Of a DNA stretch of 64,000 nucleotides, positions 1-64,000 are shown piece by piece. Below the pieces are notes generated by a model. That model saw only the letters and a program-made list of their open reading frames with translations. It had not been told where the DNA came from and searched no databases. The position numbers and the translations under genes were made by a program. Each line of letters begins with the position of its first letter. The first letter of the stretch is position 1. The stretch is from the NCBI RefSeq assembly GCF_900100875.1, contig NZ_FNKQ01000001.1, positions 124,001 to 188,000 of the forward strand. The letters are read 5' to 3'. Origin of the DNA: Halopelagius longus (GTDB lineage Archaea > Halobacteriota > Halobacteria > Halobacteriales > Haloferacaceae).

Positions 1-544
1 CACGGAGAGCGACGACGGCGACCCGTCGGTCCACGAGACCATCGCCGCCGAGTTGACCGAGGAAGTCGCCGTGGCCCTCGCCGCGGAGGGCGGCGGCAAC
101 CGGTTCACGCCGCAGTTGAAGCGCGCAGTCCTCGAACACACCGAGCAACGCCTCGCGGAGAACACGGTGATGGTCCGCGTCCTCGAACGCGAACGCGACT
201 CGCTCGATTCGGCCATCGACGACCTCAAGGCGGCGAGAGAAAGACTCCCGCCCACGGACGAGGCGACGCTCATCCTCGCAGACACCGAGGAACTGCTCTC
301 GATGCGCGACCGAATCGACGCCGTCGAATCCGACCTCGACGCCGTCGCCGACCGGAGACAGGAGACGCTCCGGCACGTCTCCGCGACGGGGTTGAAGGCG
401 GGCATCCGCCACGACGCCGTCGTCGAGTACCTCTCCTCGGACCGCGAGGTGACGTACCCGGTGCTGTCCGCCGTCGGCGAACTGACGACGCGGTGCCGGA
501 AGAAGCGAGACGCGGTTCACGAAGCGCTGAGAGAAGAGTACTGA
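1..544 (+). CDS. Haloarchaeal coiled-coil protein, 5'-truncated (DUF7260-like)
   Basis: The reading frame is open from base 2, so the true start lies before the window and only the C-terminal ~180 residues are visible. The product is charged and helical with heptad-like spacing (ERERDSLDSAIDDLKAARERL), suggesting coiled coil. The pattern of a short acidic segment, then FTPQLKRAVLEHTEQR, then a long ERDSL-containing helix matches what I remember of the haloarchaeal DUF7260 family, whose function is unknown. No signal peptide or membrane segment is visible in this part. The gene ends 38 bp before a convergent gene. Confidence 0.75.
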   Translation, partial: TESDDGDPSVHETIAAELTEEVAVALAAEGGGNRFTPQLKRAVLEHTEQRLAENTVMVRVLERERDSLDSAIDDLKAARERLPPTDEATLILADTEELLSMRDRIDAVESDLDAVADRRQETLRHVSATGLKAGIRHDAVVEYLSSDREVTYPVLSAVGELTTRCRKKRDAVHEALREEY

Positions 545-582
545 GAGCGAGGGAGTTCTCTTTCCCGCCGTCTCGCCGCCGG

Positions 583-768
583 TCAGTCGAGTTCGACCCG
601 ACAGGTCGTCCCGGCGGCGAGTCCCGCTTCTTCGACGTGCGCCGCGAGACAGCCGTAGTTGCAGAACCGCCCCGCGGGGAGTCGGCTCCCGTCCCCGTCC
701 GTCTCCTCGACGTAGACGGGGTCGTGGGCGGTCACGTCGCACCCGCAGTAGGTGCAGTCGTCGCCCAC
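583..768 (-). CDS. Small CxxC zinc/metal-binding protein (DUF7576-like)
   Basis: This 61-residue protein has two cysteine pairs in a TRASH/YHS-like arrangement: CTYCG near the N-terminus and FCNYGC near residue 37, with an H between them. The GTG start follows the copA stop codon by one base, so it is almost certainly cotranscribed and translationally coupled with the copper ATPase. By context I infer a small copper-binding or copper-sensing accessory protein. The family resembles the haloarchaeal DUF7576 group (from memory). Nothing in the sequence separates zinc from copper as the ligand. Confidence 0.75.
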   Translation of the reverse strand: MGDDCTYCGCDVTAHDPVYVEETDGDGSRLPAGRFCNYGCLAAHVEEAGLAAGTTCRVELD

Positions 769-769
769 G

Positions 770-3433
770 TCAGTTCCCTCCGCGCAGGAAGCCGAGCAGT
801 CGGTAGTCGTGGTCCGGCGCGTACCGCCGGAACAGCATGCTGTTGGTCAGCACCGACACCGACGAGAACGCCATCGCGGCGGCCGCCAACACGGGCTGAA
901 GCAGGCCGAGGGAGGCCAGCGGAATCATCGCCGCGTTGTACCCCAGCGCCCAGAAGAGGTTCTGCCGAATCTTCGACAGCGTCCCCTCCGAGACGCGGAT
1001 GGCCTTCACCACGTCGCGCGGGTCGTCGCGCATCAGCGTCACGTCGGCCGCCTCGATGGCCACGTCGGTGCCGGACCCGATGGCGACGCCGACGAACGCC
1101 GTCGCGAGGGCCGGGGCGTCGTTGACGCCGTCGCCGACCATCATCGCGCGACTGCCGTCGGACTGTATCTCCTCCACCGCGTCGGCCTTGTCCTCCGGGA
1201 GGACGCCCGCGCGGACGCTCTCGGGGTCGATGCCGACTCGTTCCGCGACGGCGCGGGCGGTTCGCTCGTTGTCGCCGGTTATCATCCGCACGTCGATGCC
1301 GCGTTCGCGGAGGGCGGCGACGGCGTCCGCCGAGGACTCCTTGAGGGTGTCCGCGTCGGCGACGACGCCGAGGAGTTCGCCGTCGGCGGCCACCAGCATC
1401 GCCGTCTTCCCCTCGCCTTCGAGTCTGCGGAGTTCGTCCTCCGCGGGCGCGGGGTCGATTCCCTCCTCGGAGAGCAGTTTGCGGTTGCCGACGAGAACCT
1501 CCCGGCCCTCGACGGCGGCGCGGACGCCGTGTCCGGGGACGTTCTCGAACGACTCGGGGTCCGAGACGTCGATGCCGCGTTCGCGCGCGCCCTCGACGAT
1601 GGCCTCGGCGAGGGGGTGTTCGCTTCCGCTCTCGGCGGCGGCGGCGAGGCGCAGGACCGACTCCTCGGTGCGTTCGGGGCGTTCGCTCGTCTTCACCGCC
1701 CCGCCGTCGGACCGCGGGTCCGACGTGCTCCCGACTGCGTCGGGACCGCCGTCGGCGGCCGCCTCACCGCCGTCCGCGGCGGGTTCGATAACGACCACGT
1801 CGGTCAGCGACATCTCGCCCTTCGTGAGGGTGCCCGTCTTGTCGAAGACGACGGTGTCCACGTCGCGGACGCGTTCGAGGATGTCGCCGCCCTTGAACAG
1901 GACGCCGTTCTGCGCGCCGATGGACGTGCCGACCATCGTCGCCGCGGGCGTCGCCAGTCCGAGGGCGCAGGGGCAGGCGATGAGCACCGACGACGCGAAC
2001 ACGAGGACGGCGAACTCGAAGTTCGAGACGGGGCCGCCCGCCGCGGCGGGGCCGCCGACCACCACGTCCCAGAGGGGTAGTCCGTTCACGAACGTCGCCA
2101 ACGCCTCGGGGAAGGCGAACCAGACGCCGCCCCAGAACAGGGCGTTGGCGATGACCGCGGGGACGAAGTACGCGGAGATGCGGTCAGCGAAGTTCTGAAT
2201 CTCGGGTTGGCGCGACTGGGCCTCCTTCACCGTCTCGACTATCTGCTGGATGGCGGTGTCCTCGCCCACCTTCGTCGCCTCGACGACGAGGACGCCGTTC
2301 TGGTTGACGGTCGAACCGACGACTTCGTCGCCCTCGGTTTTCGAGACGGGGACGGACTCGCCGGTCACCATCGACTCGTCCACGGCGGAGTCGCCGTCCA
2401 CGACGACGCCGTCCGTCGGAATCTTCTCGCCGGGGCGGACCTTCAGGCGGTCGCCCACGTCCACGTCTTCGAGGGGAACCTCTCGCTCGGTGCCGTCGTC
2501 CTCGACGAGGGTGGCCGTGTCGGCCTCCATCTCCAGCAGTTTCCGGAGGGCGTCGGAGGCCTGCCCCTTCGAACGCGCTTCGAGGTAGTTCCCGAGGGTG
2601 ATGAACACCAAGATGAGCGCCGCCGTGTCGAAGTAGAGGCCGGCGTTCGGGAGGACGCCCAACAGGGCGACGACGGAGTAGAGGTACGCCGTCGAGGACC
2701 CGAGGGCGATGAGCACGTCCATGTTCGCGGTGCGGTTCTTCACGAGGGCCTTGTAGGAGTTCTCGTAGAACTCCCGGCCGAGGACGACCTGCACGGGCGT
2801 CGCGAGGGCGAACGCGACCCACCCGAACGGGAGGTCGGTGCCCGGAACCGTCTCGGGGAGGACGCCCGAGGCGAACAGTTCGAGGACGAGCATCGCCAAC
2901 AGCGGAACCGAAAGCGCCGCGCCGAACAGCGTCAGGCGCTTCTGCCGACGCATCTCGGCGTTCCGGGCGGCGTCGCGCGCGCCGGACCCGCCGTCGCCCT
3001 CGTCGCCGTCGTCCTCGCGGACCGGCGTGTACCCGGCGGAGTCGACGGCGTCGTAGAGGTCCTCCTTCGAGGCGTCCGCCGGGTTGTAGACGACGTTCGC
3101 CTCGTCGGTGGCGTAGTTCACGTCCGCGCGGACGACGCCCGGCGTGGACTCCAACGCCTCGCGGTTCGTCTCCGCGCAGTTGGCACACGACATGTCGGCG
3201 ATGCCTATCGAGGCGGTCGCTTCGACGGGGTCGTACCCCGCCTCCTCGACGGCGTCGTAGATGTCCGCGAGGGTGACCCGTTCGGGGTCGTACGTCACCG
3301 TCCCCTCGTCGGTGGCGAAGTTGACGTTCGCCTCCTCGACGCCGTCGAGCGACCGAAGGGCCTCGCTAACCGTCTTCGAACAGTTAGCGCAGGACATCCC
3401 CCGCACGTCGAGGTGGGCTGTTGTAGTACTCAT
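770..3433 (-). CDS. copA: Copper-translocating P-type ATPase CopA
   Basis: A P1B-type ATPase of 887 aa that exports Cu(I) across the cytoplasmic membrane. Two N-terminal heavy-metal-associated domains each carry MSCANC (near residues 13 and 80). Further on are the TGES actuator loop, the ion-binding CPC motif in ACPCALG, the phosphorylation site DKTGTLT, the nucleotide-binding SEHPLAEA and the hinge GDGVNDAP. Eight transmembrane segments fit the family layout. I place the start at the ATG one codon inside the longest frame (which opens with GTG), because a TATA-like TAAGTAT lies about 25-31 nt upstream of it, consistent with leaderless transcription. A Lrp-TRASH regulator lies 90 bp upstream and a small CxxC protein follows immediately. 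Confidence 0.97.
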
Positions 3434-3523
3434 CACTCACGTACTCTTACGCACCCCATACTTACCTCGGTTGCGCCTCAGTTAGTGCGGGTTAGACGGA
3501 GGAAGAATCTCGGAATCGAAAGT

Positions 3524-4117
3524 CTACTCCGCGCCCGCTTCGAGTCGTTCGTACTTGTCCTCGAATCGGGCGAGACAGGAGGGACAGCAGAAGTGGTACC
3601 GTTCGCCGCCGAACCGGGCGGATTCGCCCTCGTCGGTGACGGTGTTGCCGCACTCCGCACAGGAGAGTGCAAACTCCGTGCCGCCGACGTTCGGCGTCCA
3701 CTCGGCGTCAGAGAGGAGGGTCACCTCGTAGTCCTCGACGCGCGAGAGGTCGACGAGTTCGTCCAACTGCGCTCTGACGGCGTCGGCGCGGAATCGGCCG
3801 TGGAACACTACGTCGCCCTCGGCGGTGGTGAAGACGTGTTCGACGGCGTCCGCCCCCTGCACGGCATCTTTCGCGTCGGAGAGTTCCTCCGGCCGAAGTT
3901 CGAGGCGGACGAGGACGGGGACGCCGGCGCGCAGTTGCGACCGGTCTACGTCCACGGTGAATCGCCTGACGACGCCCGATTCCTTGAGGCGGTCGATTCG
4001 GTCCGAGACGGCGGGCGCGGAGAGTCCGACTCGCTCGGAGATGTCGCTGTACGGCCGGCGTGCGTCCTCGGACAGGAGTTCGAGAATCTCCATGTCCGTC
4101 TCGTCGAGACTGCTCAC
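3524..4117 (-). CDS. Lrp/AsnC-family regulator with C-terminal TRASH metal-sensing domain
   Basis: This 197-aa protein starts with an AsnC-type winged helix (DETDMEILELLSEDARRPYS), followed by a central ligand-binding-like region. The C-terminal TRASH domain has CAEC near residue 150 and HFCCPSC near residue 175. Halobacterium has a copper-responsive regulator of the same architecture (VNG1179C) that controls a copper ATPase. The position directly upstream of copA on the same strand supports the same role here. The longest frame begins at TTG (4144), but a TATA-like CGTTATTG at 4142-4149 puts the transcription start at the GTG at 4117, so I chose that start. It probably binds the copA promoter in the 90-bp gap. 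Confidence 0.92.
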   Translation of the reverse strand: MSSLDETDMEILELLSEDARRPYSDISERVGLSAPAVSDRIDRLKESGVVRRFTVDVDRSQLRAGVPVLVRLELRPEELSDAKDAVQGADAVEHVFTTAEGDVVFHGRFRADAVRAQLDELVDLSRVEDYEVTLLSDAEWTPNVGGTEFALSCAECGNTVTDEGESARFGGERYHFCCPSCLARFEDKYERLEAGAE

Positions 4118-4140
4118 GACCGGACGTGTGACCGTGGGGA

Positions 4141-4154
4141 GCAATAACGTTTCG
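4141..4154 (-). promoter_or_regulatory. TATA/BRE-like promoter of the Lrp-TRASH regulator
   Basis: On the minus strand the sequence CGAAACGTTATTGC lies 24-37 nt before the GTG at 4117. It has a purine-rich BRE-like part followed by an AT core, in an otherwise GC-rich context. The spacing implies a leaderless mRNA and decides between the GTG and the upstream TTG. Confidence 0.5.
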
Positions 4155-4360
4155 TCCCCGGCGACTTTCGAATCTGAAGTCCGCGTCCGGTAGACGTTCG
4201 AATGTGTGGCGTTTGACGCGGATTAACTCCTTCGAGGGAATTTTCCTCCGAGAAGACGGTGTATCTGGGACGAAGTTATCTCTCTCCTACCGGTTCGCTC
4301 GCCGCCGCATAACGAAGGGTCCCGCATCCCACGAATCTTCGAGGTGCGAGGCTCTACACT

Positions 4361-5683
4361 ATGAAGTACCAAACGCTCATCGCCGTCGTCGCAAGCGTCG
4401 GCGTCGTCGCCACAGCCGCCTTCGTCGGCGGTGTCGGGGCCGACGTCGGCGTTCCGTCGACGGACGATGTCGCGTCGTCCCAACAGACCGCGACACCGAC
4501 TGCACCGTCCGACGAGACACCGTCTTCCGAGGCGTCCGCCGACTCGGAGACGGCCGAGACGAACGCGTCCGCAGGCGCGAACGCGACCGTCACCGTGACC
4601 GGAGACGGCACCGCAGAGGCCGCCTCCGGGAGCGCCAACGCGACGGACTCCGACTCCGGAGACACCGACGCTGCGGAGGCCGACGCCGCGAACTCGACGG
4701 CGTCCGACGCGAACGCGACGGGCGCCGAGTCGACGGCGAACGCGTCCGCAGAGAACGCATCGGTCGAGAACGCGTCCGCCGGGAACAACACCGCGCCCGT
4801 CGCCGCGGTGCGCGCCGACGGGATGGTCCACGAACGGACGAAGGTAGAACTCGACGCCGCGGCGTCTCGCGACGCCGACGGCGACGAACTGAACTACTCG
4901 TGGACGCAGGTGTCCGGCCCCGACGCCGAGTGGGCGAGAAACGACACCGCCACCGCGTCCGTCGTCGCCCCCGACGTGGCCGTCTGGACGGACGTGACGT
5001 TCCGCGTGACGGTGACGGACGCCCACGGTGCGACCGACACCGCAAACGTCACCCTCACCGTTCGCTCCACCTCCTACGCGGAGGAGACGGACGACTCCGG
5101 CGACGCGACGAACGCCGACGGCCAGAACGGGTCCGACGAGACGAACGAATCGGACACCGCTGACGGCGACGCGTCCGGCGAACTGACGCGCGACGAACTG
5201 TCGCAGGCCGTCTTCGGGTCCGACTTCGACGCCCTCGGGACGGAAGACGCCGCCTACGTCGAGGAACTGTACCTCCGCCAACCGTCCGGCGAGTGGGACC
5301 CCGCCGAGGTCCGTTCGCGCGACGAAATCGCGCGGGACCGCTACAACGCGAGTTTCGAGGAACTCGGCTTCGACGCCCGCGTGGACGTACAGGAGACGTT
5401 CGACGCGCAGTTCGGCGACTCGGGCGAGGACGCGACGTACTCGCGCGACGAACTGTCGCAGGCCGAGTGGGGCTACAACTTCTCCGAGTTGAGCGCCGAG
5501 TCGGCCGGGAAGATAACCGAGATGTACGACCGGCAACCGTTCGCCGAGGAGCAGGAACTCGCGCACATCCGCACCCGCGACCAGTTCGCTCGCTACCTCT
5601 ACGACAGCGAACTCGGGAACCTGACCCGCGAGCAGCGACTCGACGTGGAACGGCACTACCACGACCAGTTCGCCGAGAACTGA
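4361..5683 (+). CDS. Secreted PKD-domain protein with duplicated C-terminal module
   Basis: Unrecognised 440-aa extracellular protein. It has an N-terminal hydrophobic segment (residues 6-27), then an acidic Ala/Ser/Thr/Asn-rich stretch to ~145 with many NxS/T sequons. A PKD/Ig-like domain follows at ~147-240 (starts TAPVAAVRADG, contains YSWTQVSGP, ends VTLTVRS). After a second acidic linker come two copies of an ~80-residue helical module (274-352 and 360-440). Shared motifs are RDELSQA, YxRQP, RxRDxxAR and a terminal QF. There is no C-terminal membrane helix or sorting motif. It stands alone between copper genes, but nothing in it is an obvious copper ligand set. Confidence 0.85.
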   Translation: MKYQTLIAVVASVGVVATAAFVGGVGADVGVPSTDDVASSQQTATPTAPSDETPSSEASADSETAETNASAGANATVTVTGDGTAEAASGSANATDSDSGDTDAAEADAANSTASDANATGAESTANASAENASVENASAGNNTAPVAAVRADGMVHERTKVELDAAASRDADGDELNYSWTQVSGPDAEWARNDTATASVVAPDVAVWTDVTFRVTVTDAHGATDTANVTLTVRSTSYAEETDDSGDATNADGQNGSDETNESDTADGDASGELTRDELSQAVFGSDFDALGTEDAAYVEELYLRQPSGEWDPAEVRSRDEIARDRYNASFEELGFDARVDVQETFDAQFGDSGEDATYSRDELSQAEWGYNFSELSAESAGKITEMYDRQPFAEEQELAHIRTRDQFARYLYDSELGNLTREQRLDVERHYHDQFAEN

Positions 5684-5767
5684 CGCCGCACGTTCCGTCC
5701 CTCCGACCGACCGCCGCTTTCGAACGTTCGGTCGATCCGGGGCTCCCCTTTCGATTCTGAAGAGAAA

Positions 5768-5779
5768 GCGCATTAAGCG
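5768..5779 (+). promoter_or_regulatory. TATA-like box of the CopZ-like gene
   Basis: GCGCATTAAGCG is centred about 28 nt upstream of the ATG at 5803 and preceded by purine-rich GAGAAA, a BRE-like element. It predicts a leaderless transcript separate from the upstream PKD gene. Confidence 0.5.
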
Positions 5780-5802
5780 TACGGCGAGTACGTTCGAACG
5801 AG

Positions 5803-6000
5803 ATGACTCGGACCATCACCGTCGAAGGCATGACCTGCGAGCACTGCGAACAGACAGTCGAAGAGGCGCTTTCGGACGTCGGCGGCGTCGAATCCGCCAC
5901 CGCGGACCGCGAGAGTGAGTCCGCCACCGTCGAGGGCGACGCCGACGACGACGAACTCGTCGCCGCCGTCGAAGACGCCGGATACGAGGCTTCGGCGTAA
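5803..6000 (+). CDS. CopZ-like heavy-metal chaperone
   Basis: A single heavy-metal-associated domain of 65 residues with the beta-alpha-beta-beta-alpha-beta pattern. The metal site is MTCEHC (GMTCEHCEQTVEEAL) and the protein ends with the usual EDAGYEAS. It is expected to carry Cu(I) in the cytosol and hand it to CopA, whose two N-terminal domains are of the same fold. It is transcribed from its own promoter, opposite to copA and 1.7 kb from the regulator. The acidic surface is typical of halophiles. Confidence 0.93.
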   Translation: MTRTITVEGMTCEHCEQTVEEALSDVGGVESATADRESESATVEGDADDDELVAAVEDAGYEASA

Positions 6001-6045
6001 GGTCCCCGAGGCGCTCTTTTTGTTCGGTTCCCGGCCACCGCGCCT

Positions 6046-6489
6046 ATGCTACCGCACTCCTTGGACGGGAGTATGAGCGACGTTCCCCCGAACGCGCCGG
6101 ACCCGGATATCTCGGAGACCGAACGAGAGGCGCTTCACGACCTGCAACTCGGCCTCGAACACATCTACAAGGGGTACGGGTCGCTGTTGACGTTCCACCA
6201 CCAGATCGGCCACGCGATGAACCGCTTGGCCGACGCCGAGGACGAACTCCGCGAGGCGGGTCACGAAGAGTGGGCGAACCGCCTCCGCGACGACCACCTC
6301 CCGGCGGGTGCGGTCGAAGACCAGTGGACGTACGAACTCGTCACCTCGTTTCGGGAGTCGTTCTTGAGCGACGTCGAATCGTTCGAGTCGGGAGTCCGCG
6401 ACGAGTTGGTGGACGGCCTCGACCACGTGACGGAACGGCAACAGCAAGCGCGGTGGCGGGAACGCGCGGGCGGCGACGCCGAGGAGTGA
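6046..6489 (+). CDS. Conserved haloarchaeal hypothetical protein
   Basis: A soluble acidic helical protein of 147 aa that I cannot assign. It has LHDLQLGLEHIYKGYGSLLTFHHQIGH-type helices and ends in a charged, Gln-rich tail. The His residues in the FHHQIGH segment might bind metal, but this is only suggestive. An alternative start at 6073 (MSDVPPNAP) gives 138 aa. A T-rich tract at 6017-6022 could be the TATA of this gene or the terminator of the preceding chaperone. It follows the CopZ-like gene by 45 bp on the same strand. Confidence 0.75.
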   Translation: MLPHSLDGSMSDVPPNAPDPDISETEREALHDLQLGLEHIYKGYGSLLTFHHQIGHAMNRLADAEDELREAGHEEWANRLRDDHLPAGAVEDQWTYELVTSFRESFLSDVESFESGVRDELVDGLDHVTERQQQARWRERAGGDAEE

Positions 6490-6727
6490 CGCCGACCCGG
6501 CGTTCGCCCCGCGAATCCGACCGACCTGACGCTTCGGCGGCGCGAGTCGTGCGCGGCGCGTGCACGACGTAGACGAGTACACGTCCCCGGAGTGCCGAGG
6601 CGAGTCGCCGCGTCGAAGAGGCACCCACCGCCCCCGCCGACCGTTCGAAACCGTCGTTCCGGACCGTCTCTCATCCTCGGCGAGGGTTCGACGCTCTCTC
6701 GGTTTTCCGGTTCTCCACCGACCCCGC
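6490..6727. other. Intergenic stretch without a recognisable feature
   Basis: About 240 bp between convergent genes. I see no convincing small ORF, RNA gene or strong inverted repeat here, only GC-rich sequence. Confidence 0.5.
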
Positions 6728-7015
6728 TCAGTCGTCGCTCTGCGCCGCCTCGACGCGGTTTGCGTACTTCTCTAACTCCGAGGCGAGCGTCCGCGCTTCG
6801 GCGGCGCTGAGCGTCACGCGTTCCGCGTGCGCCGGCAGGTTCTCCAACTGACTGTTGTCGAGTTCGAGTTCGAGTTTCACGTGGTCGGGGTTCTCGCGCG
6901 GCGCGGTCACGTTCAGCACGGCGAACGCCTCGTCGGTGAAGTCGTGTCCGACCGCCTCGGCGTCCAGCATGTCGAACGTCGTGTACGCGTTGACCCGAAG
7001 GAGCCTGTTGGGCAT
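6728..7015 (-). CDS. Small conserved haloarchaeal protein (DUF6360-like)
   Basis: A 95-residue protein starting MPNRLLRVNAYTTFDMLDAE, which matches my memory of the haloarchaeal DUF6360 family of unknown function. It alternates short beta-like segments with a C-terminal helix rich in Ala/Glu (LSAAEARTLASELEKYANRVE). I chose the ATG at 7015 over the upstream GTG at 7042 because conservation in the family appears to begin there. It is on the same strand as the downstream end of the phosphotransferase gene, 37 bp away. Confidence 0.8.
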   Translation of the reverse strand: MPNRLLRVNAYTTFDMLDAEAVGHDFTDEAFAVLNVTAPRENPDHVKLELELDNSQLENLPAHAERVTLSAAEARTLASELEKYANRVEAAQSDD

Positions 7016-7052
7016 ACCGGTGAGAATGCGACCGACGCTCAAAGGCGTACCG

Positions 7053-8027
7053 TCACCCGTCCCGTCGGTCGTCGAGTGCGTCGCGGACGGACGTACAGAG
7101 GTCGTACGCTCTCCGGGCGACCGACTCCACGTCGAGGGGGTCTTCGGGTTCGACGCCGCCGACGCGGACGTCGAGATGCGACCGCTGAACGTGTAGCGCT
7201 CGCAGGTACGACGCCGCGTTCGCGAGGTGATACAGCGGTCGCCGCCGTTCGAACCCTTCCGGGAGGGGCCGGACGGACTCGTAGGCGTCCCGGAACGCGG
7301 CGGGGGAGACGCCGGCCGTCGGCGTCGGGTCGACGCCGAACACCGGGACGACCGTTCGGAGGTAGTCCCACTCGCCGGGCCCCACGAGTGCGTGCTCGAA
7401 GTCGATGACGCGCGCGACCCCGCCCGCCGCGACGCCGACGTGGTCCGGGAGGTAGTTGCCGTGCAGGAGCGTCGTCTCTCCGACCGCGTCGAGTCGGTCG
7501 GCGTTCTCGCGGACGACCGCTCGAATCTCGCGGGCGAGGTCGCCGTACCCCACGGCGTCGAGGTACGACGCTCGGTCGCTCACCAACTCGCAGAGCGTCT
7601 CGCTCCACGCCTCGTCGTTCGAGTGCGTCAGTCCGTCCGGACCGACGCGGACGCGACCGGTCGCCCGGAAGTCCTCGGCCGCAGACCGGTGGAGGGCGGC
7701 CAATCCGCGCCCCATCGCTCGAACCCGCGCCTCCGTGAGCGAGGGGTCCGCGGGCACGTCGTCGCACCACTCCGCGACGAAGTGATCGTCCCCGGACGCG
7801 AGGACGCGCGGGACGGGAACGGGCGTCTCGGCGGCGACGTACCGGAGGACGGCCGCCTCCGTGGCGGGGTCGGCGGTCGGTCCGCGTGCGACCTTACAGA
7901 CGGCGCGCCGCCCGCCGAACGTCGCCTCGTAGACGGCGTGGGGCGGAACGACGTGGAGTTCTCTCTCGACGGCCGCGGTGGCGTCGTGCGATTCGAGGGC
8001 GTCTCGAACGGCGTCTTCGGGTGCCAT
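7053..8027 (-). CDS. APH-family phosphotransferase (aminoglycoside/choline-kinase fold)
   Basis: A 324-aa protein-kinase-like small-molecule phosphotransferase. The N-lobe carries VCKVARG with the ATP-binding lysine. The catalytic loop reads LLHGNYLPDHV, in place of the usual HGDxxxxN. The metal-binding motif is VIDFEHALVGPGEWDYLR. The substrate cannot be told from sequence; antibiotic resistance is not implied. The ATG at 8027 is preferred because the GTG at 8084 sits inside the TATA-like TTTTATTG (8084-8091), so it cannot be transcribed from that promoter. Confidence 0.85.
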   Translation of the reverse strand: MAPEDAVRDALESHDATAAVERELHVVPPHAVYEATFGGRRAVCKVARGPTADPATEAAVLRYVAAETPVPVPRVLASGDDHFVAEWCDDVPADPSLTEARVRAMGRGLAALHRSAAEDFRATGRVRVGPDGLTHSNDEAWSETLCELVSDRASYLDAVGYGDLAREIRAVVRENADRLDAVGETTLLHGNYLPDHVGVAAGGVARVIDFEHALVGPGEWDYLRTVVPVFGVDPTPTAGVSPAAFRDAYESVRPLPEGFERRRPLYHLANAASYLRALHVQRSHLDVRVGGVEPEDPLDVESVARRAYDLCTSVRDALDDRRDG

Positions 8028-8082
8028 GACTGCGGTCGTGCGACGGAGAACCGAACGTCCGCACGAACGTGTTGCTTCGTTC

Positions 8083-8092
8083 ACAATAAAAC
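8083..8092 (-). promoter_or_regulatory. TATA-like box of the phosphotransferase gene
   Basis: GGTTTTATTGTG on the minus strand predicts a transcription start near 8058, about 30 nt before the ATG at 8027. It excludes the upstream GTG start. Confidence 0.45.
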
Positions 8093-8174
8093 CGACCCTC
8101 CGCTCGGATGCGGCGCTGGACGCGGGTGAGAGAGGAGAGAAAGAGAGAACCGGCCTACGGGACGGAACCCCGCC

Positions 8175-9947
8175 TCAGTCGTCGGCCGGCATCGGCGTGT
8201 CGTCGGGGTACGTCGGCGCGGGGCTGGAGCCCATGTCGTCGTCGTCGGCGTACGGGTACCACGTCATCTTCGTGTTGTGCATCATCGGGTCCTCGTAGTC
8301 CGTCTCCTCGGGTTCGACGAGTTCGGCCAGTTCGTCTTCGTCTTTGCGGGTGACGAACTCGCGGAAGGACTCGCCGTCCTCGCGTTCCTCGTCGAAGTTC
8401 TCGAGGAGGTTCTTGATGGCTCCCGGCACCTCGTCGACGGGGACGCGTTGGGTGACCCACTGGGCGAACTGCGGTTCCTCGCCGAGGCCGCCGCCCAGAC
8501 CGATGTCGAGGGCTTCGACCGCTTCGCCGTCCTTCCGGGTCTTCATGCCGCGGAGGCTCACGTCCGCGATCTGCGGCTGGGCGCAGGAGGCGGTGCAGCC
8601 CGAGAGGTGGATGTGGAACTCCTCGGTGCCCTCGGGGAGTTCGGCGTTCTCCTTCAGCCAGCGAGCGTAGCGCACCTGCCGGTTCTTCGTCTCCACGATG
8701 GAGAGCGAGCAGAACTCCGTCCCCGTGCAGGCGACGGAACCGCGCATGAACGGCGAGGGGTCAGGCGAGTAGTGTTCAAGCAGGTCCTCTTCGAGGAACG
8801 CGTCGAGTTTCTCGTCGGGCACGTCGGTGACGATGACGTTCTGACGCTGCGTGAGTCGGACCTCGCCGGAGCCGTACTCCTCCGCGAGGTCGGCGAGTTC
8901 GAGCACGTCCTCGGCACCCATCCGGCCGACGAGCACGTTCAGGCCGACGAAGTTGTCGCCGTCCTTCTGCTCGTGGACGCCGATGAGGTCGTTGCGGCCG
9001 CCGTCGCCGGCGTTGTACGTGTACTCCTCGCGGACGTCGCGTCCGGCGGTGTGGAGCTCGAAGTCCACGAACTCCTCTTGGAGCACGTCGCGGACCTTCT
9101 CGGGACCCCACTCGTCGACGAGGAACTTGATGCGGGCGTTGTAGCGGTCCTCGCGGTCGCCGTACTCGCGGAAGAGGGCGGAGAGGCCGCCGGCCACCTC
9201 GGGGACGTTCTCCTCGGAAACCCACACGTCGATGTCGCGGGCGAAGCGCTCCTCGTTTCGGGCGAGGCCGCCGCCGACCCGGACGTTGAAGCCGACGACT
9301 TCCTCGCCGTCTATCTCCTTGTACGCCGGTTCGAAGGCGAGGTCGTTGATGTCGCCCTGCCCGGATCCGTCGGGGGAGCCCGTGACCGACACCTTCCACT
9401 TCCGCGGGAGGTTCGAGTGGTCGTCGTTGCCCTTGAACTGCTCGTTGAGGTCGTGGATGACGGGCCACGCGTCGATGACCTCCTCGGCGTCCTTCCCGGC
9501 GACGGGGTTGCCGACGATGTTCCGCCAGGAGTCACCGCAGGCCTGCTGGGTGGACATGCCGTTCTCCTCCAGTTTCTCGAATATCTCCGGCACGTCCTCG
9601 ATGTTTATCCAGTGCAGTTGGATCGACTGCCGGGTCGTGAAGTCGGCGTAGGCGTCGCCGAAGATGGGGTTCGTGCCCGGTCCGGTCGCGTACTCCTCGG
9701 CTATCTCGCCGACGACGCGCAGTTGGCCCGGTTCGAGGACGCCGTTCGGCGTCCCGATGCGCATCATGAAGTACGACTCCTGTCCGTTCCGCTGGTGGTA
9801 CAGACCCCACCACTTGAACCGCTCGAACCACGCGTCGTGTTCGTCGTCCGGGATGGCGTCCCACCCCTCCTCCGCGAACCTGAACAGATGCTCGCGTATC
9901 TCGTTCCCGTACACCTCTGACTTCCAGCGTTCGACGTCCGTAGGCAT
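8175..9947 (-). CDS. nirA: Ferredoxin-dependent assimilatory nitrite reductase (or sulfite reductase), siroheme/4Fe-4S
   Basis: A 590-aa protein with the duplicated NirA/SiR fold: two half domains, each beginning with a QSIQLHW or RQNVIVT parachute-like segment. The 4Fe-4S and siroheme are held by C407-x5-C413 (ACTGTEFC) and C451-x3-C455 (SGCTASC). The ACTGTEFC form followed by VETK is typical of assimilatory nitrite reductases (haloarchaeal NasD) more than of sulfite reductases, so reduction of nitrite to ammonium is my first choice. The C-terminus is an acidic tail ending in a Pro/Asp-rich stretch. No nitrate reductase or transporter lies in the window. Confidence 0.88.
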   Translation of the reverse strand: MPTDVERWKSEVYGNEIREHLFRFAEEGWDAIPDDEHDAWFERFKWWGLYHQRNGQESYFMMRIGTPNGVLEPGQLRVVGEIAEEYATGPGTNPIFGDAYADFTTRQSIQLHWINIEDVPEIFEKLEENGMSTQQACGDSWRNIVGNPVAGKDAEEVIDAWPVIHDLNEQFKGNDDHSNLPRKWKVSVTGSPDGSGQGDINDLAFEPAYKEIDGEEVVGFNVRVGGGLARNEERFARDIDVWVSEENVPEVAGGLSALFREYGDREDRYNARIKFLVDEWGPEKVRDVLQEEFVDFELHTAGRDVREEYTYNAGDGGRNDLIGVHEQKDGDNFVGLNVLVGRMGAEDVLELADLAEEYGSGEVRLTQRQNVIVTDVPDEKLDAFLEEDLLEHYSPDPSPFMRGSVACTGTEFCSLSIVETKNRQVRYARWLKENAELPEGTEEFHIHLSGCTASCAQPQIADVSLRGMKTRKDGEAVEALDIGLGGGLGEEPQFAQWVTQRVPVDEVPGAIKNLLENFDEEREDGESFREFVTRKDEDELAELVEPEETDYEDPMMHNTKMTWYPYADDDDMGSSPAPTYPDDTPMPADD

Positions 9948-10038
9948 TTGTCTACGTCTTCATTCGTGCGGACACTCAAAGACCGACGCGTGCCGTCAAC
10001 CCTTCCCGGTGCTTCCGAATACAGGAAAATACTGCCTA

Positions 10039-10350
10039 TTATTCCGGTCCGGCCGGTTTGAGGACACCCTCGCGGTCGATATCGACGTATTCGCCGTCGA
10101 GAATCTTGCCGACCGGTAGCCATCCGGTCGTCCCCTTCTCGCCGCAGGCGATGCACTGTCCGTAGACGCGCGTCTCGATAGTCCGACCCTCGACGCCGAC
10201 GTCGACGATGCCCTCGACGACGAAGTCGGGGAGTTCGCAACGGCAGAAATCCGGGTCCACGAACCGCCACAGTTCGCTCACGCTCACCTTGCGGTCGTCG
10301 TTTACGGATATCCACGCGCCGTCGTCGAGGACGCGAAGGGCGACTGTCAT
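10039..10350 (-). CDS. Small CxC...CxxC protein upstream of the nitrite reductase
   Basis: An uncharacterised 103-residue protein. It has FCRC at ~38 and CIAC at ~69, which may form one zinc or Fe-S site, inside a predicted beta-rich fold. I chose the ATG at 10350 (MTVALRVLDDGAW); upstream residues in the open frame are Arg-rich and look non-coding. It lies 91 bp upstream of nirA on the same strand. A role in cofactor assembly or electron transfer for the reductase is possible but is only inference from position. Confidence 0.75.
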   Translation of the reverse strand: MTVALRVLDDGAWISVNDDRKVSVSELWRFVDPDFCRCELPDFVVEGIVDVGVEGRTIETRVYGQCIACGEKGTTGWLPVGKILDGEYVDIDREGVLKPAGPE

Positions 10351-10568
10351 ACCGACCCGTACGCGTCCGAGATACCCTACTCTGACGGCGCGAGCAAGCG
10401 CCGTCCCGGTTGACGACGCGAGGGTTCGTGACAATCCTGCCGCAGGCGGGCGATTACACCCGATATGCCGTCTCCGAGAAAGGGGCAACCGATTCCGGTA
10501 GTCGGGAGTGCAGGTACACATTACAGAGGAAGCGCGCTTTAACCGTGTGGCGTCCGAACGATGGTTCG

Positions 10569-10667
10569 ATGACCGACCGTCACGACCCAGACGCGGGGCG
10601 TCGCCAGCACGCATCGGCCGACGTCGCGCCGGAACTGTACGACATCGACACGGGGGGCGAGCGATGA
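10569..10667 (+). CDS. 32-residue haloarchaeal microprotein
   Basis: A short ORF (MTDRHDPDAGR... ending DIDTGGER) that I cannot assign. Support is indirect. A TATA-like GCTTTAACC at 10537-10545 sits ~28 nt before its ATG, predicting a leaderless message. Its TGA overlaps the ATG of the next ORF as ATGA, a standard translational-coupling overlap. The ATG at 10561 also lies in range but hits a stop after three codons. Confidence 0.5.
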   Translation: MTDRHDPDAGRRQHASADVAPELYDIDTGGER

Positions 10668-10834
10668 CTCGGACCCGCGTCGAGAGGGACGGCGACGAGA
10701 TAGACGACGACGAACCGGCCGCCGACGCCGACGCCGAGACGGCCGAAGACGACTACGACCACCTCAAATCTCTCGACGACGGTGCGGGCTGTACCGAGGT
10801 GTGGGAGCATCTCTCCGAGAACCGCGACGACTGA
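10664..10834 (+). CDS. 56-residue acidic microprotein
   Basis: A very acidic 56-aa product (DEIDDDEPAADADAE...) ending in a more structured part, DGAGCTEVWEHLSENRDD, with a single Cys. It overlaps the preceding 32-codon ORF by ATGA. Composition and third-codon-position GC fit a translated haloarchaeal gene. The function is unknown. Confidence 0.6.
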   Translation: MTRTRVERDGDEIDDDEPAADADAETAEDDYDHLKSLDDGAGCTEVWEHLSENRDD

Positions 10835-10926
10835 CTCTCTACCCTTCTGCGTCTCCCGGGTTTTGCGCAACGTTCGCAAGAGACGGGGAGGCTTTTGGTG
10901 ACTGGTTCGTTACTCGAACTCAGACG

Positions 10927-11619
10927 ATGACGGACGATAACAGGCCGCCGGCCGATTCGGGGGACCAGCCGACGCTACCCGCCGACAGAGAGGAACCGGT
11001 CGGCGAGCCCGTCGTCCGAGCGGACCCCGCCATCACCGGACACAGGGCGCACGAAGCCGTCGGCTTCGACCCCGACGACCCCGAGAGCATCTCCCTCGCC
11101 GCCGAGACGGTTCGGGCCTTCTCCGAGAACACCGTCGGCGCGGAGGACAACGTGTACATGCTCCGCGGCGCGGCGGCGTGTGCGGCCCTCGTCCGCGGCG
11201 TCGGGTCCTACAAGGAGGCGGCCGAACGCGCCGGCGGCGACGTCTCGGTCTCGTTCATCCGCAAGTGGGCGCGGGTTCACGACCTGCCGCAGGGCATCCG
11301 TCGGCACGTCGCCCGGGGCCACATCGCGCCGACGGCGGCGAAGCACATCGCCCGCGTTCCCGGGCCCGACCGGTTCGACATCGCGTGGGCGGTCATCGAC
11401 GGCGACCTGACCGTCAGAGAGGTCCGACAGGTGGCGAGCGAGGTCAACGACGGCCGTTCCGTTTCCGAGGCGTTAGCCGACCGGGACGTCCAGTTCGGCC
11501 GACTCGAACTGTCGCTGCCGCCGGACGCGTACCGCGAACTCCGGCGGCGCGCGTCGATACAGAACCGCACGCCCGGCGACTTGGTCGGCGAAGTGCTCGA
11601 AGACTACTTCTTCGACTGA
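10927..11619 (+). CDS. HTH-type conserved haloarchaeal protein (DUF7119-like)
   Basis: A 230-aa protein. After a disordered N-terminus come ~25 conserved residues (VRADPAITGHRAHEAVGF), then a helical part resembling ParB/KorB-type helix-turn-helix domains (GSYKEAAERAGGDVSVSFIRKWARVHDLP), followed by HIAPTAAKHIARVPG. The C-terminus (LSLPPDAYRELRRRASIQNRTPG) looks like a small ribbon-helix-helix or coiled end. I infer DNA binding; targets are unknown. It matches my memory of DUF7119. Its last 16 bp overlap the convergent deacylase gene. I chose the ATG at 10927 because upstream in-frame residues are non-conserved and low complexity. Confidence 0.8.
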   Translation: MTDDNRPPADSGDQPTLPADREEPVGEPVVRADPAITGHRAHEAVGFDPDDPESISLAAETVRAFSENTVGAEDNVYMLRGAAACAALVRGVGSYKEAAERAGGDVSVSFIRKWARVHDLPQGIRRHVARGHIAPTAAKHIARVPGPDRFDIAWAVIDGDLTVREVRQVASEVNDGRSVSEALADRDVQFGRLELSLPPDAYRELRRRASIQNRTPGDLVGEVLEDYFFD

Positions 11620-12887
11620 AGGAAGTTCGCGGCCGCCTCCGTCAGCGTCTCGCGCACGGCCTCTACGTCCGCCCACTCGATACTCTCGTCGGGGAAGTGC
11701 GCCTGTTCGACGGTCCCCGGCCCGTACAGCACCGTCGGTACGCCCGCTTCGACGTAGAGGCGCGAGTCCGCGCCGTACGTCGCGCCCGCCGGGTCGGTGT
11801 CCTCGTGTCCGGTCGCCGCCATCGCGTCCCGAAGCGCTCGAACGACGGGTTCGTCGGCGTCGATTTCGGCGGGTTCGAACTGAATCGAGAATCGCTCGAA
11901 CGTCGGCGGGTGCTCGCGCAACCACTCGTCGGCCGCCGCAACCTCGTCCAGTCGCTCCTCGAAGGCGGCTTCCACCTCCGCGACGGTTTCGCCGGGCGCG
12001 ACGCCGAGACGCCACTCCGCCGTCAGCGCTCCGGCGACGCTCGAGGCCCACTCGCCCGCCTCGACGCGCCCGACGCACACCGGCCACGGAACGGGGTACT
12101 CCTCGTAGAGGGGGTGTTCGACGGACTCGCCGCGTTCGGCTTCCAACTCGAAGAACGCTCGGCGTATCCGCTCGAAGTGCGGAAGCACGTCCTCGCCGCG
12201 CCACCGCGTCGCGGCGTGGGCCGCCCGCCCGCGGATTCGGAGGCGCTTCATCACCGTCCCCTCGGTGGCGGTGACGGCGCGCCTGTCGGTCGGTTCCGCG
12301 ACTATCGCGGCGTCGCGCTCGAAGGGGTAGGGGTTGTCGAGTGCGGCCGCCGCCGCGCCGATGCCGCCCTCTTCCTCGCCGGCGACGCTCTCGACGACGA
12401 GGCGGCCGTTCGCGTCCGCTTCGCCGGATTCGACCCGCGACTTCAGGTCGCGCGCCGCGAACACGCACGCGCCCACCGCCGATTTCATGTCCACCGCGCC
12501 GCGGGCGGTGAGCGTCGTCTCCCCGTCGTCGGACCAGACGGGGTCGAACGGGTCCGCGGTCCAGTTCTCCGACTCGGCGGGCACCACGTCCACGTGGCCG
12601 TTCAGAATCAGCGTCGGTCCGTCCTCGGGCGTGCCGAACTCGAACACGCCCGCGACGCTCGGTCGGCCCGCGGCGTCGATTTCGGCGGGGTCGTCCGGGA
12701 ACGACGGGTGGTCGGCCAGTCGCTCGGCGTCTGCGGTCCACTCGAACGTCTCGAAACCGAAGGCGTCCAACTGCCGCTTCAGCCACCGCTGGGCCTCGCG
12801 TTCGTCGCCGCCGGTGGTGTCGAACCTGAGGAGTCGGTCCACGAACGACCCGAGTTCGGTGTCCGCCGGGGCGGAGCGTTCGCTCAT
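11604..12887 (-). CDS. M20-family zinc amidohydrolase (ArgE/DapE type)
   Basis: A 427-aa metallohydrolase with the full set of dizinc ligands: GHVDVVP, GAVDMKSA, GEEEGGIGA and the C-terminal HFPDES. A dimerisation domain around RGRAAHAATRW contains the usual lid histidine. The family hydrolyses N-acyl amino acids or peptides (acetylornithine, succinyl-diaminopimelate and similar). The exact substrate cannot be read here, and no arg or dap genes are adjacent. It is monocistronic and ends overlapping the HTH gene. Confidence 0.88.
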   Translation of the reverse strand: MSERSAPADTELGSFVDRLLRFDTTGGDEREAQRWLKRQLDAFGFETFEWTADAERLADHPSFPDDPAEIDAAGRPSVAGVFEFGTPEDGPTLILNGHVDVVPAESENWTADPFDPVWSDDGETTLTARGAVDMKSAVGACVFAARDLKSRVESGEADANGRLVVESVAGEEEGGIGAAAAALDNPYPFERDAAIVAEPTDRRAVTATEGTVMKRLRIRGRAAHAATRWRGEDVLPHFERIRRAFFELEAERGESVEHPLYEEYPVPWPVCVGRVEAGEWASSVAGALTAEWRLGVAPGETVAEVEAAFEERLDEVAAADEWLREHPPTFERFSIQFEPAEIDADEPVVRALRDAMAATGHEDTDPAGATYGADSRLYVEAGVPTVLYGPGTVEQAHFPDESIEWADVEAVRETLTEAAANFLQSKK

Positions 12888-12969
12888 ACTCGCACGACGC
12901 GGCGGAGGACAAAGAGCGTGCAGGACGAGAGTAAACGCTTATGACTGCCGACCAGTAAGGTCACGACGA

Positions 12970-13043
<74 letters not shown>

Positions 13044-13080
13044 TTTTCCTGCGAACGAAGTGAGCAGTGAAAACGCCACC

Positions 13081-13151
13081 GAGGGCTTGAACCAGCGAGC
13101 GACGCGAACGGAGTGAGCAGAGCGACTGAGGTTCGAGTCCCTCTCGGCCCG
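13081..13151 (+). repeat. Hairpin carrying a tRNA-Lys 3'-end echo
   Basis: Bases 13131-13151 match the last 21 nt of the tRNA-Lys gene (13023-13043) at 19 of 21 positions, 108 nt downstream. The same bases form the right arm of an imperfect inverted repeat whose left arm is GAGGGCTTGAACC (13081-13093). The spacer is purine-rich GAGCGA-type sequence. It could be an attachment-site relic or a processed-tRNA fragment; see findings. Confidence 0.7.
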
Positions 13152-13188
13152 AGTTTTCACGTCGTCCGACGCCGACAAACGAGCGTAA

Positions 13189-13467
13189 ATGCCGAGTTTC
13201 TTCGACCCCGGTCACGGGTTCATGTCGTCGCTCGACGAGATAGTCGTCATGCTCACCGCCGTCGTGCTTCTCACGATGGTCGGCGCGGTCGTGGAGTACC
13301 TCCGCGACTCCGACGGGTGGTCCGTCTTGGGGGCACTCCTCGGCTACGTCGTCGCCGTCCTCTTCCTCGCGCCGCCGGAGTTCGCGGGCGAGTGGCACTA
13401 CGCCGTCATCGCCGCGGTACCCGTCTTCGTCGTCGTCTACCTCTACAAAGGGCGGCACGAGGGGTGA
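13189..13467 (+). CDS. Small membrane protein, 3 predicted TM segments
   Basis: A 92-residue hydrophobic protein with transmembrane stretches at about residues 17-37 (IVVMLTAVVLLTMVGAVV), 45-60 and 68-85, ending in a short basic tail. I do not recognise the family. It lies 38 bp after the tRNA-derived hairpin. GC content is similar to the core genome. Confidence 0.7.
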   Translation: MPSFFDPGHGFMSSLDEIVVMLTAVVLLTMVGAVVEYLRDSDGWSVLGALLGYVVAVLFLAPPEFAGEWHYAVIAAVPVFVVVYLYKGRHEG

Positions 13468-13668
13468 GTCCCCGTTCGCGGCCATTTGCTCAGTCGTTAG
13501 CGACGATAGTCGCAGCAACGGCGGGGCCGGAACGAGAAGAGCACGCGTTTCGGATCCGTCGAAACCCGGCACGGGTGACAGGCTTCGGCTACCGTCTCGA
13601 ATGGAGGGCGCATCTCGATTCAGCGCCCGATGTGGGCGCTCATCACATCGCTCGGTTAGAGTAGCGGT

Positions 13669-13911
13669 CTAACGGCGCTCCATTCTGACGGAAACGAGCA
13701 TAATCACCGCCGAGATGACCGCCAATATCGTCGTTCCGAGTCCGAAGAGGTAGTACGGATCCGTGAAATCTGGACTGCCGAGGAATACGAACAGCACAAA
13801 ACCCGACGTGGACAAGAGAATCGCTGAGCCCCGTATTGTCGGGTTGTACGCGTCCGCAAGGTAGTCCCGAACAGTCCCAGACATGTCATCATATCGATCA
13901 CTATGTCTCAT
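13669..13911 (-). CDS. Small two-TM membrane protein
   Basis: An 80-aa product (71 aa if the ATG at 13884 is used) with two hydrophobic segments, GSAILLSTSGFVLFVFLG and YYLFGLGTTILAVISAVIM. The codon usage is visibly less GC-rich than in neighbouring genes, suggesting later acquisition or relaxed constraint. No family is recognised. The 200 bp between it and the preceding membrane gene contain no ORF that I would support. Confidence 0.6.
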   Translation of the reverse strand: MRHSDRYDDMSGTVRDYLADAYNPTIRGSAILLSTSGFVLFVFLGSPDFTDPYYLFGLGTTILAVISAVIMLVSVRMERR

Positions 13912-13985
13912 AGCGTTTGCGGTCGGTGGAGGCGTAACCCCGAGATAGAACCGCTGGAAACGAGGAAAAGCCGCCCTCTCGGTTT

Positions 13986-15785
13986 CTATTCGAGGTCCAG
14001 CAACTCCGCTATCTCGTCTAGGTACTCGCCGTACACCGACACCGCGGACTCGATGGGTTCGGGCGACGCCATGTCCACGCCCGCCGTCTCCAACACCTCG
14101 ATGGGGTACTTCGACCCGCCGAGGGCGAGTGCCTCGCGGTAGTCCGCGGCGGCGTCCTCGCCCTCTTCGAGGATGCGTTCGACGATGGCGACGGCGGCGG
14201 AGATGCCCGTCGAGTACTGGTAGACGTAGTAGTTGTAGTAGAAGTGCGGGATGCGCATCCACTCGCGTCCGATTCGGTCGTCCGTCTCGGCGGGTTCGTA
14301 GAACTCCGCCTTCAGGTCGCCGTACATCTCGTCGAGCCGGTCCGGGGTGAGTGCGCCGCCCTCCTCGCTTATCTCGTGCATCTGCAACTCGAAGTCCGCG
14401 AACATCGTCTGGCGGTACAGCGTCGAGCGGAAGCGTTCGAGGTACTCGTCTAAGACGTGCGTGCGGAGTTCGTCGTCCTCGGCGTTTTCGAGGAGGTAGT
14501 GGGTCAGGAGCGTCTCGTTGACCGTCGAGGCGACTTCGGCGACGAAAATCTCGTAGTCGGCGTACTGCCACGGTTGCGCCTCCTTCGCCAACTCCGAGTG
14601 CATCGAGTGGCCTAGTTCGTGCGCGAGGGTGAACATCGAGGCGATGTCGTCCTGGTAGTTCATCATGATGAACGGCTGGGTGTCGTACGTGCCCGAGGAG
14701 AACGCGCCCGAGCGCTTGCCCCGATTCTCGTAGACGTCCACCCACCGGGACTCCAAGCCCTCCGCGAGTCGCTCTTGGTACTCCTCGCCGAGGGGTGCGA
14801 CGGCCTCGATGATGTACTCCTTCGCCTCCTCGTAGGTGATTTCGGGACCCTCCTCGCCCGTCAGCGACATGTAGAGGTCCCACATCCGCAGGTCATCGAC
14901 GTCGAGTGCCTCCTGCTTCAACTCGGCGTGGCGGTGGAGGTAATCGAGGTTGTCGCGGACGGTTTCGAGCAGGTTGTCGTACACCTCCACGGGGACGTTC
15001 GGGCCGTCGAGGGCGGCTTCCCGGGCGGTATCGTAGTTCCGCGCTCGGGCGTACTTCACGTCCTTCTTGACGCTGTTTTTCAGCGCCGTCCCCACGGAGT
15101 TGCGCACGTCCTCCCACTCGTCGTAGAACTGCTCGTACACCTCGCGGCGGAACTCGCGGTTCGGGTGCTTCTGGAGTTTCGTGAAGTTGCCCTGCGATAT
15201 CTCGACGGCCTCGCCCTCGGGGTTCTCGACTGTGGGGAACGTCATGTCCGCGTTCGAGAGCATGTTGTAGATGTCGCTCGACGCGCCCGCCACCTCGCCC
15301 AACTCCGCGAGGAGTTCCTCGACTTCGGCGGAGCGAGTGTGCGGCTTCATCCGGAGGGCGTCGTCGAAGAAGTGCTCGTACTCCGCGAGGGCGGGTTCCT
15401 CCTCGACGAACTCCTCGACGTCGGACTCGTCGAGTTCCTGCAGTTCCGGCTCGATGAAACTGGCCGCGGAAGACGCCTGCGACGCCAGCGACTGCGCTTT
15501 CGTCGAGAGCGCTTGGTACTCTTGGTTCCGCGTGTCCTCGGCGCTCCGAAGGCTGGCGTAACTGGCCACCTTCGACACCTCTCGCATGATGTCCTCCTGC
15601 AGTTCGAGCAGTTCGAGGAGGGTTTCGGGACTCTCGGTGACGCGGCCCTCGTAGGCGGACAGTTCGTCCAGACGCTCTCTGACGGCCTCGAACGCCTCCT
15701 CCCACGCGTCGTCGCTGGCGTAGATGTCCTCGACGTCCCACTTGTACTCCCGCTCGATTTCGCTCCGCTCGGGAACCGAACTCAT
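13986..15785 (-). CDS. pepF: Oligoendopeptidase F (M3B zinc metallopeptidase)
   Basis: A 599-aa cytosolic peptidase with the zinc site HELGH at residues 389-393 (LAHELGHSMHSEL), followed by the third-ligand glutamate region (FVAEVASTVNETLL) and the substrate-binding IPHFYYNYYVYQYSTG typical of PepF. The length matches the family (~600). The N-terminal helical PepF domain is intact. It degrades short peptides of about 7-17 residues. There is no signal peptide. It is a single gene with its own upstream region. Confidence 0.96.
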   Translation of the reverse strand: MSSVPERSEIEREYKWDVEDIYASDDAWEEAFEAVRERLDELSAYEGRVTESPETLLELLELQEDIMREVSKVASYASLRSAEDTRNQEYQALSTKAQSLASQASSAASFIEPELQELDESDVEEFVEEEPALAEYEHFFDDALRMKPHTRSAEVEELLAELGEVAGASSDIYNMLSNADMTFPTVENPEGEAVEISQGNFTKLQKHPNREFRREVYEQFYDEWEDVRNSVGTALKNSVKKDVKYARARNYDTAREAALDGPNVPVEVYDNLLETVRDNLDYLHRHAELKQEALDVDDLRMWDLYMSLTGEEGPEITYEEAKEYIIEAVAPLGEEYQERLAEGLESRWVDVYENRGKRSGAFSSGTYDTQPFIMMNYQDDIASMFTLAHELGHSMHSELAKEAQPWQYADYEIFVAEVASTVNETLLTHYLLENAEDDELRTHVLDEYLERFRSTLYRQTMFADFELQMHEISEEGGALTPDRLDEMYGDLKAEFYEPAETDDRIGREWMRIPHFYYNYYVYQYSTGISAAVAIVERILEEGEDAAADYREALALGGSKYPIEVLETAGVDMASPEPIESAVSVYGEYLDEIAELLDLE

Positions 15786-15933
15786 ACGTCCTCACAACGC
15801 CGGTGTCGTGGTAAGCCTTGCCAATTCCGGTGCGGTGGCGCGTTCGGCGGCGCGGCGCCGAGAGCGGTTCGCGAACGTGAATTACCATCGAACGCGCACA
15901 GAGTACTTCTCTCGGACGCCCGAAGGGTCGCTC

Positions 15934-16158
15934 ATGGCCCGCAGTACGACCAGACGACGAGTCGTTACAGGCGCTACATCGGCACTCGCTCTCGCCCTCG
16001 CCGGGTGTTCGGGACTCGGCGGCGAGGGGGGAGAGGGAGGCGAAGGCGGCGGAGAAGGCGGTGAAGGCGGAGGGGGAGGCGAAGGTGGAGAAGGCGGTGA
16101 GGGCGGCGAAGGCGGAGGTGGCGGCGAAGGCGGAGGTGGCGAACAAGAGGACGACTGA
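15934..16158 (+). CDS. Tat-type lipoprotein with Gly/Glu-repeat mature region
   Basis: A 74-residue precursor: a TTRRRVV twin-arginine-like N-region, a hydrophobic stretch, then the lipobox LAGC at residues 22-25. The mature part is almost entirely Gly and Glu in GGEGGE-like runs, ending EQEDD. It is therefore predicted to be exported and lipid-anchored, with a flexible, highly negative chain. I do not know a function. The low-complexity DNA (a GGAGG(C/A/T)GAAGG-like repeat) is prone to length change. The frame is supported by the clear signal sequence. Confidence 0.7.
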   Translation: MARSTTRRRVVTGATSALALALAGCSGLGGEGGEGGEGGGEGGEGGGGGEGGEGGEGGEGGGGGEGGGGEQEDD

Positions 16159-16301
16159 GGGCACCGACCGGCACGTCTCCGTACTCGGTCGCACGAACCG
16201 ACGAGCGATGCCTTCGACGCGTCAGACGGTTCGCCTCACGCCGGCGACGTAGCGTCCGCTAGGGGGTGATCCGTCGATTACGTATCGAGTCCCGGATTCG
16301 G

Positions 16302-16457
16302 TTAGTGCCGCGTCGCGCGCGCCTCGCGAACCTCCGCTCCGTCCCTGACCTTGTCTTCGCAGTTCGGACACACACGGGGGTTGTCCATCTCGTCCGGGGC
16401 GAAAACTCGGACGTACTCCGCGGTGACGAACGAACCACAGTTTTCACATTGCGGCAT
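16302..16457 (-). CDS. 51-residue zinc-ribbon protein (DUF7563-like)
   Basis: MPQCENCGSFVT...RVCPNCEDKVRDGAEVREAR contains two CxxC knuckles 26 residues apart, a compact zinc ribbon. Many haloarchaea carry near-identical small proteins (DUF7563 from memory). Their role is unknown, though single-ribbon proteins often bind nucleic acid or partner proteins. An AT-rich AAATATTATT box ~30 nt before the ATG gives a good promoter. Confidence 0.85.
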   Translation of the reverse strand: MPQCENCGSFVTAEYVRVFAPDEMDNPRVCPNCEDKVRDGAEVREARATRH

Positions 16458-16570
16458 CGTTCCCACAGTTTCGTGTCCGCAGAGAATAATATTTAGGGCT
16501 AGTATGTCGTTGGTACGAGTCTGTTCGGTCGTTCATCAGGCTCTTTAGCGCCCGTCCCCTTGCTCCGACG

Positions 16571-17242
16571 ATGGGTGCGATTCGTCGCTGTCGAGACCAC
16601 GGGTTCTTCGACGGGGACGCGTGTCCCGTCTGCGGCGTCGGCGGGCGCGTCGTCCTCTCGTCGGAGCGACGGACTCGGCTCTCGAAGTTCGTCAGCGGTG
16701 CGCTCCGGCACTTCCCCGACGACGCGGGTATCACCGTCTCCGAGGCCGGATGGGCCGAGTTCGCCGACCTACTGGCGGCGGTCGAACGGAAGTACGACTG
16801 GGCGGACGAAGAGGCACTCCGGGGTGTCGTCGCCACGGACCCGAAGGGGCGATTCGAACGCGACGACGGGCGCATCCGGGCCGCGTACGGACACTCCATC
16901 GACGTGGACCTCGACGCGGACGCGGGCGACGACCCCGAAGCAGACGCCGACGCCGACGACCCGATTCCGGACGTTCTGTACCACGGCACCGCGCCGCGGA
17001 ATCTGGACGCCATCCGCGAGGAGGGGCTGAAACCGATGAACCGGCGGGAGGTACACCTCTCCGAGTCCGTCGAGGAGGCCCGGGAAGTGGGGTCGCGCCA
17101 CGCCCCGGACCCGGCGGTCCTCCGGGTGGACGCCGCCGGCCTCCGCGAGTCCGGGCGCGAGATTCGGAAGCGCGGGAAGGCCGTCTACACGACCGAACGC
17201 GTCCCGCCGACGCACCTGACGGTGCTCTCGGACGGCGAGTAG
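16571..17242 (+). CDS. kptA: RNA 2'-phosphotransferase Tpt1/KptA
   Basis: A 223-aa NAD-dependent enzyme that removes the 2'-phosphate left at RNA ligation junctions. An archaeal N-terminal zinc knuckle (C7, H10, C18, C21) precedes the RNA-binding lobe (RLSKFVSGALRHFPDDAGI). The NAD-binding lobe holds LYHGTAPRNLDAIREEGL and the RxVHLS segment. The catalytic Arg/His/Arg residues of the family are present in RHFPD, YGHS and HGT contexts. It starts at an ATG and is followed 51 bp later by the M28 peptidase gene. Confidence 0.95.
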   Translation: MGAIRRCRDHGFFDGDACPVCGVGGRVVLSSERRTRLSKFVSGALRHFPDDAGITVSEAGWAEFADLLAAVERKYDWADEEALRGVVATDPKGRFERDDGRIRAAYGHSIDVDLDADAGDDPEADADADDPIPDVLYHGTAPRNLDAIREEGLKPMNRREVHLSESVEEAREVGSRHAPDPAVLRVDAAGLRESGREIRKRGKAVYTTERVPPTHLTVLSDGE

Positions 17243-17293
17243 CCCACCCGGATTCCCCGCAACCCCTATCGGTGCGACGGACGACCCCGCGGT

Positions 17294-18640
17294 ATGGACC
17301 GACGCGACTCACCGGCGGACGCGGACGCGGCGGCGGCCGCGGCCCTCGGGCGGGCGTGGACCGACGACGCGGCGTGGGAGTTTCTCACCCGCCTCACCAG
17401 CATCGGAAACCGCATGGGCGGGAGCGACGGCGAACGGCGCGCGGCGGAACTCGTCGCCGAGGCGTTCCGCGGTTCGGGCGTCGAAGACGTTCGAGAGCGA
17501 CCGTTCGAGATGCGGGCGTGGCACCGCGGGAGATCGACACTCCGCCTCACCGCGCCCGACGAACGGACCTTCGACGCCGTCGCCCTCCCGTACTCGCCGT
17601 CGGGCGACGTGACGGGCGAACTCGCAGACGTGGGCCACGGGACGCCCGACGAGATAGACGAGGCGGACGTAGACGGCAAGATAGCCGTCGCCTCGACCAC
17701 CACGCCCTCGGGCGGGCGGTTCGTCCACCGGATGGAGAAGTTCGGCTACGCCGTCGACTCCGGCGCGGAGGCGTTCGTCTTCGTCAACCACGTCCCCGGT
17801 CAACTGCCGCCGACCGGTTCCTTGACGTTCGGCGAGGAGGCCGTCGCGCCCGCCGTCGGCGTCAGCAAGGAGTCCGGCGCGTGGTTGACCGACTACGCCG
17901 ACCGGGGCGTGACGGCGCGCCTGACCGTGGAGGCGGAGACGACGCCCGGCGAGAGTCGGAACGTCGTCGGGCGCGTCGGCCCCGACACCGACGAGGAACT
18001 CCTCTTGGTCGCCCACTACGACGCCCACGACATCGCGGAGGGCGCGCTAGACAACGGGTGCGGCATCGCCACCGTCGTCGTCGCGGCGCGAATCCTCGCG
18101 GCGATGGACCTCCCCCTCGGCGTCCGCGTCGCCGCCGTCGGGTGCGAGGAGACCGGACTGCTCGGTTCCGAACGACTCGCGGACGAATTCGACGACGACC
18201 GACTGAAGGCCGTCGTCAACGTCGACGGCGCGGGTCGGTTCCGCGACTTGGTGGCGATGACGCACACCTCCGACGCCACCGAACGCGTCGCCCGCCGTGT
18301 CTCCGACCGGACGCGGCACCCGATTCGGATAAAGCCCGAACCGCACCCGTTCAGCGACCAGTGGCCCTTCGTCCGGGCGGGCGTCCCCGCCTTACAACTC
18401 CACAGCGATAGCGGCGAACGCGGGCGGGGGTGGGGCCACACCCACGCCGACACTCGCGACAAGGTGGACGACCGAAATATCCGCGAACACGCGATGCTCA
18501 CCGCTCTGTTGGTCCGGGAACTCGCCGGGGAGACGGAGGTGCCGCGACTCGACGCCGATACGCTCGCGGCGGCGTTCCGCGCCGAGGACTTCGAGGCGGG
18601 GATGCGGGCGGCGAATCTCTGGCCCGACGAGTGGGCGTGA
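17294..18640 (+). CDS. M28-family zinc aminopeptidase with PA domain
   Basis: A 448-aa protein. The N-terminal cap and protease-associated region (~100-200) are followed by the M28 catalytic domain. Ligands are visible in order: AHYDAHD, EGALDNGCG, GCEETGLLGS (catalytic and ligand Glu), NVDGAG and GHTHADTRDKVD. No signal peptide or membrane anchor is present, so it is predicted to be cytosolic, unlike many M28 enzymes. It probably releases N-terminal residues from peptides. Its stop abuts the convergent small membrane gene by one base. Confidence 0.9.
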   Translation: MDRRDSPADADAAAAAALGRAWTDDAAWEFLTRLTSIGNRMGGSDGERRAAELVAEAFRGSGVEDVRERPFEMRAWHRGRSTLRLTAPDERTFDAVALPYSPSGDVTGELADVGHGTPDEIDEADVDGKIAVASTTTPSGGRFVHRMEKFGYAVDSGAEAFVFVNHVPGQLPPTGSLTFGEEAVAPAVGVSKESGAWLTDYADRGVTARLTVEAETTPGESRNVVGRVGPDTDEELLLVAHYDAHDIAEGALDNGCGIATVVVAARILAAMDLPLGVRVAAVGCEETGLLGSERLADEFDDDRLKAVVNVDGAGRFRDLVAMTHTSDATERVARRVSDRTRHPIRIKPEPHPFSDQWPFVRAGVPALQLHSDSGERGRGWGHTHADTRDKVDDRNIREHAMLTALLVRELAGETEVPRLDADTLAAAFRAEDFEAGMRAANLWPDEWA

Positions 18641-18889
18641 TTACGTCGCTTCGGTCGGCGCGGGCGCGAACGCCTCGACGACGATTCCGATGCCGCGCGC
18701 GACGCGGACGCCGCCGACGTACACGCCGACGAGGGTGGCGACCGACGAGATGACCACGCCGACGACACCTAAGTTCGACCCGAACATCGACCCGATGCCC
18801 GATATCAGGCCGAAGAGTGCGGCTCCGACGGTGAACTCCATCGCCGCGTCGCGGGGTGCGTCTTCCTTGCTGGAGGGATTCTTTCGCAT
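18641..18889 (-). CDS. Small membrane protein with glycine-rich TM segments
   Basis: An 82-aa protein with two transmembrane stretches (FTVGAALFGLISGIGSMFG and VVGVVISSVATLVGVYVGG) and a charged N-terminus, MRKNPSSKEDAPRD. The ATG at 18889 is chosen because GAATAAAAAC at 18911-18920 lies in TATA position for leaderless transcription. That promoter is embedded at the very end of the upstream HAD gene. Function unknown. Confidence 0.7.
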   Translation of the reverse strand: MRKNPSSKEDAPRDAAMEFTVGAALFGLISGIGSMFGSNLGVVGVVISSVATLVGVYVGGVRVARGIGIVVEAFAPAPTEAT

Positions 18890-18921
18890 CACCGACGTAT
18901 CGAAGAAGTGGAATAAAAACG

Positions 18922-19569
18922 TTAGCACAGGGAGACGACGTCCCGGAGCGACCGCACCTCGTACGTCGGGTCGGCGGCGAGTTCGTAGTTCGCGCGGTGG
19001 GGGCGGCGGACGAACGCGGAGTCGACGCCCGCGCGACTCGCGGCCAGGACGTCCACGTTGCTGTCGCCGACGTAGAGGACGTTCTCCGCGCCGAGTTCCT
19101 CGACGGCGCGAGCGAGGTAGTGCGGCGACGGCTTGCGTCGTCTGAACCCCTCGACGGACGGTTCGCGCCCGTACGCCGCCTCGAACAGGTCTTCGAGTCC
19201 GAACCGGTCGACGAGGTGTTCGACCGCCTCGCGTTGGGTGTCCCCCACGACGGCCATCGGCTGGTCGAGTCCGGAGAGCGCCGACACGTCGTCGTAGAGC
19301 GTCTTCCGGCCGCGCTCCATCGCCTCGATTTGGGCCGCCGCGGCCGCCGCCTCGTGTCGCTTCCAGAACTCCTCGTGGTCGATGCCGTGCACGTCGCAGA
19401 CGCGCCGGATGCGGGCGATGCTCCCGTGGACGACGCTGTCTACGCCCTCCGTGGTCGGTTCGACGGAGAACTCAGCGAACGCCGTCCGAACCGCCCGTCG
19501 GCGCACGTCGGTGGCCGTCGGCACCGCCAACACCCCGTCGTCGTCGAAGATGACCGCGTCGTAACTCAT
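18922..19569 (-). CDS. HAD-superfamily phosphatase (phosphoglycolate-phosphatase-like)
   Basis: A 215-aa HAD hydrolase. Motif I is VIFDDDGVL with the nucleophile at residue 9. A helical cap (30-100) contains FWKRHEAAAAAAQIE. The lysine motif is KPSP and motif IV is VGDSNVDVLAA. The usual motif I is DxDG; here it reads DDDG, which conserves both catalytic positions. Substrate unknown. The 3' end carries the promoter of the next gene, so transcription probably continues. Confidence 0.88.
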   Translation of the reverse strand: MSYDAVIFDDDGVLAVPTATDVRRRAVRTAFAEFSVEPTTEGVDSVVHGSIARIRRVCDVHGIDHEEFWKRHEAAAAAAQIEAMERGRKTLYDDVSALSGLDQPMAVVGDTQREAVEHLVDRFGLEDLFEAAYGREPSVEGFRRRKPSPHYLARAVEELGAENVLYVGDSNVDVLAASRAGVDSAFVRRPHRANYELAADPTYEVRSLRDVVSLC

Positions 19570-19634
19570 ACGGCGTGTACTGGGCGCGGACCACCGTCGT
19601 CGTTGCTATGATACTTGTGTTCGGCTCGTGAGGG

Positions 19635-20453
19635 CTACCGAGATTTCGTACCTTCGACGCCCTCGCGGATGCGCCCGGCGACGCGCGCCCGCACGAGGCC
19701 GTCGCGTCGCCGTCGTCCGAACACCTCGGCGGCACTCGCCGCCGCGTCGGCGTCCCGTTCGAACGTCAACTCGGGGTACGCCGCCTCGACGAGGACGAGG
19801 GGTTCCGGCGGCGCGGGCGGGACTCCGTCCGGCCCCTCGACGCTCTCGGGGCCGAGGAGGCGGTCCACGTCCGAGAGAGCGAGGTCACCGCCTCCGACGC
19901 CGCGGACGACGGAGACGAGTCTGCGGACGAGTTCGCGGGCGAACCCGCCCGCCGTCGCCCGGACGACGAGGAAGTCGCCGTCGCGTTCGACCGAAAGCGA
20001 GAGGTCCCGAACCGTCCCCGTCTCGTCCGGCGTGAGGTTGTGGAAGTCGCGTTCGCCCGAGAGGGCGTCCGCCGCGGCGCGCGCACCCTCGTCGTCGATA
20101 TCGGGCGCGTAGAGGTCGTAGACGTACGACCTTCGGACGGCGTCGTGGGTCGCGTGGAAGCCGTCGGGGGCGTCGGCGGCCGCCCACGCCCTGACGCTTC
20201 CGGGAAGTCGACTGTTCAGCGCCCGCGGCGAACACCACTCGGGGCAGTCGAACGCCACCGTCTGCGCGAGTGCGGAGACGCCCGCGTCGGTCCGTCCGGC
20301 GGCGGCGTACCCCGGCGGCACCGTCTCCTCGTCGTCGGTGACGCCGAGGCCGGAGAGCGCCGAGAGCAGGGCGTTCTCGACGGTCGGAACCGAGGGCTGC
20401 CGCTGGAAGCCGTGGAACGGCCGGCCGTCGTAAGCGAGGCGAAACGCGCGCAC
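19635..20453 (-). CDS. truA: tRNA pseudouridine synthase A
   Basis: A 272-aa TruA that makes pseudouridine at positions 38-40 of the anticodon arm. The catalytic aspartate lies in AAGRTDAGVSA, and AFRLAYDGRPFHGFQRQP and DFHNLTPDE are family-typical. The open frame could begin at TTG 20528, but a TATA-like CGATAAGT puts transcription at the GTG at 20453, giving the expected N-terminus (MRAFRLAYDG). The C-terminal part (RRRRDGLVRARVAG) is shorter and more basic than in bacterial enzymes, as usual in haloarchaea. Confidence 0.93.
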   Translation of the reverse strand: MRAFRLAYDGRPFHGFQRQPSVPTVENALLSALSGLGVTDDEETVPPGYAAAGRTDAGVSALAQTVAFDCPEWCSPRALNSRLPGSVRAWAAADAPDGFHATHDAVRRSYVYDLYAPDIDDEGARAAADALSGERDFHNLTPDETGTVRDLSLSVERDGDFLVVRATAGGFARELVRRLVSVVRGVGGGDLALSDVDRLLGPESVEGPDGVPPAPPEPLVLVEAAYPELTFERDADAAASAAEVFGRRRRDGLVRARVAGRIREGVEGTKSR

Positions 20454-20629
20454 GTCCGGTGATGGCCGCTCTCCGGACTTATCGCCGACGGTTCTCGCCG
20501 CGGGCGGTATATACAGCCCGAAAGCCAAAATCCGAGGGCCGTAACCTCACGACTGTCAATGTCTACCGAGTTGCGTCTCGGCCCCGGCGGCGCGCCCAAC
20601 GCCGCCGACCCGACGGAGGTGCGTCGGCG

Positions 20630-22084
20630 ATGACCGGGCCGAACGTCGTCCTCGCCGTCCTCGACACGGTTCGGGGGCGGGATACGGTACCCGCGTCGTC
20701 CTCGCCGATGCCGACGCTCGCTCACCTCGCGGCGTCGGGAACCGAGTTCGCGAACGCGTTCTCCGCCGCGCCGTGGACGCTCCCCTCGCACGCGTCGATG
20801 TTCACCGGGACCTACCCCTCCCGGCACGGGGCGCACGGCGGACACACCTACCTCGGCGATTCGCTCCGAACGCTCGCGGCGGCGTTCCGCGACGCGGGGT
20901 ACGAGACGGTCGGCGTCTCGAACAACACGTGGGTGACCGCGGAGTTCGGGTTCGACCGCGGTTTCGAGACGCTTCGGAAGGGCTGGCAGTACATCCAGTC
21001 GGAGACGGACCTCGGCACCGTCACGCGGGCGGAGCATCCGATGGCGAAACTGCGCGCCGCCGGAGACAGACTGTTCGAGGGGAACCCGCTGGTCAACGCG
21101 GCGAACCTCGTCTACGACGAACTCGCACCCGGCGACGGCGCGAAGCGAACGACGGCGTGGCTCGAATCGTGGCTTCGACGGCGCGAGGAGTCGCCGTTCT
21201 TCCTGTTTCTCAACTTCATCGAACCGCACGCGGAGTACCGGCCGCCGCGGGAGTACGCCGAACCGTACCTCCCGTCCGGGACGACGTACGAGGAGGCGAT
21301 GTCGCTCCGGCAGGACCCGAGAGCGTACGACGTGGGCGAGTACTCCCTGACCGACCGCGAGTTCGACGCCCTCGAAGCGCTCTATCGGGGGTCTCTGGCC
21401 TACCTCGACGCCCAACTCGCCCGCATCCGCGAGACGCTCGCCGCCGCGGGCGAGTGGGAGGACACGGTGTTCGTCGCCGTCGGCGACCACGGCGAGAACG
21501 TCGGCGACCACGGCTTCTTCGGCCACCAGTACAACCTCCGCGACACCCTGTTGCACGTCCCCTTGGTGTTCCGCGGCGGCCCGTTCGACGGCGGCGGCCG
21601 CCGGGACGAACTCGTCCAGACGCTCGATTTGGCCCCCACGCTCCTCGACGCGGCGGGCGTCGAGGACCCGGAACTCCGGCGGCAGTCGCAGGGCCGGTCG
21701 CTCCACCCCGACGCCGAGGCGTCGCCGCGGCGCGCCGTCTTCGCCGAGTACCTCGCCCCGCAACCGTCGCCGGAGTCCTTACGCGAGCGGTTCGGCGAGA
21801 TTCCGGACCGGATTCGGGCGTTCGACCGGTCTCTCCGGGCGATTCGGACCCGGGAGGAGAAGTACGTCCGCGGGTCCGACGGCTCCGAGCGATACCGCCG
21901 CGTCGGCGGCGCGGGCGACGCCTCGGCGGCGCGGAACCGCGCGGCGGAGAACCGAGAGCGGACGAGACTCCTCTCGGACCGCCTCGACCAGTGGTTGGAC
22001 TCCTTCGAACACGCCGAGGCGGGCGGCGAGGTGTCGATGACCGACTCGACGCGCGAACGACTCTCCGACCTCGGCTACCTCTGA
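20630..22084 (+). CDS. Sulfatase-superfamily hydrolase/transferase with Thr in the nucleophile position
   Basis: A 484-aa protein of the alkaline-phosphatase/sulfatase superfamily. The metal-binding start VLAVLDTVR, the conserved GDHGENVGDHGFFGH and the FxxFxEPH segment (FLNFIEPHAEYRPP) are present. In the active-site signature, where sulfatases have CxPSR, this protein has WTLPSH, i.e. Thr50 replaces the formylglycine Cys and His replaces Arg. It may therefore act as a phosphotransferase or phosphodiesterase, or as a non-FGly sulfatase. No signal peptide is seen. It is convergent with a canonical sulfatase. Confidence 0.85.
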   Translation: MTGPNVVLAVLDTVRGRDTVPASSSPMPTLAHLAASGTEFANAFSAAPWTLPSHASMFTGTYPSRHGAHGGHTYLGDSLRTLAAAFRDAGYETVGVSNNTWVTAEFGFDRGFETLRKGWQYIQSETDLGTVTRAEHPMAKLRAAGDRLFEGNPLVNAANLVYDELAPGDGAKRTTAWLESWLRRREESPFFLFLNFIEPHAEYRPPREYAEPYLPSGTTYEEAMSLRQDPRAYDVGEYSLTDREFDALEALYRGSLAYLDAQLARIRETLAAAGEWEDTVFVAVGDHGENVGDHGFFGHQYNLRDTLLHVPLVFRGGPFDGGGRRDELVQTLDLAPTLLDAAGVEDPELRRQSQGRSLHPDAEASPRRAVFAEYLAPQPSPESLRERFGEIPDRIRAFDRSLRAIRTREEKYVRGSDGSERYRRVGGAGDASAARNRAAENRERTRLLSDRLDQWLDSFEHAEAGGEVSMTDSTRERLSDLGYL

Positions 22085-22100
22085 GTCGCCGGACGCCGCG

Positions 22101-23528
22101 TCACGCGAACGTCTTCGGAACCCACCCCGCGAGTGGGTCGTCCACCTCCTCCATCCGCTCGACCAGTCGGTCCTGCATCTCCCGGCGCACGTCCGCGTAG
22201 TGGGGGTGCTCGACGAGGTTTCGCAGTTCGTTCGGGTCCTCCCGCAGGTCGTACAGTTCGTTCGTGTCCGGGCCGTTGTAGACGAACTTGTAGCGGTCGG
22301 TGCGGACCATCCGCTGGGAGTAGAGGCCGAACTCGTCGCCGTGGTACTGCGCGTACGCCGAGTCGGGCCGCGCCGCGGGGCGGTCACCCGAGAGGAGGGG
22401 ACCGAGACTCCGCGCGTGGATTCCGTCGGGGACGTCGGCGTCGGCCCACTCGAGGAACGTCGGCATCAGGTCGTGGAGGCCGACGAACGCGTCGGACTCC
22501 GGCACCGTCTCCTCGGTCGGGTCGCGGACGATGAGCGGGACTCGGTACGTCTGCTCGTACATCAGTGGCCCTTTGTTGAACTGGCGGTGCGACCCGGTGA
22601 AGTCGCCGTGGTCGGCGGCGTGGACGACTATCGTCTCCTCGTCCAACCCTGCCTCCGAGAGGGCGTCGAGTATCCGCCCGACTTGGTCGTCGATGAACGT
22701 CACGAAGCCGAAGTACTTCGCGACGAGTTCGGCCCACGTCTCCCAGTCGAACTCCTCGACGCCGCGGTACCGGCGGTACTGGTCGTGCACCCGCGGTTTC
22801 CCGTCGAACGTCTCGGCGTACGTCGGCCACGGGTCGATGTCGTCGGGGTCGTACATCGACGCGTACGGTTCCGGAATCACGTACGGGTGGTGGGGGCCGA
22901 GGAAGTCCGTCCGGTGGAAGAAGGGGGCGTCGTCGCCCTCCGCCCGTCGCTCTATCGCGTCCACGGTGAGGTCCGCGAGGAAGTACGTCCGCGTCGCCTC
23001 CGGCGGGAGCGACGTGGTGCCGCTTACGAGCATCTCCTCGCCGCCGAACTCGGCGTACACCCGGTCCGTTATCTCCTCGTCGTCTACGTCGAACGATTCG
23101 CGGTAGCGGCGGTAGCGGTCGTCTAAGTTGTCGTGGTGGTCGTCGCTCCCGCCGAAGTACTCGAAGCCGAACGACTCGGGGCCGCGGGACTGTCCGACGT
23201 GCCACTTGCCGACGTAGCCGTTCTCGTAGCCCGCGTCGGCGAGCAACTCGCCGAACGTCGGCAGGTCCTCGGGGAGGTCCTTCCGAATCGCGTCGGCCTC
23301 GTGGCTGTTGTTCAGCATGCCGTGGGCGTGGGGGTACAACCCCGTCAGAACGGACGCGCGGGCGCTCGTACAGATGCTCGTCGGCGTGTACGCGCGGTCG
23401 AACCACGTCCCCGACTCGCGGAGTCGGTCGATGTTGGGCGTCTCGACCGGCAGTCCGTCGGGGGCGACGAGGTCCGCCCGCTCTTGGTCGGTGAAGAGAA
23501 ACAGGACGTTTGGCCTCGTGTCCGTCAT
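22101..23528 (-). CDS. Arylsulfatase-like sulfatase with formylglycine-type Cys
   Basis: A 475-aa sulfatase. The core CTSARASVLTG has the candidate formylglycine Cys53; position +2 is Ser instead of Pro, but Ala-Arg-xx-LTG is intact. Other conserved parts are VLFLFTDQER (calcium site), GKWHVG, HAADHGDFTGSH (second metal site) and a C-terminal subdomain ELYDLREDPNELRNL. No signal peptide is visible, so cytosolic activity is predicted. Maturation would need a formylglycine-generating enzyme, which is not in the window. Confidence 0.92.
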   Translation of the reverse strand: MTDTRPNVLFLFTDQERADLVAPDGLPVETPNIDRLRESGTWFDRAYTPTSICTSARASVLTGLYPHAHGMLNNSHEADAIRKDLPEDLPTFGELLADAGYENGYVGKWHVGQSRGPESFGFEYFGGSDDHHDNLDDRYRRYRESFDVDDEEITDRVYAEFGGEEMLVSGTTSLPPEATRTYFLADLTVDAIERRAEGDDAPFFHRTDFLGPHHPYVIPEPYASMYDPDDIDPWPTYAETFDGKPRVHDQYRRYRGVEEFDWETWAELVAKYFGFVTFIDDQVGRILDALSEAGLDEETIVVHAADHGDFTGSHRQFNKGPLMYEQTYRVPLIVRDPTEETVPESDAFVGLHDLMPTFLEWADADVPDGIHARSLGPLLSGDRPAARPDSAYAQYHGDEFGLYSQRMVRTDRYKFVYNGPDTNELYDLREDPNELRNLVEHPHYADVRREMQDRLVERMEEVDDPLAGWVPKTFA

Positions 23529-23588
23529 CGTAGAGAGGCGACTGCGGCCGACAGTAGGTCTGACGGCCAGTCGTCTCCCCCTGTTCGG

Positions 23589-24884
23589 TTACTCGTAGTC
23601 CTCGTACGTCGGCGCGTCGTCGTCGCCGGGGAACTCCTCGACGGGGACGGTGGTCTGGTCGCCCGACGACATCTCCTTTATCGTCACCTCGCCGTTCTCT
23701 AAGTCCTGTTCGCCGACGATGACGACGGTTTCGGCGTTGATGGAGTCGGCGTACCCCATCTGCGCGCCGAAACTCCGGCCGGAGACGTCCGTCTCGACGA
23801 CGTTCCCCGCCGCGCGGAGTTCGCGGACGATGTCGGCGGCGACTTCGCGGGTGTCGCCGATCTGGAGGACGTAGTAGTCCGTCGAGAGTTCCTCGTCGGG
23901 CCAGACACCCGCGCGTTGACAGAGCAGTTGCAGGGTCGCGTCGCCGAGTGCGACGCCGACGGCGGGCGTCGGTTGACCGCCGAAGGACTCTATCAGGTCG
24001 TCGTACCGGCCGCCGCCGAACGCCGCCCGCGACACGTCGCCGGTGGAGTCGAAGCACTCGAAGACGACGCCCGTGTAGTAATCGAGGCCGCGGGCCGTCG
24101 TCAGGGACACCTCGCAGTACTCGCCCGCGCCGAAGTCTTCCGCCGCGGAGAGGACCGCCCGCAGGTTCTCCACCGCCGACTCCACGTCGTCGCCGCCGAA
24201 CTCCGCGATGGCGTCCAAGTCGCCGGTCGCGATGAGGTCGTCGAACTTCTGGGCGTCGTCGTACGAGAGGCCGGCGTCCGAGAGCAGACCGAGGTACTCC
24301 TCCTCCTCGACTTTCGCGCGCTTGTCCACGGCGCGGATGGCGTCGCGGGTGTCCACCTCGCCCTCGAAGGCGTCGAGGAGGCCGCCGAGGATGTCGCGGT
24401 GGGAGACGCGGAACTCGAAGTCGTCGGCCTCCAGACCGAGGGAGGTCAGCGCGTCTGCGGCGAACGCGAGCACTTCGGCGTCCGCCTCCGGCGCTTCGGA
24501 GCCGAAGACGTCCACGTTCGTCTGGTAGAACTCGCGGAAGCGACCCTGCTGGACCTGCTCGAAGCGCCAGAACGGCCGCGTCGAGTACCACTTGATGGGC
24601 TTCGACAGTTCCTGCTGTTTGGCGACGACCATCCGGGCGACGGTGGGCGTCAACTCCGGCGTCAGAGACACCTCGCGGCCGCCCTTGTCCTCGAAGGCGT
24701 ACAACTCTTCGACTATCTCCTCGCCGCTCTTGTCGACGTACATCTGCGTCCGTTCGAGCGTCGGCGTCCCGATTTCGCGGAACCCGTAGCGCGCGGCGGC
24801 GTCTTCCACCGTGTCGAACACCTGCCGCCGGGCGGACATCTCCTCGGGGTAGAAATCCCGAAAGCCCTTGAGTCGGTCGTACAT
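23589..24884 (-). CDS. hisS: Histidyl-tRNA synthetase
   Basis: A 431-aa class II synthetase. Motif 1 starts at KGFRDFYPEE. Motif 2 is RPFWRFEQVQQGRFREFYQ, and the histidine-specific GLDYYTGVVFE and AFGGGRYDDLIESFGG are all present. The C-terminal anticodon-binding domain (~330-431) includes DVSGRSFGAQMGYADSIN and ends in an acidic tail. The length is normal. It is a single gene between the sulfatase and the propeller protein. Confidence 0.97.
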   Translation of the reverse strand: MYDRLKGFRDFYPEEMSARRQVFDTVEDAAARYGFREIGTPTLERTQMYVDKSGEEIVEELYAFEDKGGREVSLTPELTPTVARMVVAKQQELSKPIKWYSTRPFWRFEQVQQGRFREFYQTNVDVFGSEAPEADAEVLAFAADALTSLGLEADDFEFRVSHRDILGGLLDAFEGEVDTRDAIRAVDKRAKVEEEEYLGLLSDAGLSYDDAQKFDDLIATGDLDAIAEFGGDDVESAVENLRAVLSAAEDFGAGEYCEVSLTTARGLDYYTGVVFECFDSTGDVSRAAFGGGRYDDLIESFGGQPTPAVGVALGDATLQLLCQRAGVWPDEELSTDYYVLQIGDTREVAADIVRELRAAGNVVETDVSGRSFGAQMGYADSINAETVVIVGEQDLENGEVTIKEMSSGDQTTVPVEEFPGDDDAPTYEDYE

Positions 24885-24968
24885 GTGCCGCGATTCGCGG
24901 GTGTCGCGCTTGAAACTGTTGAACGCGGACGCGCCGCCGTTCGAATCCGCGCGGACGGCGGACGCTCC

Positions 24969-26201
24969 TCAGTCGCCGTCGATTTCGAACCGCGCGGCCC
25001 CCCACCGCGTCGAGACGTACAACCCGTCGCTCCGTATCGCCGCGCCGTTCATCGTGACGTGGTCGGGTAGCCACCCGCACCGGTTGTCGTACCGACTCTC
25101 GGAGGCCCGAAATCTCCGTACGCAGGTCCCCGCGTCGGTCACGCCGTACACGTATCCGATTTGGTCCGCGACGTACGCTTCGACGGACGCCTCGTCGGCG
25201 CGGGCGGTTCGGTCGGACTCGGTTCGATCGGCCGCGGGGCGCAGACCGGCGATGCCGCCGACGGGCGCCTCCGCGCCGAACCGCCACCGTTCCTCGCCGT
25301 CGTCGAGGCGGTACGACGCCGCGTTCCCGTCGCCGTCGCCGAGGAAGAGGCGGCCGTCCGTCGCGTCGAGCGCCGTCGGCGTCCCCGGCGTCGATGCCGT
25401 CCACGCCGCCTCGCCGGTCTCCGCGTCGAGAGCGACGACCGATCCGTCGTCCGCGACGACGGCGCGGTCCCCGGACTCGACGACCGGTTGCCGGACGCCG
25501 GTGGCGCGGGAGACGACCCAGCGTTCGGACCCGTCCCCGGGGTCCAGACCGTACACCGTCCCCGACTCCGTGGCGACGACGAGGGTTCCCGCGACCGCCG
25601 CGGGGTCCGAGAAGGTCGGTCGGTCTATCGGCGCGGTCCAACGAACCTCGCCGTCGGTCGCCCCGAGAGCTACGACGCGGTGGTCGTAGTCCGCGTCGTC
25701 GGAGGGGTCCGGATTCGCGGTGGCGGCCGTCGAGACGGGGACGAAGACGGTGCCGTCGGCGACTGCGGGGCGCGCCCACGCGCCGCCGCCGATGGTGTCC
25801 TCCTCGCTCCCGTCCCACACCCACCGCGTGTCGCCGGTCACCCGGTCGAACGCGTGGACCGTCTCGTTCCCGGTTCCGGCGTAGACCGTCTCTCCGGCGA
25901 CGGCCGGCCGACCCCACCCCGAACCGGTCGTCGTCCGCGCCCACGCCGCCTCGCCGTCCCACGGTTGCAGGGCCGCGAGGCGGGTGGGTCCGTCGAACCC
26001 CGTTATCCCGAACCGTTCGCCGAGGAAGAGGGCGTTCGGTCCGAAGGCGGGCGTCGTCCAGTCCTCGCCGTCGTGTTCCCACGTGGGGTCTTTTCGCGAC
26101 GGACAGGTCCCGGGGAGGCGGCGGCCCGAGAGGACGAAGCCCGCGCCGCCGAGTGCGGCGGCACCGCCGACTGCGCGGATGAACGTGCGTCTGGAGGGCA
26201 T
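24969..26201 (-). CDS. Tat-exported PQQ-type beta-propeller protein
   Basis: A 410-aa protein with the Tat signal SRRTFIRAVGGAAALGG at residues 3-19. At least seven repeats of the PQQ/WD-like type follow, visible as recurring AxDxxTGExxW and GTVYAGTGN-like blocks. Only propeller repeats are seen, with no catalytic dehydrogenase residues, so a scaffold or BamB-like role is more likely than enzymatic activity. There is no lipobox cysteine at the cleavage site. It lies 84 bp upstream of hisS on the same strand. Confidence 0.88.
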   Translation of the reverse strand: MPSRRTFIRAVGGAAALGGAGFVLSGRRLPGTCPSRKDPTWEHDGEDWTTPAFGPNALFLGERFGITGFDGPTRLAALQPWDGEAAWARTTTGSGWGRPAVAGETVYAGTGNETVHAFDRVTGDTRWVWDGSEEDTIGGGAWARPAVADGTVFVPVSTAATANPDPSDDADYDHRVVALGATDGEVRWTAPIDRPTFSDPAAVAGTLVVATESGTVYGLDPGDGSERWVVSRATGVRQPVVESGDRAVVADDGSVVALDAETGEAAWTASTPGTPTALDATDGRLFLGDGDGNAASYRLDDGEERWRFGAEAPVGGIAGLRPAADRTESDRTARADEASVEAYVADQIGYVYGVTDAGTCVRRFRASESRYDNRCGWLPDHVTMNGAAIRSDGLYVSTRWGAARFEIDGD

Positions 26202-26280
26202 CGGCTCGGATTCGTTCTGAACGGGTGATAAGTCTTCTCGACGGGACGAACCGCGCTACCGTTCGGGACGATTCCGTCGG

Positions 26281-26454
26281 TCACTCCCGCTTCGGCCATC
26301 CGGCTCCGAACGCGGGTCCCAGAGCCAGCCCGACGGCGATTCCGATCGCCAGATCGTCCATCGCGACGCCGATCGCGACCCCGACGGCGAGACCGACCGC
26401 CATACCCTTCCCCATCGCGTCTCGACCGTCGCTCTCCGCTACTTTCTCCGACAT
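26281..26454 (-). CDS. 57-residue glycine-zipper membrane microprotein
   Basis: MSEKVAESDGRDAMGKG is followed by two hydrophobic segments made almost only of Ala, Val, Ile, Gly and Leu (MAVGLAVGVAIGVAM and LAIGIAVGLALGPAFG), separated by MDD. The regular small-residue spacing is glycine-zipper-like. Bacterial proteins with a similar GKGMAxGxAxGVxxGxxxDN pattern exist but are uncharacterised. It sits alone between two larger genes on the same strand and uses an ATG start. Confidence 0.7.
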   Translation of the reverse strand: MSEKVAESDGRDAMGKGMAVGLAVGVAIGVAMDDLAIGIAVGLALGPAFGAGWPKRE

Positions 26455-26544
26455 TGCTAGTCGTTCGTCGTGTCCGGCGATAAACCCACTCTCCCGGACG
26501 TGGGAGCTGTCGCCGCCGTTCGTCGGCGAGAACGCGACGGGTCC

Positions 26545-27474
26545 TCAGAAGGGAAGCGCGGCCACCACGTCGCCGATAGAGCGGAAGTCGCCGCCGACGG
26601 CGATGAGCGAGACGCCCGCAACCGCGAGTACCGCCGCGACGAGTCGGATGCCGAAGTGACGCTCGTGCAGGAGGACGCCGCCGAGAATCACGGCGACGAT
26701 GGCTTGGGTGTTGACGATGGGCGAGGCGACGCTCGCGGGGACGAGTGCGAACGCCGTGGAGGTGACGTGTTCGCCGAGGGCGACGACTGCGCCCGCGGCG
26801 GCGAACTTCGGAAGCGCGCCGCGAACGCTCGTCCACCGGCGGAGGGCGACGGGGAGGACGGCCAGTCCCGCCGCGGCGAAGAGGACGGGAACCCAGGCGG
26901 CCGTCGGGATGGCCAGTTCCTGCAGCGCGAAGCGTTTTCCCACGTCGCTCGCGGCGTAACAGGCGGCGCTCGCGAGGGCGAGTTGCGCGGGGCGGGAGTG
27001 GACGGCCCGCCGGAGGGGGTCAGAGAGCGCGCCGCCGCGGTAGTTGGCGACGTAGACGGCCAGCGTCGCCACGAGGACGCCCGTGATTTGGAGGGGGCCG
27101 AGGAACTGGTTCAGGAGGACGACTTCGATGGGGAGGACGAAGACGGGCGCGAGTTTGTTGATGGGCGCGACGTAGGAGACGTCGCCCTCCGCGAGTGCGT
27201 CCACGAAGAGGACGAAGGCGATGCCGACGAGTGCGCCGGTTCCGACGACGACGGCGACGCCGTAGAGGCCCAACTCGCCGAGACTCGGCAACGCCCGCGC
27301 GTTCGTCTGCGTCGCGGTGACGGGCAGGTACCAGAGGATGGCGAAGGCGTTGACGACGACGGTGACGACGGCCCCCGGGTAGCCGCCGAAGTACTGCTTC
27401 AGAAGGAAGATGTACGTCCCCCAAACGACGGCGGCGACGAGAGAGTAGACGATACCGGGTTCGAGAGCGACCAT
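26545..27474 (-). CDS. EamA/DMT-superfamily transporter
   Basis: A 309-aa membrane protein with ten predicted helices in two EamA repeats (about 8-135 and 160-300). Family-like features include VVWGTYIFLLKQYF in the first helix and VASPIVNTQAIVAVILGGVLLHERHFGIRLVAA in the ninth and tenth. Metabolite or drug export is the usual role; no substrate clue is present. The Glu/His in LHERHFG is the conserved LxER position of the family. Confidence 0.88.
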   Translation of the reverse strand: MVALEPGIVYSLVAAVVWGTYIFLLKQYFGGYPGAVVTVVVNAFAILWYLPVTATQTNARALPSLGELGLYGVAVVVGTGALVGIAFVLFVDALAEGDVSYVAPINKLAPVFVLPIEVVLLNQFLGPLQITGVLVATLAVYVANYRGGALSDPLRRAVHSRPAQLALASAACYAASDVGKRFALQELAIPTAAWVPVLFAAAGLAVLPVALRRWTSVRGALPKFAAAGAVVALGEHVTSTAFALVPASVASPIVNTQAIVAVILGGVLLHERHFGIRLVAAVLAVAGVSLIAVGGDFRSIGDVVAALPF

Positions 27475-27529
27475 TACGAGGCCGGTGACAGCCTCGGGGT
27501 AAGAGTCGTTCGGCTTTCGTTTCGAACCG

Positions 27530-28120
27530 TCACTTCAGCCCGCGGACGTACGTCTGTTCGTGGTCCGGAAACACCGCCGAGACGCTCTGTGACCCGTGTC
27601 GGTCCGTGAGTAGCGCGCGGAGCTCGCCCTCGTAGTCGGCTTTGGGGATGCGCTCCGAGGGCCCCGACTCCACGTCGAGCGTCTCGTCGACGAGTCTATC
27701 GACGGCGTGGCGGCCGAAGCCGACGAGCGGAGAGAGGTAATCGACGTCGTGTCTGTCTTCGAGGCTCTGGGCCTGCGCGCGGGAGACGGTCGGCACCCTA
27801 TCGTCCCGGCGCGTCCCGTCGGCGACGGCGGTCACGTCCAACTCGGCCACCCGTTCGAGGGCGTGTTCGTGGACGCGCTGGATGCCGTTTCGCGGGTAGC
27901 CGTCTTCGACCATCAGGTCGGCGGCGTCCTCGGCCACCTCGCGGTCCAACTCCACGGTGTCGAAGTCGTACCCGAGCCTGTCGGCGGCGTCGCGGGCGTG
28001 CTTCCAGTCGTCGGTGACCCCGAACCGACCGGTGACGAGCGTCACGTCGTAGAAAGAATCGAGCAGTAGAGCGGCGAGCGTCGAGTCCTTCCCGCCGCTG
28101 TAGAGGAGCGCTAAATCCAC
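27530..28120 (-). CDS. PP-loop ATPase (alpha-hydrolase/adenylating type)
   Basis: A 196-aa N-type ATP pyrophosphatase. The PP-loop is YSGGKDST at residues 8-15. It also has VADGTRRDDRVPT, a typical substrate/adenylate contact in the archaeal group (COG2117-like). Such enzymes activate substrates as adenylates, often in tRNA thiolation or diphthamide-like modification. The specific reaction here is unknown. The GTG start lies seven bases after the PDCD5 stop, making this the third gene of the rps19e operon and hinting at a translation-related role. Confidence 0.85.
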   Translation of the reverse strand: MDLALLYSGGKDSTLAALLLDSFYDVTLVTGRFGVTDDWKHARDAADRLGYDFDTVELDREVAEDAADLMVEDGYPRNGIQRVHEHALERVAELDVTAVADGTRRDDRVPTVSRAQAQSLEDRHDVDYLSPLVGFGRHAVDRLVDETLDVESGPSERIPKADYEGELRALLTDRHGSQSVSAVFPDHEQTYVRGLK

Positions 28121-28127
28121 GTTCGCG

Positions 28128-28490
28128 TCAGCGCCGACGGATGTTGAAGCTCTTCGACTCCGGCTGAAGCTCCTTGAGTAGGCTCTTCATCTGGTCCTCG
28201 TCGATGCGGTCCTGCAGGCGACCGCTCTGTGCCAAGGCGGTCACCTGCTTTTTGACCTTCTCGGCGAACTCCGGCTTGGACATCTCGACGGCGTTGAGTC
28301 GCTGCCGAGCGCCGTCGGTGAGGTGCTGTTTGAGGAGCGCGTCCTGCTGCGCCTCGGCGCGTTCGCGCGCCGCCTCCTGTGCGGCTTCGTCTCGGCCGCC
28401 GCCCTGCTGTCCGGCCTTGTCCTGCAGTTCCTGCATCTTCTGCTCTCGCAGCTTCTGCAGCCGTTCGTCCTCGTCGGGGTTTCCGCTCAT
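28128..28490 (-). CDS. PDCD5/TFAR19-family DNA-binding protein
   Basis: A 120-aa helical protein with the archaeal PDCD5 pattern: a basic-acidic N-terminal helix ([18 protein letters not shown]), a Gln-rich linker, then a three-helix core [32 protein letters not shown] and C-terminal [16 protein letters not shown]. The ATG at 28490 is preferred over 28532 because the family begins [10 protein letters not shown]-like. In archaea it is routinely next to rps19e, as here. Nucleic-acid binding is known in the family; the cellular role is not settled. Confidence 0.93.
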
Positions 28491-28595
28491 ATCGTACGAT
28501 TCCGTCGCGTATCTGAAAACGATTTCGGACATTCGACAGGCGGCGCAACGCCGCGGCTCGGAGGGAGATGCAGAAAGCAGAATTCGACGGCCGGC

Positions 28596-29051
28596 TCAGG
28601 CGTAGCGTTCGAGTTCCGGGCGGTCGAGCGACTCGAAGACGTCGGCGGCGGCGTTGTCGAGGAAGCTACGGCCCTCGTCGGTGATGACGCGGCCGCGACC
28701 CTTGGCGGTGTTCACCAGGTCCTCCTCCTCTAACTGCTGGAGGATGGTTCGGATGACCTTCTTGCTGCCCGTGTCGGAGTGCTTGCCGGAGACGCGGTAG
28801 CGGGTGGAACCGCTCTTGCGGCCGCCGTACTCCGTCGAGAGTCGGTCGATGCCGACCGGACCGTCGGTGGCGACCTTGCGGAGGAGCGACGCGGCGCGGA
28901 CGTACCAGAAGTCGTCCTGTTGCGGCGGGAGTTCCCGCGTCTGCCCCGTCTTGACGAAGGCCATCCACTCGGGTTCCTCGATGCGCTCTTCGAGTCGTTC
29001 GGCGACGTCCTCGATGAGGGCGTCCGCCGGAACGTCATAGATGGTTACCAT
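28596..29051 (-). CDS. rps19e: 30S ribosomal protein S19e
   Basis: A 151-aa protein, the archaeal/eukaryotic small-subunit protein S19e. It begins MVTIYDVPADALI, has the conserved EPEWMAFVKTGQTRELPPQQDDFWYVRAASLLRKV and GVSKLS-type STEYGGRKSGSTRYR, and ends with LEEEDLVNTAKGRGRVITDEGRSFLD. The TATA box TTTAAA at 29076-29081 stands 25-30 nt before the ATG. It heads an operon with PDCD5 and the PP-loop ATPase. Confidence 0.97.
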   Translation of the reverse strand: MVTIYDVPADALIEDVAERLEERIEEPEWMAFVKTGQTRELPPQQDDFWYVRAASLLRKVATDGPVGIDRLSTEYGGRKSGSTRYRVSGKHSDTGSKKVIRTILQQLEEEDLVNTAKGRGRVITDEGRSFLDNAAADVFESLDRPELERYA

Positions 29052-29075
29052 GGGTACTCGTTCCGGACGGCGTCG

Positions 29076-29081
29076 TTTAAA
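29076..29081 (-). promoter_or_regulatory. TATA box of the rps19e operon
   Basis: TTTAAA, preceded by G/A-rich sequence and 24 bases from the ATG at 29051. The placement implies a leaderless transcript for the ribosomal protein operon. Confidence 0.55.
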
Positions 29082-29197
29082 GCCATCGTATTCGGGCGGT
29101 ACGCGACCGATGCGGCCCCTCGCCCGGACGCGCCGACAGACGATTCGAGGCGGCCGTTCAGCGCCGCGGCGACGCCGACGCGTCGCGGCGTCCCCGC

Positions 29198-29470
29198 CTA
29201 CTCCGCCTTCGCGAACGTCGCGTTTCCGTTCTGTTCGACGGCGATGCGGTACCCCTCGTAGTGAAACTGAACCCGCATCCGGGCCTCCGGCGACGGGGGG
29301 TTCGAGAAGAGATGGTCGAGGACGCCGTCCACGCAGTCGTACGCGGTCGTCAACTCGGTCGGGTGGACACCCTCCAAGTCGGCGACGGCTTTGACGACTT
29401 CCACGCCCGCATCCTCCGCGTCCGTGTCGAGTCGTCGCCGTGTCCCGTCGCTGTCAGACAAATTATCCAT
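29198..29470 (-). CDS. HalOD1 (haloarchaeal output domain) protein
   Basis: A 90-aa protein consisting of one HalOD1 domain: VVKAVADLEGVHPTELTTAYDCVDGVLDHLF, then a strand pair with MRVQFHYEGYRIAVEQNGNATF. In longer proteins this domain follows receiver or PAS/GAF modules, hence its description as an output domain. The stand-alone form is common in haloarchaea and its mechanism is unknown. A second in-frame ATG at 29500 would add ten residues. An AT-rich ACATATATGC overlaps that region and could be either promoter or coding. Confidence 0.85.
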   Translation of the reverse strand: MDNLSDSDGTRRRLDTDAEDAGVEVVKAVADLEGVHPTELTTAYDCVDGVLDHLFSNPPSPEARMRVQFHYEGYRIAVEQNGNATFAKAE

Positions 29471-29653
29471 TTCGCATATATGTACCCAATCCACGCACAT
29501 AGGCGTGGTTGCCGCGCGTTCTCCAACGGTGCGTGTGCTGGTACGTCGGCGGTCGAAAATCGCCCATCGAGGCTCGTAGGCGCGCGTCTGTGCGAGGGTA
29601 CCGTCGGCTACGGTACTACTGCTACGGTCTGCTGATACGGTACGTTCGTTCCG

Positions 29654-30691
29654 CTACGCCCCATTCGCGCGGGCGCTCACCCACCCCATCACGGTGCCGC
29701 CGATGAGGATGGGTATCCAGTACACCGCGCCGCGGAAGATGACGACGGCGGCGACGGCGACGGAGTTCGTGACGGCCGCGAGGGGGGCCGCAAGCAGGAG
29801 GAGGACGAGGACGCTCTCGATGCCGCCCGCTCCGCCCGGAAGCGGCGTCACGCCCGCTATCGCGCCGATGGGGACGACGAACAGGGCGATAGACAGCGGG
29901 ATACTGACCCCGATGGCCCGAAACGAGAGCCAGAGGCCGAGCATCTGGAAGGACCACCCGACGGCGGACATCCCGAGCGCGAGCGCCAACCCGCGCGGGT
30001 TCGTCGCGACGCGCTCGATGGCGCGGAAGAAGCCGTTGATGCGCTTCTCGATCCCCTCCCTCGTCGGGGTGGTGATGCGCGGGATGCGCTCCGTGACCCA
30101 CTGGATGCGCGGGGTCAGACTACTGACGATTCGCGCCTCCAGTCCGTACCGTCGCTGCCACGCGAGGTAGCCGATGGTGGGGACGGTCACCGCGAGGGCG
30201 ACGACGGCGACGATGGCCAACGCGAGGTCGCGGTTCGTCCCGAGGGTGACCTCCGTCGCGTAGTAGATAGCCCCCATGAGGGCGATGGTGATGGAGGGGA
30301 CGAAGTTGAGCGTGTCGACGCTCGCGATGGCCGCGAGACTCGTCTCGTACTCCGCCTCTGCGGTGCGGGTGATGAGGTAGGCGGTGACCGGTTCGCCGCC
30401 CGCCTGCCCGAACGGGGTGATGTTGTTCGAGAACATCGCGCCCGTGAAGACGAAGAACGACTTCGCGAACGACATGTCGACGCCGAGGACGCCCAACACC
30501 GTCCGAAGCGCCACGCTCCACGCCGCCAACCAACCGAGCGTGGTGGCGACGACGAGTGCGACGTAGGCGGGGTCGGCCCGTTGGAGGGTGCCGACGAGGT
30601 CGTCGATCCCGGCGAAGTAAAACAGCACCGCGAACACCGCGAACGCGCCCAAAAATCCCAGTACGGTGGCGCGGAGATTCTCGCGGGCCAT
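29654..30691 (-). CDS. Flippase-like/lysylphosphatidylglycerol-synthase-type membrane protein
   Basis: A 345-aa polytopic membrane protein of the UPF0104/LPG-synthase TM family with about eight helices. Diagnostic pieces are FSNNITPFGQAGGEP (conserved substrate-pocket segment, near 100) and TPLPGGAGGIES near the C-terminus. Relatives flip or transfer lipids; in archaea, glycolipid or dolichol-linked substrates are possible. An upstream ATG at 30718 would add nine residues. It is divergent from thiL, sharing a ~160-bp intergenic region. Confidence 0.88.
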   Translation of the reverse strand: MARENLRATVLGFLGAFAVFAVLFYFAGIDDLVGTLQRADPAYVALVVATTLGWLAAWSVALRTVLGVLGVDMSFAKSFFVFTGAMFSNNITPFGQAGGEPVTAYLITRTAEAEYETSLAAIASVDTLNFVPSITIALMGAIYYATEVTLGTNRDLALAIVAVVALAVTVPTIGYLAWQRRYGLEARIVSSLTPRIQWVTERIPRITTPTREGIEKRINGFFRAIERVATNPRGLALALGMSAVGWSFQMLGLWLSFRAIGVSIPLSIALFVVPIGAIAGVTPLPGGAGGIESVLVLLLLAAPLAAVTNSVAVAAVVIFRGAVYWIPILIGGTVMGWVSARANGA

Positions 30692-30852
30692 ACCCCGACC
30701 GTCGGCCGTCCGCGGCATCAACCCATCGAAAGTGACCGACGGCCGCCGGGTGCGGCGACTCCCGAAGTCGAACCGACCCGCCGGCGACGACTGGGCGGCG
30801 CGGGCCGACGGAACGTGGTGGTTTTTTCGCCGTCGGGACGCGAACCGTGGGC

Positions 30853-31734
30853 ATGGACGAACGAACGGCGCTCCGGACGCTCGCGGCGGAACTGCCCGGC
30901 GCGGGCGACGACGCCGCCGTCGTCGGCGCGCAGGTGGTGACGACGGACATGCTCCACGACTCCACCGACTTCCCGGCGGGGACGACGCGGTACACCGCCG
31001 GGTGGCGCGCCGTCGGCGCGTCGCTCTCGGACGTGGCGGCCATGGGCGCGGACGCCACGGCGGCGGTTGCGGCCTACGGCGCGCCCACACTCGACGAGGA
31101 CGAACTCCGCGCGTTCGTCGGCGGCGCGCGCGACGTCTGCGAGTCCGTCGGCGCGGAGTACGTCGGCGGCGACTTGGACACCCACGACGAGTTCACCGTC
31201 GCGACGACGGCCATCGGCGACTCCGAGGACCCGGTTCTCCGTTCGGGGGCGTCGCCGGGTGAAGTCGTCTGCGTCACCGGCGCTCTCGGGCGAAGCGCCG
31301 CCGGACTCCGCGCCTTCGAGGCGGGGGACGTCGAACGCGGAAACGACCTCTTTCGGTTCCCGCCGCGGGTCGCCTCGGGCGTCGCACTCGCGCCGTACGC
31401 GACGGCGATGATGGATTCGAGCGACGGACTCGCGCGTTCGCTCCACCAACTCGCGGAGGCGTCCGACTGCGGGTTCGCCGTCTCGTGGGACAGTCTCCCC
31501 GTTCACGACGCCGTCGCCGACTACGCCGCGGGCGACGGCGACGAGAGGGAGATGGCGGCGTACTTCGGCGAGGACTTCGAACTCGTGTTCACCGTCCCCG
31601 AGTCGGACCTCGCCGCGGTTCGGGCGGCGGTTCCCGTCTCGGTCACCGTCGTCGGCGACGTGACGGACGACGCTGTCGTCGCGGACGGCGACCCCGTCCC
31701 CGACGAGGGCTACACGCACGCGTCGGACGAGTGA
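30853..31734 (+). CDS. thiL: Thiamine-monophosphate kinase
   Basis: A 293-aa ATP-dependent enzyme converting thiamine phosphate to thiamine diphosphate. It has GAGDDAAVV (metal-binding), TTDMLHDSTDF, YTAGWRAVGASLSDVAAMGA, VTGALGRSAAGL and MMDSSDGLARSLHQLAEAS, the expected order for ThiL of the PurM/AIR-synthase fold. The GTG at 30847 is an alternative start adding two codons. The T-run GTTTTTTC (~30821-30828) lies in promoter position. It ends 33 bp from the convergent site-2 protease gene. Confidence 0.95.
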   Translation: MDERTALRTLAAELPGAGDDAAVVGAQVVTTDMLHDSTDFPAGTTRYTAGWRAVGASLSDVAAMGADATAAVAAYGAPTLDEDELRAFVGGARDVCESVGAEYVGGDLDTHDEFTVATTAIGDSEDPVLRSGASPGEVVCVTGALGRSAAGLRAFEAGDVERGNDLFRFPPRVASGVALAPYATAMMDSSDGLARSLHQLAEASDCGFAVSWDSLPVHDAVADYAAGDGDEREMAAYFGEDFELVFTVPESDLAAVRAAVPVSVTVVGDVTDDAVVADGDPVPDEGYTHASDE

Positions 31735-31767
31735 GAGTAGTGGAGTAGGCGGCGGAACTGCGCCCCT

Positions 31768-32907
31768 TCAGACGGTCATCACTTCGATGGGCACGAGGAG
31801 GAAACAGAGCGCTCCGAGCGCGAACGTGACGATGCCCAGCGCCATCCGGGCCGGACCGATCGGCGAGTCGTCGATGGGGTCGGCGGGGCCTTTGAACGCG
31901 ATAGCCGCCGATATCAGCCCCCAGAACGCCCACAGACCGACCGACTCGCTGAGGCTGTTGCCGAGGACGTAGTGGAGGTACGCCGCGAGGCCGAACAGCA
32001 CGAGGGGGACGAACGCCGCGATGCGTTCCTGCGCCTCGCCGACCATCGCGCGGACGATGTGGCCGCCGTCCAGTTGACCGACGGGCAGGAGGTTCAACAC
32101 GGTGAAGAACATCCCGACCCACCCGCCGATGATGACCGGGTGGACGGTGACGGTCGGGTCGGCGTACTCGGTCGGTCGCCCGAGTATCGTCGCGATGATG
32201 TTCAAGAGCGGCGGATTGTTGAAGACGATGACCTCGCTGCCCTCCTGTACCGCCCACGACGGGACGGTCATCGGCGGGAGCGAGAGGCCGACTGCGGTGA
32301 CGATAATCGTCGCGACCAGACCGGCCAACGGGCCGGCGACGCCGATGTCGAAGAGCGCCTTCCGGTCGGGCATCTGCCCGCGCATCTGGATTATCGCCCC
32401 GAGCGTCCCGAACGGGAAGACGAACGGGATGAGGTACGGAAGCGAGATGTCGACGCCGTGGTACCGCCCGACGACGTAGTGTCCGAGTTCGTGAGTCGCC
32501 AACACGCCGAGGATGGCGGCGGTGAACGGCCACGCCCGGAGGACGACGAGGGGGTTCGCCGTCACCTCCGAGAAGGGGATGTAGTACCACGTCAACGCGC
32601 CCACGAACATCGTCGAGACGACGGTGGCGAGAAGGAGGCTGAGGTTCTTCCACGGCACGCCGTCGACGCCCTCGGAAACCGGTCGGGCGACGACCACGTC
32701 CTCCCTGCCGGAGTCAGTCGAGGTGACCTGCACTTCGTATCCGGCGCGTCTGAACGCCGGCCACACCTCGCGGACGAGCATTCGCTCCGGGACGCGCGAT
32801 TCGCCGTAGTAGAGGATTCGGCCACCGTCCCGGCGCGTCTCGTGGAGGTGAAACACCGACTGAAGGGCCTCGACCGGCGGGTCCTCCGCCGAATCGACGG
32901 ATTCCAT
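31768..32907 (-). CDS. Site-2-type intramembrane metalloprotease (M50)
   Basis: A 379-aa membrane protein. The N-terminal ~85 residues are cytosolic and contain a RILYYGESRVPERMLVREVW motif seen in archaeal homologues. The zinc site is HELGH at residues 139-143, and the second motif NLLPVGQLDGGHI supplies the Asp ligand. Six to seven helices fit group-III site-2 proteases. Substrates could be membrane-anchored transcription factors or signal remnants; none is identifiable here. The ATG at 32907 is supported by a TATA box (32931-32940) 25 nt upstream. Confidence 0.93.
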   Translation of the reverse strand: MESVDSAEDPPVEALQSVFHLHETRRDGGRILYYGESRVPERMLVREVWPAFRRAGYEVQVTSTDSGREDVVVARPVSEGVDGVPWKNLSLLLATVVSTMFVGALTWYYIPFSEVTANPLVVLRAWPFTAAILGVLATHELGHYVVGRYHGVDISLPYLIPFVFPFGTLGAIIQMRGQMPDRKALFDIGVAGPLAGLVATIIVTAVGLSLPPMTVPSWAVQEGSEVIVFNNPPLLNIIATILGRPTEYADPTVTVHPVIIGGWVGMFFTVLNLLPVGQLDGGHIVRAMVGEAQERIAAFVPLVLFGLAAYLHYVLGNSLSESVGLWAFWGLISAAIAFKGPADPIDDSPIGPARMALGIVTFALGALCFLLVPIEVMTV

Positions 32908-32930
32908 CGCTACGCAGGTAGGTCGCACGT

Positions 32931-32940
32931 CAGTATAAAT
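32931..32940 (-). promoter_or_regulatory. TATA box of the site-2 protease gene
   Basis: ATTTATACTG on the minus strand, 24-33 nt before the ATG at 32907, with flanking GC-rich DNA. It is a clear leaderless promoter and fixes the start. Confidence 0.6.
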
Positions 32941-33074
32941 CCCGTGACAGCGGGTATCGTGACCGCTCCGTCGTCGGCGGGCGGGGGAGGCCCCGCCGAC
33001 GCGGGCGGCCGGAACGGCGGCAGAAGTCGCGGGGACCACTCGGGCGGCGGTCGTTCAGCGACGAACGCGCCCGC

Positions 33075-33338
33075 TCAAGCTTGGTTCGGCTCGATGCGCC
33101 ACGTAGTCGCACTCGTGTACGACCACTTCTCGATGGTCAGCTCCGTCGCGGATTCGCGGAGCTTGACCATCAGGGCGCCGATTTCCTTCGGGGAGAGACC
33201 GACCTCGTCCGCGATGAACTTCGACTTGAAGTACAGCTCGCCGTCCTGCGCCTTCTCGACGAGGTACTGCTTCAGACGGTCTTCTTTCGAGACGTTCTCG
33301 CTTGCGGACTCGGTGGAGGGGTTTGCGGTTGCGCTCAT
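33075..33338 (-). CDS. Winged-helix-like small protein (DUF7123-like)
   Basis: An 87-residue protein with a conserved core KQYLVEKAQDGELYFKSKFIADEVGLSPKEIGALMVKLRE, which looks like a small winged helix-turn-helix. It then has a beta wing, ELTIEKWSYTSATTWRIEP. It matches my memory of the near-universal haloarchaeal DUF7123 family. A DNA-binding or chromatin-associated role is inferred from the fold only. The promoter and leader are strong (see next entry), suggesting high expression. Confidence 0.85.
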   Translation of the reverse strand: MSATANPSTESASENVSKEDRLKQYLVEKAQDGELYFKSKFIADEVGLSPKEIGALMVKLRESATELTIEKWSYTSATTWRIEPNQA

Positions 33339-33384
33339 CTGTGTGACCTCATTACCTCCATGCTTCCGGGACAGTATATAAAGA
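33339..33384 (-). promoter_or_regulatory. Strong promoter and Shine-Dalgarno leader of the DUF7123-like gene
   Basis: The TATA box CTTTATATACTG lies at 33373-33384. Transcription should begin about 25 nt downstream, near 33348-33352. Inside the leader, GAGGT (complement of 33346-33350) stands seven bases before the ATG, and a second GGAGGT (33354-33359) lies just upstream. This is one of the few leadered, SD-bearing starts that I see in the window. Confidence 0.6.
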
Positions 33385-33649
33385 AAGGAACGTTAGGGGG
33401 AATTCGACCGCTTTCACCCGTAAATAGCGAAAAACGCTCGTTTCACGACGGTTCAAGGAACCGTTAGATGTTTTAGAAACGGATCTGAGGGATCAGTTCT
33501 CAGGTATAAGCAATGAAAAAATACGGTCCGTGAAGAGGATAATATTGCCGACTACTGGGTGTTAAGCAGGTGTTTGTTGCTGGTTTTGTCTCCGTTCAGC
33601 AGTGGACGAGACTCTCCGTCAGACGCGCGACAGACGCGTACGCGGGCGG
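33385..33649. other. AT-rich intergenic region with two inverted repeats
   Basis: This ~265-bp gap is markedly richer in A and T than its surroundings and has no acceptable ORF. It contains a perfect 7-bp inverted repeat ACGGTTC-AAG-GAACCGT (33448-33464) and a shorter one CTGAG...CTCAG (33485-33503). A plus-strand TATA-like GGTATAAG (33503-33510) follows. It may hold an operator, a small RNA or simply decayed sequence. Confidence 0.5.
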
Positions 33650-34462
33650 TTACGGCCGGTCGTGCACCCAGAAGTCGTCCTCGACGGTGGTCTCTTTCTT
33701 GAACAGCGGAACTTCGTCCTTCAATCGATCGATTCCGTCCTCCACCGCGCGGAACGCCTCCCTGCGGTGTCCGGCGAGGACGACGACGAAGACGATGTCG
33801 TCGCCGTCCTCGACGACGCCCGTTCGGTGGAACGTGAGGACCTCCTCGACGCCCTCTCGGTCCGCTAGCTCCGATTCGATGGTCGCCATTCGCTCCTCGG
33901 CGACGCCGTCGTACTTCTCGAACTCCAACCGGACGGTCCGGGCGTCGTCCTCCTCGTCCTTCGCGCGGACGCGCCCGGTGAACGTGGCGATAGCGCCGGC
34001 GTACTCCGCACGCGGCGACGCCTTCGCCCGTTCGACGAGGCGTTCGAGGGTGACGTGCGGTTCGCCCGTCTCCGCGAGTTCGGCGACGGCGTCGAGTTCG
34101 ACCGACTCGGCGTCCTCGGCTTCGAGTTCCGCCTCGGCCGCCGGCGCCCCGCCGAGGGCCACCGTCGGCACGTCGGCGTCGGGGAAGCCCGACAGAAGCG
34201 CGTAGTCGTACCTCGCGGCCAACTCGTCGAGAACGTCGCCGAGCGTCTTCCCTTCGCCCGCGGCGACCCACGACCCGTCCGGCCCGAGTCCGTAGGCGGC
34301 GTCGGCGGCCGAGGCGGACTCCAGCGACGGCACCGAGTCCGTCGCGTCCGCGCCCGACACGTCCGAGAGCGATTCGACCGTCGCAACGCGTCCGTCGAGC
34401 AGGGGTGCGACTCGCTCGCACAGTTCCGTCGCCCCCGACCCGACGACTCCGAGCAGGTGCAT
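33650..34462 (-). CDS. moaE: MobB-MoaE fusion: molybdopterin synthase large subunit
   Basis: A 270-aa two-domain protein. Residues 1-~105 resemble MobB but have lost the usual nucleotide-binding GKT loop (VGSGATELCERVAPLL). Residues ~135-270 are MoaE, the catalytic molybdopterin synthase subunit, with ATFTGRVRAKDE, LEFEKYDGVAEERM, VLTFHRTGVVEDGDDIVFVVVLAGHR and the catalytic-lysine region PLFKKETTVEDDFWV. It converts precursor Z (cPMP) to molybdopterin together with MoaD, not encoded here. The fusion is characteristic of haloarchaea. Confidence 0.92.
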   Translation of the reverse strand: MHLLGVVGSGATELCERVAPLLDGRVATVESLSDVSGADATDSVPSLESASAADAAYGLGPDGSWVAAGEGKTLGDVLDELAARYDYALLSGFPDADVPTVALGGAPAAEAELEAEDAESVELDAVAELAETGEPHVTLERLVERAKASPRAEYAGAIATFTGRVRAKDEEDDARTVRLEFEKYDGVAEERMATIESELADREGVEEVLTFHRTGVVEDGDDIVFVVVLAGHRREAFRAVEDGIDRLKDEVPLFKKETTVEDDFWVHDRP

Positions 34463-34628
34463 ACCCGAAACGGCGGTCTGCGACGGGCTTTAGTGTTTGC
34501 TCCGCGGGTCCGTCTCCGGGGAGAGCGCCTCGCTCCGCGATAGGTCGGTCGGGAGACGGGTGAGTCGCGGCGTCAGTCCGTCGCGGACTTGATAACCCTT
34601 AAGACCGGTTCGTGGCAACGACGGGGCA

Positions 34629-35348
34629 ATGAGAGTCGTTATTTCTATCGGCGGGAGCGTCCTCGCGCCGGAACTCGACGCGAGACGCGTCGAGGGGCAC
34701 GCGTCCGTCGTCGAGAACCTCGCCCGCGAGGGCTGTGAGATCGGTGCCGTCGTCGGCGGCGGCGGCGTCGCGCGCGACTACATCCACGCGGCGCGGGACC
34801 TCGGCGCGAACGAGGTCCAACTCGACCAGATCGGTATCGACGTGACGCGAATCAACGCCCGCCTGCTCATCGCGGCACTCGGCCCGCAGGTGGACCCGAA
34901 GGTCGCACACGACTACGAGGAGGCGGGCGACGCCATCCGCCGCGGGGACATCTCCGTCATGGGCGGCATCATGCCCGGACAGACGACGGACGCCGTCGCG
35001 GCGGCCCTCGCGGAGTACGTCGACGCCGACCTCCTCGTCTACGGAACCAGCGTCAACGGCGTCTACAGTTCGGACCCGACCGCCGACGACGGCGCGGAGA
35101 AGTACGACGAACTCTCCGCGTCGGAACTCGTCGACGTCATCGCGCCGATGAGTCGCGACGCGGGCGCGTCCGCCCCCGTGGACCTTCTTGCGGCCAAACT
35201 CATCGAACGCTCGAAGGTCCGCACCATCGTCCTCGACGGGACCGACCCCGAACGAATCGAACGCGCCGTTCTCTCGGGCGACCACGACGGGACGAACATC
35301 GTCCCCGAGGGCGTCGGCGACGAACCGAGTTACTGGGCACAGCAGTAG
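34629..35348 (+). CDS. pyrH: UMP kinase (archaeal type)
   Basis: A 239-aa amino-acid-kinase-fold enzyme that phosphorylates UMP to UDP. It begins MRVVISIGGSVLAPE and has VVGGGGVARDYI, GIDVTRINARLL, MGGIMPGQTTDAVA and the nucleotide-binding TSVNGVYSSDP. The length and lack of a regulatory insertion fit archaeal PyrH. TTAAG about 30 nt upstream gives a leaderless start. The stop is directly followed by the lysS ATG (TAGATG), so the two form an operon. Confidence 0.96.
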   Translation: MRVVISIGGSVLAPELDARRVEGHASVVENLAREGCEIGAVVGGGGVARDYIHAARDLGANEVQLDQIGIDVTRINARLLIAALGPQVDPKVAHDYEEAGDAIRRGDISVMGGIMPGQTTDAVAAALAEYVDADLLVYGTSVNGVYSSDPTADDGAEKYDELSASELVDVIAPMSRDAGASAPVDLLAAKLIERSKVRTIVLDGTDPERIERAVLSGDHDGTNIVPEGVGDEPSYWAQQ

Positions 35349-37010
35349 ATGACCGACGATACTCCCGAGTCCGAGGAACTCCCGTCCGTCGACGCGGAGA
35401 GCGAAGCGACGACGCACCGCGCCTTCTGGGCCGACGAGATAGCCGACCAGATAGCGGCCCGCGACCCGGAGGACCCCATCGTCATCAAAGGCGGCGTCTC
35501 GCCGTCCGGCGTCCCCCACCTCGGCCACTTCAACGAGATAATGCGCGGCTACTTCGTCGCGGAGGCACTCCGCGAACGCGGCCACGAGGTTCGACAGGTG
35601 TTCACCTCCGACGACAAGGACGCCCTGCGGAAACTGCCGCGGAAACTCGCCGACGACGAGTGGAACGTCGTCGGACTCGGCGACGTGAACGCGGGCGCAC
35701 TCGGCCAGAACCTCGGGAAGCCCTACACGGACATCCCCGACCCCTTCGGCGAGGTGGATTCGTACGGCGAACACTTCACAAACCTCCTCGAAGAGAGCGC
35801 CGACCTCATCGGCGTCCCCATCGAGATGGTGTCGAACACCGAACTGTACGAGAACGGCGACTTCGACCCCGTCGTCCGCCGCGTCCTCGAACGCGCCGAC
35901 GAGGCGCGCGAGGTGCTGAGCCAGTATCAGGACAAGGTGGACGACGAGTACGTCCCGTTCATGGCCCAGTGCGAGGAGTGCGGCACCCTGACGCAGACGA
36001 TAACGAGCGTGGACCTCGACTCGGAGACGGTCGAGTACGTCTGCGACGGCATCGACGCCGGCGACCGACACATCGAGGGGTGCGGCCACGAGGGTACCGC
36101 CACCTTCCGCGAGGGCAAACTGCCGTGGCGCTTCGAGTGGCCCGGCCAGTGGCAGGTTCTCGGCGTCGATTTCGAACCGTTCGGCAAGGACCACGCCGAG
36201 GGGTCGTGGCCCTCCGGCGACGACATCGCGCGCAACGTCCTCGGCATCGAACCGCCGGTGCCGATGGTGTACGAGTGGTTCACGCTCAACGGCGACCCCC
36301 TCTCCTCTTCGGAGGGGAACATCGTCACCGTCGACGAGATTCTCGAACTCCTCGAACCGGAGGTGCTCCGGTACTTCTTCGTCCGCAACCCGAAGAAGGC
36401 CAAGGACTTCGACATCTCCCGACTCGACCAACTGGTCGACGAGTTCGACCGCTTCGAGCGCATCTACTTCGGCGAGGAAGACGACGAGAACCTCGACGCT
36501 CTCGCCGACCGGGCGTACCCGTTCGTCGTGGACGAAGTGCGCGAGGAACGCGTCCGACTCCCCTACACGTTCGCGGCCGTCCTCGGGATGACCGACGACA
36601 GGGACCTCCGAATCCGGATGGCGACGAACGAGGGCTACTTCGACGAGGACACCCCCGAGTGGGCGGTCGAGGAGGCACTCGAACGGGTCGAACGCGCACA
36701 CGCGTGGGCGCAACGCCTCGACAACCAGTACAACTACCGCCTGCAGGCCGACCTGCCGGACGTGGCGTTCGACGCGGACGTCGAAGAGGCCCTCGAGGAC
36801 TTGGCGGCGTTCGTCGAGGAGGGTCACGACGGCGGGGAGATACAGGGCGAGATATACGAGGCGGCGAAGCGACACGACGTGGACGTCGGCGAGTTCTTCG
36901 AGGCGGGCTACCGCCTGTTCTTCGACCAGACGCAGGGACCGCGTCTCGGCGAGTTCCTCGGCGAACTCGACCGGGATTTGGTCGTGAAGCGGTTGCGCAG
37001 AGAGGCCTGA
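35349..37010 (+). CDS. lysS: Lysyl-tRNA synthetase, class I
   Basis: A 553-aa class I enzyme, the archaeal LysRS unrelated to the common class II form. The HIGH motif appears as PHLGHFNE and the KMSKS motif as LSSSEGNIV. A zinc-binding insertion, CEECGTL...CxxGIDAGDRHIEGCGHEG, is present at ~205-245. The C-terminal helical anticodon-binding domain is complete. It charges the tRNA-Lys encoded at 12.97 kb. It is translationally linked to pyrH. Confidence 0.97.
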   Translation: MTDDTPESEELPSVDAESEATTHRAFWADEIADQIAARDPEDPIVIKGGVSPSGVPHLGHFNEIMRGYFVAEALRERGHEVRQVFTSDDKDALRKLPRKLADDEWNVVGLGDVNAGALGQNLGKPYTDIPDPFGEVDSYGEHFTNLLEESADLIGVPIEMVSNTELYENGDFDPVVRRVLERADEAREVLSQYQDKVDDEYVPFMAQCEECGTLTQTITSVDLDSETVEYVCDGIDAGDRHIEGCGHEGTATFREGKLPWRFEWPGQWQVLGVDFEPFGKDHAEGSWPSGDDIARNVLGIEPPVPMVYEWFTLNGDPLSSSEGNIVTVDEILELLEPEVLRYFFVRNPKKAKDFDISRLDQLVDEFDRFERIYFGEEDDENLDALADRAYPFVVDEVREERVRLPYTFAAVLGMTDDRDLRIRMATNEGYFDEDTPEWAVEEALERVERAHAWAQRLDNQYNYRLQADLPDVAFDADVEEALEDLAAFVEEGHDGGEIQGEIYEAAKRHDVDVGEFFEAGYRLFFDQTQGPRLGEFLGELDRDLVVKRLRREA

Positions 37011-37019
37011 CCTCTCCCT

Positions 37020-37562
37020 TCAGTTCTCCTCTATCGCGTCGACGACCACCGCGCCGACGACGACGAGTCGCGGGTCTACCGCCGTCGTGTCCGCGATGTC
37101 TATCCGGTACTTGTCCCGGAACGAGAACGACTCGTGAATCGAGCCTAACGACTCGCCCGAGGGCCCCTCCACGTTGTAGGTGAACGGGAGGAACGTCGTC
37201 ACGTTCCGGCGGAGGATGGCCTTCAGAACGCTGTCCTCTCGGATGTACGCCACCGTCTCCCCGTCCGGGCCGAGGAGGGCGTACTCGTGTTTCGCAAACG
37301 AGATGGCGCTTCGCTTCACCGACCCGATTCGCTCGCCCGTCTGCGAGTCCACGATGTCGTAGGCGGCCGCGATGTCGAGGACGCTGTCGGCTCTCACGCG
37401 GAAGCGTTCCTCGCCGGTGTCGGCGTCGGTAAAGCGGAAGTCCTCCTTCAGGCGGAGTTTCTTCTTCTTCGATTCGAGAATCGGCTCGCCGTCCTCGTAG
37501 ACGCGGTACTTCGTGCTGATTCCGAACTTCTGTCTGACCTCGTACTGTCTCCCGTCGAACAT
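37020..37562 (-). CDS. LURP-one-related/tubby-like protein
   Basis: A 180-aa beta-rich protein of the LOR (DUF567) family. It shows repeated strand pairs such as QKFGISTKYRVYEDGEPILESKKKKLRLKEDFRFTD and then YDIVDSQTGERIGSVKRSAIS, the recurring 'xVxDxxGxxIGxIxR' pattern of the tubby-like barrel. A hydrophobic C-terminal segment (DPRLVVVGAVVVDAI) could insert like the central tubby helix. Function in archaea is unknown. The ATG at 37562 is supported by a TATA-like GAGTATATGA ~25 nt upstream. Confidence 0.85.
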   Translation of the reverse strand: MFDGRQYEVRQKFGISTKYRVYEDGEPILESKKKKLRLKEDFRFTDADTGEERFRVRADSVLDIAAAYDIVDSQTGERIGSVKRSAISFAKHEYALLGPDGETVAYIREDSVLKAILRRNVTTFLPFTYNVEGPSGESLGSIHESFSFRDKYRIDIADTTAVDPRLVVVGAVVVDAIEEN

Positions 37563-37675
37563 TCCTGTCGAGTACTCCTCCGCCCCATCATATACTCCTT
37601 GGGACGGGGGCGGTTCCGACCCGGCCGCTCCGACAATCCGAACGTCTTTCACCGGCGCGTACTTCCCTTCCTCTG

Positions 37676-39484
37676 ATGAACACGCTACTGTGGGTTCTCG
37701 TCGGCCTGCTGGCGTACTCGTTCGCCGCTTTCTTCCTCCGACGACGCGGTCTCCTGCCTTCCTCGGTCCGCGTACAGGGTCCGTTCACCACGATACACAC
37801 GAAACGCGGTCGCGACCTCATCGACTGGATTGCGACGCCCAAGCGGTTCTGGCGGGCGTGGAGCAACATCGGCGTCGGCGCGGCCCTCGTCATCATGTTC
37901 GGGATGTTCTTCTTCCTGTTGGCGCAGGGCATCCTCATCCTCCGGAACCCGCCCGCGCCCTCCGCGGTCAACCAACCGCAGAACTTCCTCGTCATCCCCG
38001 GCGTCAACGACTTCCTGCCGCTTTCGGTCGCCCCGGAGATCATCTTCGGCCTCCTCGTCGGACTCGTCGTCCACGAGGGCGGTCACGGCATCCTCTGTCG
38101 CGTCGAGGACATCGACATCGAGTCGATGGGGGTGTTCCTCTTTACGGTGTTACCCCTCGGCGCGTTCGTCGAACCCGACGAGGAGAGCCAACGAAACGCC
38201 GACAGGGGCGGCCGAACCCGGATGTTCGCCGCGGGCGTGACGAACAACTTCGCCGTCACCATCGTCGCGTTCGCCCTGCTTTTCGGCCCGGTCATCGCCT
38301 CCATCGGCGTCGCGCCCGGGATGGCCGTCGCCGGGGCGTACGACGGGTCGCCGGCGGCCGCGGGCGGCATCTCGCAGGGCGACCGAATCACCGCCGTGGC
38401 GGGAACGCCCGTGAGCAACGAGAGTTCGCTCGACAGCGCGCTTCTGAACTCCGACGCGCGGTCGATTCAGGTGGAACTGAACGGCGGGGAGAGCGCCGCC
38501 GACCGCGAGACGCGGACCGTCACCGTCGAACGCTCGCTCGTGGTCGCGGGCACCGTCGCCGGTAACCCCGCGAACCTCTCTCTGGGCGGCGAGCCCATCC
38601 GGGTGCAGGCCGTCAACGGGACGCCGGTGTACACCCAGCGCGGCTTCTCCGAGGCGGTCGGTCAGGACCGATTCGCCGAGTTGACCACCTCCCGCGGGAC
38701 GGTGACGATACCCGTCGGCGCGTACGTCACGTCCGTCGCCGCGAACGGCCCCGTCGCCGACGCCGGGGTGCCCGACGCGCCGTTCGTCGTCACCGCCGTG
38801 AACGGGACGCGCGTCACCTCGTCGACGGAGCTCGGAAACGTCTTAGACGACATCCAGCCGGGTCAGACGGTGTCCGTCGAGGTGTACAAGGGCGGGTCCT
38901 TCGAAACCTACGACGTGACGCTCGGGGAGAACCCCCGCGACGGCGGCGGCTTCCTCGGCGTGAACCTGTTCGGGACGAGCGGACTCCTCCTGACGGACTT
39001 CGGCGTCCAGTCGTACCCGGCGGGGACGTACGTCTCGCTTCTCGGCGGCGACGGCGGCCCCGACGCCGCGTCGCTGTCGGGCGGCATCGCGGACTCGCCG
39101 CTCGGCGCGGTGTACGTCTCGCTCATCCTGCCGCTGGCGTCGCTCGTCCTCGGCATCCCGAACTTCCCGGGCTTCACGCAGAACGTCTACAACTTCTACG
39201 CGGTGAGCGGCCCGTTCGGGTTCCTCGGAACCGGGGTGTTCCTCCTCGCGAACGTCTGCTTCTGGACGGCGTGGATAAACCTCCAGCTCGGCATGTTCAA
39301 CTGCATCCCCGGCTATCCGCTCGACGGCGGCCGCATCCTGCGGACGAGCGCGGAAGCCGTCGTCGCCCGACTGCCGGTGGAGGAGCCGTACCCCCTCGTC
39401 AGAACCATCACCACGAGCGTCGGCGTGACGATGCTGCTGTCGCTTCTGGTGCTCATCTTCGGGCCGACGGTCCTCGGCGGGTAG
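37676..39484 (+). CDS. Site-2 protease with tandem PDZ domains (M50)
   Basis: A 602-aa membrane protease. The zinc motif HEGGH is at residues 133-137 and the distal ligand motif is CIPGYPLDGGRIL near 545. Between them are two PDZ-like domains (about 210-265 and 355-420), recognisable by SPAAAGGISQGDRITAVAGTPV and GPVADAGVPDAPFVVTAVNGTRV. N-terminal and C-terminal helices give about six to seven TMs. It resembles RseP/EcfE and archaeal relatives acting on membrane-bound regulators. It is the second S2P in this window and ends one base from a convergent PadR gene. Confidence 0.93.
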   Translation: MNTLLWVLVGLLAYSFAAFFLRRRGLLPSSVRVQGPFTTIHTKRGRDLIDWIATPKRFWRAWSNIGVGAALVIMFGMFFFLLAQGILILRNPPAPSAVNQPQNFLVIPGVNDFLPLSVAPEIIFGLLVGLVVHEGGHGILCRVEDIDIESMGVFLFTVLPLGAFVEPDEESQRNADRGGRTRMFAAGVTNNFAVTIVAFALLFGPVIASIGVAPGMAVAGAYDGSPAAAGGISQGDRITAVAGTPVSNESSLDSALLNSDARSIQVELNGGESAADRETRTVTVERSLVVAGTVAGNPANLSLGGEPIRVQAVNGTPVYTQRGFSEAVGQDRFAELTTSRGTVTIPVGAYVTSVAANGPVADAGVPDAPFVVTAVNGTRVTSSTELGNVLDDIQPGQTVSVEVYKGGSFETYDVTLGENPRDGGGFLGVNLFGTSGLLLTDFGVQSYPAGTYVSLLGGDGGPDAASLSGGIADSPLGAVYVSLILPLASLVLGIPNFPGFTQNVYNFYAVSGPFGFLGTGVFLLANVCFWTAWINLQLGMFNCIPGYPLDGGRILRTSAEAVVARLPVEEPYPLVRTITTSVGVTMLLSLLVLIFGPTVLGG

Positions 39485-39485
39485 G

Positions 39486-40010
39486 CTACTCGTCGCCTTC
39501 CTCGACGCCCTCGCGGTCGTAGAACTCCTCGGGCGTGGCGTCGATTCGCTCGAACTCGCCGAAGTCGCGTTCGTGGTGGCGAATCAACTGCTCGATTATC
39601 CAGGAACTGAACGTCTCGTCGTAGCGCCACCCGTCCTCGGGGGGTTCTAACTCGAACCGGTCGTCGGTCGCGAACCCGACGTAGACGTGGTAGAACCCGA
39701 GGATGATGTCGGCGAACTCGCGGGCTTTCCCGCCCGCCTCGCGGCGTTTCTCCGCGAGTTCCTCCTCGCCCGTCTCGGTGAGTTCGAAGTACTTGCGGTC
39801 GGACTCCTCCTCGCGTTCGACCCGCTTGGCCCAGCCTTTCTCCTCGAACTTGTAGAGGATGGGGTAGACGGACCCGTACGACGGTTCCCAGTGACCGCCG
39901 CTTATCTCCGTGATCTCCTTGAGTATCTCGTACCCGTACCGCGGTTTCTCTTCCAGCAGTTCCAGCACTAAGTACGAGATGAGGCCTTTCGGCGGGCCGC
40001 TTTTCCGCAT
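39486..40010 (-). CDS. PadR-family transcriptional regulator
   Basis: A 174-aa protein with an N-terminal PadR winged helix (GLISYLVLELLEEKPRYGYEILKEI), wing GHWEPSYGSVYPILYKFEEKGWAKRV and a C-terminal helical part for dimerisation. It is divergent from the heme-protein gene at 40147 across a 136-bp region where it likely binds, so control of that gene is a reasonable inference. Effector unknown. Confidence 0.92.
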   Translation of the reverse strand: MRKSGPPKGLISYLVLELLEEKPRYGYEILKEITEISGGHWEPSYGSVYPILYKFEEKGWAKRVEREEESDRKYFELTETGEEELAEKRREAGGKAREFADIILGFYHVYVGFATDDRFELEPPEDGWRYDETFSSWIIEQLIRHHERDFGEFERIDATPEEFYDREGVEEGDE

Positions 40011-40146
40011 CGGAAGTTGTTTCCGACTATCCGGGTGAAAGGGTTTCGGTCCGGACAGTTTCGCCCGTTGGCCGCCGGTTCCGACGGCTCTCGAACCGCG
40101 GCGACGACTCGCAACTCCCATACGGGAGGGATTCGAACCGACTCGT

Positions 40147-41676
40147 ATGCCAGAGGCCCCACCGACCGACGAGGGCTGGTTCGTCCTGCACGACTTCCGA
40201 ACCGTCGACTGGGACGCGTGGCGCGACGCGCCCGCCCACGAACGGGAGCGCGCGATAGAGGAGGGCGTCGCACACCTCCGCACGCACGAGGCCGTCGAGG
40301 ACGCCGAGGAGGGTGCCTCGGCCGTCTTCTCCGTCCTCGGCCACAAGGCGGACCTGCTCGTCGTCCACCTCCGACCGACGCTCGACGACCTCTCGCGCGC
40401 CGAACGCCAGTTCGAGCAGACGGCGCTTGCGGCGTTCACGGAGCAACCCACGTCGTACGTCTCCGTCACCGAGGTATCGGGCTACGTTTCTCAGGACTAC
40501 TTCGAGGGGAACGAAGACGAGATAGACGCCGGCCTCCGCAACTACATCGAGGGGAAACTGAAGCCCGACATCCCCGAGGACCAGTACGTGGCGTTCTACC
40601 CGATGTCGAAGCGCCGCGGCGAGGAGTACAACTGGTACGACCTCTCCTTCGAGGAGCGTGCGGAGATGATGTCCGACCACGGCGACACCGGCCGCGAGTA
40701 CGCCGGGAAGATAAAGCAGGTCATCGCCTCCTCCGTCGGGTTCGACGACTTCGAGTGGGGCGTCACCCTGTTCGCCGAGGACCCGGTGGAGATGAAGAAC
40801 ATCGTCTACGACATGCGGTTCGACGACGCCTCCTCGAAGTACGGCGAGTTCGGCCAGTTCTACGTCGGCCGCCGCTTCCCGCCCGCGGACCTCGGCGCGT
40901 ACTTGGAGGGCGAGGCGGTTCCGACGGCCGGCAACGACTCCCCGCACGGCGAACACGGCGGCGCACACGGCGAAGCGCACGGTCACGCCCACGGCGACTC
41001 CGCGCACCACGGCGGTGAGGGCGGCCACCACGGCCACGGCGGCGGAAGCGCCCACGGCGACGCGCCGCACGGCGAAGACGGCGACGAGGAGTCCGGCGAC
41101 ATCCGCGGCGAACTCGAAGACCTGAACATCTACGCCGGACAGCCCCACGGCGAGGACGTGTACGCGACGGTCCTCTACTCGGAGGCCGACACCGCCGAAC
41201 TGTTCGAGGAGGTAGAGGGCCTCCGCGGCAACTTCGAACACTACGGCACGCACGTCAAGACGGCGGTGTACGAGGCGAACGAACGCGACCGGAGCGCCGT
41301 CGTCAGCATCTGGGACACCGCGTCGGCCGCCGAGACGGCCGCCGGGTTCCTCTCGGAACTCCCCGGCATCGTCTCTCGCGCCGGCGAGGAGTCCGGATTC
41401 GGGACGATGGGGATGTTCTACACGGTCAAATCCGACTACCGCGAGGAGTTCGTCGAGAAGTTCGGCACCGTCGGCGGCCTGCTGGAGGAGATGGACGGCC
41501 ACCGAGACACCGACCTGATGGTGAACGTCGAAGACGAAGACGACATGTTCATCGCCAGCCAGTGGGACGCCCGCGAGGACGCGATGGCGTTCTTCCGGTC
41601 CGACGAGTTCCGCGACACCGTCCAGTGGGGCCGGGACGTGTTGGCCGACCGACCCCGACACGTCTTCCTCGCCTGA
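40147..41676 (+). CDS. PitA-like heme protein: chlorite-dismutase-family domain, His-rich linker, ABM domain
   Basis: A 509-aa fusion. Residues 1-~255 form a chlorite-dismutase/HemQ domain. The proximal heme histidine is H178 in MSDHGDTGREY. Y151 in YPMSKRR sits where coproheme decarboxylases carry their catalytic tyrosine, and no distal Arg of true chlorite dismutases is obvious. Residues 267-308 hold 13 histidines. The C-terminus (~325-509) is a duplicated antibiotic-biosynthesis-monooxygenase-like module. Haloferax PitA has the same architecture. A role in the coproporphyrin-dependent heme pathway (ChdC) or heme/iron handling is likely. Confidence 0.9.
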   Translation: MPEAPPTDEGWFVLHDFRTVDWDAWRDAPAHERERAIEEGVAHLRTHEAVEDAEEGASAVFSVLGHKADLLVVHLRPTLDDLSRAERQFEQTALAAFTEQPTSYVSVTEVSGYVSQDYFEGNEDEIDAGLRNYIEGKLKPDIPEDQYVAFYPMSKRRGEEYNWYDLSFEERAEMMSDHGDTGREYAGKIKQVIASSVGFDDFEWGVTLFAEDPVEMKNIVYDMRFDDASSKYGEFGQFYVGRRFPPADLGAYLEGEAVPTAGNDSPHGEHGGAHGEAHGHAHGDSAHHGGEGGHHGHGGGSAHGDAPHGEDGDEESGDIRGELEDLNIYAGQPHGEDVYATVLYSEADTAELFEEVEGLRGNFEHYGTHVKTAVYEANERDRSAVVSIWDTASAAETAAGFLSELPGIVSRAGEESGFGTMGMFYTVKSDYREEFVEKFGTVGGLLEEMDGHRDTDLMVNVEDEDDMFIASQWDAREDAMAFFRSDEFRDTVQWGRDVLADRPRHVFLA

Positions 41677-41790
41677 GGCGGCGGGCGACGGACCGACACG
41701 CGAACGCGCCCCGTGGTTCCCGTCGGACGCCGTTGCGACTGCGCGTCAGACGCCGCTCCGGCGAGCGGTTTCGAATGGAAACGAAGGGGT

Positions 41791-42237
41791 TCAGTACTCG
41801 TACTCGCGTTCGCGCCGCGCGGACGCCTCGTCGGCCAGCGACTCCGTCTCGACCAACCGTTCGAGGCGGCGTTCGAACTCGTCGTGGTCTATCTTCCCCG
41901 CGGCGTACCGGTCGCGCAAGCGTTCTATCGCGCGCGCCTCGTCTATCGCCTCGTACTCGCTCTGGTCGCCGGTTTCGTAGTCGCCCCGGAACTCCGCTCC
42001 CCCGTTCCGGGCGTCGTCGTCGCTCCCGAACATCTTCTGTACGAGTACGTCCACGCCGTACCCCATCGCCGTCAACACCGGCGCGACGGCGAGAAACACC
42101 ATTACGGGGTTCCCACCGGAGAACAACGCCAGCGACGTAATCCAGAGAGCGACGACGAACCCGAGCAGCGCCGGGTTCTCTTTCAGCGTCTCTGCCTGCT
42201 CGGAGAACCACTCGCTCGCGTTTTGGAGGGCGGTCAT
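41791..42237 (-). CDS. Two-TM protein with C-terminal SHOCT domain
   Basis: A 148-aa protein. Two membrane segments (ALLGFVVALWITSLALFSGG and VMVFLAVAPVLTAMGYGVDVLV) are followed by an acidic linker and a SHOCT motif at ~108-136 (AIERLRDRYAAGKIDHDEFERRLERLVE). SHOCT helices are thought to mediate oligomerisation or nucleic-acid contacts. No specific role is known for this haloarchaeal form. It is separated from pantoate kinase by 76 bp on the same strand. Confidence 0.85.
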   Translation of the reverse strand: MTALQNASEWFSEQAETLKENPALLGFVVALWITSLALFSGGNPVMVFLAVAPVLTAMGYGVDVLVQKMFGSDDDARNGGAEFRGDYETGDQSEYEAIDEARAIERLRDRYAAGKIDHDEFERRLERLVETESLADEASARREREYEY

Positions 42238-42313
42238 ACCCCCTAGTTGACAACCAGCCGAAAATAATTTTGCCCGCCGTCGCTGTCGCCGTCACGACCG
42301 GCCGACTCCCGGC

Positions 42314-43105
42314 TTAGCGGAGTTTCGCGCCCGCCCCCGTGAGTCGCGTCCGGTTCGGGAGGACGCCCGGCGCGCCGACGGCCAGCACCGTCTCGCCGAC
42401 CATCGCCATCGTCGCCGCCCCGCCCGCCGCCGCGACGTCCGCGACGGTATCGCGCACGGCGTCGGTGGGCAACCCGCTCTCGTCGGCGAACCGCCACGCC
42501 GACTCGAACAGTTCCGGGAGGGGCGCGTCGGGGTCGAACGACGAGAGCGCTTCCCGACCGGCGGCGGCGACGGCGGCTATCGCCTCCTCGTCGCCGAGGA
42601 CGGACGCGGTGGAGATACCGCCGTACGACGCGTACTCGACGGTCTCGCCGCCGGGTTCCGCACGCTCTACGCCGTCGCCGGTGTTCCAGACGACGCCGCC
42701 GCGGTCCTGCACGAACACGTCGCCGAGGCCCGTCCCCGCGGCGACTTCGGCGCGGTGGGCCGCCCGCACCGACGACTCGCGCGACCGGTCGAGGCCGAAC
42801 GCCTCGTTCGCCGCGAGGGCGGTTGCGAGCGTCGCGGCACCGCTGGCACCGAACCCGCGTCCGACGGGGACGGCGGCGTCGAGTTCGACGGCGGCGCTCA
42901 CGTCCAGCGTCGAGAGGAGGCGTTCGACGGGTTCGAAGTCGGTTCGGTCGCCGTCGAGGCGGACGACGGTCTCTGCGGCGGCTTCGACCGTCGCGGTCAC
43001 GCCGTCCTCGACGGCGAAACTGACGCCGAGAGAGCCCGCTTCGGGGTCGTCCTGCGGAACGAACACGACGGTCACGCTCCCGGGCGCGTACGCGCGTTCA
43101 GTCAC
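42314..43105 (-). CDS. Pantoate kinase (GHMP family)
   Basis: A 263-aa GHMP kinase of the archaeal coenzyme A pathway (ATP + pantoate gives phosphopantoate). The P-loop-like motif is PVGRGFGASGAATLATALAANEAFG. An N-terminal VTVVFVPQDDPEAGSLGVSFAV and a C-terminal GEVVLAVG-type strand agree with archaeal PoK. The GTG at 43105 is chosen. It is preceded by GAGGGAGGGG, a plausible Shine-Dalgarno, and upstream in-frame sequence is Arg/Pro-rich and overlaps the neighbouring small gene. The partner phosphopantothenate synthetase is not nearby. Confidence 0.88.
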   Translation of the reverse strand: MTERAYAPGSVTVVFVPQDDPEAGSLGVSFAVEDGVTATVEAAAETVVRLDGDRTDFEPVERLLSTLDVSAAVELDAAVPVGRGFGASGAATLATALAANEAFGLDRSRESSVRAAHRAEVAAGTGLGDVFVQDRGGVVWNTGDGVERAEPGGETVEYASYGGISTASVLGDEEAIAAVAAAGREALSSFDPDAPLPELFESAWRFADESGLPTDAVRDTVADVAAAGGAATMAMVGETVLAVGAPGVLPNRTRLTGAGAKLR

Positions 43106-43173
43106 GGTCCCCTCCCTCGGAGCGCGTCGGGCGAAAGCATACACGGACGTTCCGCGCTCTCGGATAAAAAGTG

Positions 43174-43356
43174 TCAGTTCGCTCGGCGACGCGTCCGGAG
43201 GTAGCCCGCCAGCCCGAAGACGCCGGTGAGGGCGGTCAGGAGGTCCCACGGCGACGCGTCGGCGTCGCGGGCGCGGGCGTCGCGGCGAATCCACGCCGCG
43301 AGGGCGACGTGGACCGCCGCCGTCAGGGCGAGAAACGCCTTCGCCGTTCGGTTCAC
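43174..43356 (-). CDS. 60-residue small membrane protein
   Basis: MNRTAKAFLALTAAVHVALAAW forms one hydrophobic helix and DLLTALTGVFGLAGYLRT a second. The basic C-terminus is RRRAN. The GTG start lies four bases after the stop of the aldo/keto reductase, so it is probably cotranscribed with it. Family not recognised. Confidence 0.7.
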   Translation of the reverse strand: MNRTAKAFLALTAAVHVALAAWIRRDARARDADASPWDLLTALTGVFGLAGYLRTRRRAN

Positions 43357-43360
43357 GGCG

Positions 43361-44437
43361 TCAGTCGGCGGAACTGCGCGGCCCCGAACTGGGCCGTTTG
43401 TCGATGCCCGCGGCGTCGATGTCGTCGCCGCCGACCGACGAGCGGAGTTCGTCCATCCCGTCGTCGCGGTCGATGCCGAAGTTGTCCTCGTAGAGGTCGG
43501 CGACGCGAGTCATCTCCTCCTCGGAGAGTTTCGGCACCTCGGAGGCGGCGGCCCACTCGGTGATGTCCGCTCGGGTGTGGAACGTCGGCGTGACGCTGGC
43601 GACGGCGTCGTGGCTCAGGAGGTACGCGATGGCGGCCTGTCCCATCGTTCGCTCGCCGTCGCGTTCGAGGAAGCGGAGCGTCTCTATCTTCTCCCAGCCC
43701 GTCTCGTACCACGCGTCGGGGCGGAACCCGCGGTGGTCGTCCAAGTCGTGCCCCGTCTCGGGCGTCACCTGTTCGTTCAGGAGGCCCGAGGAGTGCGGCA
43801 CGCGCGGGATGAGACTCGTCGAGGAGCCCGTCTCCTCGATGGTGTCGAGGAAGTGGTTGCCCACCTCCTGCTCGAAGAGGTTCCAGACGAGTTGCACGGC
43901 GTCGAACTCCTCCGTGATGGCCATGTCGCCCTCGGCGAGCCAGCCGATGGAGGGCCCCAGCGCCCACCCGACGGCGTCCACGAGACCCTCCTCGCGGAGT
44001 TCGTCGAGGGTCTCAAGCACGTCCTCGTCCACCTCGTCGACGTTCGCGTTGTGGAGTTGGAGCAGTTCGACGTGGTCGGTGTCGAGGCGTTCGAGGCTCT
44101 TCTCGGTCGCCGAGCGAACCCACTCGCCGGTCATCTCCTTGGGGAGTTCGCCGTGACCCGCCTGCGGGTTGTTGTAGAAGTCGTAGCCCACCTTCGTCGC
44201 CAGCGTCACCTCGTCGCGGTACTCCGCGATGGCCTCGCCGACGACTTCTTCGCTTTTGCCGTGGCCGTACACGTCGCCGGTGTCGAAGTAGGTGATGCCC
44301 TGCTCTATGGCGTGGTGAAGCAGGTCGATGGACTCGTCCTTCGAGCGGTCGCCCCACCAGTCGGTGCCGACGACCCACGCGCCGAACCCGACTTCGCTGA
44401 CCTCCACGTCCGAATCGCCCAGCGTCCGGTAGTTCAT
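43361..44437 (-). CDS. Aldo/keto reductase
   Basis: A 358-aa TIM-barrel NADPH-dependent oxidoreductase. The AKR tetrad is visible as Asp (YFDTGDVYGHGKSE, also holding the Tyr), Lys (ATKVGYD) and His (LLQLHNAN). The barrel is of the YajO/Tas-like type with GDVYG and a C-terminal extension of ~40 residues, acidic, ending RPSSGPRSSAD. Substrate unknown. It may be the first gene of a small minus-strand operon (reductase, small membrane protein, perhaps pantoate kinase). Confidence 0.92.
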   Translation of the reverse strand: MNYRTLGDSDVEVSEVGFGAWVVGTDWWGDRSKDESIDLLHHAIEQGITYFDTGDVYGHGKSEEVVGEAIAEYRDEVTLATKVGYDFYNNPQAGHGELPKEMTGEWVRSATEKSLERLDTDHVELLQLHNANVDEVDEDVLETLDELREEGLVDAVGWALGPSIGWLAEGDMAITEEFDAVQLVWNLFEQEVGNHFLDTIEETGSSTSLIPRVPHSSGLLNEQVTPETGHDLDDHRGFRPDAWYETGWEKIETLRFLERDGERTMGQAAIAYLLSHDAVASVTPTFHTRADITEWAAASEVPKLSEEEMTRVADLYEDNFGIDRDDGMDELRSSVGGDDIDAAGIDKRPSSGPRSSAD

Positions 44438-44468
44438 ACCGCCTGCTTGGTATTCGGGTCACTTTAGC

Positions 44469-44812
44469 CCACCTTTTTTCTCGTCGGTTTCCTCGTTCAC
44501 TACGTTCGCTGCGGGAACCCTCCTCGAAAAAGCTGGACCAAAAAAATCCGACTCCGCCGTCTGCGACGGCTCCGTCGGTGAACCGCTCGCTTCGCTCGCG
44601 GACACCTGAGTGGTGTACCAAATACCTCGAGCGGAACGACACCGTTCCGAAAAAAGCGCTATCAACACTCTCCACTCGTTCTCCTACACCGCCCTCGATA
44701 ACGGCCAGTAACATGCACCGCGAGCGAGGGCGGAGCCCGAGTCTCGCGGCCTTTTTGGTCCAGATTTTTCGAGGAGCGGTGCGCTTCGCGCACCCGACGA
44801 AGAAAAAGGTGG
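44469..44812. repeat. Nested 344-bp inverted-repeat element
   Basis: Outer arms 44469-44487 and 44794-44812 are 19 nt each, inverted and nearly identical (CCACCTTTTTTCTCGTCGG-type). Inner arms 44520-44544 and 44752-44776 are 25 nt each with a single mismatch; their core reads GCTGGACCAAAAA or TCTGGACCAAAAA. A perfect hairpin CGGAACG-ACAC-CGTTCCG lies in the middle (44632-44649). No convincing gene is inside. This fills most of the 421-bp gap before the fructan genes. Confidence 0.8.
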
Positions 44813-44858
44813 TACTAAACCACGAGTTAATACTCCGCCCCCTCGAACGACAGCGACG

Positions 44859-47021
44859 ATGGACGAACTCCCCGTCCGCGTCGCGTTCCTGCGCGCGGAC
44901 GAACTCACGGACGAACAACGCGCCGCCCGCGAGTGGTGCGAACGGACGGTCGCAACCGTCGAGGACGTCGCACTCGCGGACCTCGCACCCGACGACGCGT
45001 CGCTCTCCCGGTTCGACGCCGCGTGGTGGCACCGAGGCGAACCGCTCGACCCGGTTCGGGAGGAGGCGGCCGACTGCGCCGACGCCGTCTCGGAGTTCCT
45101 CGCCGCCGGAAACGGTCTCCTTCTGACGCTCCGGGCCCTCTCCGCCGTCGAACCGTTCGGCGTCGACCCCGTCGCGCCGGACGCCGTCGGCGTCGAGACG
45201 CCGCCCGAACCGAGCGGACTCCTCAAGAAGCGCACGTTCGACGCCCACCCCCTGTTCGAGGGGTTCCCCCTCCGCGAACTCCACACCCAACCGGCGGAGG
45301 CGGCGCGGCCGTTCGCCCGGTACGAGGGGTCGCTCCCCGCCTCCGGCGACGTACTCGCCTCGACGATTCGCGGCGAGGCGTTCCACGTCGCGCAGAAGGC
45401 GGCGTTCGCGTGGCGCGTCGGCCAGGGAGACCTGTACGGCGTCGGATCGGAAGTCGCGTTCCTCCCCGGACGGGAGTTCGAGGCCGCGGAGGCGCAGCGA
45501 CGACTCCTCCGCAACGCCCTCGCCCTCCTCGGCGGCGACGCGCGCCGCCGCCCGCGATTCACCGACAGACCCGACGACGCGGCGGGGTTCGAGGCGGTCC
45601 GCGAGGAACTCGCCGACGACCACCGCCGACCGCGCTACCACCTCTCGGCCCCCGCGGGGTGGCTGAACGACCCGAACGGAATTCTCCAGTACGACGGCAC
45701 GTACCACGTCTTCTACCAGTACAACCCGGGCGGGCCGTTCCACGGCACCATCCACTGGGGACACGCGACGAGCGAGGATCTGGTCCATTGGGAGGACCGC
45801 CCCGTCGCCCTCTCGCCCGACCCGGACGGCCCGGACCGCGACGGCGTCTGGTCGGGGTGCGCCGTCGTGGGCGACGATGGGACGCCGACCCTCGTCTACA
45901 CGGGCGGGCGCGGGCGCGACCAACTCCCCTGTCTGGCGACGACGGACGACCCCACGTTGGAGACGTGGGAGAAACACGGCGAGAACCCCATCCTCTCGGC
46001 CCCCACCGAGGACATCGACCTGCTCGAAACCGACGACTGGCGCGCGGAGTTCCGCGACCACAACGTCTGGCGCGAGGGCGGGACGTGGTACCACCTCGTC
46101 GGCGCGGGCGTCGAGGAGACGGGCGGGGCGGCCCTCCTCTACAGGGGACCGAACCTCCGCGAGTGGGAGTACGTCGGCCCCCTGTTGGTCGGCGACTGGG
46201 AGGGCCACGGCGTCGTCTGGGAGTGCCCCGAACTGCTCGACTTCGGCGAGAAACAGGTGCTGCACGTCTCGAACTACAGCCACGTCGAGTACTTCCTCGG
46301 CACCGCGAACCTCGACGACCCCTCCTTCGAGATAGAGCACCGCGAACGACTCGACTACGGCGACTACTACGCGCCGCAGTCGACGCGGACGGACGACGGC
46401 CGCGTCCTCGCGTGGGGGTGGGCCCCCGAGGCCCGCGACGCGGAGGCGCAGTGGCACGCCGGGTGGTCGGGGCTGTTGACCGTCCCGCGGAAACTCTCCG
46501 TCGAGGGCGGCGAACTCCGCCAGCGACCCGCGCGAGAACTGGCCGAACTCCGTCGCCGCCGCGCCGCGGAGGGGGATATCTCCCTCGCCCCCGGCGACTC
46601 GCGCACGCTCGATCTGTCGGGTAACGCCTACGAACTCGCGTTCGACGCGCGGACGGAATCGGGGGCGACGCTCGAACTCGGCCTGTTCGAGTCGCCCGCG
46701 GGTAACGAGCGAACCGTCGTCCGCTACGACGGCGACGAACTCGTCGTGGACCGCTCCGAGAGCGCTCTCGACGGCGTGCCCGAGACGAGCGAGCAACGGA
46801 TGCCCGTCGAGGGCGACATCCTGTCGCTTCGGGCGTTCGTGGACGGCTCCGTCCTCGAACTGTTCGCGAACGAACGGCGGTGTCTCACCAGTCGCGTCTA
46901 CCCGACGCGGGCGGACGCCGAGGGCGCGTCGCTCTCCGCGCGCGGCGGGTCGGTCCGAATCGACGGACTCGAGGCGTGGGAACTCGGCGCGGCGTTCGAG
47001 GCGCGGGAGCGCGGCGAGTAG
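44859..47021 (+). CDS. GH32 fructosidase with N-terminal GATase-like domain
   Basis: A 720-aa protein. Residues 1-~230 look like a class-I glutamine-amidotransferase or ThuA-like alpha/beta domain ([22 protein letters not shown]) with no visible catalytic triad. The GH32 beta-propeller follows. The nucleophile is D271 in WLNDPNG and the acid/base E455 in WECPEL. The transition-state motif reads FRDHNVW with D400, where the family normally has RDP. A C-terminal beta-sandwich (~560-715) ends [17 protein letters not shown]. No signal peptide, so sucrose or fructan hydrolysis would be intracellular. Convergent with the GH68 gene, one base apart. Confidence 0.9.
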
Positions 47022-47022
47022 T

Positions 47023-48321
47023 TCAGTACTCCCCGCCGTCGCCGTCGTCGCCCTCGGCGCGCGTCCACCACGGTTCGGGCAGTCCCTCGCGGGGAAGCGG
47101 CAGGTGGCCGTGGTCGAGTGCGCCGCGGACGCGCGTCTCTGCCCCGTCGAGTTCGATTCTGACGGTGGGCGCGAGGGTGCCGCCGAAGCGCCGGCGCTGT
47201 TCGTCCTCCGGGAGGAGGGCCACGTCGTCCATCGTCGGCCGGTCGTACTCGTGGTAGTTGAAGAAGGAGGTGGCGAGGAGTTCGTCGCCGTGGTCGTACG
47301 CCAGCCACGAGTACGCTTGGAACGGCGCGCCCGCCGGGTTCGTGACGACCATCCCGTGGCCGTTCAGCGGTTCGTAGTCGCCGCGCAACTCGTCGGCGAC
47401 GAAGCCGTAGAGGGCGTCGTACCCCTCCAGTCCGGGCGCGAACGTGTGAACGTGACTGGAGACGAATAGGTAGTACCGCCCCCGACGGACGACGAGGTGC
47501 GGGCGTTCGAGTTCCTGATTCACGCAGACGGCGTCCAACAGGGGCGGCCGGAGTTCGAAGTCCGTCGGGTCGCCCGTCGGCGAGTGGGCGATTCCGACGC
47601 TCCCGTTGAACTCCTGTTGTGCGGGGTCGCCGCCGCAGGCGTCCGACCCTTCGGGGACGGGCGTGTTCGCCTCGAACAGCAGGTACGTCTCGCCGGAGGC
47701 GGGGTCCTCGAAGAACCACGGGTCGCGGAACGTGTACGTCATCCCGCGGTACTGCGCCTCCGTCTCGTACAACTCGCCGTCGGGTTCGAGGAGGATGGAG
47801 TGTTCCCACGGACCGTCGATGGACACTCCGTCGCCGACGGTCAACCGGCCGCCTTCCGCGAGAGCGATTCGCTGGGAGTACGAGAGTTCCTTCTCCCTCG
47901 CGCGCCCGGCGGCGGTGTAGTAGCAGTAGACGTCGCCGTCGTCGTAGAGCACCGACCCGGCCCACTGCCGAGAGCCGAACGCTTCGCCTTCGAACACCGG
48001 CCCGCCCGTCTCCCAGTTTTCCCCGTCCTCGGAGTAGAAGTAGCGGAGGGTGGCGACGTCGTGGCGTTTCCCGGGGAGCAGGTCCGAGGACGCCGTCAGC
48101 GCGACGATGACCCGGTAGCCGTCGATTTCGGCGATTTCCCCGCCGCGCTCTCGGAGGAACCACGTGTCCCAGATGTGGAGTTCGTCGTCGACCCGTTCGT
48201 CGGCCGGGTAGATGACCGGCGCGACGTTCGACTCGTCGCGTCGGAGTTCGGACGCGTGGTCGCGCGTCCACGCCGCCCGCGACGCGTCCGACGGACCGTC
48301 CGGTCCTCGATTGCCGTCCAT
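47023..48321 (-). CDS. GH68 levansucrase/inulosucrase
   Basis: A 432-aa five-bladed propeller fructosyltransferase that transfers fructose from sucrose to a growing fructan or to water. Catalytic residues are all visible: nucleophile D52 (IWDTW), stabiliser D200 (FRDPW) and acid/base E272 (ELERPH). RQWAGS is the conserved sucrose-box region. It lacks a signal peptide, as far as I recall for other haloarchaeal GH68 enzymes, so export is uncertain. The ATG at 48321 begins the conserved protein; the longer open frame to 48483 is non-conserved. It shares its downstream end with GH32. Confidence 0.92.
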   Translation of the reverse strand: MDGNRGPDGPSDASRAAWTRDHASELRRDESNVAPVIYPADERVDDELHIWDTWFLRERGGEIAEIDGYRVIVALTASSDLLPGKRHDVATLRYFYSEDGENWETGGPVFEGEAFGSRQWAGSVLYDDGDVYCYYTAAGRAREKELSYSQRIALAEGGRLTVGDGVSIDGPWEHSILLEPDGELYETEAQYRGMTYTFRDPWFFEDPASGETYLLFEANTPVPEGSDACGGDPAQQEFNGSVGIAHSPTGDPTDFELRPPLLDAVCVNQELERPHLVVRRGRYYLFVSSHVHTFAPGLEGYDALYGFVADELRGDYEPLNGHGMVVTNPAGAPFQAYSWLAYDHGDELLATSFFNYHEYDRPTMDDVALLPEDEQRRRFGGTLAPTVRIELDGAETRVRGALDHGHLPLPREGLPEPWWTRAEGDDGDGGEY

Positions 48322-48534
48322 AGCGACACCCTCTCGGACGCCGCTAAAGTGCGCGTCGGTCTCCAATCGTTGACTCACCTCGTAGTATCTCGCTTCACAC
48401 CGTCGCCGGTATCGAATCCTCCCGGAGGATGCTCCTCTCCGTCGAAATCCGACACTGACGGGCGAGACGCCCCGGTTCACCACCGCCTGCGCACAACCGA
48501 ACCGATTTGTCTTCGGGAGGCGAACCTAGGTACA

Positions 48535-49440
48535 ATGACGAAAGTCCACGTCTCTCTCCCCGAGGAGGCGGAGCGGAACGTCCAGTCGTTCATCGGCGAG
48601 GTGGACGAGCGACTCTCCTCCGAGGAGGACACTTGTAAGGTCGTGAGAGACGTTCTCATCGACCTCTACGGCGACCGCGAGGCGTACGAGCGGTGGCAGG
48701 CGGGCGACGACATCTCCGCCGCGGAACGGGTCCGACTGCAGGGGTACGACCCGTGCAACGCGACGCTCGAGTCGGAGTACTACGCGGAGAAGGACGAAGA
48801 GAAGTTCACGCGCTCGAAGCACCTCCAGTGGCTCTGGCGGCAGTTCGACGCGACGCCGATGGCCGACAACATCCACTTCGCGCTCCGGTTTCGACAGATG
48901 CTGGCGAAGCACCTCTTCGACGAGTGCGGGGACAACTGCCGCTTCTTCAAGGGCATCACGTTCACCTACGGCCACAACATCCGCGTCGGCGACAACACCG
49001 TCGTCCACGACGACGTCCACTTGGACGACCGGGGGAAACTCACCATCGGCGACCAGGTGTCCATCTCGGACAACGCCCACATCTACAGCCACGACCACGA
49101 CATCGTCGACCAGACGCAGGTCGAGAACTTCCACACCATCGTCGAGGACGACGCCCGCGTCACGTACGACTCGATGGTGCGCGCCGGCTGTCGCATCGGG
49201 AAGAACGCCGTCGTCGGCGCGCGCGCGGCCGTCCAGGGCGACGTGCCCGACCACCACATCGTCGTCGGCATCCCCGCCAAGAGCGTGAAGGTGAAACCGG
49301 GCTGGGAGTCCGTCGCGGACCCCATCGAGGACCGACTCACCAACCGACAGGAGGAGCGCACGATTCCGTACGACCTGTCCGACGACGTGGACGCGTTCGA
49401 CGAGTTCGACCGCGACCTCTCCCCGCCGGACGCCTCCTAA
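48535..49440 (+). CDS. Hexapeptide-repeat acyltransferase
   Basis: A 301-aa protein with a left-handed beta-helix of hexapeptide repeats (ITFTYGHNIRVGDNTVVHDDVHLDDRGKLTIGDQVSISDNAHIYSHDHD). The active-site histidine falls in the YSHDHD region and the C-terminal cap is VVVGIPAKSVKVKPGW. An unusual ~140-residue helical N-terminal extension precedes it. It resembles maltose/galactoside O-acetyltransferases. Divergent from GH68 (213 bp apart), so acetylation of a sugar is possible but unproven. Confidence 0.88.
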   Translation: MTKVHVSLPEEAERNVQSFIGEVDERLSSEEDTCKVVRDVLIDLYGDREAYERWQAGDDISAAERVRLQGYDPCNATLESEYYAEKDEEKFTRSKHLQWLWRQFDATPMADNIHFALRFRQMLAKHLFDECGDNCRFFKGITFTYGHNIRVGDNTVVHDDVHLDDRGKLTIGDQVSISDNAHIYSHDHDIVDQTQVENFHTIVEDDARVTYDSMVRAGCRIGKNAVVGARAAVQGDVPDHHIVVGIPAKSVKVKPGWESVADPIEDRLTNRQEERTIPYDLSDDVDAFDEFDRDLSPPDAS

Positions 49441-49544
49441 CCGACCCGCCGGACGGACGCCGACGAACCGGTATCCGCCGCCTCCGCCGCCGCGTTCGCC
49501 CCCGCGACCGAAGGATAAAGTGCCTTGGTACCGTTTATCATAGC

Positions 49545-49859
49545 ATGGACGCGTGGGGATGGATCGTGGTCTACGCCATCGGCCTGACGGTGCTCCAGTT
49601 GGTGGTGTACCGGTACCTCCTCGACGGCGACGAGGGCGTCCAGGGCGGGTTCGGGGGCGACGGGGACGACGCGGAGTCGCACGCACGCACCGCGCCGCGG
49701 GGGCGCGACGCGGTCGGCGTCTCGCGCCTGCAGGCGACGGAGGCGTGGGACCGCGAGTCGGGTCCGTCGGACGCGCGCGTCTGCCCTCGGTGCGGGGTGG
49801 AGAACGAACCCGACCGGACCTTCGACCGGTGCTGGAACTGCGCGGGCCGACTCGCATGA
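49545..49859 (+). CDS. Membrane-anchored zinc-ribbon protein (DUF7577-like)
   Basis: A 104-aa protein: one N-terminal TM helix (WGWIVVYAIGLTVLQLVVYRYL), an acidic Gly-rich linker and a C-terminal zinc ribbon CPRCGVENEP...CWNCAGRL. The layout matches a common haloarchaeal small-protein type of unknown function. A TATA-like GGATAAAG ~30 nt upstream suggests leaderless transcription. Confidence 0.8.
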   Translation: MDAWGWIVVYAIGLTVLQLVVYRYLLDGDEGVQGGFGGDGDDAESHARTAPRGRDAVGVSRLQATEAWDRESGPSDARVCPRCGVENEPDRTFDRCWNCAGRLA

Positions 49860-49922
49860 GACACCGGTGCGCCCGACGCTCTCGCCGGCCTTCGACCGCC
49901 GCGTAGTCTCGACGTTCTACTC

Positions 49923-50651
49923 ATGCCTCGCGCAATCGCCATCAACGTCGCGGCCAACACGAACATCCCGGGCGTTCGCGGCCCGGTGTACCCCGACGGA
50001 ACGTTCGCCTACGTCCCGATACCGGAACGGAAACCGACGCGACCCGCCGCCTCGGTGCCGACGTACGCGGACCTCGACCCGCCGGTCGAACTCCCCCCGG
50101 AGGCGATGGACCGGCCGGTCCACCTCGACCCGGAGTTCGAGACGTACCCCTACTGCGAGTCGTACACGTACGGCGACGAACACGCGGTGAAGGCGGGTCC
50201 GCTCTCGACGCTCGACCCCGGCGACTGGCTCCTCTTTTACGCCACCCTCGACTTCCGCGGTCAGTACGAGGAGGCGGCCCCGTACCTCCCGCCCGACTGG
50301 GGCGTCTACCTCATCGGCGCGTTCGAGGTGGATATCGCGGTGACGGGCGAGGAGTACGGGTCGCTTCCGACGATCGACCGGGAACGCTTCGCCAACAACG
50401 CCCACGTCAAGCGGAACCCCTTCGACGCGAAAGTCCTCGTCGCCGGGACGCCGAACTCCCGCCTGTTCGACCGGGTGGTCCCTCTCAGCACCCCGACGGC
50501 GGGCGCGGAGGCGAACGAGATCGTCACCCGCCTGTCGAACGACTCCGGGCGCGGGCCGTGGTGGCGTCGCCGCCTCTGGTTCGACGAGGACGCCGCCGCG
50601 ACGCTTCTGGACCTTCTCGACTCCCGGGCGTTCGCGGAGTTCTTCGGGTGA
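49923..50651 (+). CDS. Nmad3-like protein (putative nucleotide-modification-associated domain)
   Basis: A 242-aa protein beginning AIAINVAANTNIPGVRGPVYPDGTFAYVPIPE, followed by TYADLDPP and later GDWLLFYATLDFRG with AHVKRNPFDAKVLVAGTPNSRLFDRVVPLS. This order agrees with the family named nucleotide modification associated domain 3 from comparative genomics. Biochemical function is not known to me. In phages and bacteria it accompanies modified-base genes, but here no such genes are adjacent. Confidence 0.75.
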   Translation: MPRAIAINVAANTNIPGVRGPVYPDGTFAYVPIPERKPTRPAASVPTYADLDPPVELPPEAMDRPVHLDPEFETYPYCESYTYGDEHAVKAGPLSTLDPGDWLLFYATLDFRGQYEEAAPYLPPDWGVYLIGAFEVDIAVTGEEYGSLPTIDRERFANNAHVKRNPFDAKVLVAGTPNSRLFDRVVPLSTPTAGAEANEIVTRLSNDSGRGPWWRRRLWFDEDAAATLLDLLDSRAFAEFFG

Positions 50652-50710
50652 CCGTCCGGGAATCGGGCGCGTAGCGAGGATTATCTCCTCAGCGCGCGAT
50701 TAGTACGCCT

Positions 50711-51367
50711 ATGGCAACTACTCACAGCGACGGGTTCACCGCCGTCGAACACCGAATCGTCCAGGGGCGGGAGGTACGCATCCTCCGGGACCCCGAGGAA
50801 CTGCACATCCAGTGGCGTCCGGGCCGCCCCGTCTACTACGGCGTCCGCGTCGGCGACCGAATCAAAAACGCCGCGAGCGACGTGGAGTCGGTCCGCATCG
50901 ACGAGTGGGAAGTCGCGGAGATAACCCCCGAACGCGTCGTCGGCCGCCACGTCCGAACCGGCGAGGAGACGACGTGGGACCGCGAAACCTTGGAGAAAGC
51001 GCTGGTCGTCGGTCGGTACGCGACGAACCTTTCGGAGTTCGCACTCGTGACGACGCACCCCGCCGGGAGTTGGGCGGCGTACGACCCCGAGGCGGCCCCC
51101 GGACTGGAGTACCGCGGCCGACCGTACCTGACGGTCATCGCCTACGGCAACAACGGCGAGAAGTACGGCCGCCGCTACCGCTTCCCCGAGAAGGACGACG
51201 CCACCCGCGTCGAACTCTCCGAGGAGGACCCCAAGATAGCCCGCCTCTCGGAGACGATGCGCGCGCACCTCGACGAGGTGGTCGCGACGGCACTCGAAGA
51301 CGACGGCTACGTCGTCTCCCCGTCCGAGTCCGGGACGGACGCCGCCGACGTTAACGCTCGAACGTAA
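50711..51367 (+). CDS. Conserved haloarchaeal hypothetical protein
   Basis: A soluble acidic 218-aa protein that I do not recognise. It is beta-rich in the N-terminal two thirds (RPVYYGVRVGDRIKNAASDVESVRIDEWEVAEITPERVVG), with a second strand-rich block PYLTVIAYGNNGEKYGRRYRFPE, and ends in a helix. No TM or metal motif. A basic stretch EKYGRRYRF might touch nucleic acid, but that is weak. Own promoter region; same strand as both neighbours. Confidence 0.75.
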   Translation: MATTHSDGFTAVEHRIVQGREVRILRDPEELHIQWRPGRPVYYGVRVGDRIKNAASDVESVRIDEWEVAEITPERVVGRHVRTGEETTWDRETLEKALVVGRYATNLSEFALVTTHPAGSWAAYDPEAAPGLEYRGRPYLTVIAYGNNGEKYGRRYRFPEKDDATRVELSEEDPKIARLSETMRAHLDEVVATALEDDGYVVSPSESGTDAADVNART

Positions 51368-51411
51368 TTCTCGACGGCAAACCTTTTCACCCCTGCTACG
51401 GAGTCGCGTTC

Positions 51412-51960
51412 ATGAACCGACGCGACGAACCGACGTCTCGAACGCTCTCTCGCCGCAGTCTCCTCTCGCTCTCCGCCGCGGGGGCGGCGGCCCTCGCGGG
51501 GTGCGGCGGGACGAACGCCCGAAACGACGACCAGACCGCGACCGGAGAACCCACCGACGACGGGCAGACCACCGGCGCGTCCGAAACCGAAACCGCCACT
51601 ACCGAGAGCGACGACCGGACGAGTCTCGGGTACGTCAGGGTGGTGAACCACCACGCCGAGTCGCACACCATGCACGTCCTCGTGGAACGCGACGGGGACG
51701 TGGCCTTCTGGTCGTCCTACCGACTCGGCACCGACTCGAACGAGACGATGAAGCAGGTCGACGGCCCGTGGACCGACGGCCGAGGGACCTACACGGTCCA
51801 CTTCCGAATCGACGAACGCGAGGAGTGGCGGACGTTCGACACGGGAAAGACCGACTTCCCGTGCTACGGCCTCGAAGGCCGCATCGGCGCCGACGGCAAA
51901 CTCGGCGTCTGGGTCGAAGACACGCCCGACGCCTGCACGACGACCGCGACGCAGGAGTAA
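51412..51960 (+). CDS. Tat-exported lipoprotein
   Basis: A 182-aa precursor: Tat motif SRRSLLSL at 13-20, a hydrophobic core, and lipobox LAGC at 28-31. A Thr/Glu-rich linker follows, and then an Ig-like folded part from ~75 (GYVRVVNHHAESHTMHVLVERDGDVAFWSSYRL). One pair of cysteines, C152 and C176 (approximate), could form a disulfide outside. Function unknown; it resembles many small haloarchaeal surface lipoproteins. Confidence 0.82.
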   Translation: MNRRDEPTSRTLSRRSLLSLSAAGAAALAGCGGTNARNDDQTATGEPTDDGQTTGASETETATTESDDRTSLGYVRVVNHHAESHTMHVLVERDGDVAFWSSYRLGTDSNETMKQVDGPWTDGRGTYTVHFRIDEREEWRTFDTGKTDFPCYGLEGRIGADGKLGVWVEDTPDACTTTATQE

Positions 51961-52006
51961 GCCGTCGCTACGTCAGATTTCGGAGTTTCGGAGAACGACC
52001 GCAGGG

Positions 52007-52027
52007 AGTGCGCCGACCGGGAGTTCA
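52007..52027 (-). repeat. tRNA-Gly 3'-end echo
   Basis: This 21-nt stretch matches 52071-52091 (the last part of the tRNA-Gly gene plus two downstream bases) at 19 of 21 positions, 64 nt beyond the tRNA in its downstream direction. The spacer again has GAGCGAAGCGAG-like sequence. Compare 13131-13151. Confidence 0.75.
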
Positions 52028-52072
52028 TCGAGCGAAGCGAGACGAACGTCGGCGGCGCACGACTAACAGGAG

Positions 52073-52143
52073 TGCGCCGACCGGGAATTGAACCCGGGCT
52101 ATTAGCTTGGGAAGCTAATGTCCTACCACTGGACCATCGGCGC
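52073..52143 (-). tRNA. tRNA-Gly (CCC)
   Basis: A 71-nt cloverleaf on the minus strand: acceptor GCGCCGA/TCGGCGC, anticodon stem TTAGC/GCTAA with loop TTCCCAA (anticodon CCC), T arm with GGTTCAATTCC. The discriminator is A. A TATA-like ATCGATATAAACGG at 52218-52231 is ~80 nt before the 5' end, so a ~50-nt leader is expected to be trimmed. Confidence 0.96.
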
Positions 52144-52453
52144 TCACGTCGTTCGCACCGAGCATCGACGGACGCCGCCCGTCTCAGCGCCGGCGCTCGC
52201 ATCGAAATCAGGGCGCGACCGTTTATATCGATTACGAATGACACCCCGGATCCGTCTCGGCCTATCAAATTAGGCACCACCTCGACGTGTGTAGCGGAAC
52301 GAGTAACAGGCGCGGTCAGAGGCACCCATCTCGAGTTCTCTCTCCCACGTAATTGCGTTCGCGACGGAGTGAGTGGCGACAACCGTTCGCCCCGCCGGAT
52401 AAACTGGACGGCTGACACTGAGGCATAAGTGTGAGCCGCGTGAGACGACGCCC
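52144..52453. other. Intergenic region with tRNA-Gly promoter and a short palindrome
   Basis: About 310 bp without a supported gene. It contains the tRNA-Gly TATA box on the minus strand (52218-52231), a perfect small palindrome GCCTA-TCAAAT-TAGGC (52260-52275) and, at its end, a TATA-like GCATAAGT ~30 nt before the next ATG. Confidence 0.5.
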
Positions 52454-52690
52454 ATGAGCGACTCCGATACCGAACCGGTGACGGTGCCGCGTCAGGTCCA
52501 CTGCGAACTCAAGACGTTGCGTCAGATGGGGACCCACGATATGCTCTCGGAGGACGTTCTCGACGGGTTGGAGAAGTACAACTTCGACGCGGCGCGGCAG
52601 TGGGTCCTCGAACATCCCGACGAGTACATCCGGTCACTCGAGGCGGGGATGAGAGACGAGACTGTCGCGGGCACCTCCTCGGAAGCGTGA
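52454..52690 (+). CDS. Small helical protein, DUF5049-like
   Basis: A 78-aa protein. The core VPRQVHCELKTLRQMGTHDML...VLEHPDEYIRSLEAG has the rhythm of DUF5049, a small domain I associate with phages and archaea (VP-x-V...IR-x-TG-x-NM...W-hydrophobic...Y). The match is by eye only. Helices predominate; no catalytic motif. A GCATAAGT box ~27-30 nt upstream supports the ATG at 52454. Confidence 0.7.
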   Translation: MSDSDTEPVTVPRQVHCELKTLRQMGTHDMLSEDVLDGLEKYNFDAARQWVLEHPDEYIRSLEAGMRDETVAGTSSEA

Positions 52691-52964
52691 CGGAACGACG
52701 CGCACCGCTCCCGCGGCGACGATAGCCGCGGGCGGCCGAACCTCGTTTTCGTTCGTCGATTCGCCGTCGGTAGCGACCACTCCTCCCGGCGCGGTAACCG
52801 CCGAGAAATCGGCCCTTCGTTTATCCGCGACGGAGAATGTGTAAGACCAGATACAAAAGAAGATGAGCGTACGAGGTCGGTTAATTTACCGGAATTCGCA
52901 CACTCAGAAGCATCCCGTATCAGATATATGTGACATCGGGTTGTGACTTCAGACGGTGTCATAG
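52691..52964. other. AT-richer promoter region upstream of manganese catalase
   Basis: About 270 bp, clearly AT-richer in its second half. No ORF is supported. It probably contains the catalase promoter; a candidate TATA CAGATATATG is at 52921-52930. I see no clear operator palindrome. Confidence 0.45.
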
Positions 52965-53975
52965 ATGTTCTACCACGAAGGCGACCAACTCCAGTACAAA
53001 GTCGAAGTAGAGGACCCCGACCCCCTCTTCGCGAAGATGCTGCAACAGGCCATCGGCGGCGTCGAGGGAGAGCTTCGCGTGGCCCTACAGTATATGGCGC
53101 AGGCGGCCGGCCTCCCGCAGACGGAGGAGTACGCGCCATACAAGCGAGCGCTCATCGACACCGCCACCGAGGAGTTCGGCCACATCGAGATGCTCGCCAC
53201 CGCGGTGGACAAGAATCTCCAGGGCGCCCCGGTCCAACTGAAAGAGGATATGAAGAACAGCGAGGACTACACGACGCTCGCGGGACTGCAACCTCGGCAG
53301 TTCCTCTCCAGCGGTCTGAACCCCCTGTTCGTGGACGCGAACGGCGTTCCGTTCAACGGCAACTACGTCGTCGCCTCGGGGAACCTCGCGGCCGACATGT
53401 GTTCGAACATCGCGGCCGAATCGACCGGTCGGTTGCTCGCCACGCGACTGTACGAGATGACCGACGACCCGGGCATGAAGGACATGCTCGCGTACCTCAT
53501 CGCCCGCGACACGATGCACCAGAACCAGTGGATACAGATTCTGAAGGACCTCGGCGACTCCGACGAACTGTTCGACGTGTTCCCGATTCCCGACAGCTTC
53601 CCGGACGAGGAGGAGAATCAGGAGTTCAACTACTCGTTCATGGCGACGGACCTCGAAGAGCAGTCCGACCCCGGAGCGCCGTGGACGTCCGGGACCGCCC
53701 CGGACGAGGAGGGGACGTTCTCCTTCATCAACCAGCAGGAACTCGACGGGTACGACCCCGGAATACAGGTGTCCAAACCCGAGACGTACAACGACCCCTC
53801 GCCGCAGGGAGAGGACGCCTTTGCGGGTAACGGCAAGAACCACACCGAGACGAGCACACACACGGAGACGAAGACAGAGACGGAGACGGAGACGGAGACG
53901 GGCACGCACACGGAGACGGAAACGGACACTCCGACGAACACGACGACGTCGACCGACAACAGCACCGAGGAATAA
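52965..53975 (+). CDS. Manganese catalase with Thr/Glu-repeat C-terminal tail
   Basis: A 336-aa non-heme catalase that disproportionates hydrogen peroxide. The dimanganese ligands are all present: E36 (GGVEGEL), E70 and H73 (TEEFGHIEM), E152 (AAESTGR) and H185 (TMHQNQW). The catalytic domain ends near 290. The final ~45 residues are an extended Thr/Glu-rich repeat (TETKTETETETETGTHTE), rare in this family and probably disordered. The gene is well separated from its upstream neighbour and 22 bp from a downstream exported protein. Confidence 0.94.
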   Translation: MFYHEGDQLQYKVEVEDPDPLFAKMLQQAIGGVEGELRVALQYMAQAAGLPQTEEYAPYKRALIDTATEEFGHIEMLATAVDKNLQGAPVQLKEDMKNSEDYTTLAGLQPRQFLSSGLNPLFVDANGVPFNGNYVVASGNLAADMCSNIAAESTGRLLATRLYEMTDDPGMKDMLAYLIARDTMHQNQWIQILKDLGDSDELFDVFPIPDSFPDEEENQEFNYSFMATDLEEQSDPGAPWTSGTAPDEEGTFSFINQQELDGYDPGIQVSKPETYNDPSPQGEDAFAGNGKNHTETSTHTETKTETETETETGTHTETETDTPTNTTTSTDNSTEE

Positions 53976-53997
53976 CCGGTGACGGAGTATTCGTCCA

Positions 53998-54876
53998 ATG
54001 ACCACGACTAACGACGCTCGCAGGTCCCGGGGAAGCGACGGGTATCCGACCTCGCGCCGGACGTTCCTCGCGATGGCGGGGGCGACGGCCGGGGCCGGTC
54101 TGGTGACGGGGTCCGCGGTGAACGAGGGGCGCGGCGGAACCGTGACCGTCCGCGCGAGTCCCTCCCAACGCGGCGCGGCGGGTGCCGCCCTCGACGGACT
54201 TCTGAACCGGAATCCGAGCGCGGACGTCTCCCTCGGCGTCGCGGAGACGACGGAAGCCCTCCGGCGGTTCGCCGAGGGCGAGGCGGACGTAGTGGCCGGT
54301 AGCCGACCGATACTGCCCGACGAACGGGCGCGCGCGGGCGAGAACGGCGTCGCGTTCGAAGGCAGGGAGATTCCCACCGACCGGATGGCGTTGCTTCCGC
54401 CGGGCGCGTGGTGCGACTGCCTCCGGCCGAACCGACTCGCCGAGGCGTGGGGCGGCGACGGACCCGTCGAGACGTGGGCGGAAGTCGCGCGCGGCGGTGC
54501 GGCGGGCGCGGCGGACGCGGTCACCGCTCACCGCCCGTCCGACGGGCAGACCGCCGGAGAACGCGCCGGCCGTTCCGGCGCGGCGTCGGCGTCGTCGGAC
54601 GGAACGGTCCTCGTCCGAGGCGTCAGAGAGTTTCAGTACGCGGCGGGTTCCGGCGGCGTCGGTTACTACGCGCCGGGACGCGACGCTCTCGCGGCCCCCG
54701 ACGCCGCGGAACGAGACGGCGAGTCCACCCCGCTCGTCCGACTCGGCTTCCTCTATGCGAACCGCGAGTCGCTCCGACGACGGCCGGTCGAGGAGTACCT
54801 CCGGACGTACGCGAGACAGAGTGCGCGGCGCGTCGGCGGCGTTCCGTACTTCGCCAACCCGATAGACGGCGTGTAG
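53998..54876 (+). CDS. Tat-exported PstS-like substrate-binding protein, shortened
   Basis: A 292-aa protein with the Tat signal TSRRTFLAMAGATAGAGL at 18-35. It has a PBP-like domain: VTVRASPSQRGAAGAALDGL, a GVAETTEALRRFAEGEADVVAGSRP (cf. the phosphate-binding GSG/T loop region of PstS), GREIPTDRMALL, and C-terminal LVRLGFLYANRESL. It is shorter than the usual ~330-350 aa and the phosphate-loop residues are not clear, so its ligand is uncertain. It directly follows the catalase gene; whether the two are functionally linked is unknown. No transporter permease is nearby. Confidence 0.75.
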   Translation: MTTTNDARRSRGSDGYPTSRRTFLAMAGATAGAGLVTGSAVNEGRGGTVTVRASPSQRGAAGAALDGLLNRNPSADVSLGVAETTEALRRFAEGEADVVAGSRPILPDERARAGENGVAFEGREIPTDRMALLPPGAWCDCLRPNRLAEAWGGDGPVETWAEVARGGAAGAADAVTAHRPSDGQTAGERAGRSGAASASSDGTVLVRGVREFQYAAGSGGVGYYAPGRDALAAPDAAERDGESTPLVRLGFLYANRESLRRRPVEEYLRTYARQSARRVGGVPYFANPIDGV

Positions 54877-55136
54877 TCGGCCCTCCGCCGTCTCCCTTTT
54901 TCGTCGCACCGCTCCGATAGCCGCAGGATGCGGTCTCTCGTCGGCCACCTCGCCGTCCCCTCACCGCTGTCCTCGTCGCTCTCGCCCGCGCCACTCCCGT
55001 TCCGTAGAAAGGGCCATCGTCGTCCCGCGCGTATTGGTGGTATGTCCCCGAGGAATTCCATACATCCCCGCTCGAACCGCCGCATTCGAGAGATTCAGCT
55101 CCGCGAATCGAAGTCGCTCCACGGAGAGAGTGGACG

Positions 55137-55841
55137 GTGACCGCCGGCCCCGAGACGTTCGATTCTACGGCCCCGGAGGCGAGGGAAGTCGCCGGCATCG
55201 CCGCGACCAACCGCGACGAGTTCCTCGAACTGATGCCGCACTACTACCGCGGCGAGGTGTCCCAAAGCGGGACCCTGCTCGCTCGACTCGACCTGACGAC
55301 CGATTGGGCGATAGTCGTGGTGGCGGCGGTGCTGGCACTCGCGTTCCAAGGGACGGACACCGCGGCGTACCTCCTCCTGATAGGGATTCTCGCCGTCTCG
55401 TTGTTCCTCGTGTTCGACGTGCGTCGGTACCGGACCTACGACGCGAGTCGGTCACGGGTCCGCCTGTTGGAGGAGAACCTCTTCGCGAACTCGCTTCACC
55501 CCTCGGGCGCGCCCCTCGAAGAGTGGCGGGTCGAGCTCGGAGACGACCTCCGAACGCCGACGCTGAAGGTGACCTACCGCGAGGCGCTATCGCGTCGGCT
55601 GCGGCGCGTCTACTACCCCCTCTACGTGCTGTTGGGGATGGCGTGGCTCTTCCGCGTGACGCTGTTCGAACCGAAGCAGTCGCTTCTGGCGACGGCGTCC
55701 GTCCCGGGCGTTCCGGGTGCCGTCGTCGTCGCGGCCGTGGGAGGGTTCTTCCTTCTCGTCACCGCACTCACCTTCTGGCCGATTCGTCGGCAGGCGAAAG
55801 GCGAGTTCCACGGCGAGAAACCCGGAAGTTGGAAGCGCTGA
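55137..55841 (+). CDS. DUF2270 membrane protein
   Basis: A 234-aa integral membrane protein with four predicted helices in two pairs (WAIVVVAAVLALAFQG, AAYLLLIGILAVSLFLVFDV; PLYVLLGMAWLFRVTLF, AVVVAAVGGFFLLVTALTFWP). The conserved MPHYYRGEVSQ and RVRLLEENLFANSLHP between or before them are characteristic of DUF2270. The start is GTG. A short ORF (55042-55140) overlaps it as GTGA but is not supported. Confidence 0.88.
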   Translation: MTAGPETFDSTAPEAREVAGIAATNRDEFLELMPHYYRGEVSQSGTLLARLDLTTDWAIVVVAAVLALAFQGTDTAAYLLLIGILAVSLFLVFDVRRYRTYDASRSRVRLLEENLFANSLHPSGAPLEEWRVELGDDLRTPTLKVTYREALSRRLRRVYYPLYVLLGMAWLFRVTLFEPKQSLLATASVPGVPGAVVVAAVGGFFLLVTALTFWPIRRQAKGEFHGEKPGSWKR

Positions 55842-56003
55842 GGTGATGCGATTTTCCCGCTTCGCGACGGCGTCCGTCGGCGCGAGCCCGCCCAAACTAC
55901 CAACATACGTAGGTGGTGAAGAGATATCGACGTAGCGCGTACAACAGAATAAGCGTAGACGGTTCGAGGCGGATGCGGCCGCCCCGACCGACGCACCACG
56001 ACC

Positions 56004-56252
56004 ATGAACGAAGAACTCCTCAGCAGGACCCGAAACGCGAACAGCACGGACGAACGCCTCGACGCGTTGGCGGCCGCGGTCGAAAAACAGGGAGAGCAGA
56101 TTCGATGGTTGGAGACGGCGCTCAAAGCCGTCGGGCGGGCGACGGGAGTCAACGTCTGCGGTCGCTGCTCGAAGTGCTCCGACGGCGTGATGCTGTCGCA
56201 GGACGGCGTCCTCAAGTGCAGTTCCTGCGGCACGACGTGCTACCTCGGCTGA
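56004..56252 (+). CDS. Coiled-coil plus zinc-ribbon small protein
   Basis: An 82-aa protein. An N-terminal helix with heptad character (DERLDALAAAVEKQGEQIRWLETALKAV) is followed by a four-cysteine ribbon, C52-x2-C55...C72-x2-C75 (CGRCSKCSDG...CSSCG, numbers approximate). An extra pair of cysteines flanks it. It looks like a dimeric zinc-binding regulator, though no partner is known. Family not recognised by name. Confidence 0.8.
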   Translation: MNEELLSRTRNANSTDERLDALAAAVEKQGEQIRWLETALKAVGRATGVNVCGRCSKCSDGVMLSQDGVLKCSSCGTTCYLG

Positions 56253-56424
56253 CGACCGCGAAAGTGTTCACACAGTCACGAACGACGACCGTTTTCCAAA
56301 CTGGTTTGGCGGGGGTGTCTTCCCCGTCGCAGGAGTATCTGTAGGTGCCCGAGTCCAACGGAAGCGGGAGCGACGGCGAGCGGACCCGTTCGCCGGGGAC
56401 GCCGGGCAGGAGAGTTAGACACCA

Positions 56425-56625
56425 ATGTTACAACCAACGATCGCTCAGGTACTGTCCCCCCTGCAGTTCAGCGGCGACTTCCTCTACTACGCGCTGGTGT
56501 TCTTCGTGTTGGCACTCGTCGCCTACGCGGTCGGCGCGCAGGGAATCGCCGGACTGTCGATGGACATTGCGAAGATTCTCGTCGTGGTGTTCCTGGTGTT
56601 AGCCGTCGTCGCGTTACTGCTTTAG
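56425..56625 (+). CDS. DUF1328 two-helix membrane protein
   Basis: A 66-aa protein. FLYYALVFFVLALVAYAVGAQGIAGLSMDIAKILVVVFLVLAVVALLL matches the DUF1328 signature (YALVFFVLALVAxxxGxxGIA...IAKIL). Membrane protein of unknown function found in many bacteria and haloarchaea, sometimes stress-induced. Stands alone between intergenic regions of 170 and 140 bp with no other feature that I can support. Confidence 0.9.
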   Translation: MLQPTIAQVLSPLQFSGDFLYYALVFFVLALVAYAVGAQGIAGLSMDIAKILVVVFLVLAVVALLL

Positions 56626-56766
56626 CCGCACGCCGGCGGCACCTCACGCTTTTCGACGTAATCGACCCGCATACAGCGTCGGCTCCGACGGGAGTCGGAT
56701 GGACGTTCGTCCACCGAACGCCGACGACACGTGACTATTAGTTCTCCGAGACGGTATTCGCAGTCG

Positions 56767-57600
56767 ATGAGCGAAGAAACGACGGTCCTCAGTCAGTCGG
56801 CCCCGCTCGACCTCCGCCTCTCGGAGGACGAGCTCGAACGGACGCGCGAGCACATTCTGCAGTTCATCCGAGACGTCGTGGACGACGCCGGCGCGGAGGG
56901 CGCGGTGCTCGGCCTCTCCGGCGGTATCGATAGCACGGCCACGGCGTACCTCGCGGCGGAGGCACTCGGCGAGGAGAACCTCCACGGCGTCGTGATGCCG
57001 AGCGAGGTAAACGCCGAGGAGAACATGAGCGACGCCGAACGAGTCGCCCGGATGCTCGGAATCGAGTACGACGTCGTCGAGATTCAGCCAATCGCCGAGC
57101 AGTTCTTCGAGGCGTTCCCGGAGGCCGCAGACGACAAGCGCGCCGCCGGCAACGTCTACGTGCGGACGCGGGCCGTCCTCGGCTACTTCGTCGCCAACTA
57201 CGAGAACAAGATCGTGCTCGGGACGGGCAACCGCTCGGAGGCGCTCCTCGGCTACTTCACGAAGTACGGCGACCAAGCGGTGGACTGCAACCCCATCGGG
57301 AACTTGTACAAACAGCAGGTCCGACAGCTCGCCGTCTCGATGGGCGTCCCCGAGGACCTCGTCTCGAAGACGCCCTCCGCGGGGATGTGGATCGGACAGA
57401 CCGACGAGGAGGAGATGGGCGTCGGCTACGACACCTTAGATGCCGTCCTCGCACTCCACGTGGACGGACCGCTCTCGAAGTCGGCCACCGTCCGCCACCT
57501 CGACATCCCCGAGTCGCAGGTCGAACGCGTCGTCGAACTCTACGAACGGAGCGAACACAAGCGCCACATGCCGCCCGCACCCGAGTCGCTCCGCCCCTGA
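56767..57600 (+). CDS. nadE: NH3-dependent NAD synthetase
   Basis: A 277-aa enzyme that amidates deamido-NAD+. The PP-loop is GLSGGIDSTATAYL. Other motifs are VVMPSEVNAEENMSDAERVA, RTRAVLGYFVANYENKIVLGTGNRSEALLGYFTKYGDQAVD, KQQVRQLA and LVSKTPSAGMWIGQTDEEEMG. No glutaminase domain is present, hence ammonia-dependent. The ATG at 56767 fits a TATA-like CTATTAG ~30 nt upstream; the earlier in-frame Met lies too close to that box. Confidence 0.96.
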   Translation: MSEETTVLSQSAPLDLRLSEDELERTREHILQFIRDVVDDAGAEGAVLGLSGGIDSTATAYLAAEALGEENLHGVVMPSEVNAEENMSDAERVARMLGIEYDVVEIQPIAEQFFEAFPEAADDKRAAGNVYVRTRAVLGYFVANYENKIVLGTGNRSEALLGYFTKYGDQAVDCNPIGNLYKQQVRQLAVSMGVPEDLVSKTPSAGMWIGQTDEEEMGVGYDTLDAVLALHVDGPLSKSATVRHLDIPESQVERVVELYERSEHKRHMPPAPESLRP

Positions 57601-57644
57601 TTTCGGGCCCCTGACGTTCTGCGTCGCTCTCTCGATTCCGCTCT

Positions 57645-57964
57645 TCACTCCCGGTCGGCGGCGATGTCGTCATGCGAAGCCTGACAACTTGCCGAGGTTT
57701 CCTCGGCAATGTCGTCGGCGTACCGCCCGTGGAGACGCGCGAACGCCTCGGGGGCCGAGAGGTCGGCCACCGTATCGAGGTCCGCGCCCGCGCAGAAGGC
57801 GTCCTCGCCCGCGCCGCGCAGGTAGACGACCGGCGTCTCCGAGGCGTCCGTCTCGGCTATCGCCGCCCGCAGGGCGTCGAGGTCGGCGGGTCTGAGCGCG
57901 TTTCGCCGGGCCGGCCGGTCGATGGCACCGTCCGAACGCGTCCGTCCGCCGTCGTCCGAATCAT
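57645..57964 (-). pseudogene. Truncated, frameshifted enoyl-CoA hydratase remnant
   Basis: Beginning at the ATG at 57964 the frame reads MIRTTADGRVRTV. A single missing base after the GTG around 57926 then moves the sequence to another frame that continues IDRPARRNALRPADLDALRAAI, ending with GAGEDAFCAGADLDTVADLS. These are the N-terminal hallmarks of crotonase-fold enoyl-CoA hydratases. The remaining two thirds (the helical part and C-terminus) are absent. The reading frame runs into a 60-bp double-hairpin segment and stops. The frameshift could be a sequencing error; the truncation cannot. Confidence 0.8.
57651..57710 (-). repeat. Double-hairpin segment, copy A
   Basis: Read on the minus strand this 60-bp segment has GCCGAGG-AAA-CCTCGGC (perfect 7-bp stem) directly followed by GTCAGGC-TTC-GCATGAC (one mismatch). 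It aligns without gaps to 58351-58410 on the plus strand at about 46-47 of 60 positions. It lies at the broken end of the enoyl-CoA hydratase remnant. Confidence 0.6.
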
Positions 57965-58023
57965 GCGCCGTTCTCCGGCGCGTTTCCAAAGGTCTTTGCC
58001 CCTCCCGCCGTAACCCTCGCTCG

Positions 58024-58803
58024 ATGGACGACGCCGTGCGGGCCCGCGATGCCGCGCGTGAAGTGCTCGACGACATCGAACCCGAACGCCTCAGGGAGGT
58101 GCTGTTCGACCGCCTCGCCGACACCTCGATGACGCCCGCGGTGCTGACGTTGTTGAGCGCGCGCGCACTCGACCCGGACATGGACGCCGACGCCGTAGAG
58201 ACTGGTTCTGCGGACCACCGGACGAACACCGGCGATACCGACGGAATCGCACAACAGGCCGCCGGCGTGCAACTCATCTACGAGGGCCTCAGACTCACCC
58301 GGTCGCTCGCCCACGACGTTCCGTGGACGACGATGACGGACGACAAAGACACCGCCGAGGGGACCCCGGCAAGCAGTCAGGCGACGCCTGACGATATCGC
58401 CGCCGACTTGGACGTTCTCGCGGCGGACGTGCTGGTCTCTCGGGGGTTCTACCTCCTCGCCCGCACCGACGCGGCCACCCGCGCCGTCGAAGTCGTGCGG
58501 GCGTTCGGCCGCGACCAGACCCACCGCCGCGCCGAGGGCGCGGACACGGCGGCCCTCGACCGGAACTTGGAGGCCGACATCTTCGCGCTGGCCGTCCTCA
58601 CCGGCACCACCGCCGTCGGCGGCGAAGCGTCGCCCGCGCTGTTGGACTTTGCGACCGACCTCGGCCGCGAGTGCGACGTGGAGGACGGCCTCGTCCCCGC
58701 CGCGACGGCGTTCTCCGAGGCGACCACCGACCGCATCGCGTCGCTGTCCGCCGTCGAGTCGGGGTCCGACGACCGAGTGCCCTCCTCCGCGACGGACCGA
58801 TAG
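58024..58803 (+). CDS. Conserved haloarchaeal helical protein (DUF7114-like) with a palindromic insert
   Basis: A 259-aa, mostly helical acidic protein: VRARDAAREVLDDIEPERLREVLFDRLADTS, then IAQQAAGVQLIYEGLRLTRSLAHDVPW, and VLAADVLVSRGFYLLARTDAATRAVEVVRAFGRDQT. The helical pattern with aromatic and Arg-rich positions recalls DUF7114 (from memory), which some databases place near prenyl-synthase-like helical folds, though no DDxxD motif is seen. Residues ~110-129 (linker TAEGTPASSQATPDD) are encoded by the second copy of the double-hairpin segment, an in-frame insertion. Confidence 0.8.
   Translation: MDDAVRARDAAREVLDDIEPERLREVLFDRLADTSMTPAVLTLLSARALDPDMDADAVETGSADHRTNTGDTDGIAQQAAGVQLIYEGLRLTRSLAHDVPWTTMTDDKDTAEGTPASSQATPDDIAADLDVLAADVLVSRGFYLLARTDAATRAVEVVRAFGRDQTHRRAEGADTAALDRNLEADIFALAVLTGTTAVGGEASPALLDFATDLGRECDVEDGLVPAATAFSEATTDRIASLSAVESGSDDRVPSSATDR
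58351..58410 (+). repeat. Double-hairpin segment, copy B
   Basis: Inside the DUF7114-like gene, with GCCGAGG-GGA-CCCCGGC (one mismatch) followed by GTCAGGC-GAC-GCCTGAC (58376-58392, perfect). The reading frame is kept through it. See copy A at 57651-57710. Confidence 0.6.
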
Positions 58804-58878
58804 ACCCGTGAAACTCCCTGTCGCACCGCATCCGAATCGAAACGCCTAAAGAGAGTTCGGCATTATCAGAAGACGCGC

Positions 58879-58950
58879 GCCTGGGTAGCTTAGCGGTAAA
58901 GCGCGTCCTTGGTAAGGACGAGAGCCCGGGTTCAAATCCCGGCCTAGGCT
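58879..58950 (+). tRNA. tRNA-Thr (GGT)
   Basis: A 72-nt cloverleaf: acceptor GCCTGGG/CCTAGGC (one G-U pair), anticodon stem CGTCC/GGACG enclosing loop TTGGTAA (anticodon GGT), T arm CCGGG-TTCAAAT-CCCGG. The discriminator is T and CCA is not encoded. The sequence immediately 3' turns AT-rich. Confidence 0.96.
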
Positions 58951-59206
58951 TTTCCTCCGTACACTCCTTATATGCACACTTTTATCGATGCGATCGTCTG
59001 ACCGAAACCCGTTCAAGATTCGCCTCTTCGCTAAACAGGGTTGAGCATCGCGGCGCTCGTAATCTGTTGGGCTGTCGCGTATTGGTCTGTCTATCATCAG
59101 GAAGGAAAGACGCCGTTCGATTCTGGCACATAAAGGGGGCTACTGACCAAACTCCCCGGAAATTATGATGGTCCAATAACAATTTCTATTCAGGTGTACG
59201 CCCCCG

Positions 59207-59716
59207 ATGACTGATACAACTCAACGCGAGAAGTACTCCGTGTCTGTTGGTTTCAATCGGAATCTTGGTGCCGAACTCAAAGTCGCACCGCGTGATGGTG
59301 AAAACGAGGTGGCTGTGGTCGAGCACACGCTGGCACCGGGGAAACTTGCTGCTCCGCTCCACCGGCACACAAACGAAGACGAGATCTCATACATTATCGA
59401 GGGACGGATGGGCGTTCAAGAGGGAGACAACACGTTCGTAGTTGAAGCTGGCGAGAGTGCTGTGAAAGGGCGCGGTATCTGGCATACGTTCTGGAATCCG
59501 GGGCCGGAATCGCTTCGATTTCTGGAGATTATCACTCCGGGTGACTTTGCTTGGTACTTTGCGGAAGCTGATGAGATTCTTCCAGATAATGGAGAGCCGG
59601 ACGCGGACGCGGCTGAGAAACTCGCTACTCTCCACGACCAGTACGAGTTCGAACTGTGCCCCGAGAGTGTGCCAGAGCTGATTGAACAACACGGATTAGA
59701 GACAGGTGAGGAGTGA
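59207..59716 (+). CDS. Cupin-domain protein
   Basis: A 169-aa protein with a single cupin barrel. Motif 1 is PLHRHTNEDEISYIIEGRMGV with the H-x-H...E metal ligands, and motif 2 is GRGIWHTFWNPGPESLRFLEI with the last His. A C-terminal helical extension of ~50 residues follows. Metal-dependent isomerase, dioxygenase or binding functions all occur in the family, so no function is assigned. Codon usage (GCT, GGA, ACT-rich) differs from neighbouring genes, consistent with acquisition from a less GC-rich source. Confidence 0.88.
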   Translation: MTDTTQREKYSVSVGFNRNLGAELKVAPRDGENEVAVVEHTLAPGKLAAPLHRHTNEDEISYIIEGRMGVQEGDNTFVVEAGESAVKGRGIWHTFWNPGPESLRFLEIITPGDFAWYFAEADEILPDNGEPDADAAEKLATLHDQYEFELCPESVPELIEQHGLETGEE

Positions 59717-59801
59717 CCGAACCTCCCATTCGATACGCACGCTCTACTTTCCAGCTGGTTCACCACCGTATATCTGAAACGAATGTGGTACACCTTACTC
59801 G

Positions 59802-59984
59802 ATGTCTTGCCGAATCCAGAAGGCCTCTAATGAAGTCTCTCGCTCATCTCGTCCCATTGAGATTGAGGTTGAGGACATCACAGAAATGTGATTGGGAGAT
59901 GACCTTCCGATGAAACCGGCTTCGGAGAACATCAAGAAGGGATTGGTTAGCTATACTCCTTCGAGTACGTATTTCACCGTCTGA
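59802..59984 (+). pseudogene. Possible degenerate ORF with one internal stop
   Basis: From the ATG at 59802 the frame is open for 29 codons to a TGA at 59889-59891. It then continues in the same frame for another 30 codons (LGDDLPMKPASENIKKGLVSYTPSSTYFTV) to a second TGA at 59982-59984. The region looks like coding sequence with plausible helix/strand composition, but I cannot name a parent. It could equally be non-coding. Confidence 0.3.
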
Positions 59985-60062
59985 CCCTATCAGATTGAGG
60001 TAATTCCTCGCCACTGACGGGCCCGAACATACTTTGCCGTGCCACGGGTTACCACTAGTGAA

Positions 60063-60200
60063 ATGCCCGAACTAACCATCTCCGACGACCTCTACAAGCA
60101 GTTGGAGACGGCCGCCGACGGCGAGGACATAGAACAGGTGCTCTGGGAGATGGCGGGGGCGTACCGCCGTCAACAGAGCCCCGAGGCGGACTTAGAGTAG
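60063..60200 (+). CDS. 45-residue ribbon-helix-helix-like protein (DUF7557-like)
   Basis: MPELTISDDLYKQLETAADGEDIEQVLWEMAGAYRRQ has the strand-helix-helix rhythm of small Arc/CopG-type DNA-binding antitoxin-like proteins, and haloarchaeal DUF7557 members (from memory) look the same. No toxin gene is adjacent on either side. ATACTTTG ~30 nt upstream of the ATG is in promoter position. GC content returns to core values here. Confidence 0.7.
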   Translation: MPELTISDDLYKQLETAADGEDIEQVLWEMAGAYRRQQSPEADLE

Positions 60201-60433
60201 GTGCCGCGGCGGAGGCGAACTTCGTCCGGAGCGCTCGTTTCTCCGTGTCTCGTCGCGGTGAGTTCGCCGAAAGAGAACGGCTAGTTCCCGTCGCCGAACC
60301 CTCTCTACCGGACGAGACGCCGCCACTCTCTCTTCGACACACTCGTGTCTCGTTGCCGTTCTCCGTCCGTCTCGCTCCAGTACTGACGCTCGACCACGTC
60401 CTATCGGACTGCTCGGAACGCATCTATCTCGTG

Positions 60434-60440
60434 ATTTTAT
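60434..60440 (+). promoter_or_regulatory. TATA box of the AtoE-like gene
   Basis: ATTTTAT 26 nt before the ATG at 60466; it overlaps the in-frame ATG at 60439, which therefore cannot be the start of the main transcript. Confidence 0.55.
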
Positions 60441-60465
60441 GTCACTTTGCGTGGTGTGTACTCGT

Positions 60466-61944
60466 ATGTCACACGACTCAGGCGGTACGGCGATACAACG
60501 GTTGGGAGCGCGTATCTCGCGACACGTCGAACGGTGGATGCCGAGTCCGTTCCTCTTCGCCATCCTCCTGTCGTACCTCGTGTTCGCGGGCGGACTCGCC
60601 CTCGGGAACGGTCCGGTGGAGATGGTGCGGTTCTGGAACGAGGGGTTCTGGGCCCTGCTCACCTTCGCGATGCAGATGGTGCTCATCCTGGTGACCGGGT
60701 ACGCCCTCGCGTACCACCCGTGGGTTCGGCGAGGCGTCGCCCGACTCACCGCGGTACCGAACGACGGCAAGCAGGCGGTCGTTCTCGTCGGCGTCATCGC
60801 CATGGTGGTCGCGTGGATTCACTGGGGTCTCGGACTCGTCGTCGGCGCGGTGATGGCCCGCGAGATGGGCCGACAGGCCCACCGGCGCGGACTCGACGTC
60901 CACTACCCCCTCCTGTGCGTCGCAGGATACATGGGGATGGGGCTCACCTGGCACTGGGGCCTCGCGGCGTCGGCACCGCTTCTGATGAACACTCCCGACA
61001 ACGTCTTCCTCCAAGAGGGCGTCGTGGACGGTCTCGTCCCGGTCTCACAGACCATCCTCCACCCCTACACGCTGACGCTGACGGTGCTCGGCATCGCTTA
61101 CGGGGCGGTCATGCTCTATCTGCTCGCGCCGCCCGCGGACGAGGTGTCCGACATCACGGAGTACGTGCCCGAGAGCCAACTCGGAGGCCCGGACACCGCG
61201 GTTGACGGCGGCGGAATCGAGTCGGACAACGGTGGCGCGGCGACGGCCGCGGACGACGACGACCCGGTGTACGCGGACGACCCGGACACCGCGGCGGAGT
61301 CGGCCGGGGCGGACACGCCCGGCGAACGGATCGATCGGAGCGCCCTCCTCGGCGGCCTCATCGGACTCGGCGGCGTGCTCTACATCGGGTCGGTGTTCCT
61401 CACGGAGGGACTCGACGCGCTCAGCCTCGATACGATGAACTTCGCGTTCCTGTTCCTCGGCATCCTCCTGTACACCGCGCCCAAGCGGTACCAAGAGGAG
61501 TTCTACGACGCCATCTCCTCGACCGGCGGCATCATCCTCCAGTTTCCCTTCTACGCGGGCATAATGGGGATGATGAACTCCTCGGGCCTCTCGACGGTCC
61601 TCGCGGAGACGCTCGTCTCCGTTTCGACGCCGGAGACGTTCCCCGCGGTCGCGTGGGTCACCGCGGGTATCGTCAACGTCTTCGTGCCCTCCGGCGGCGG
61701 CGAATGGACCGTCATCGGTCCGACCGTCCTGAGCGCCGCGCAGGAACTCGGAATCCCCATCGGACAGGCCACGGTGGCCTACGCCGTCGGCGACGCCCAC
61801 ACGAACCTGCTCCAGCCCTTCTGGGCGCTTCCGCTCCTCGGCATCACCGGGATGCGCGCGCGAGACATGTTCGGCTACGCGGTGACGATGCTCCTCCTTC
61901 TCGTTCCCTTCTTGGCTCTCGGTCTGACGCTCGTTCCGTACTGA
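60466..61944 (+). CDS. AtoE-family short-chain fatty acid transporter
   Basis: A 492-aa membrane protein with about 11-12 helices, of the short-chain fatty-acid uptake family (AtoE, TIGR00366). Conserved segments include RHVERWMPSPFLFAILLSYLVF, VAWIHWGLGLVVGAVMARE, PVSQTILHPYTL and FVPSGGGEWTVIGPTVLSAA. A ~90-residue acidic loop (~215-300) between the two halves is longer than in bacterial members. It probably imports butyrate or acetoacetate-type acids with protons. Confidence 0.9.
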   Translation: MSHDSGGTAIQRLGARISRHVERWMPSPFLFAILLSYLVFAGGLALGNGPVEMVRFWNEGFWALLTFAMQMVLILVTGYALAYHPWVRRGVARLTAVPNDGKQAVVLVGVIAMVVAWIHWGLGLVVGAVMAREMGRQAHRRGLDVHYPLLCVAGYMGMGLTWHWGLAASAPLLMNTPDNVFLQEGVVDGLVPVSQTILHPYTLTLTVLGIAYGAVMLYLLAPPADEVSDITEYVPESQLGGPDTAVDGGGIESDNGGAATAADDDDPVYADDPDTAAESAGADTPGERIDRSALLGGLIGLGGVLYIGSVFLTEGLDALSLDTMNFAFLFLGILLYTAPKRYQEEFYDAISSTGGIILQFPFYAGIMGMMNSSGLSTVLAETLVSVSTPETFPAVAWVTAGIVNVFVPSGGGEWTVIGPTVLSAAQELGIPIGQATVAYAVGDAHTNLLQPFWALPLLGITGMRARDMFGYAVTMLLLLVPFLALGLTLVPY

Positions 61945-62024
61945 GGGGTCTCCCTCCCGTCTCGGGTTCTCGGCCGTCGCGCTCCGCTTCTCCACCTCGA
62001 ACCGGCGGTTCGTCGACGCCGCTC

Positions 62025-62963
62025 CTACTCCGTCGGACCCGTCGGTAACTCCGGGAGGCCGGCCGCTATCTCGTCTCGCCGGTCCTCCAACCACTCGGGG
62101 AGGACGAGTCGTTCACCGAGTTCGTCTCTGTCCTCGTCCACCGTGTACCCCGGTTCCTTCGTGGCGAACTCGAAGAGGACGCCGCCGTCGGTGCGGGCGT
62201 AGACGGACTTGAACCACTTGCGGTCGATTATCTCCGTCGGCCGGAGGCCGCGGTCCTGGAGCACCTCGCGCCACTCGGCCTGTTCGTCCTCGGCCACTCG
62301 AAACGCCACGTGGTGGACGGTGCCCGCGCCCGGCCGTCCGCGCCGGCCCTGCGGGTCTTCGAGGATATCGACGACGTAGCCCAACTCGCCGTCCGCCTCG
62401 TACCGGGTCCGGTCGTGGTCGCTCTCCGCCTCCTCGAACCCCATCGTCCCGAGGAGGTCCGGCATCGCCCCGGCGGTGTCCAGAGAGAGCGTCGCGCCGA
62501 AGAAGCCCCGAATCGCGTGCGCTTCGGGCACCGGACCGTCCGGAGGGTTCCCCGCGGGGGCGTCGTCGCGCGCCACCAGTTCGAGGGGGAGGCCGTCGGG
62601 GTCGGAGAACGGAATCACCGTGTCGCCGAACCGTTCGCGCGGTTCGTCCGCCTCGACGCCCTCTTCCTCGAAGCGGTCCGTCCAGTACTCGACGGACTCG
62701 GCGGGAATCAGGAACTGCGTCGCACTCGCCTGTCCCGTCCCCACCTGCCCCGGCCGGGCGTTCTGATAGGGGAAGAACGTCATGCTCGTCCCGGGCGACC
62801 CCTCGTCGTCGCCGTAGAACAGGTGGTAGACGGACACGTCGTCCTGATTCACGCTCCGCTTGACCAATCGTAGTCCGAGCGTCTCCGTGTAGAACCGGAG
62901 GTTCCGCCCGGGGTCGCCGGCGATTGCCGTGACGTGGTGGATTCCGGGGATGTCGGATGGCAT
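62025..62963 (-). CDS. VOC-family ring-cleaving dioxygenase
   Basis: A 312-aa protein with two glyoxalase/VOC modules, the architecture of the MhqO/PcpA-like hydroquinone or catechol dioxygenases. Metal ligands are visible: His in GIHHVTAIAGD (residues 7-17), His in TVHHVAFRVA and Glu in VLFEFATKEPGY. RFYTETLGLRLVKRSVNQDD and the DGLPLELVA segment are family-typical. Likely role: cleavage or detoxification of an aromatic/quinone compound. Monocistronic. Confidence 0.9.
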   Translation of the reverse strand: MPSDIPGIHHVTAIAGDPGRNLRFYTETLGLRLVKRSVNQDDVSVYHLFYGDDEGSPGTSMTFFPYQNARPGQVGTGQASATQFLIPAESVEYWTDRFEEEGVEADEPRERFGDTVIPFSDPDGLPLELVARDDAPAGNPPDGPVPEAHAIRGFFGATLSLDTAGAMPDLLGTMGFEEAESDHDRTRYEADGELGYVVDILEDPQGRRGRPGAGTVHHVAFRVAEDEQAEWREVLQDRGLRPTEIIDRKWFKSVYARTDGGVLFEFATKEPGYTVDEDRDELGERLVLPEWLEDRRDEIAAGLPELPTGPTE

Positions 62964-63012
62964 ACTCCCACGTAGGTGAACGCGCGGAATAGAGTCTGGG
63001 GCGGGTTCTCGC

Positions 63013-63855
63013 TCACAGTCCGAGGATGTCGCGCGCCTGCGACGGCGTGGCCACCTCCCGACCGAGTTCCTCGGCGACGCGGACGGTTCGTTCGACGAGT
63101 TGAGCGTTGCTCTCCGCGAGTTCGCCGCGGCGGTAGTAGACGTTGTCCTCCAGTCCGACGCGGACGTGCCCGCCGAGGAGGATGCCCATCGCCGCGAACG
63201 GCAGTTGGTGCGGGCCGAACCCGAGCGTGTTGAACTGCGCGCCGTCAGGGAGGTTGTCGACGGCGTTCAGGAAGTTCCGCGGGCGCGGACGCGTGAGCGT
63301 TCCGCCGCCGAAGATGAGCGTCGCGTACACCGGGTCCGCGAGTTCCCGGCGTTCTAGCAGGCCGTACACCTCGTTGAGGTGGCCGTCGTTGAACACCTCC
63401 AGTTCGGGCTTGATCCCTCGTTCCCGCATCTCCTCGTGGAGCGAATCGACGAGGGCCCGCGTGTTCTCGCTGGTCAGGTGGTCGTAGCGGTTCAACGGTC
63501 CCATGTCGAGGGAGGCCATCTCCGGCGGCGGGTCCGTCCGGAGTGGGAGGTGTCTGTCCGCGTCGGGCGCGCCGGTTCCGCCCGTCGAGTGCTGGACGAT
63601 GACGTCGTCGGCGTACCGCCGCACCGCGTCGTCTATCTCCTGAAAGCGCTCGGTGGCGAACGACCGCTCCCCGTTCGGCGTCCGGGCGTGGAGGTGGACG
63701 ACCGCCGCGCCCGCCGCCTCCGCCGCGGCGGCGGCCCTCCCTATCTCCTCGGGCGTCTCCGGGAGATTCGGGTTCGCCTCCTTCCCGTGGACGCCGCCCG
63801 TCAACGCCGCGGTGACGATGACGGGGTCGCCCGCGAGGTAATCCTCGTACGTCAC
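63013..63855 (-). CDS. BKACE-type 3-keto-5-aminohexanoate cleavage protein
   Basis: A 280-aa TIM-barrel enzyme of the beta-keto acid cleavage family (beta-keto acid + acetyl-CoA). It starts [29 protein letters not shown], then [12 protein letters not shown] (zinc His-x-His), [25 protein letters not shown] and [23 protein letters not shown], with conserved Glu/Asp contacts. The exact beta-keto acid is unknown. The GTG start overlaps the upstream gene's TGA as GTGA, so the two are translationally coupled. Confidence 0.93.
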
Positions 63856-64000
63856 GAGTCGTCCTCCGCCTCGTGCGCGCGGAATATCTCGCAGTGCGCG
63901 GCGTGGTCCAACTCGTAGCGGTCGTTGCAGATGTCGGCGCGCATCGGTTGGACGAACCGCCCGGCGGCGGTGCAGTACGCCCGTTCCGCGTCGAACTCCT
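63852..64000 (-). CDS. Cys/His-containing protein, 5' end outside the window
   Basis: Only the C-terminal 48 codons are present, open to the edge of the window: [43 protein letters not shown]. Three Cys and three His (C-x15-C, H-x2-H-C) suggest a zinc site or a small Fe-S site. I do not recognise it. Its stop overlaps the BKACE start by four bases, implying one operon. Confidence 0.65.

Follow-up and report, generated by a model that had tools for sequence, protein, structure and literature searches.

The REP/BIME elements of bacteria form a family that is linked to RAYT, and a REP/RAYT system combines short, intergenic, multicopy palindromes with a Y1-type transposase. PATEs, which carry IS605-like palindromes, are known in Haloquadratum (PMC3119063). 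In Haloferax volcanii, intergenic termination sites are marked by T stretches, a T5C insert caused 95% of transcripts to terminate in vivo, and 3' UTRs have a median length of 97 nt (PMC7237163). Template switching can yield paired arms without selection on RNA (PMC8794818). The site analysed here lies in a stretch of 64,000 nt from Halopelagius longus, called the window. The feature in the window consists of a pair of repeat copies in inverted order; the repeat is REP-like, palindromic, and dispersed in haloarchaea, and its family and spread are described below.

The window site

Between an aldo/keto reductase gene (minus strand, 43361-44437) and a GH32 gene (plus strand, 44859-47021), the arms of the feature take up the whole intergenic space, and one copy stands before each of these two divergent genes. 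The genes were called with a codon-usage caller and identified by a Pfam scan. The original prediction described two independent pairs of inverted arms nested around a central hairpin. Both pairs were recovered: the 25-nt arms (44520-44544 and 44752-44776) are 96% complementary, and the 19-nt arms (44469-44487 and 44794-44812) are 89% complementary. Their independence was not borne out; each copy of one repeat contributes half of both pairs. Since the window holds two repeat copies in inverted order, the two arm pairs are one fact, and the "nested hairpin" of 344 bp merely results from their presence together. The central perfect hairpin (CGGAACG-ACAC-CGTTCCG, 44632-44649) exists as described, and is an ordinary 7-bp stem. 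The lack of a credible ORF was also confirmed: the caller found none between the two genes, and the ORFs listed there overlap with real genes, in different frames. The suggestion of a small repeated palindromic element held as to repetition and palindromy. A single miniature inverted-repeat element of ~350 nt did not hold, and was replaced by two inverted copies with a core of 61-76 nt. The parts of the site are as follows (R1 is a covariance model of the repeat, described below).

44460..44467, minus strand: CACTTTAG block adjoining copy A on the aldo/keto reductase side; kept in relatives with or without copy A (five compared)
44469..44544, minus strand: copy A, repeat core; towards the aldo/keto reductase start it ends in GGTGG, read on the plus strand as CCACC from 44469; R1 match 44468-44544, minus strand, 47.1 bits, E 1e-9
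44548..44578, minus strand: GC-rich hairpin of 31 nt adjoining copy A, seen in the sequence; other copies have hairpins at this place
44583..44601, minus strand: second GC-rich hairpin adjoining copy A, 19 nt, seen in the sequence
44718..44749, plus strand: GC-rich hairpin of 32 nt before copy B, followed by T5, seen in the sequence; other copies are arranged alike
44752..44812, plus strand: copy B, repeat core, with its GGTGG end (44808-44812) towards the GH32 start; R1 match 44752-44813, plus strand, 72.4 bits, E 3.4e-16
44813..44836, plus strand: promoter-like sequence of the GH32 gene, with TTAATA at 44827-44832, which we take to be the TATA/BRE; kept in the relatives without copy B (G001, G086, G087, G088 and G089)

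The RNA fold of copy B was computed at -22.6 kcal/mol (z -2.48); its z values on the two strands (-2.48 and -2.74) beat most shuffles. Those of copy A (-0.88 and -1.22) were no better than many shuffles. A GH68 (levansucrase-type) gene at 47023-48321 lies tail to tail with the GH32 gene, and the two form a fructan gene pair. The GH32 protein has ~260 residues ahead of its GH32 domain (window 44859-45640) that gave no Pfam match at E <= 1e-5.

The same site was compared in relatives. There were 30 GH32 loci in all, and the upstream sequence was compared for nine (L216-L224); L220 was not syntenic at the GH32 site, and L223 and L224 showed no copy by eye. G025 was not syntenic at the window site. 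Copy B was missing from all five relatives with a syntenic site, and these retain the adjoining promoter-like sequence as close variants (AAACCACGAGTTAAT and similar). Copy A was present in G089 and, with an extra inner hairpin, in G086; G088 has part of it, G001 a decayed form, and G087 none. Among the six genomes, copy B occurs in that of H. longus only, and the same-genus genome has only a decayed copy A; the long-range pairing between the copies is therefore not conserved.

The repeat family and its docking at gene boundaries

The repeat core (61 nt or more) can be written T5-GGTCCAGA-T5-[palindrome]-A5-GGTGG. The H. longus genome was searched with positions 44380-44900, which gave 20 matches at E <= 0.001; these comprise the whole region, the arms against each other, and partial half-matches elsewhere. 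The pattern TTTTGGTCCAGATTTTT with up to two mismatches was found at 15 places in this genome and at none for the reversed control; it is thus not a product of chance. When all are read in the same orientation, most of these places have a common build, in the order TTTTT, GGTCCAGA, TTTTT, GC-rich palindrome with a tandem G-A mismatch, AAAAA, GGTGG, often with a GC-rich hairpin ahead of the first T tract. The covariance model R1 was built from 11 copies of the H. longus genome (alignment A2). It gave 18 matches at E <= 0.001 in that genome, including one reverse-strand shadow and one partial match, which leaves 17 distinct places. R1 matched 45 of 60 haloarchaeal genomes (H. longus included) and 39 of 50 genera, with at most 44 matches per genome. 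These results bear out the impression, voiced with the original prediction, that GGTCCAGATTTTT-type hairpins recur in haloarchaeal genomes.

In a phylum sample of 148 genomes, 31 had an R1 match. Outside the order, 12 genomes of this sample had weak matches only (best 6.2e-6), a number that exceeds chance for E <= 0.001 provided that the rough E-values hold. Rfam gave no match at E <= 5 for positions 44300-45000. With positions 44700-44820 as query, a phage collection gave no match and a plasmid collection gave one partial match (Halorussus caseinilyticus); a plasmid or phage origin was dropped on these results. When a DP2 fragment was compared, the closest named relative was Halogeometricum limi (91%).

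Some copies are more complex. L021 and L022 of the H. longus genome, and similarly L111 and L215, carry an extra hairpin pair (CCAGAACGC..GCGTTCTGG and CCAGAAATC..GATTTCTGG) just before the core. The pair lies within the repeat, between the first T tract and GGTCC, as though a second small repeat targets it. In G086, copy A carries another hairpin at roughly this point. At G010:C2:11074-11333, three R1 matches stand in tandem with a spacing of 103 nt.

The placement of the repeat was analysed for 115 copies from 30 genomes, mostly the best-scoring of 468 R1 matches (shadows included). The sample is uneven, with 18 copies from G040, 17 from H. longus, 11 from G010, and 10 from G039. Reverse-strand shadow matches and doubly fetched places were left out, together with L038 (partial), L014 (very long apex), and the second L069 copy (N). 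Genes were called with our codon-usage caller, trained on the window. The distance from the GGTGG end to an opposite-strand stop codon, or to a tRNA 3' end, is -3 to +5 nt in 76 of the 115 copies, which come from 20 genomes. If placement in these gaps were uniform, 6.0 would be expected, as computed on the 112 copies that have both neighbours. None of the 115 copies lies 6-58 nt from such a stop or tRNA end. A smaller class of 12 copies (7 genomes; 3.1 expected) has the GGTGG end 30-50 nt upstream of a start codon, and both window copies belong to this class, not to the stop-docked one. The other 27 copies are docked at neither stop nor promoter: nine follow shortly after a same-strand gene and fit no other class, and the remaining 18 fit no class at all.

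A T tract of at least four begins 3-11 nt past the stop (median 7) in all 76 stop-docked copies, and the tract is followed by C in 37, by A in 26, and by G in 13. In 40 of them the far-side gene is oriented towards the element, which makes a convergent pair; in 36 it is oriented away. The neighbours in the H. longus genome are ordinary genes, such as those for DP2 (DNA polymerase II), a CDC48-type AAA protein, PhoU, PTA/malic enzyme, and PTH2. No transposase was found among the 18 neighbour proteins scanned in this genome, three of which are encoded by the window genes.

Orthologous gene ends were also compared. A stop-docked palindrome with a T tract was found at the end of the CDC48-type gene in five of six relatives, and at that of the PhoU gene in four of six, plus one variant; several of these palindromes are of another sequence type. 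A stop-docked palindrome was present at two of ten malic enzyme loci, paralogues included, and the end of the PIN-domain gene (L029) had the element in none of six relatives. Past the DP2 stop of 80 haloarchaeal and related loci, 17 loci with a palindrome of the repeat's architecture close to the stop were counted by eye, in either orientation and partly with another sequence, and a further three were doubtful. In these loci, 171 gene ends (those of DP2 among them) had 120 nt or more downstream. T5 stood within the first 20 nt of 16 of these ends, and A5 of two; a T4 tract followed by its complement occurred in ten, versus one for the control. Just past the DP2 stop of L186, L188, L195, L196, and L198 (mostly Natrinema), there are palindromes of like architecture and another sequence, the 5' arm holding T4 and the 3' arm A4, followed by ATCAAAAG or similar. 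These may perhaps be a sister family.

MITEs carry the terminal inverted repeats of a known transposon and a short target duplication. Long direct repeats (score >= 20) were sought in the flanks here. Of the 115 copies, 15 (10 genomes) stand between direct repeats, whose length varies from 22 to 95 nt. The fifteen duplicated flanks scored 22-89, and a control of 115 mismatched flank pairs scored 15 at most. By eye, a protein gene's 3' end is involved in ten of them and a tRNA-gene neighbourhood in five. Duplications accompany 14 of the 39 copies that are not stop-docked, versus one of the 76 stop-docked ones (Fisher 4.9e-7). Similar flank duplications were seen at DP2 in Haloferax denitrificans and Halogranum rubrum. 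A tandem duplication, followed by loss of the last element, is our preferred reading and would account for these flanks. Casposon or integrase att sites were considered for these flanks and set aside, since the duplications come from many different genes and the short repeat beside them is always the same.

Paired arms and candidate functions

The compensatory changes expected from comparative folding were found in three data sets. In the 11 copies of the H. longus genome, seven of 22 pairs have changed on both sides, and none of 500 shuffles scored as high. Alignment A4 contains thirty loci, one per genome, as 30 distinct rows fitted to the model. In A4, 92.6% of cells are paired, and 12 of 21 pairs (67 cells) have changed on both sides; again none of 500 shuffles reached this, and slid structures scored far lower. 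The pair cells comprise 560 Watson-Crick pairs, 16 G-U pairs (11 in one column), six A-C pairs, and 40 others. The triplet outside the T/A stem is CCA/TGG, CGA/TCG, GCA/TGC, GGA/TCC, GAA/TTC, or GTA/TAC. Its combinations at the genome level are complementary in 38 of 43 cases (shuffle mean 12, maximum 23 of 5000; 110 of the 115 copies passed the length filter). In G040, copies L088-L092 have common outer parts and differing apical arms, and these are yet mostly complementary. At a CDC48-type gene end (L258, TGAAGC...GCTTCA), the stop codon lies inside the stem. The scarcity of wobble pairs and these apical arms suit upkeep by template switching at least as well as selection on RNA (PMC8794818). 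The retained G-A mismatch argues that something also selects on structure. A K-turn reading of the G-A loop was considered and dropped, as the loop resembles a symmetric tandem G-A pair.

The reading to which we give somewhat better than even chances is that this REP-like palindromic family acts as a compact two-way T-tract terminator or insulator at gene boundaries. The T tracts lie near the ends of the palindrome, so that there is one on each strand. A transcript leaving a stop-docked gene would meet a T tract 3-11 nt past its stop codon, and a transcript from the opposite side would meet the GC hairpin and two T tracts. Before promoters, the repeat may shield against incoming transcription. 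Given the termination at T5C and T stretches reported for H. volcanii, the repeat would set a credible stop on each strand at the gene edge. The pattern places, the spread, the docking, the T tracts on both strands, the covariation, and the persistence of palindromes at the CDC48-type and PhoU gene ends are observed and speak for this reading. Termination as the selected function is inferred, as is template switching in replication as the process that keeps the arms complementary and makes the local duplications. Against the terminator reading, docking would give 3' UTRs far below the H. volcanii median, and a C follows the T tract, as in the tested T5C, in just 37 of 76 copies. The hairpin is also unexplained by termination alone, because a stop at the first T tract would need no palindrome. 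Where an orthologous gene end lacks the element, it mostly has its own T tract, and the element is thus not required. The 27 copies docked at neither boundary and the unremarkable fold of copy A likewise count against this reading, as do the choice of best-scoring copies and the use of our own gene calls.

The terminator reading was weighed against three others. A non-autonomous mobile element of the IS200/IS605 kind, PATE- or REP/RAYT-like, is unlikely; a Y1 enzyme would bind the single-stranded hairpin, docking would be an insertion preference, and termination would be incidental. Multicopy palindromes, presence or absence at orthologous sites, tandem arrays (L069 and L075), and the conserved strand-specific G-A mismatch are consistent with such an element, as is the precedent of PATEs. 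However, the enzyme search, which covered Y1 and TnpB, matched neither in the H. longus genome (99.8% complete; 17 repeat places), so that resident IS200/IS605-type enzymes do not explain the repeat. G059 likewise has neither, with 21 repeat matches; G039 has 44 repeat matches, no Y1, and eight TnpB matches. Copies and Y1 are unrelated across the 60 genomes (26 with both, 19 with copies only, seven with Y1 only, and eight with neither; Fisher p 0.55; rho -0.05). A structured RNA, kept because the transcript folds and acting in 3' UTR stability, protein binding, or regulation, seems quite unlikely. The strong compensatory change and the retained G-A mismatch would fit it. The wobble intermediates are, however, rare and near-symmetric between strands save in one column, in all 76 stop-docked copies the host gene is antisense to the strand with the G-A pairs, and Rfam gave no match. 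Moreover, template switching can give paired arms without such selection (PMC8794818).

The original proposal, a single nested element or a regulatory hairpin spanning ~344 bp, is very improbable. The minimum-energy fold of 44431-44860 does pair copy A with copy B, but the halves occur singly elsewhere in the genome, and the relatives largely refute this reading, with copy B missing in all five syntenic ones and copy A decayed in one and absent in another.

A broader account is possible, if rather doubtful. The repeats would be uncatalogued, order-wide palindromes docking at gene ends, made and paired by template switching at stalled hairpins, which would also duplicate host 3' ends; no recognised transposase would be involved, the stop codon would sometimes lie in the stem, and the copies would be kept as two-way terminators. 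If this is true, terminators are made and homogenised by a mutational process, not by transposition. If the terminator reading is true, haloarchaea bear an unannotated family of dispersed palindromes that terminate transcription where housekeeping genes end (in H. longus DP2, CDC48-type AAA, PhoU, and others), which would provide testable two-way terminator parts. The repeats might further offer a natural case of hairpins that stay paired with hardly any G-U intermediates, and would caution against reading strong covariation as proof of RNA function.

Comparison with known systems

Neither the family nor its docking at gene ends was found in the full-text literature available, with closed-access papers and supplements outside the scope; work on REP, PATEs, and T-tract terminators was found. 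The text of the RepRanger paper (PMC12306157) contains no word starting with "halo". Template-switch-maintained hairpins share multi-base compensatory changes without G-U intermediates (PMC8794818). They are described there for RNA genes, whereas the present repeats are intergenic and retain an uncorrected G-A mismatch. Archaeal T-tract terminators of H. volcanii are similar in having a T stretch just 3' of genes (PMC7237163). All 76 stop-docked copies have a T tract shortly past the stop; neither window copy is of this class. Ordinary terminators of this kind are not known to be dispersed palindromes, and their median distance from the gene is 97 nt.

PATEs and other small mobile repeats of Haloquadratum are likewise haloarchaeal, transposase-free, and palindromic, with tens of copies or more (PMC3119063). 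PATEs are tied to IS605-type transposons, with which they share near-terminal palindromes, whereas the H. longus genome has neither Y1 nor TnpB. The REP/BIME elements are short intergenic palindromes with many copies, form hairpin mosaics, and lie near gene 3' ends, and the haloarchaeal repeat is also a short, palindromic, intergenic, multicopy repeat. It differs in that no Y1-type transposase was found in its own genome and none was associated with it over 60 genomes, in that its end lies within a few nt of the stop codon, and in that T tracts on both strands are fixed parts. We file this gene-end repeat as REP-like by its build and spread, outside the REP/RAYT system and, provisionally, outside the PATE system.

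Follow-up and report, generated by a model that had tools for sequence, protein, structure and literature searches.

The two double-hairpin copies A and B found in the window, that is, the whole stretch of 64,000 nucleotides of Halopelagius longus DNA analysed here, are part of a dispersed family of repeats, and a chance pair is ruled out. Taken as a whole, the evidence makes it highly probable that both belong to a haloarchaea-wide family of very short, non-autonomous hairpin insertion elements, which enter beside GAC-like sequence and whose reading frame is filtered by selection. The earlier note had compared them with Rickettsia palindromic elements (RPE), as small palindromic elements inserting into genes in frame, and this reading gains support from further copies, linker-free orthologues, insertions of 15 codons and covariation of the stems at synonymous positions; each check that the note proposed turned out in its favour. 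The features of the window are collected in Table 1.

Table 1. Copies of the element, their hairpins and their host genes, in window coordinates (CM, covariance model).
Feature	Position	Strand	Description	Basis
Copy A, 45-nt insert	57669..57713	-	15 codons (EETSASCQASHDDIA or equivalent register) between GACGACATYGCC direct repeats, within the C-terminal tail of the hydratase pseudogene; empty in same-genus species	CM match 57660-57713, 67.5 bits
Copy A, stem I	57689..57709	-	9 bp, loop 3 nt, TTGCCGAGG-AAA-CCTCGGCAA, perfect	sequence
Copy A, stem II	57669..57685	-	7 bp, loop 3 nt, GTCAGGC-TTC-GCATGAC, one mismatch	sequence
Copy B, 45-nt insert	58348..58392	+	DTAEGTPASSQATPD, in the DUF7114 gene	CM match 58348-58401, 63.5 bits
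Copy B, stem I region	58352..58372	+	GCCGAGG-GGA-CCCCGGC, one mismatch	sequence
Copy B, stem II	58376..58392	+	GTCAGGC-GAC-GCCTGAC, perfect	sequence
Third, decayed copy	58189..58242	+	DAVETGSADHRTNTGDTD, also in the DUF7114 gene of copy B	CM match, 21.3 bits
DUF7114 (PF23426) gene, host of copy B	58024..58803	+	helical protein of 259 aa	Pfam E 9e-82
Enoyl-CoA hydratase pseudogene, host of copy A	57645..57964	-	1-nt deletion near 57925 (near gene start, frameshift); 429-bp in-frame internal deletion	
Surviving copy of 10-bp direct repeat	57740..57749	-	GAGGCGTTCG, deletion junction, ~27 bp from copy A	

The two 60-bp copies described in the earlier note, A at 57651-57710 on the minus strand and B at 58351-58410 on the plus strand, lie in opposite orientation and align with an ungapped identity of 47/60. 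Since the best non-self match of random 60-mers from the window reaches only 30-40 of 60 (200 samples), this similarity is beyond chance. Each copy also carries, as had been proposed, two stems with 3-nt loops, one of them perfect and the other with a single mismatch: the perfect one is stem I in copy A (GCCGAGG/CCTCGGC, extending to 9 bp) and stem II in copy B (GTCAGGC/GCCTGAC). Moreover, the decayed copy at 58189-58242, missed in the earlier note, retains 10/16 pairs and, in the alignment, has a counterpart in the same-genus species only. The best match of the covariance model outside these three copies scores 24.3 bits (25206-25259) and was taken as background. A search of positions 57000-59400 against Rfam 15 gave no match for the element, a tRNA (58879-58950) being the sole model above its gathering score. 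Nucleotide similarity to the same-genus species ends at the 3' end of this tRNA gene (window 58879-58960), and the sequence past it differs between the species, as if one genome carried an element integrated at the tRNA.

Further copies are present in the same genome and across Halobacteria. With copy A as query, the own genome first yielded another copy, in the linker of a different gene, and the same genus and family then supplied more. With the covariance model, 95 rows were obtained in the own genome at E <= 1, corresponding to about 40 distinct places above 30 bits, while the same-genus genome holds about 28 copies. The copies of this one genome are dispersed among unrelated genes, including those for enoyl-CoA hydratase (ECH), DUF7114, FAH-like and HTH-like proteins, a histidine kinase and others. 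At E <= 1e-7, matches were present in 302 of the 391 Halobacteria genomes, covering 70 of their 86 genera; the copy counts per genome are lower bounds, with 14 candidates scored in each. A draw across the whole phylum gave matches in 40 of 53 haloarchaea and in none of the 242 non-haloarchaeal genomes, the latter being a negative control formed by the remainder of the phylum, whose G+C content may differ. Viral contigs, phages and plasmids yielded no copies, which is weak evidence of absence, since they were searched with strict patterns or one 60-nt query. Some copies form tandem arrays with a period of 45 nt. At loci L047, L048/L057 and L049, extra hairpin modules adjoin the main unit (GACGAAC-nnn-GTTCGTC; CCAGAC...GTCT) and suggest nested or mixed arrays.

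Comparison with the same-genus species points to recent movement. At the site of copy A the difference is a clean 45-nt insertion, RYADDIA[EETSASCQASHDDIA]ADRE* versus RYADDIAAERE*, the sister sequence running ...GRYADDIAAERE* with no insert. Copy B differs by 45 nt and an additional 3-nt indel. The flanks served to place sixteen further loci: ten have no element in the sister species, where they are 15 codons shorter (in some cases with a small indel in addition), at one the element is common to both species, and the remainder are unclear or of low complexity. Twelve resolved sites (A, B and the ten others) are therefore filled here and empty there, with a difference of 15 codons (45 nt). The sites are not all clean, since at some of them the difference is about 30 nt or the sequence is of low complexity. 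Relative to their orthologues, the resolved inserts are in frame. Judged from this species-level presence and absence, copies A and B appear to be recent insertions, and the scarcity of own loci with an element at the orthologous place in the sister species suggests a rapid turnover. What these data show is turnover, seen as presence and absence between species, with transposition as its presumed cause.

The hydratase gene carrying copy A was, according to the earlier note, cut at the exact point where the element sits, losing its C-terminal two thirds. This is not the case. In the same-genus species the enoyl-CoA hydratase is full-length, and comparison with it places the loss of 429 bp between two GAGGCGTTCG repeats, whereas the C-terminal codons are kept on both sides of copy A. 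Truncation by copy A is thus ruled out by a separate deletion between 10-bp repeats. The claim that the reading frame passes uninterrupted through copy B in the DUF7114 gene was borne out, and its linker is missing from all aligned DUF7114 orthologues, including those of many other genera and of the same-genus species. In the AlphaFold model, the DUF7114 inserts correspond to two low-confidence loops between helices (mean pLDDT 49-62 at residues 51-70 and 101-120), and the surrounding helices score above 80. Other hosts include FolD, Kae1, TrpA, ValRS, IleRS, MsrB, thioredoxin reductase (TrxR), ABC ATPases, acyl-CoA dehydrogenase and the N-boxes of histidine kinases; except for FolD, MsrB, TrxR and Kae1, these names come from reading the sequences alone. 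PDB homologues of FolD, MsrB and TrxR are gapped at the insert, and residues 86-113 of Kae1, which include it, are unaligned with the PDB homologue. The histidine-kinase copies occupy one homologous site, and recombination among paralogues could account for the spread of many of them. In numerous haloarchaea, histidine kinases (L172, L173, L181, L189, L196, L200 and others) are of this kind: one to several tandem 45-nt units lie in the N-box (NAVEHGSTGNQTTSGDAVEHG...) and duplicate the N-box motif.

The palindrome is kept at the nucleotide level. Sixteen copies align without gaps across 54 columns, where 94% of the cells of the two-hairpin structure are paired, compared with 22-41% in slid controls; two-sided changes occur at 12 of the 16 pairs, and the observed score was reached by none of 500 shuffles. 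In hairpin I, some of the pairs join two third codon positions. Thus, at pair 12-18, GAA in codon 4 goes with T in codon 6 and GAG with C (12/0 vs 1/24, p = 7e-9), and the wobble-wobble pair 6-24 behaves alike (12/2 vs 1/29, p = 5e-8), both in non-kinase copies. The choice of these copies relied on a structure-aware model, with a bias towards paired arms, so the pairing test was redone in the sister species on matches of a sequence-only model: pairing amounts to 84%, versus 65% after shuffling (shuffle maximum 71%), a control that covers one genome. Shared ancestry bears on both pairing tests and was handled only by an 85% identity filter in the wobble-wobble test. Since the stems covary even at wobble-wobble positions, conservation acts on the nucleic acid, beyond the peptide alone.

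The encoded peptide is probably constrained as well. When the coding frame is called from the flanks alone (GC3 minus GC2), 66 of 80 copies in other haloarchaea have frame 0 as sense at both flanks, 12 at one flank, and 2 are ambiguous. Among 45 rows of the own genome, frame 0 is found on both sides in about 20 and on one side in about 15; the remaining rows score weakly, contain gaps or seem to be intergenic or antisense, and in one of them (L069, G000 C3:94581-94634; 51 bits) the flanking sequence appears to code in frame +1, which may be an exception to the frame rule. Nearly all copies share the frame and a peptide of the type xxAExTSASSQASPDDxx, which is fairly uniform (D-V-x-E-x-x-S...S-x-D-D) and halophile-like. 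In 60 of 63 non-redundant copies frame +1 contains no stop codon, yet it is hardly used, so that avoidance of stops does not explain the frame. The product of frame +1 is basic, with a mean charge of +2.9, compared with the acidic -2.6 of frame 0, and the frame preference is more likely due to selection on the peptide. Some copies, L056 (G000 C3:600480) and L024 (G001 metE end), have an in-frame TAG in a loop, near the N-terminus or ending the C-terminus of a gene.

Under the explanation that we prefer, the unit measures 45 nt and consists of a pair of related hairpins, with stems of 7-9 bp and loops of 3 nt, set between GAC triplets. It would insert next to GAC-like sequence similar to its own end, producing a 15-codon insertion between short imperfect direct repeats, and a filled site would still present the target, which accounts for the 45-nt tandem arrays. 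Most right flanks do open with GAC or a triplet close to it, resembling the element end, and the agreement between left and right 9-nt repeats within copies is 0.74, against 0.67 after shuffling, a weak target duplication. The unit is quasi-palindromic, which was compared with the terminal inverted repeats and target-site duplications of MITEs. Mobilisation would depend on trans-acting machinery operating on the folded single strand. Purifying selection would then clear the other frames, since only the sense frame would give an acidic, flexible, stop-poor linker that fits the surface of halophilic proteins.

Several rivals have to be weighed against these mobile hairpin elements. That the linkers are ancestral and the element was lost from the sister species has almost no probability left: one pairwise comparison cannot polarise gain and loss, but copy B is missing from orthologues of many other genera, and the FolD, MsrB and TrxR structures have no counterpart of the insert. 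Very unlikely, too, is a motif at the peptide level, in which a favoured acidic Ser/Thr linker would have spread by convergence or recombination between genes, with the palindrome as a by-product of codon usage. The rather uniform, halophile-like peptide with its mean net charge of -2.6 and the single site shared by the histidine-kinase copies would suit it; against it stand the covariation of synonymous wobble-wobble pairs (12/0 vs 1/24), the joint changes of the hairpin arms, the same 45-nt insert size in unrelated genes, and the existence of apparently intergenic copies and of copies with stop codons.

The remaining alternatives concern how the hairpins move. An element derived from REP/RAYT or IS200-IS605 systems, of the kind of CGTC- or GTAG-tagged REPs or the PATEs of Haloquadratum, would be moved by a Y1 HUH transposase. 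In its favour, there is a resemblance to CGTC REPs in the short hairpins, the repetition of units and the GACG beside hairpin II (CGTC on the opposite strand), RPE-4 and RPE-6 of R. conorii are CGTC REPs (PMC3733652), Y1_Tnp occurs in 118 of 167 genomes of the taxonomic family, and the transposase could have been lost after the spread. Nevertheless, a Y1_Tnp profile search (PF01797) of the own (G000) and same-genus (G001) genomes, with all their copies, had no match, which speaks against this transposase as their present-day mobiliser, and no dedicated mobilising enzyme was identified; moreover, the loops measure 3 nt instead of 4-5, and most copies lie within genes, whereas REPs are found mainly between them (PMC3733652), so we regard such an origin as improbable. 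Enzyme-free template switching of the hairpin strand at replication forks, directed by microhomology between GAC ends and GAC targets, deserves somewhat more credit, on the low side as it is. It would also keep palindromes perfect, in agreement with arms that remain complementary under sequence drift, and it is consistent with a target like the element end, tandem copies at 45 nt and no candidate transposase, but it fits poorly with one family at unrelated loci over 70 genera with a constant 45-nt size. The failure to detect a Y1 transposase in either genome, the GAC flanks and the tandem arrays together favour mobilisation in trans, with template switching as the main rival.

Among known systems, the closest in behaviour are RPE and the Wolbachia elements (WPE), which are palindromic, dispersed and inserted in frame within unrelated ORFs, reportedly in solvent-exposed parts of the host proteins; RPEs are bacterial and measure about 100-150 bp (PMC3767692, PMC10969869). 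The haloarchaeal element is likewise palindromic, dispersed and in frame in unrelated ORFs, but it is archaeal, falls outside that length range with its 45-nt inserts, and has two short hairpins with 3-nt loops and tandem 45-nt arrays. It works like an RPE but is probably a distinct family, set apart by length and description. Protein-coding palindromic elements of Methanocaldococcus jannaschii, as far as the citation of Suyama et al. 2005 in PMC2996958 describes them, are also archaeal palindromic inserts with coding potential, from a different lineage and comparable by description only. CGTC REPs have an unpaired CGTC tag, a stem of 8-9 bp starting with two A-T pairs, loops of 4-5 nt, a CCA tail and head-to-head dimers, and are mostly intergenic, some intragenic, without a known dedicated transposase (PMC3733652). 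The haloarchaeal copies share short hairpins and the GACG motif with them and differ in stems of 7-9 bp, 3-nt loops, direct 45-nt units and a mostly intragenic location; identity with a CGTC-tagged REP is ruled out by the 3-nt loops, the 7-bp stem II and the missing CCA tail. PATEs of Haloquadratum walsbyi carry near-terminal palindromes and are related to IS605-type transposons, and SMR-A measures about 110 bp; PATEs and SMRs resemble the present element as small, transposase-free palindromic repeats of haloarchaea, and in-frame gene insertion forms no part of their description in the available portion of PMC3119063. PARCEL elements are palindromic coding repeats that encode tandem protein repeats of 25 amphipathic residues, and their authors found none in archaea (PMC2996958). 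Published size and structure rule out an identity with PARCEL or PATE. The literature searched, in which subscription papers were scarcely covered, contained no earlier description from haloarchaea, and a prior one is possible.

In-frame palindromic inserts were previously known from Rickettsia, Wolbachia and one methanogen, and the haloarchaeal family adds a much smaller and very widespread archaeal case. A bolder description, to which we give a little less than an even chance, is that of a class-wide mobile element that persists almost exclusively as a linker read in frame within proteins: 45 nt under dual selection, for a DNA or RNA double hairpin and for an acidic 15-residue loop, which would have spread through essential Halobacteria genes without a known transposase, its own GAC ends matched to target GAC codons. 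This raises the question of how a 45-nt sequence moves without a detectable transposase, and Halobacteria include tractable laboratory hosts such as Haloferax volcanii. The element accounts for the NAVEHGSTGNQTTSGDAVEHG-type repeats within haloarchaeal histidine kinases and is relevant to annotation, alignment and phylogeny. Moreover, it offers a large natural experiment in which mobile DNA adds linkers to essential proteins, with closely related filled and empty orthologues for many enzymes.
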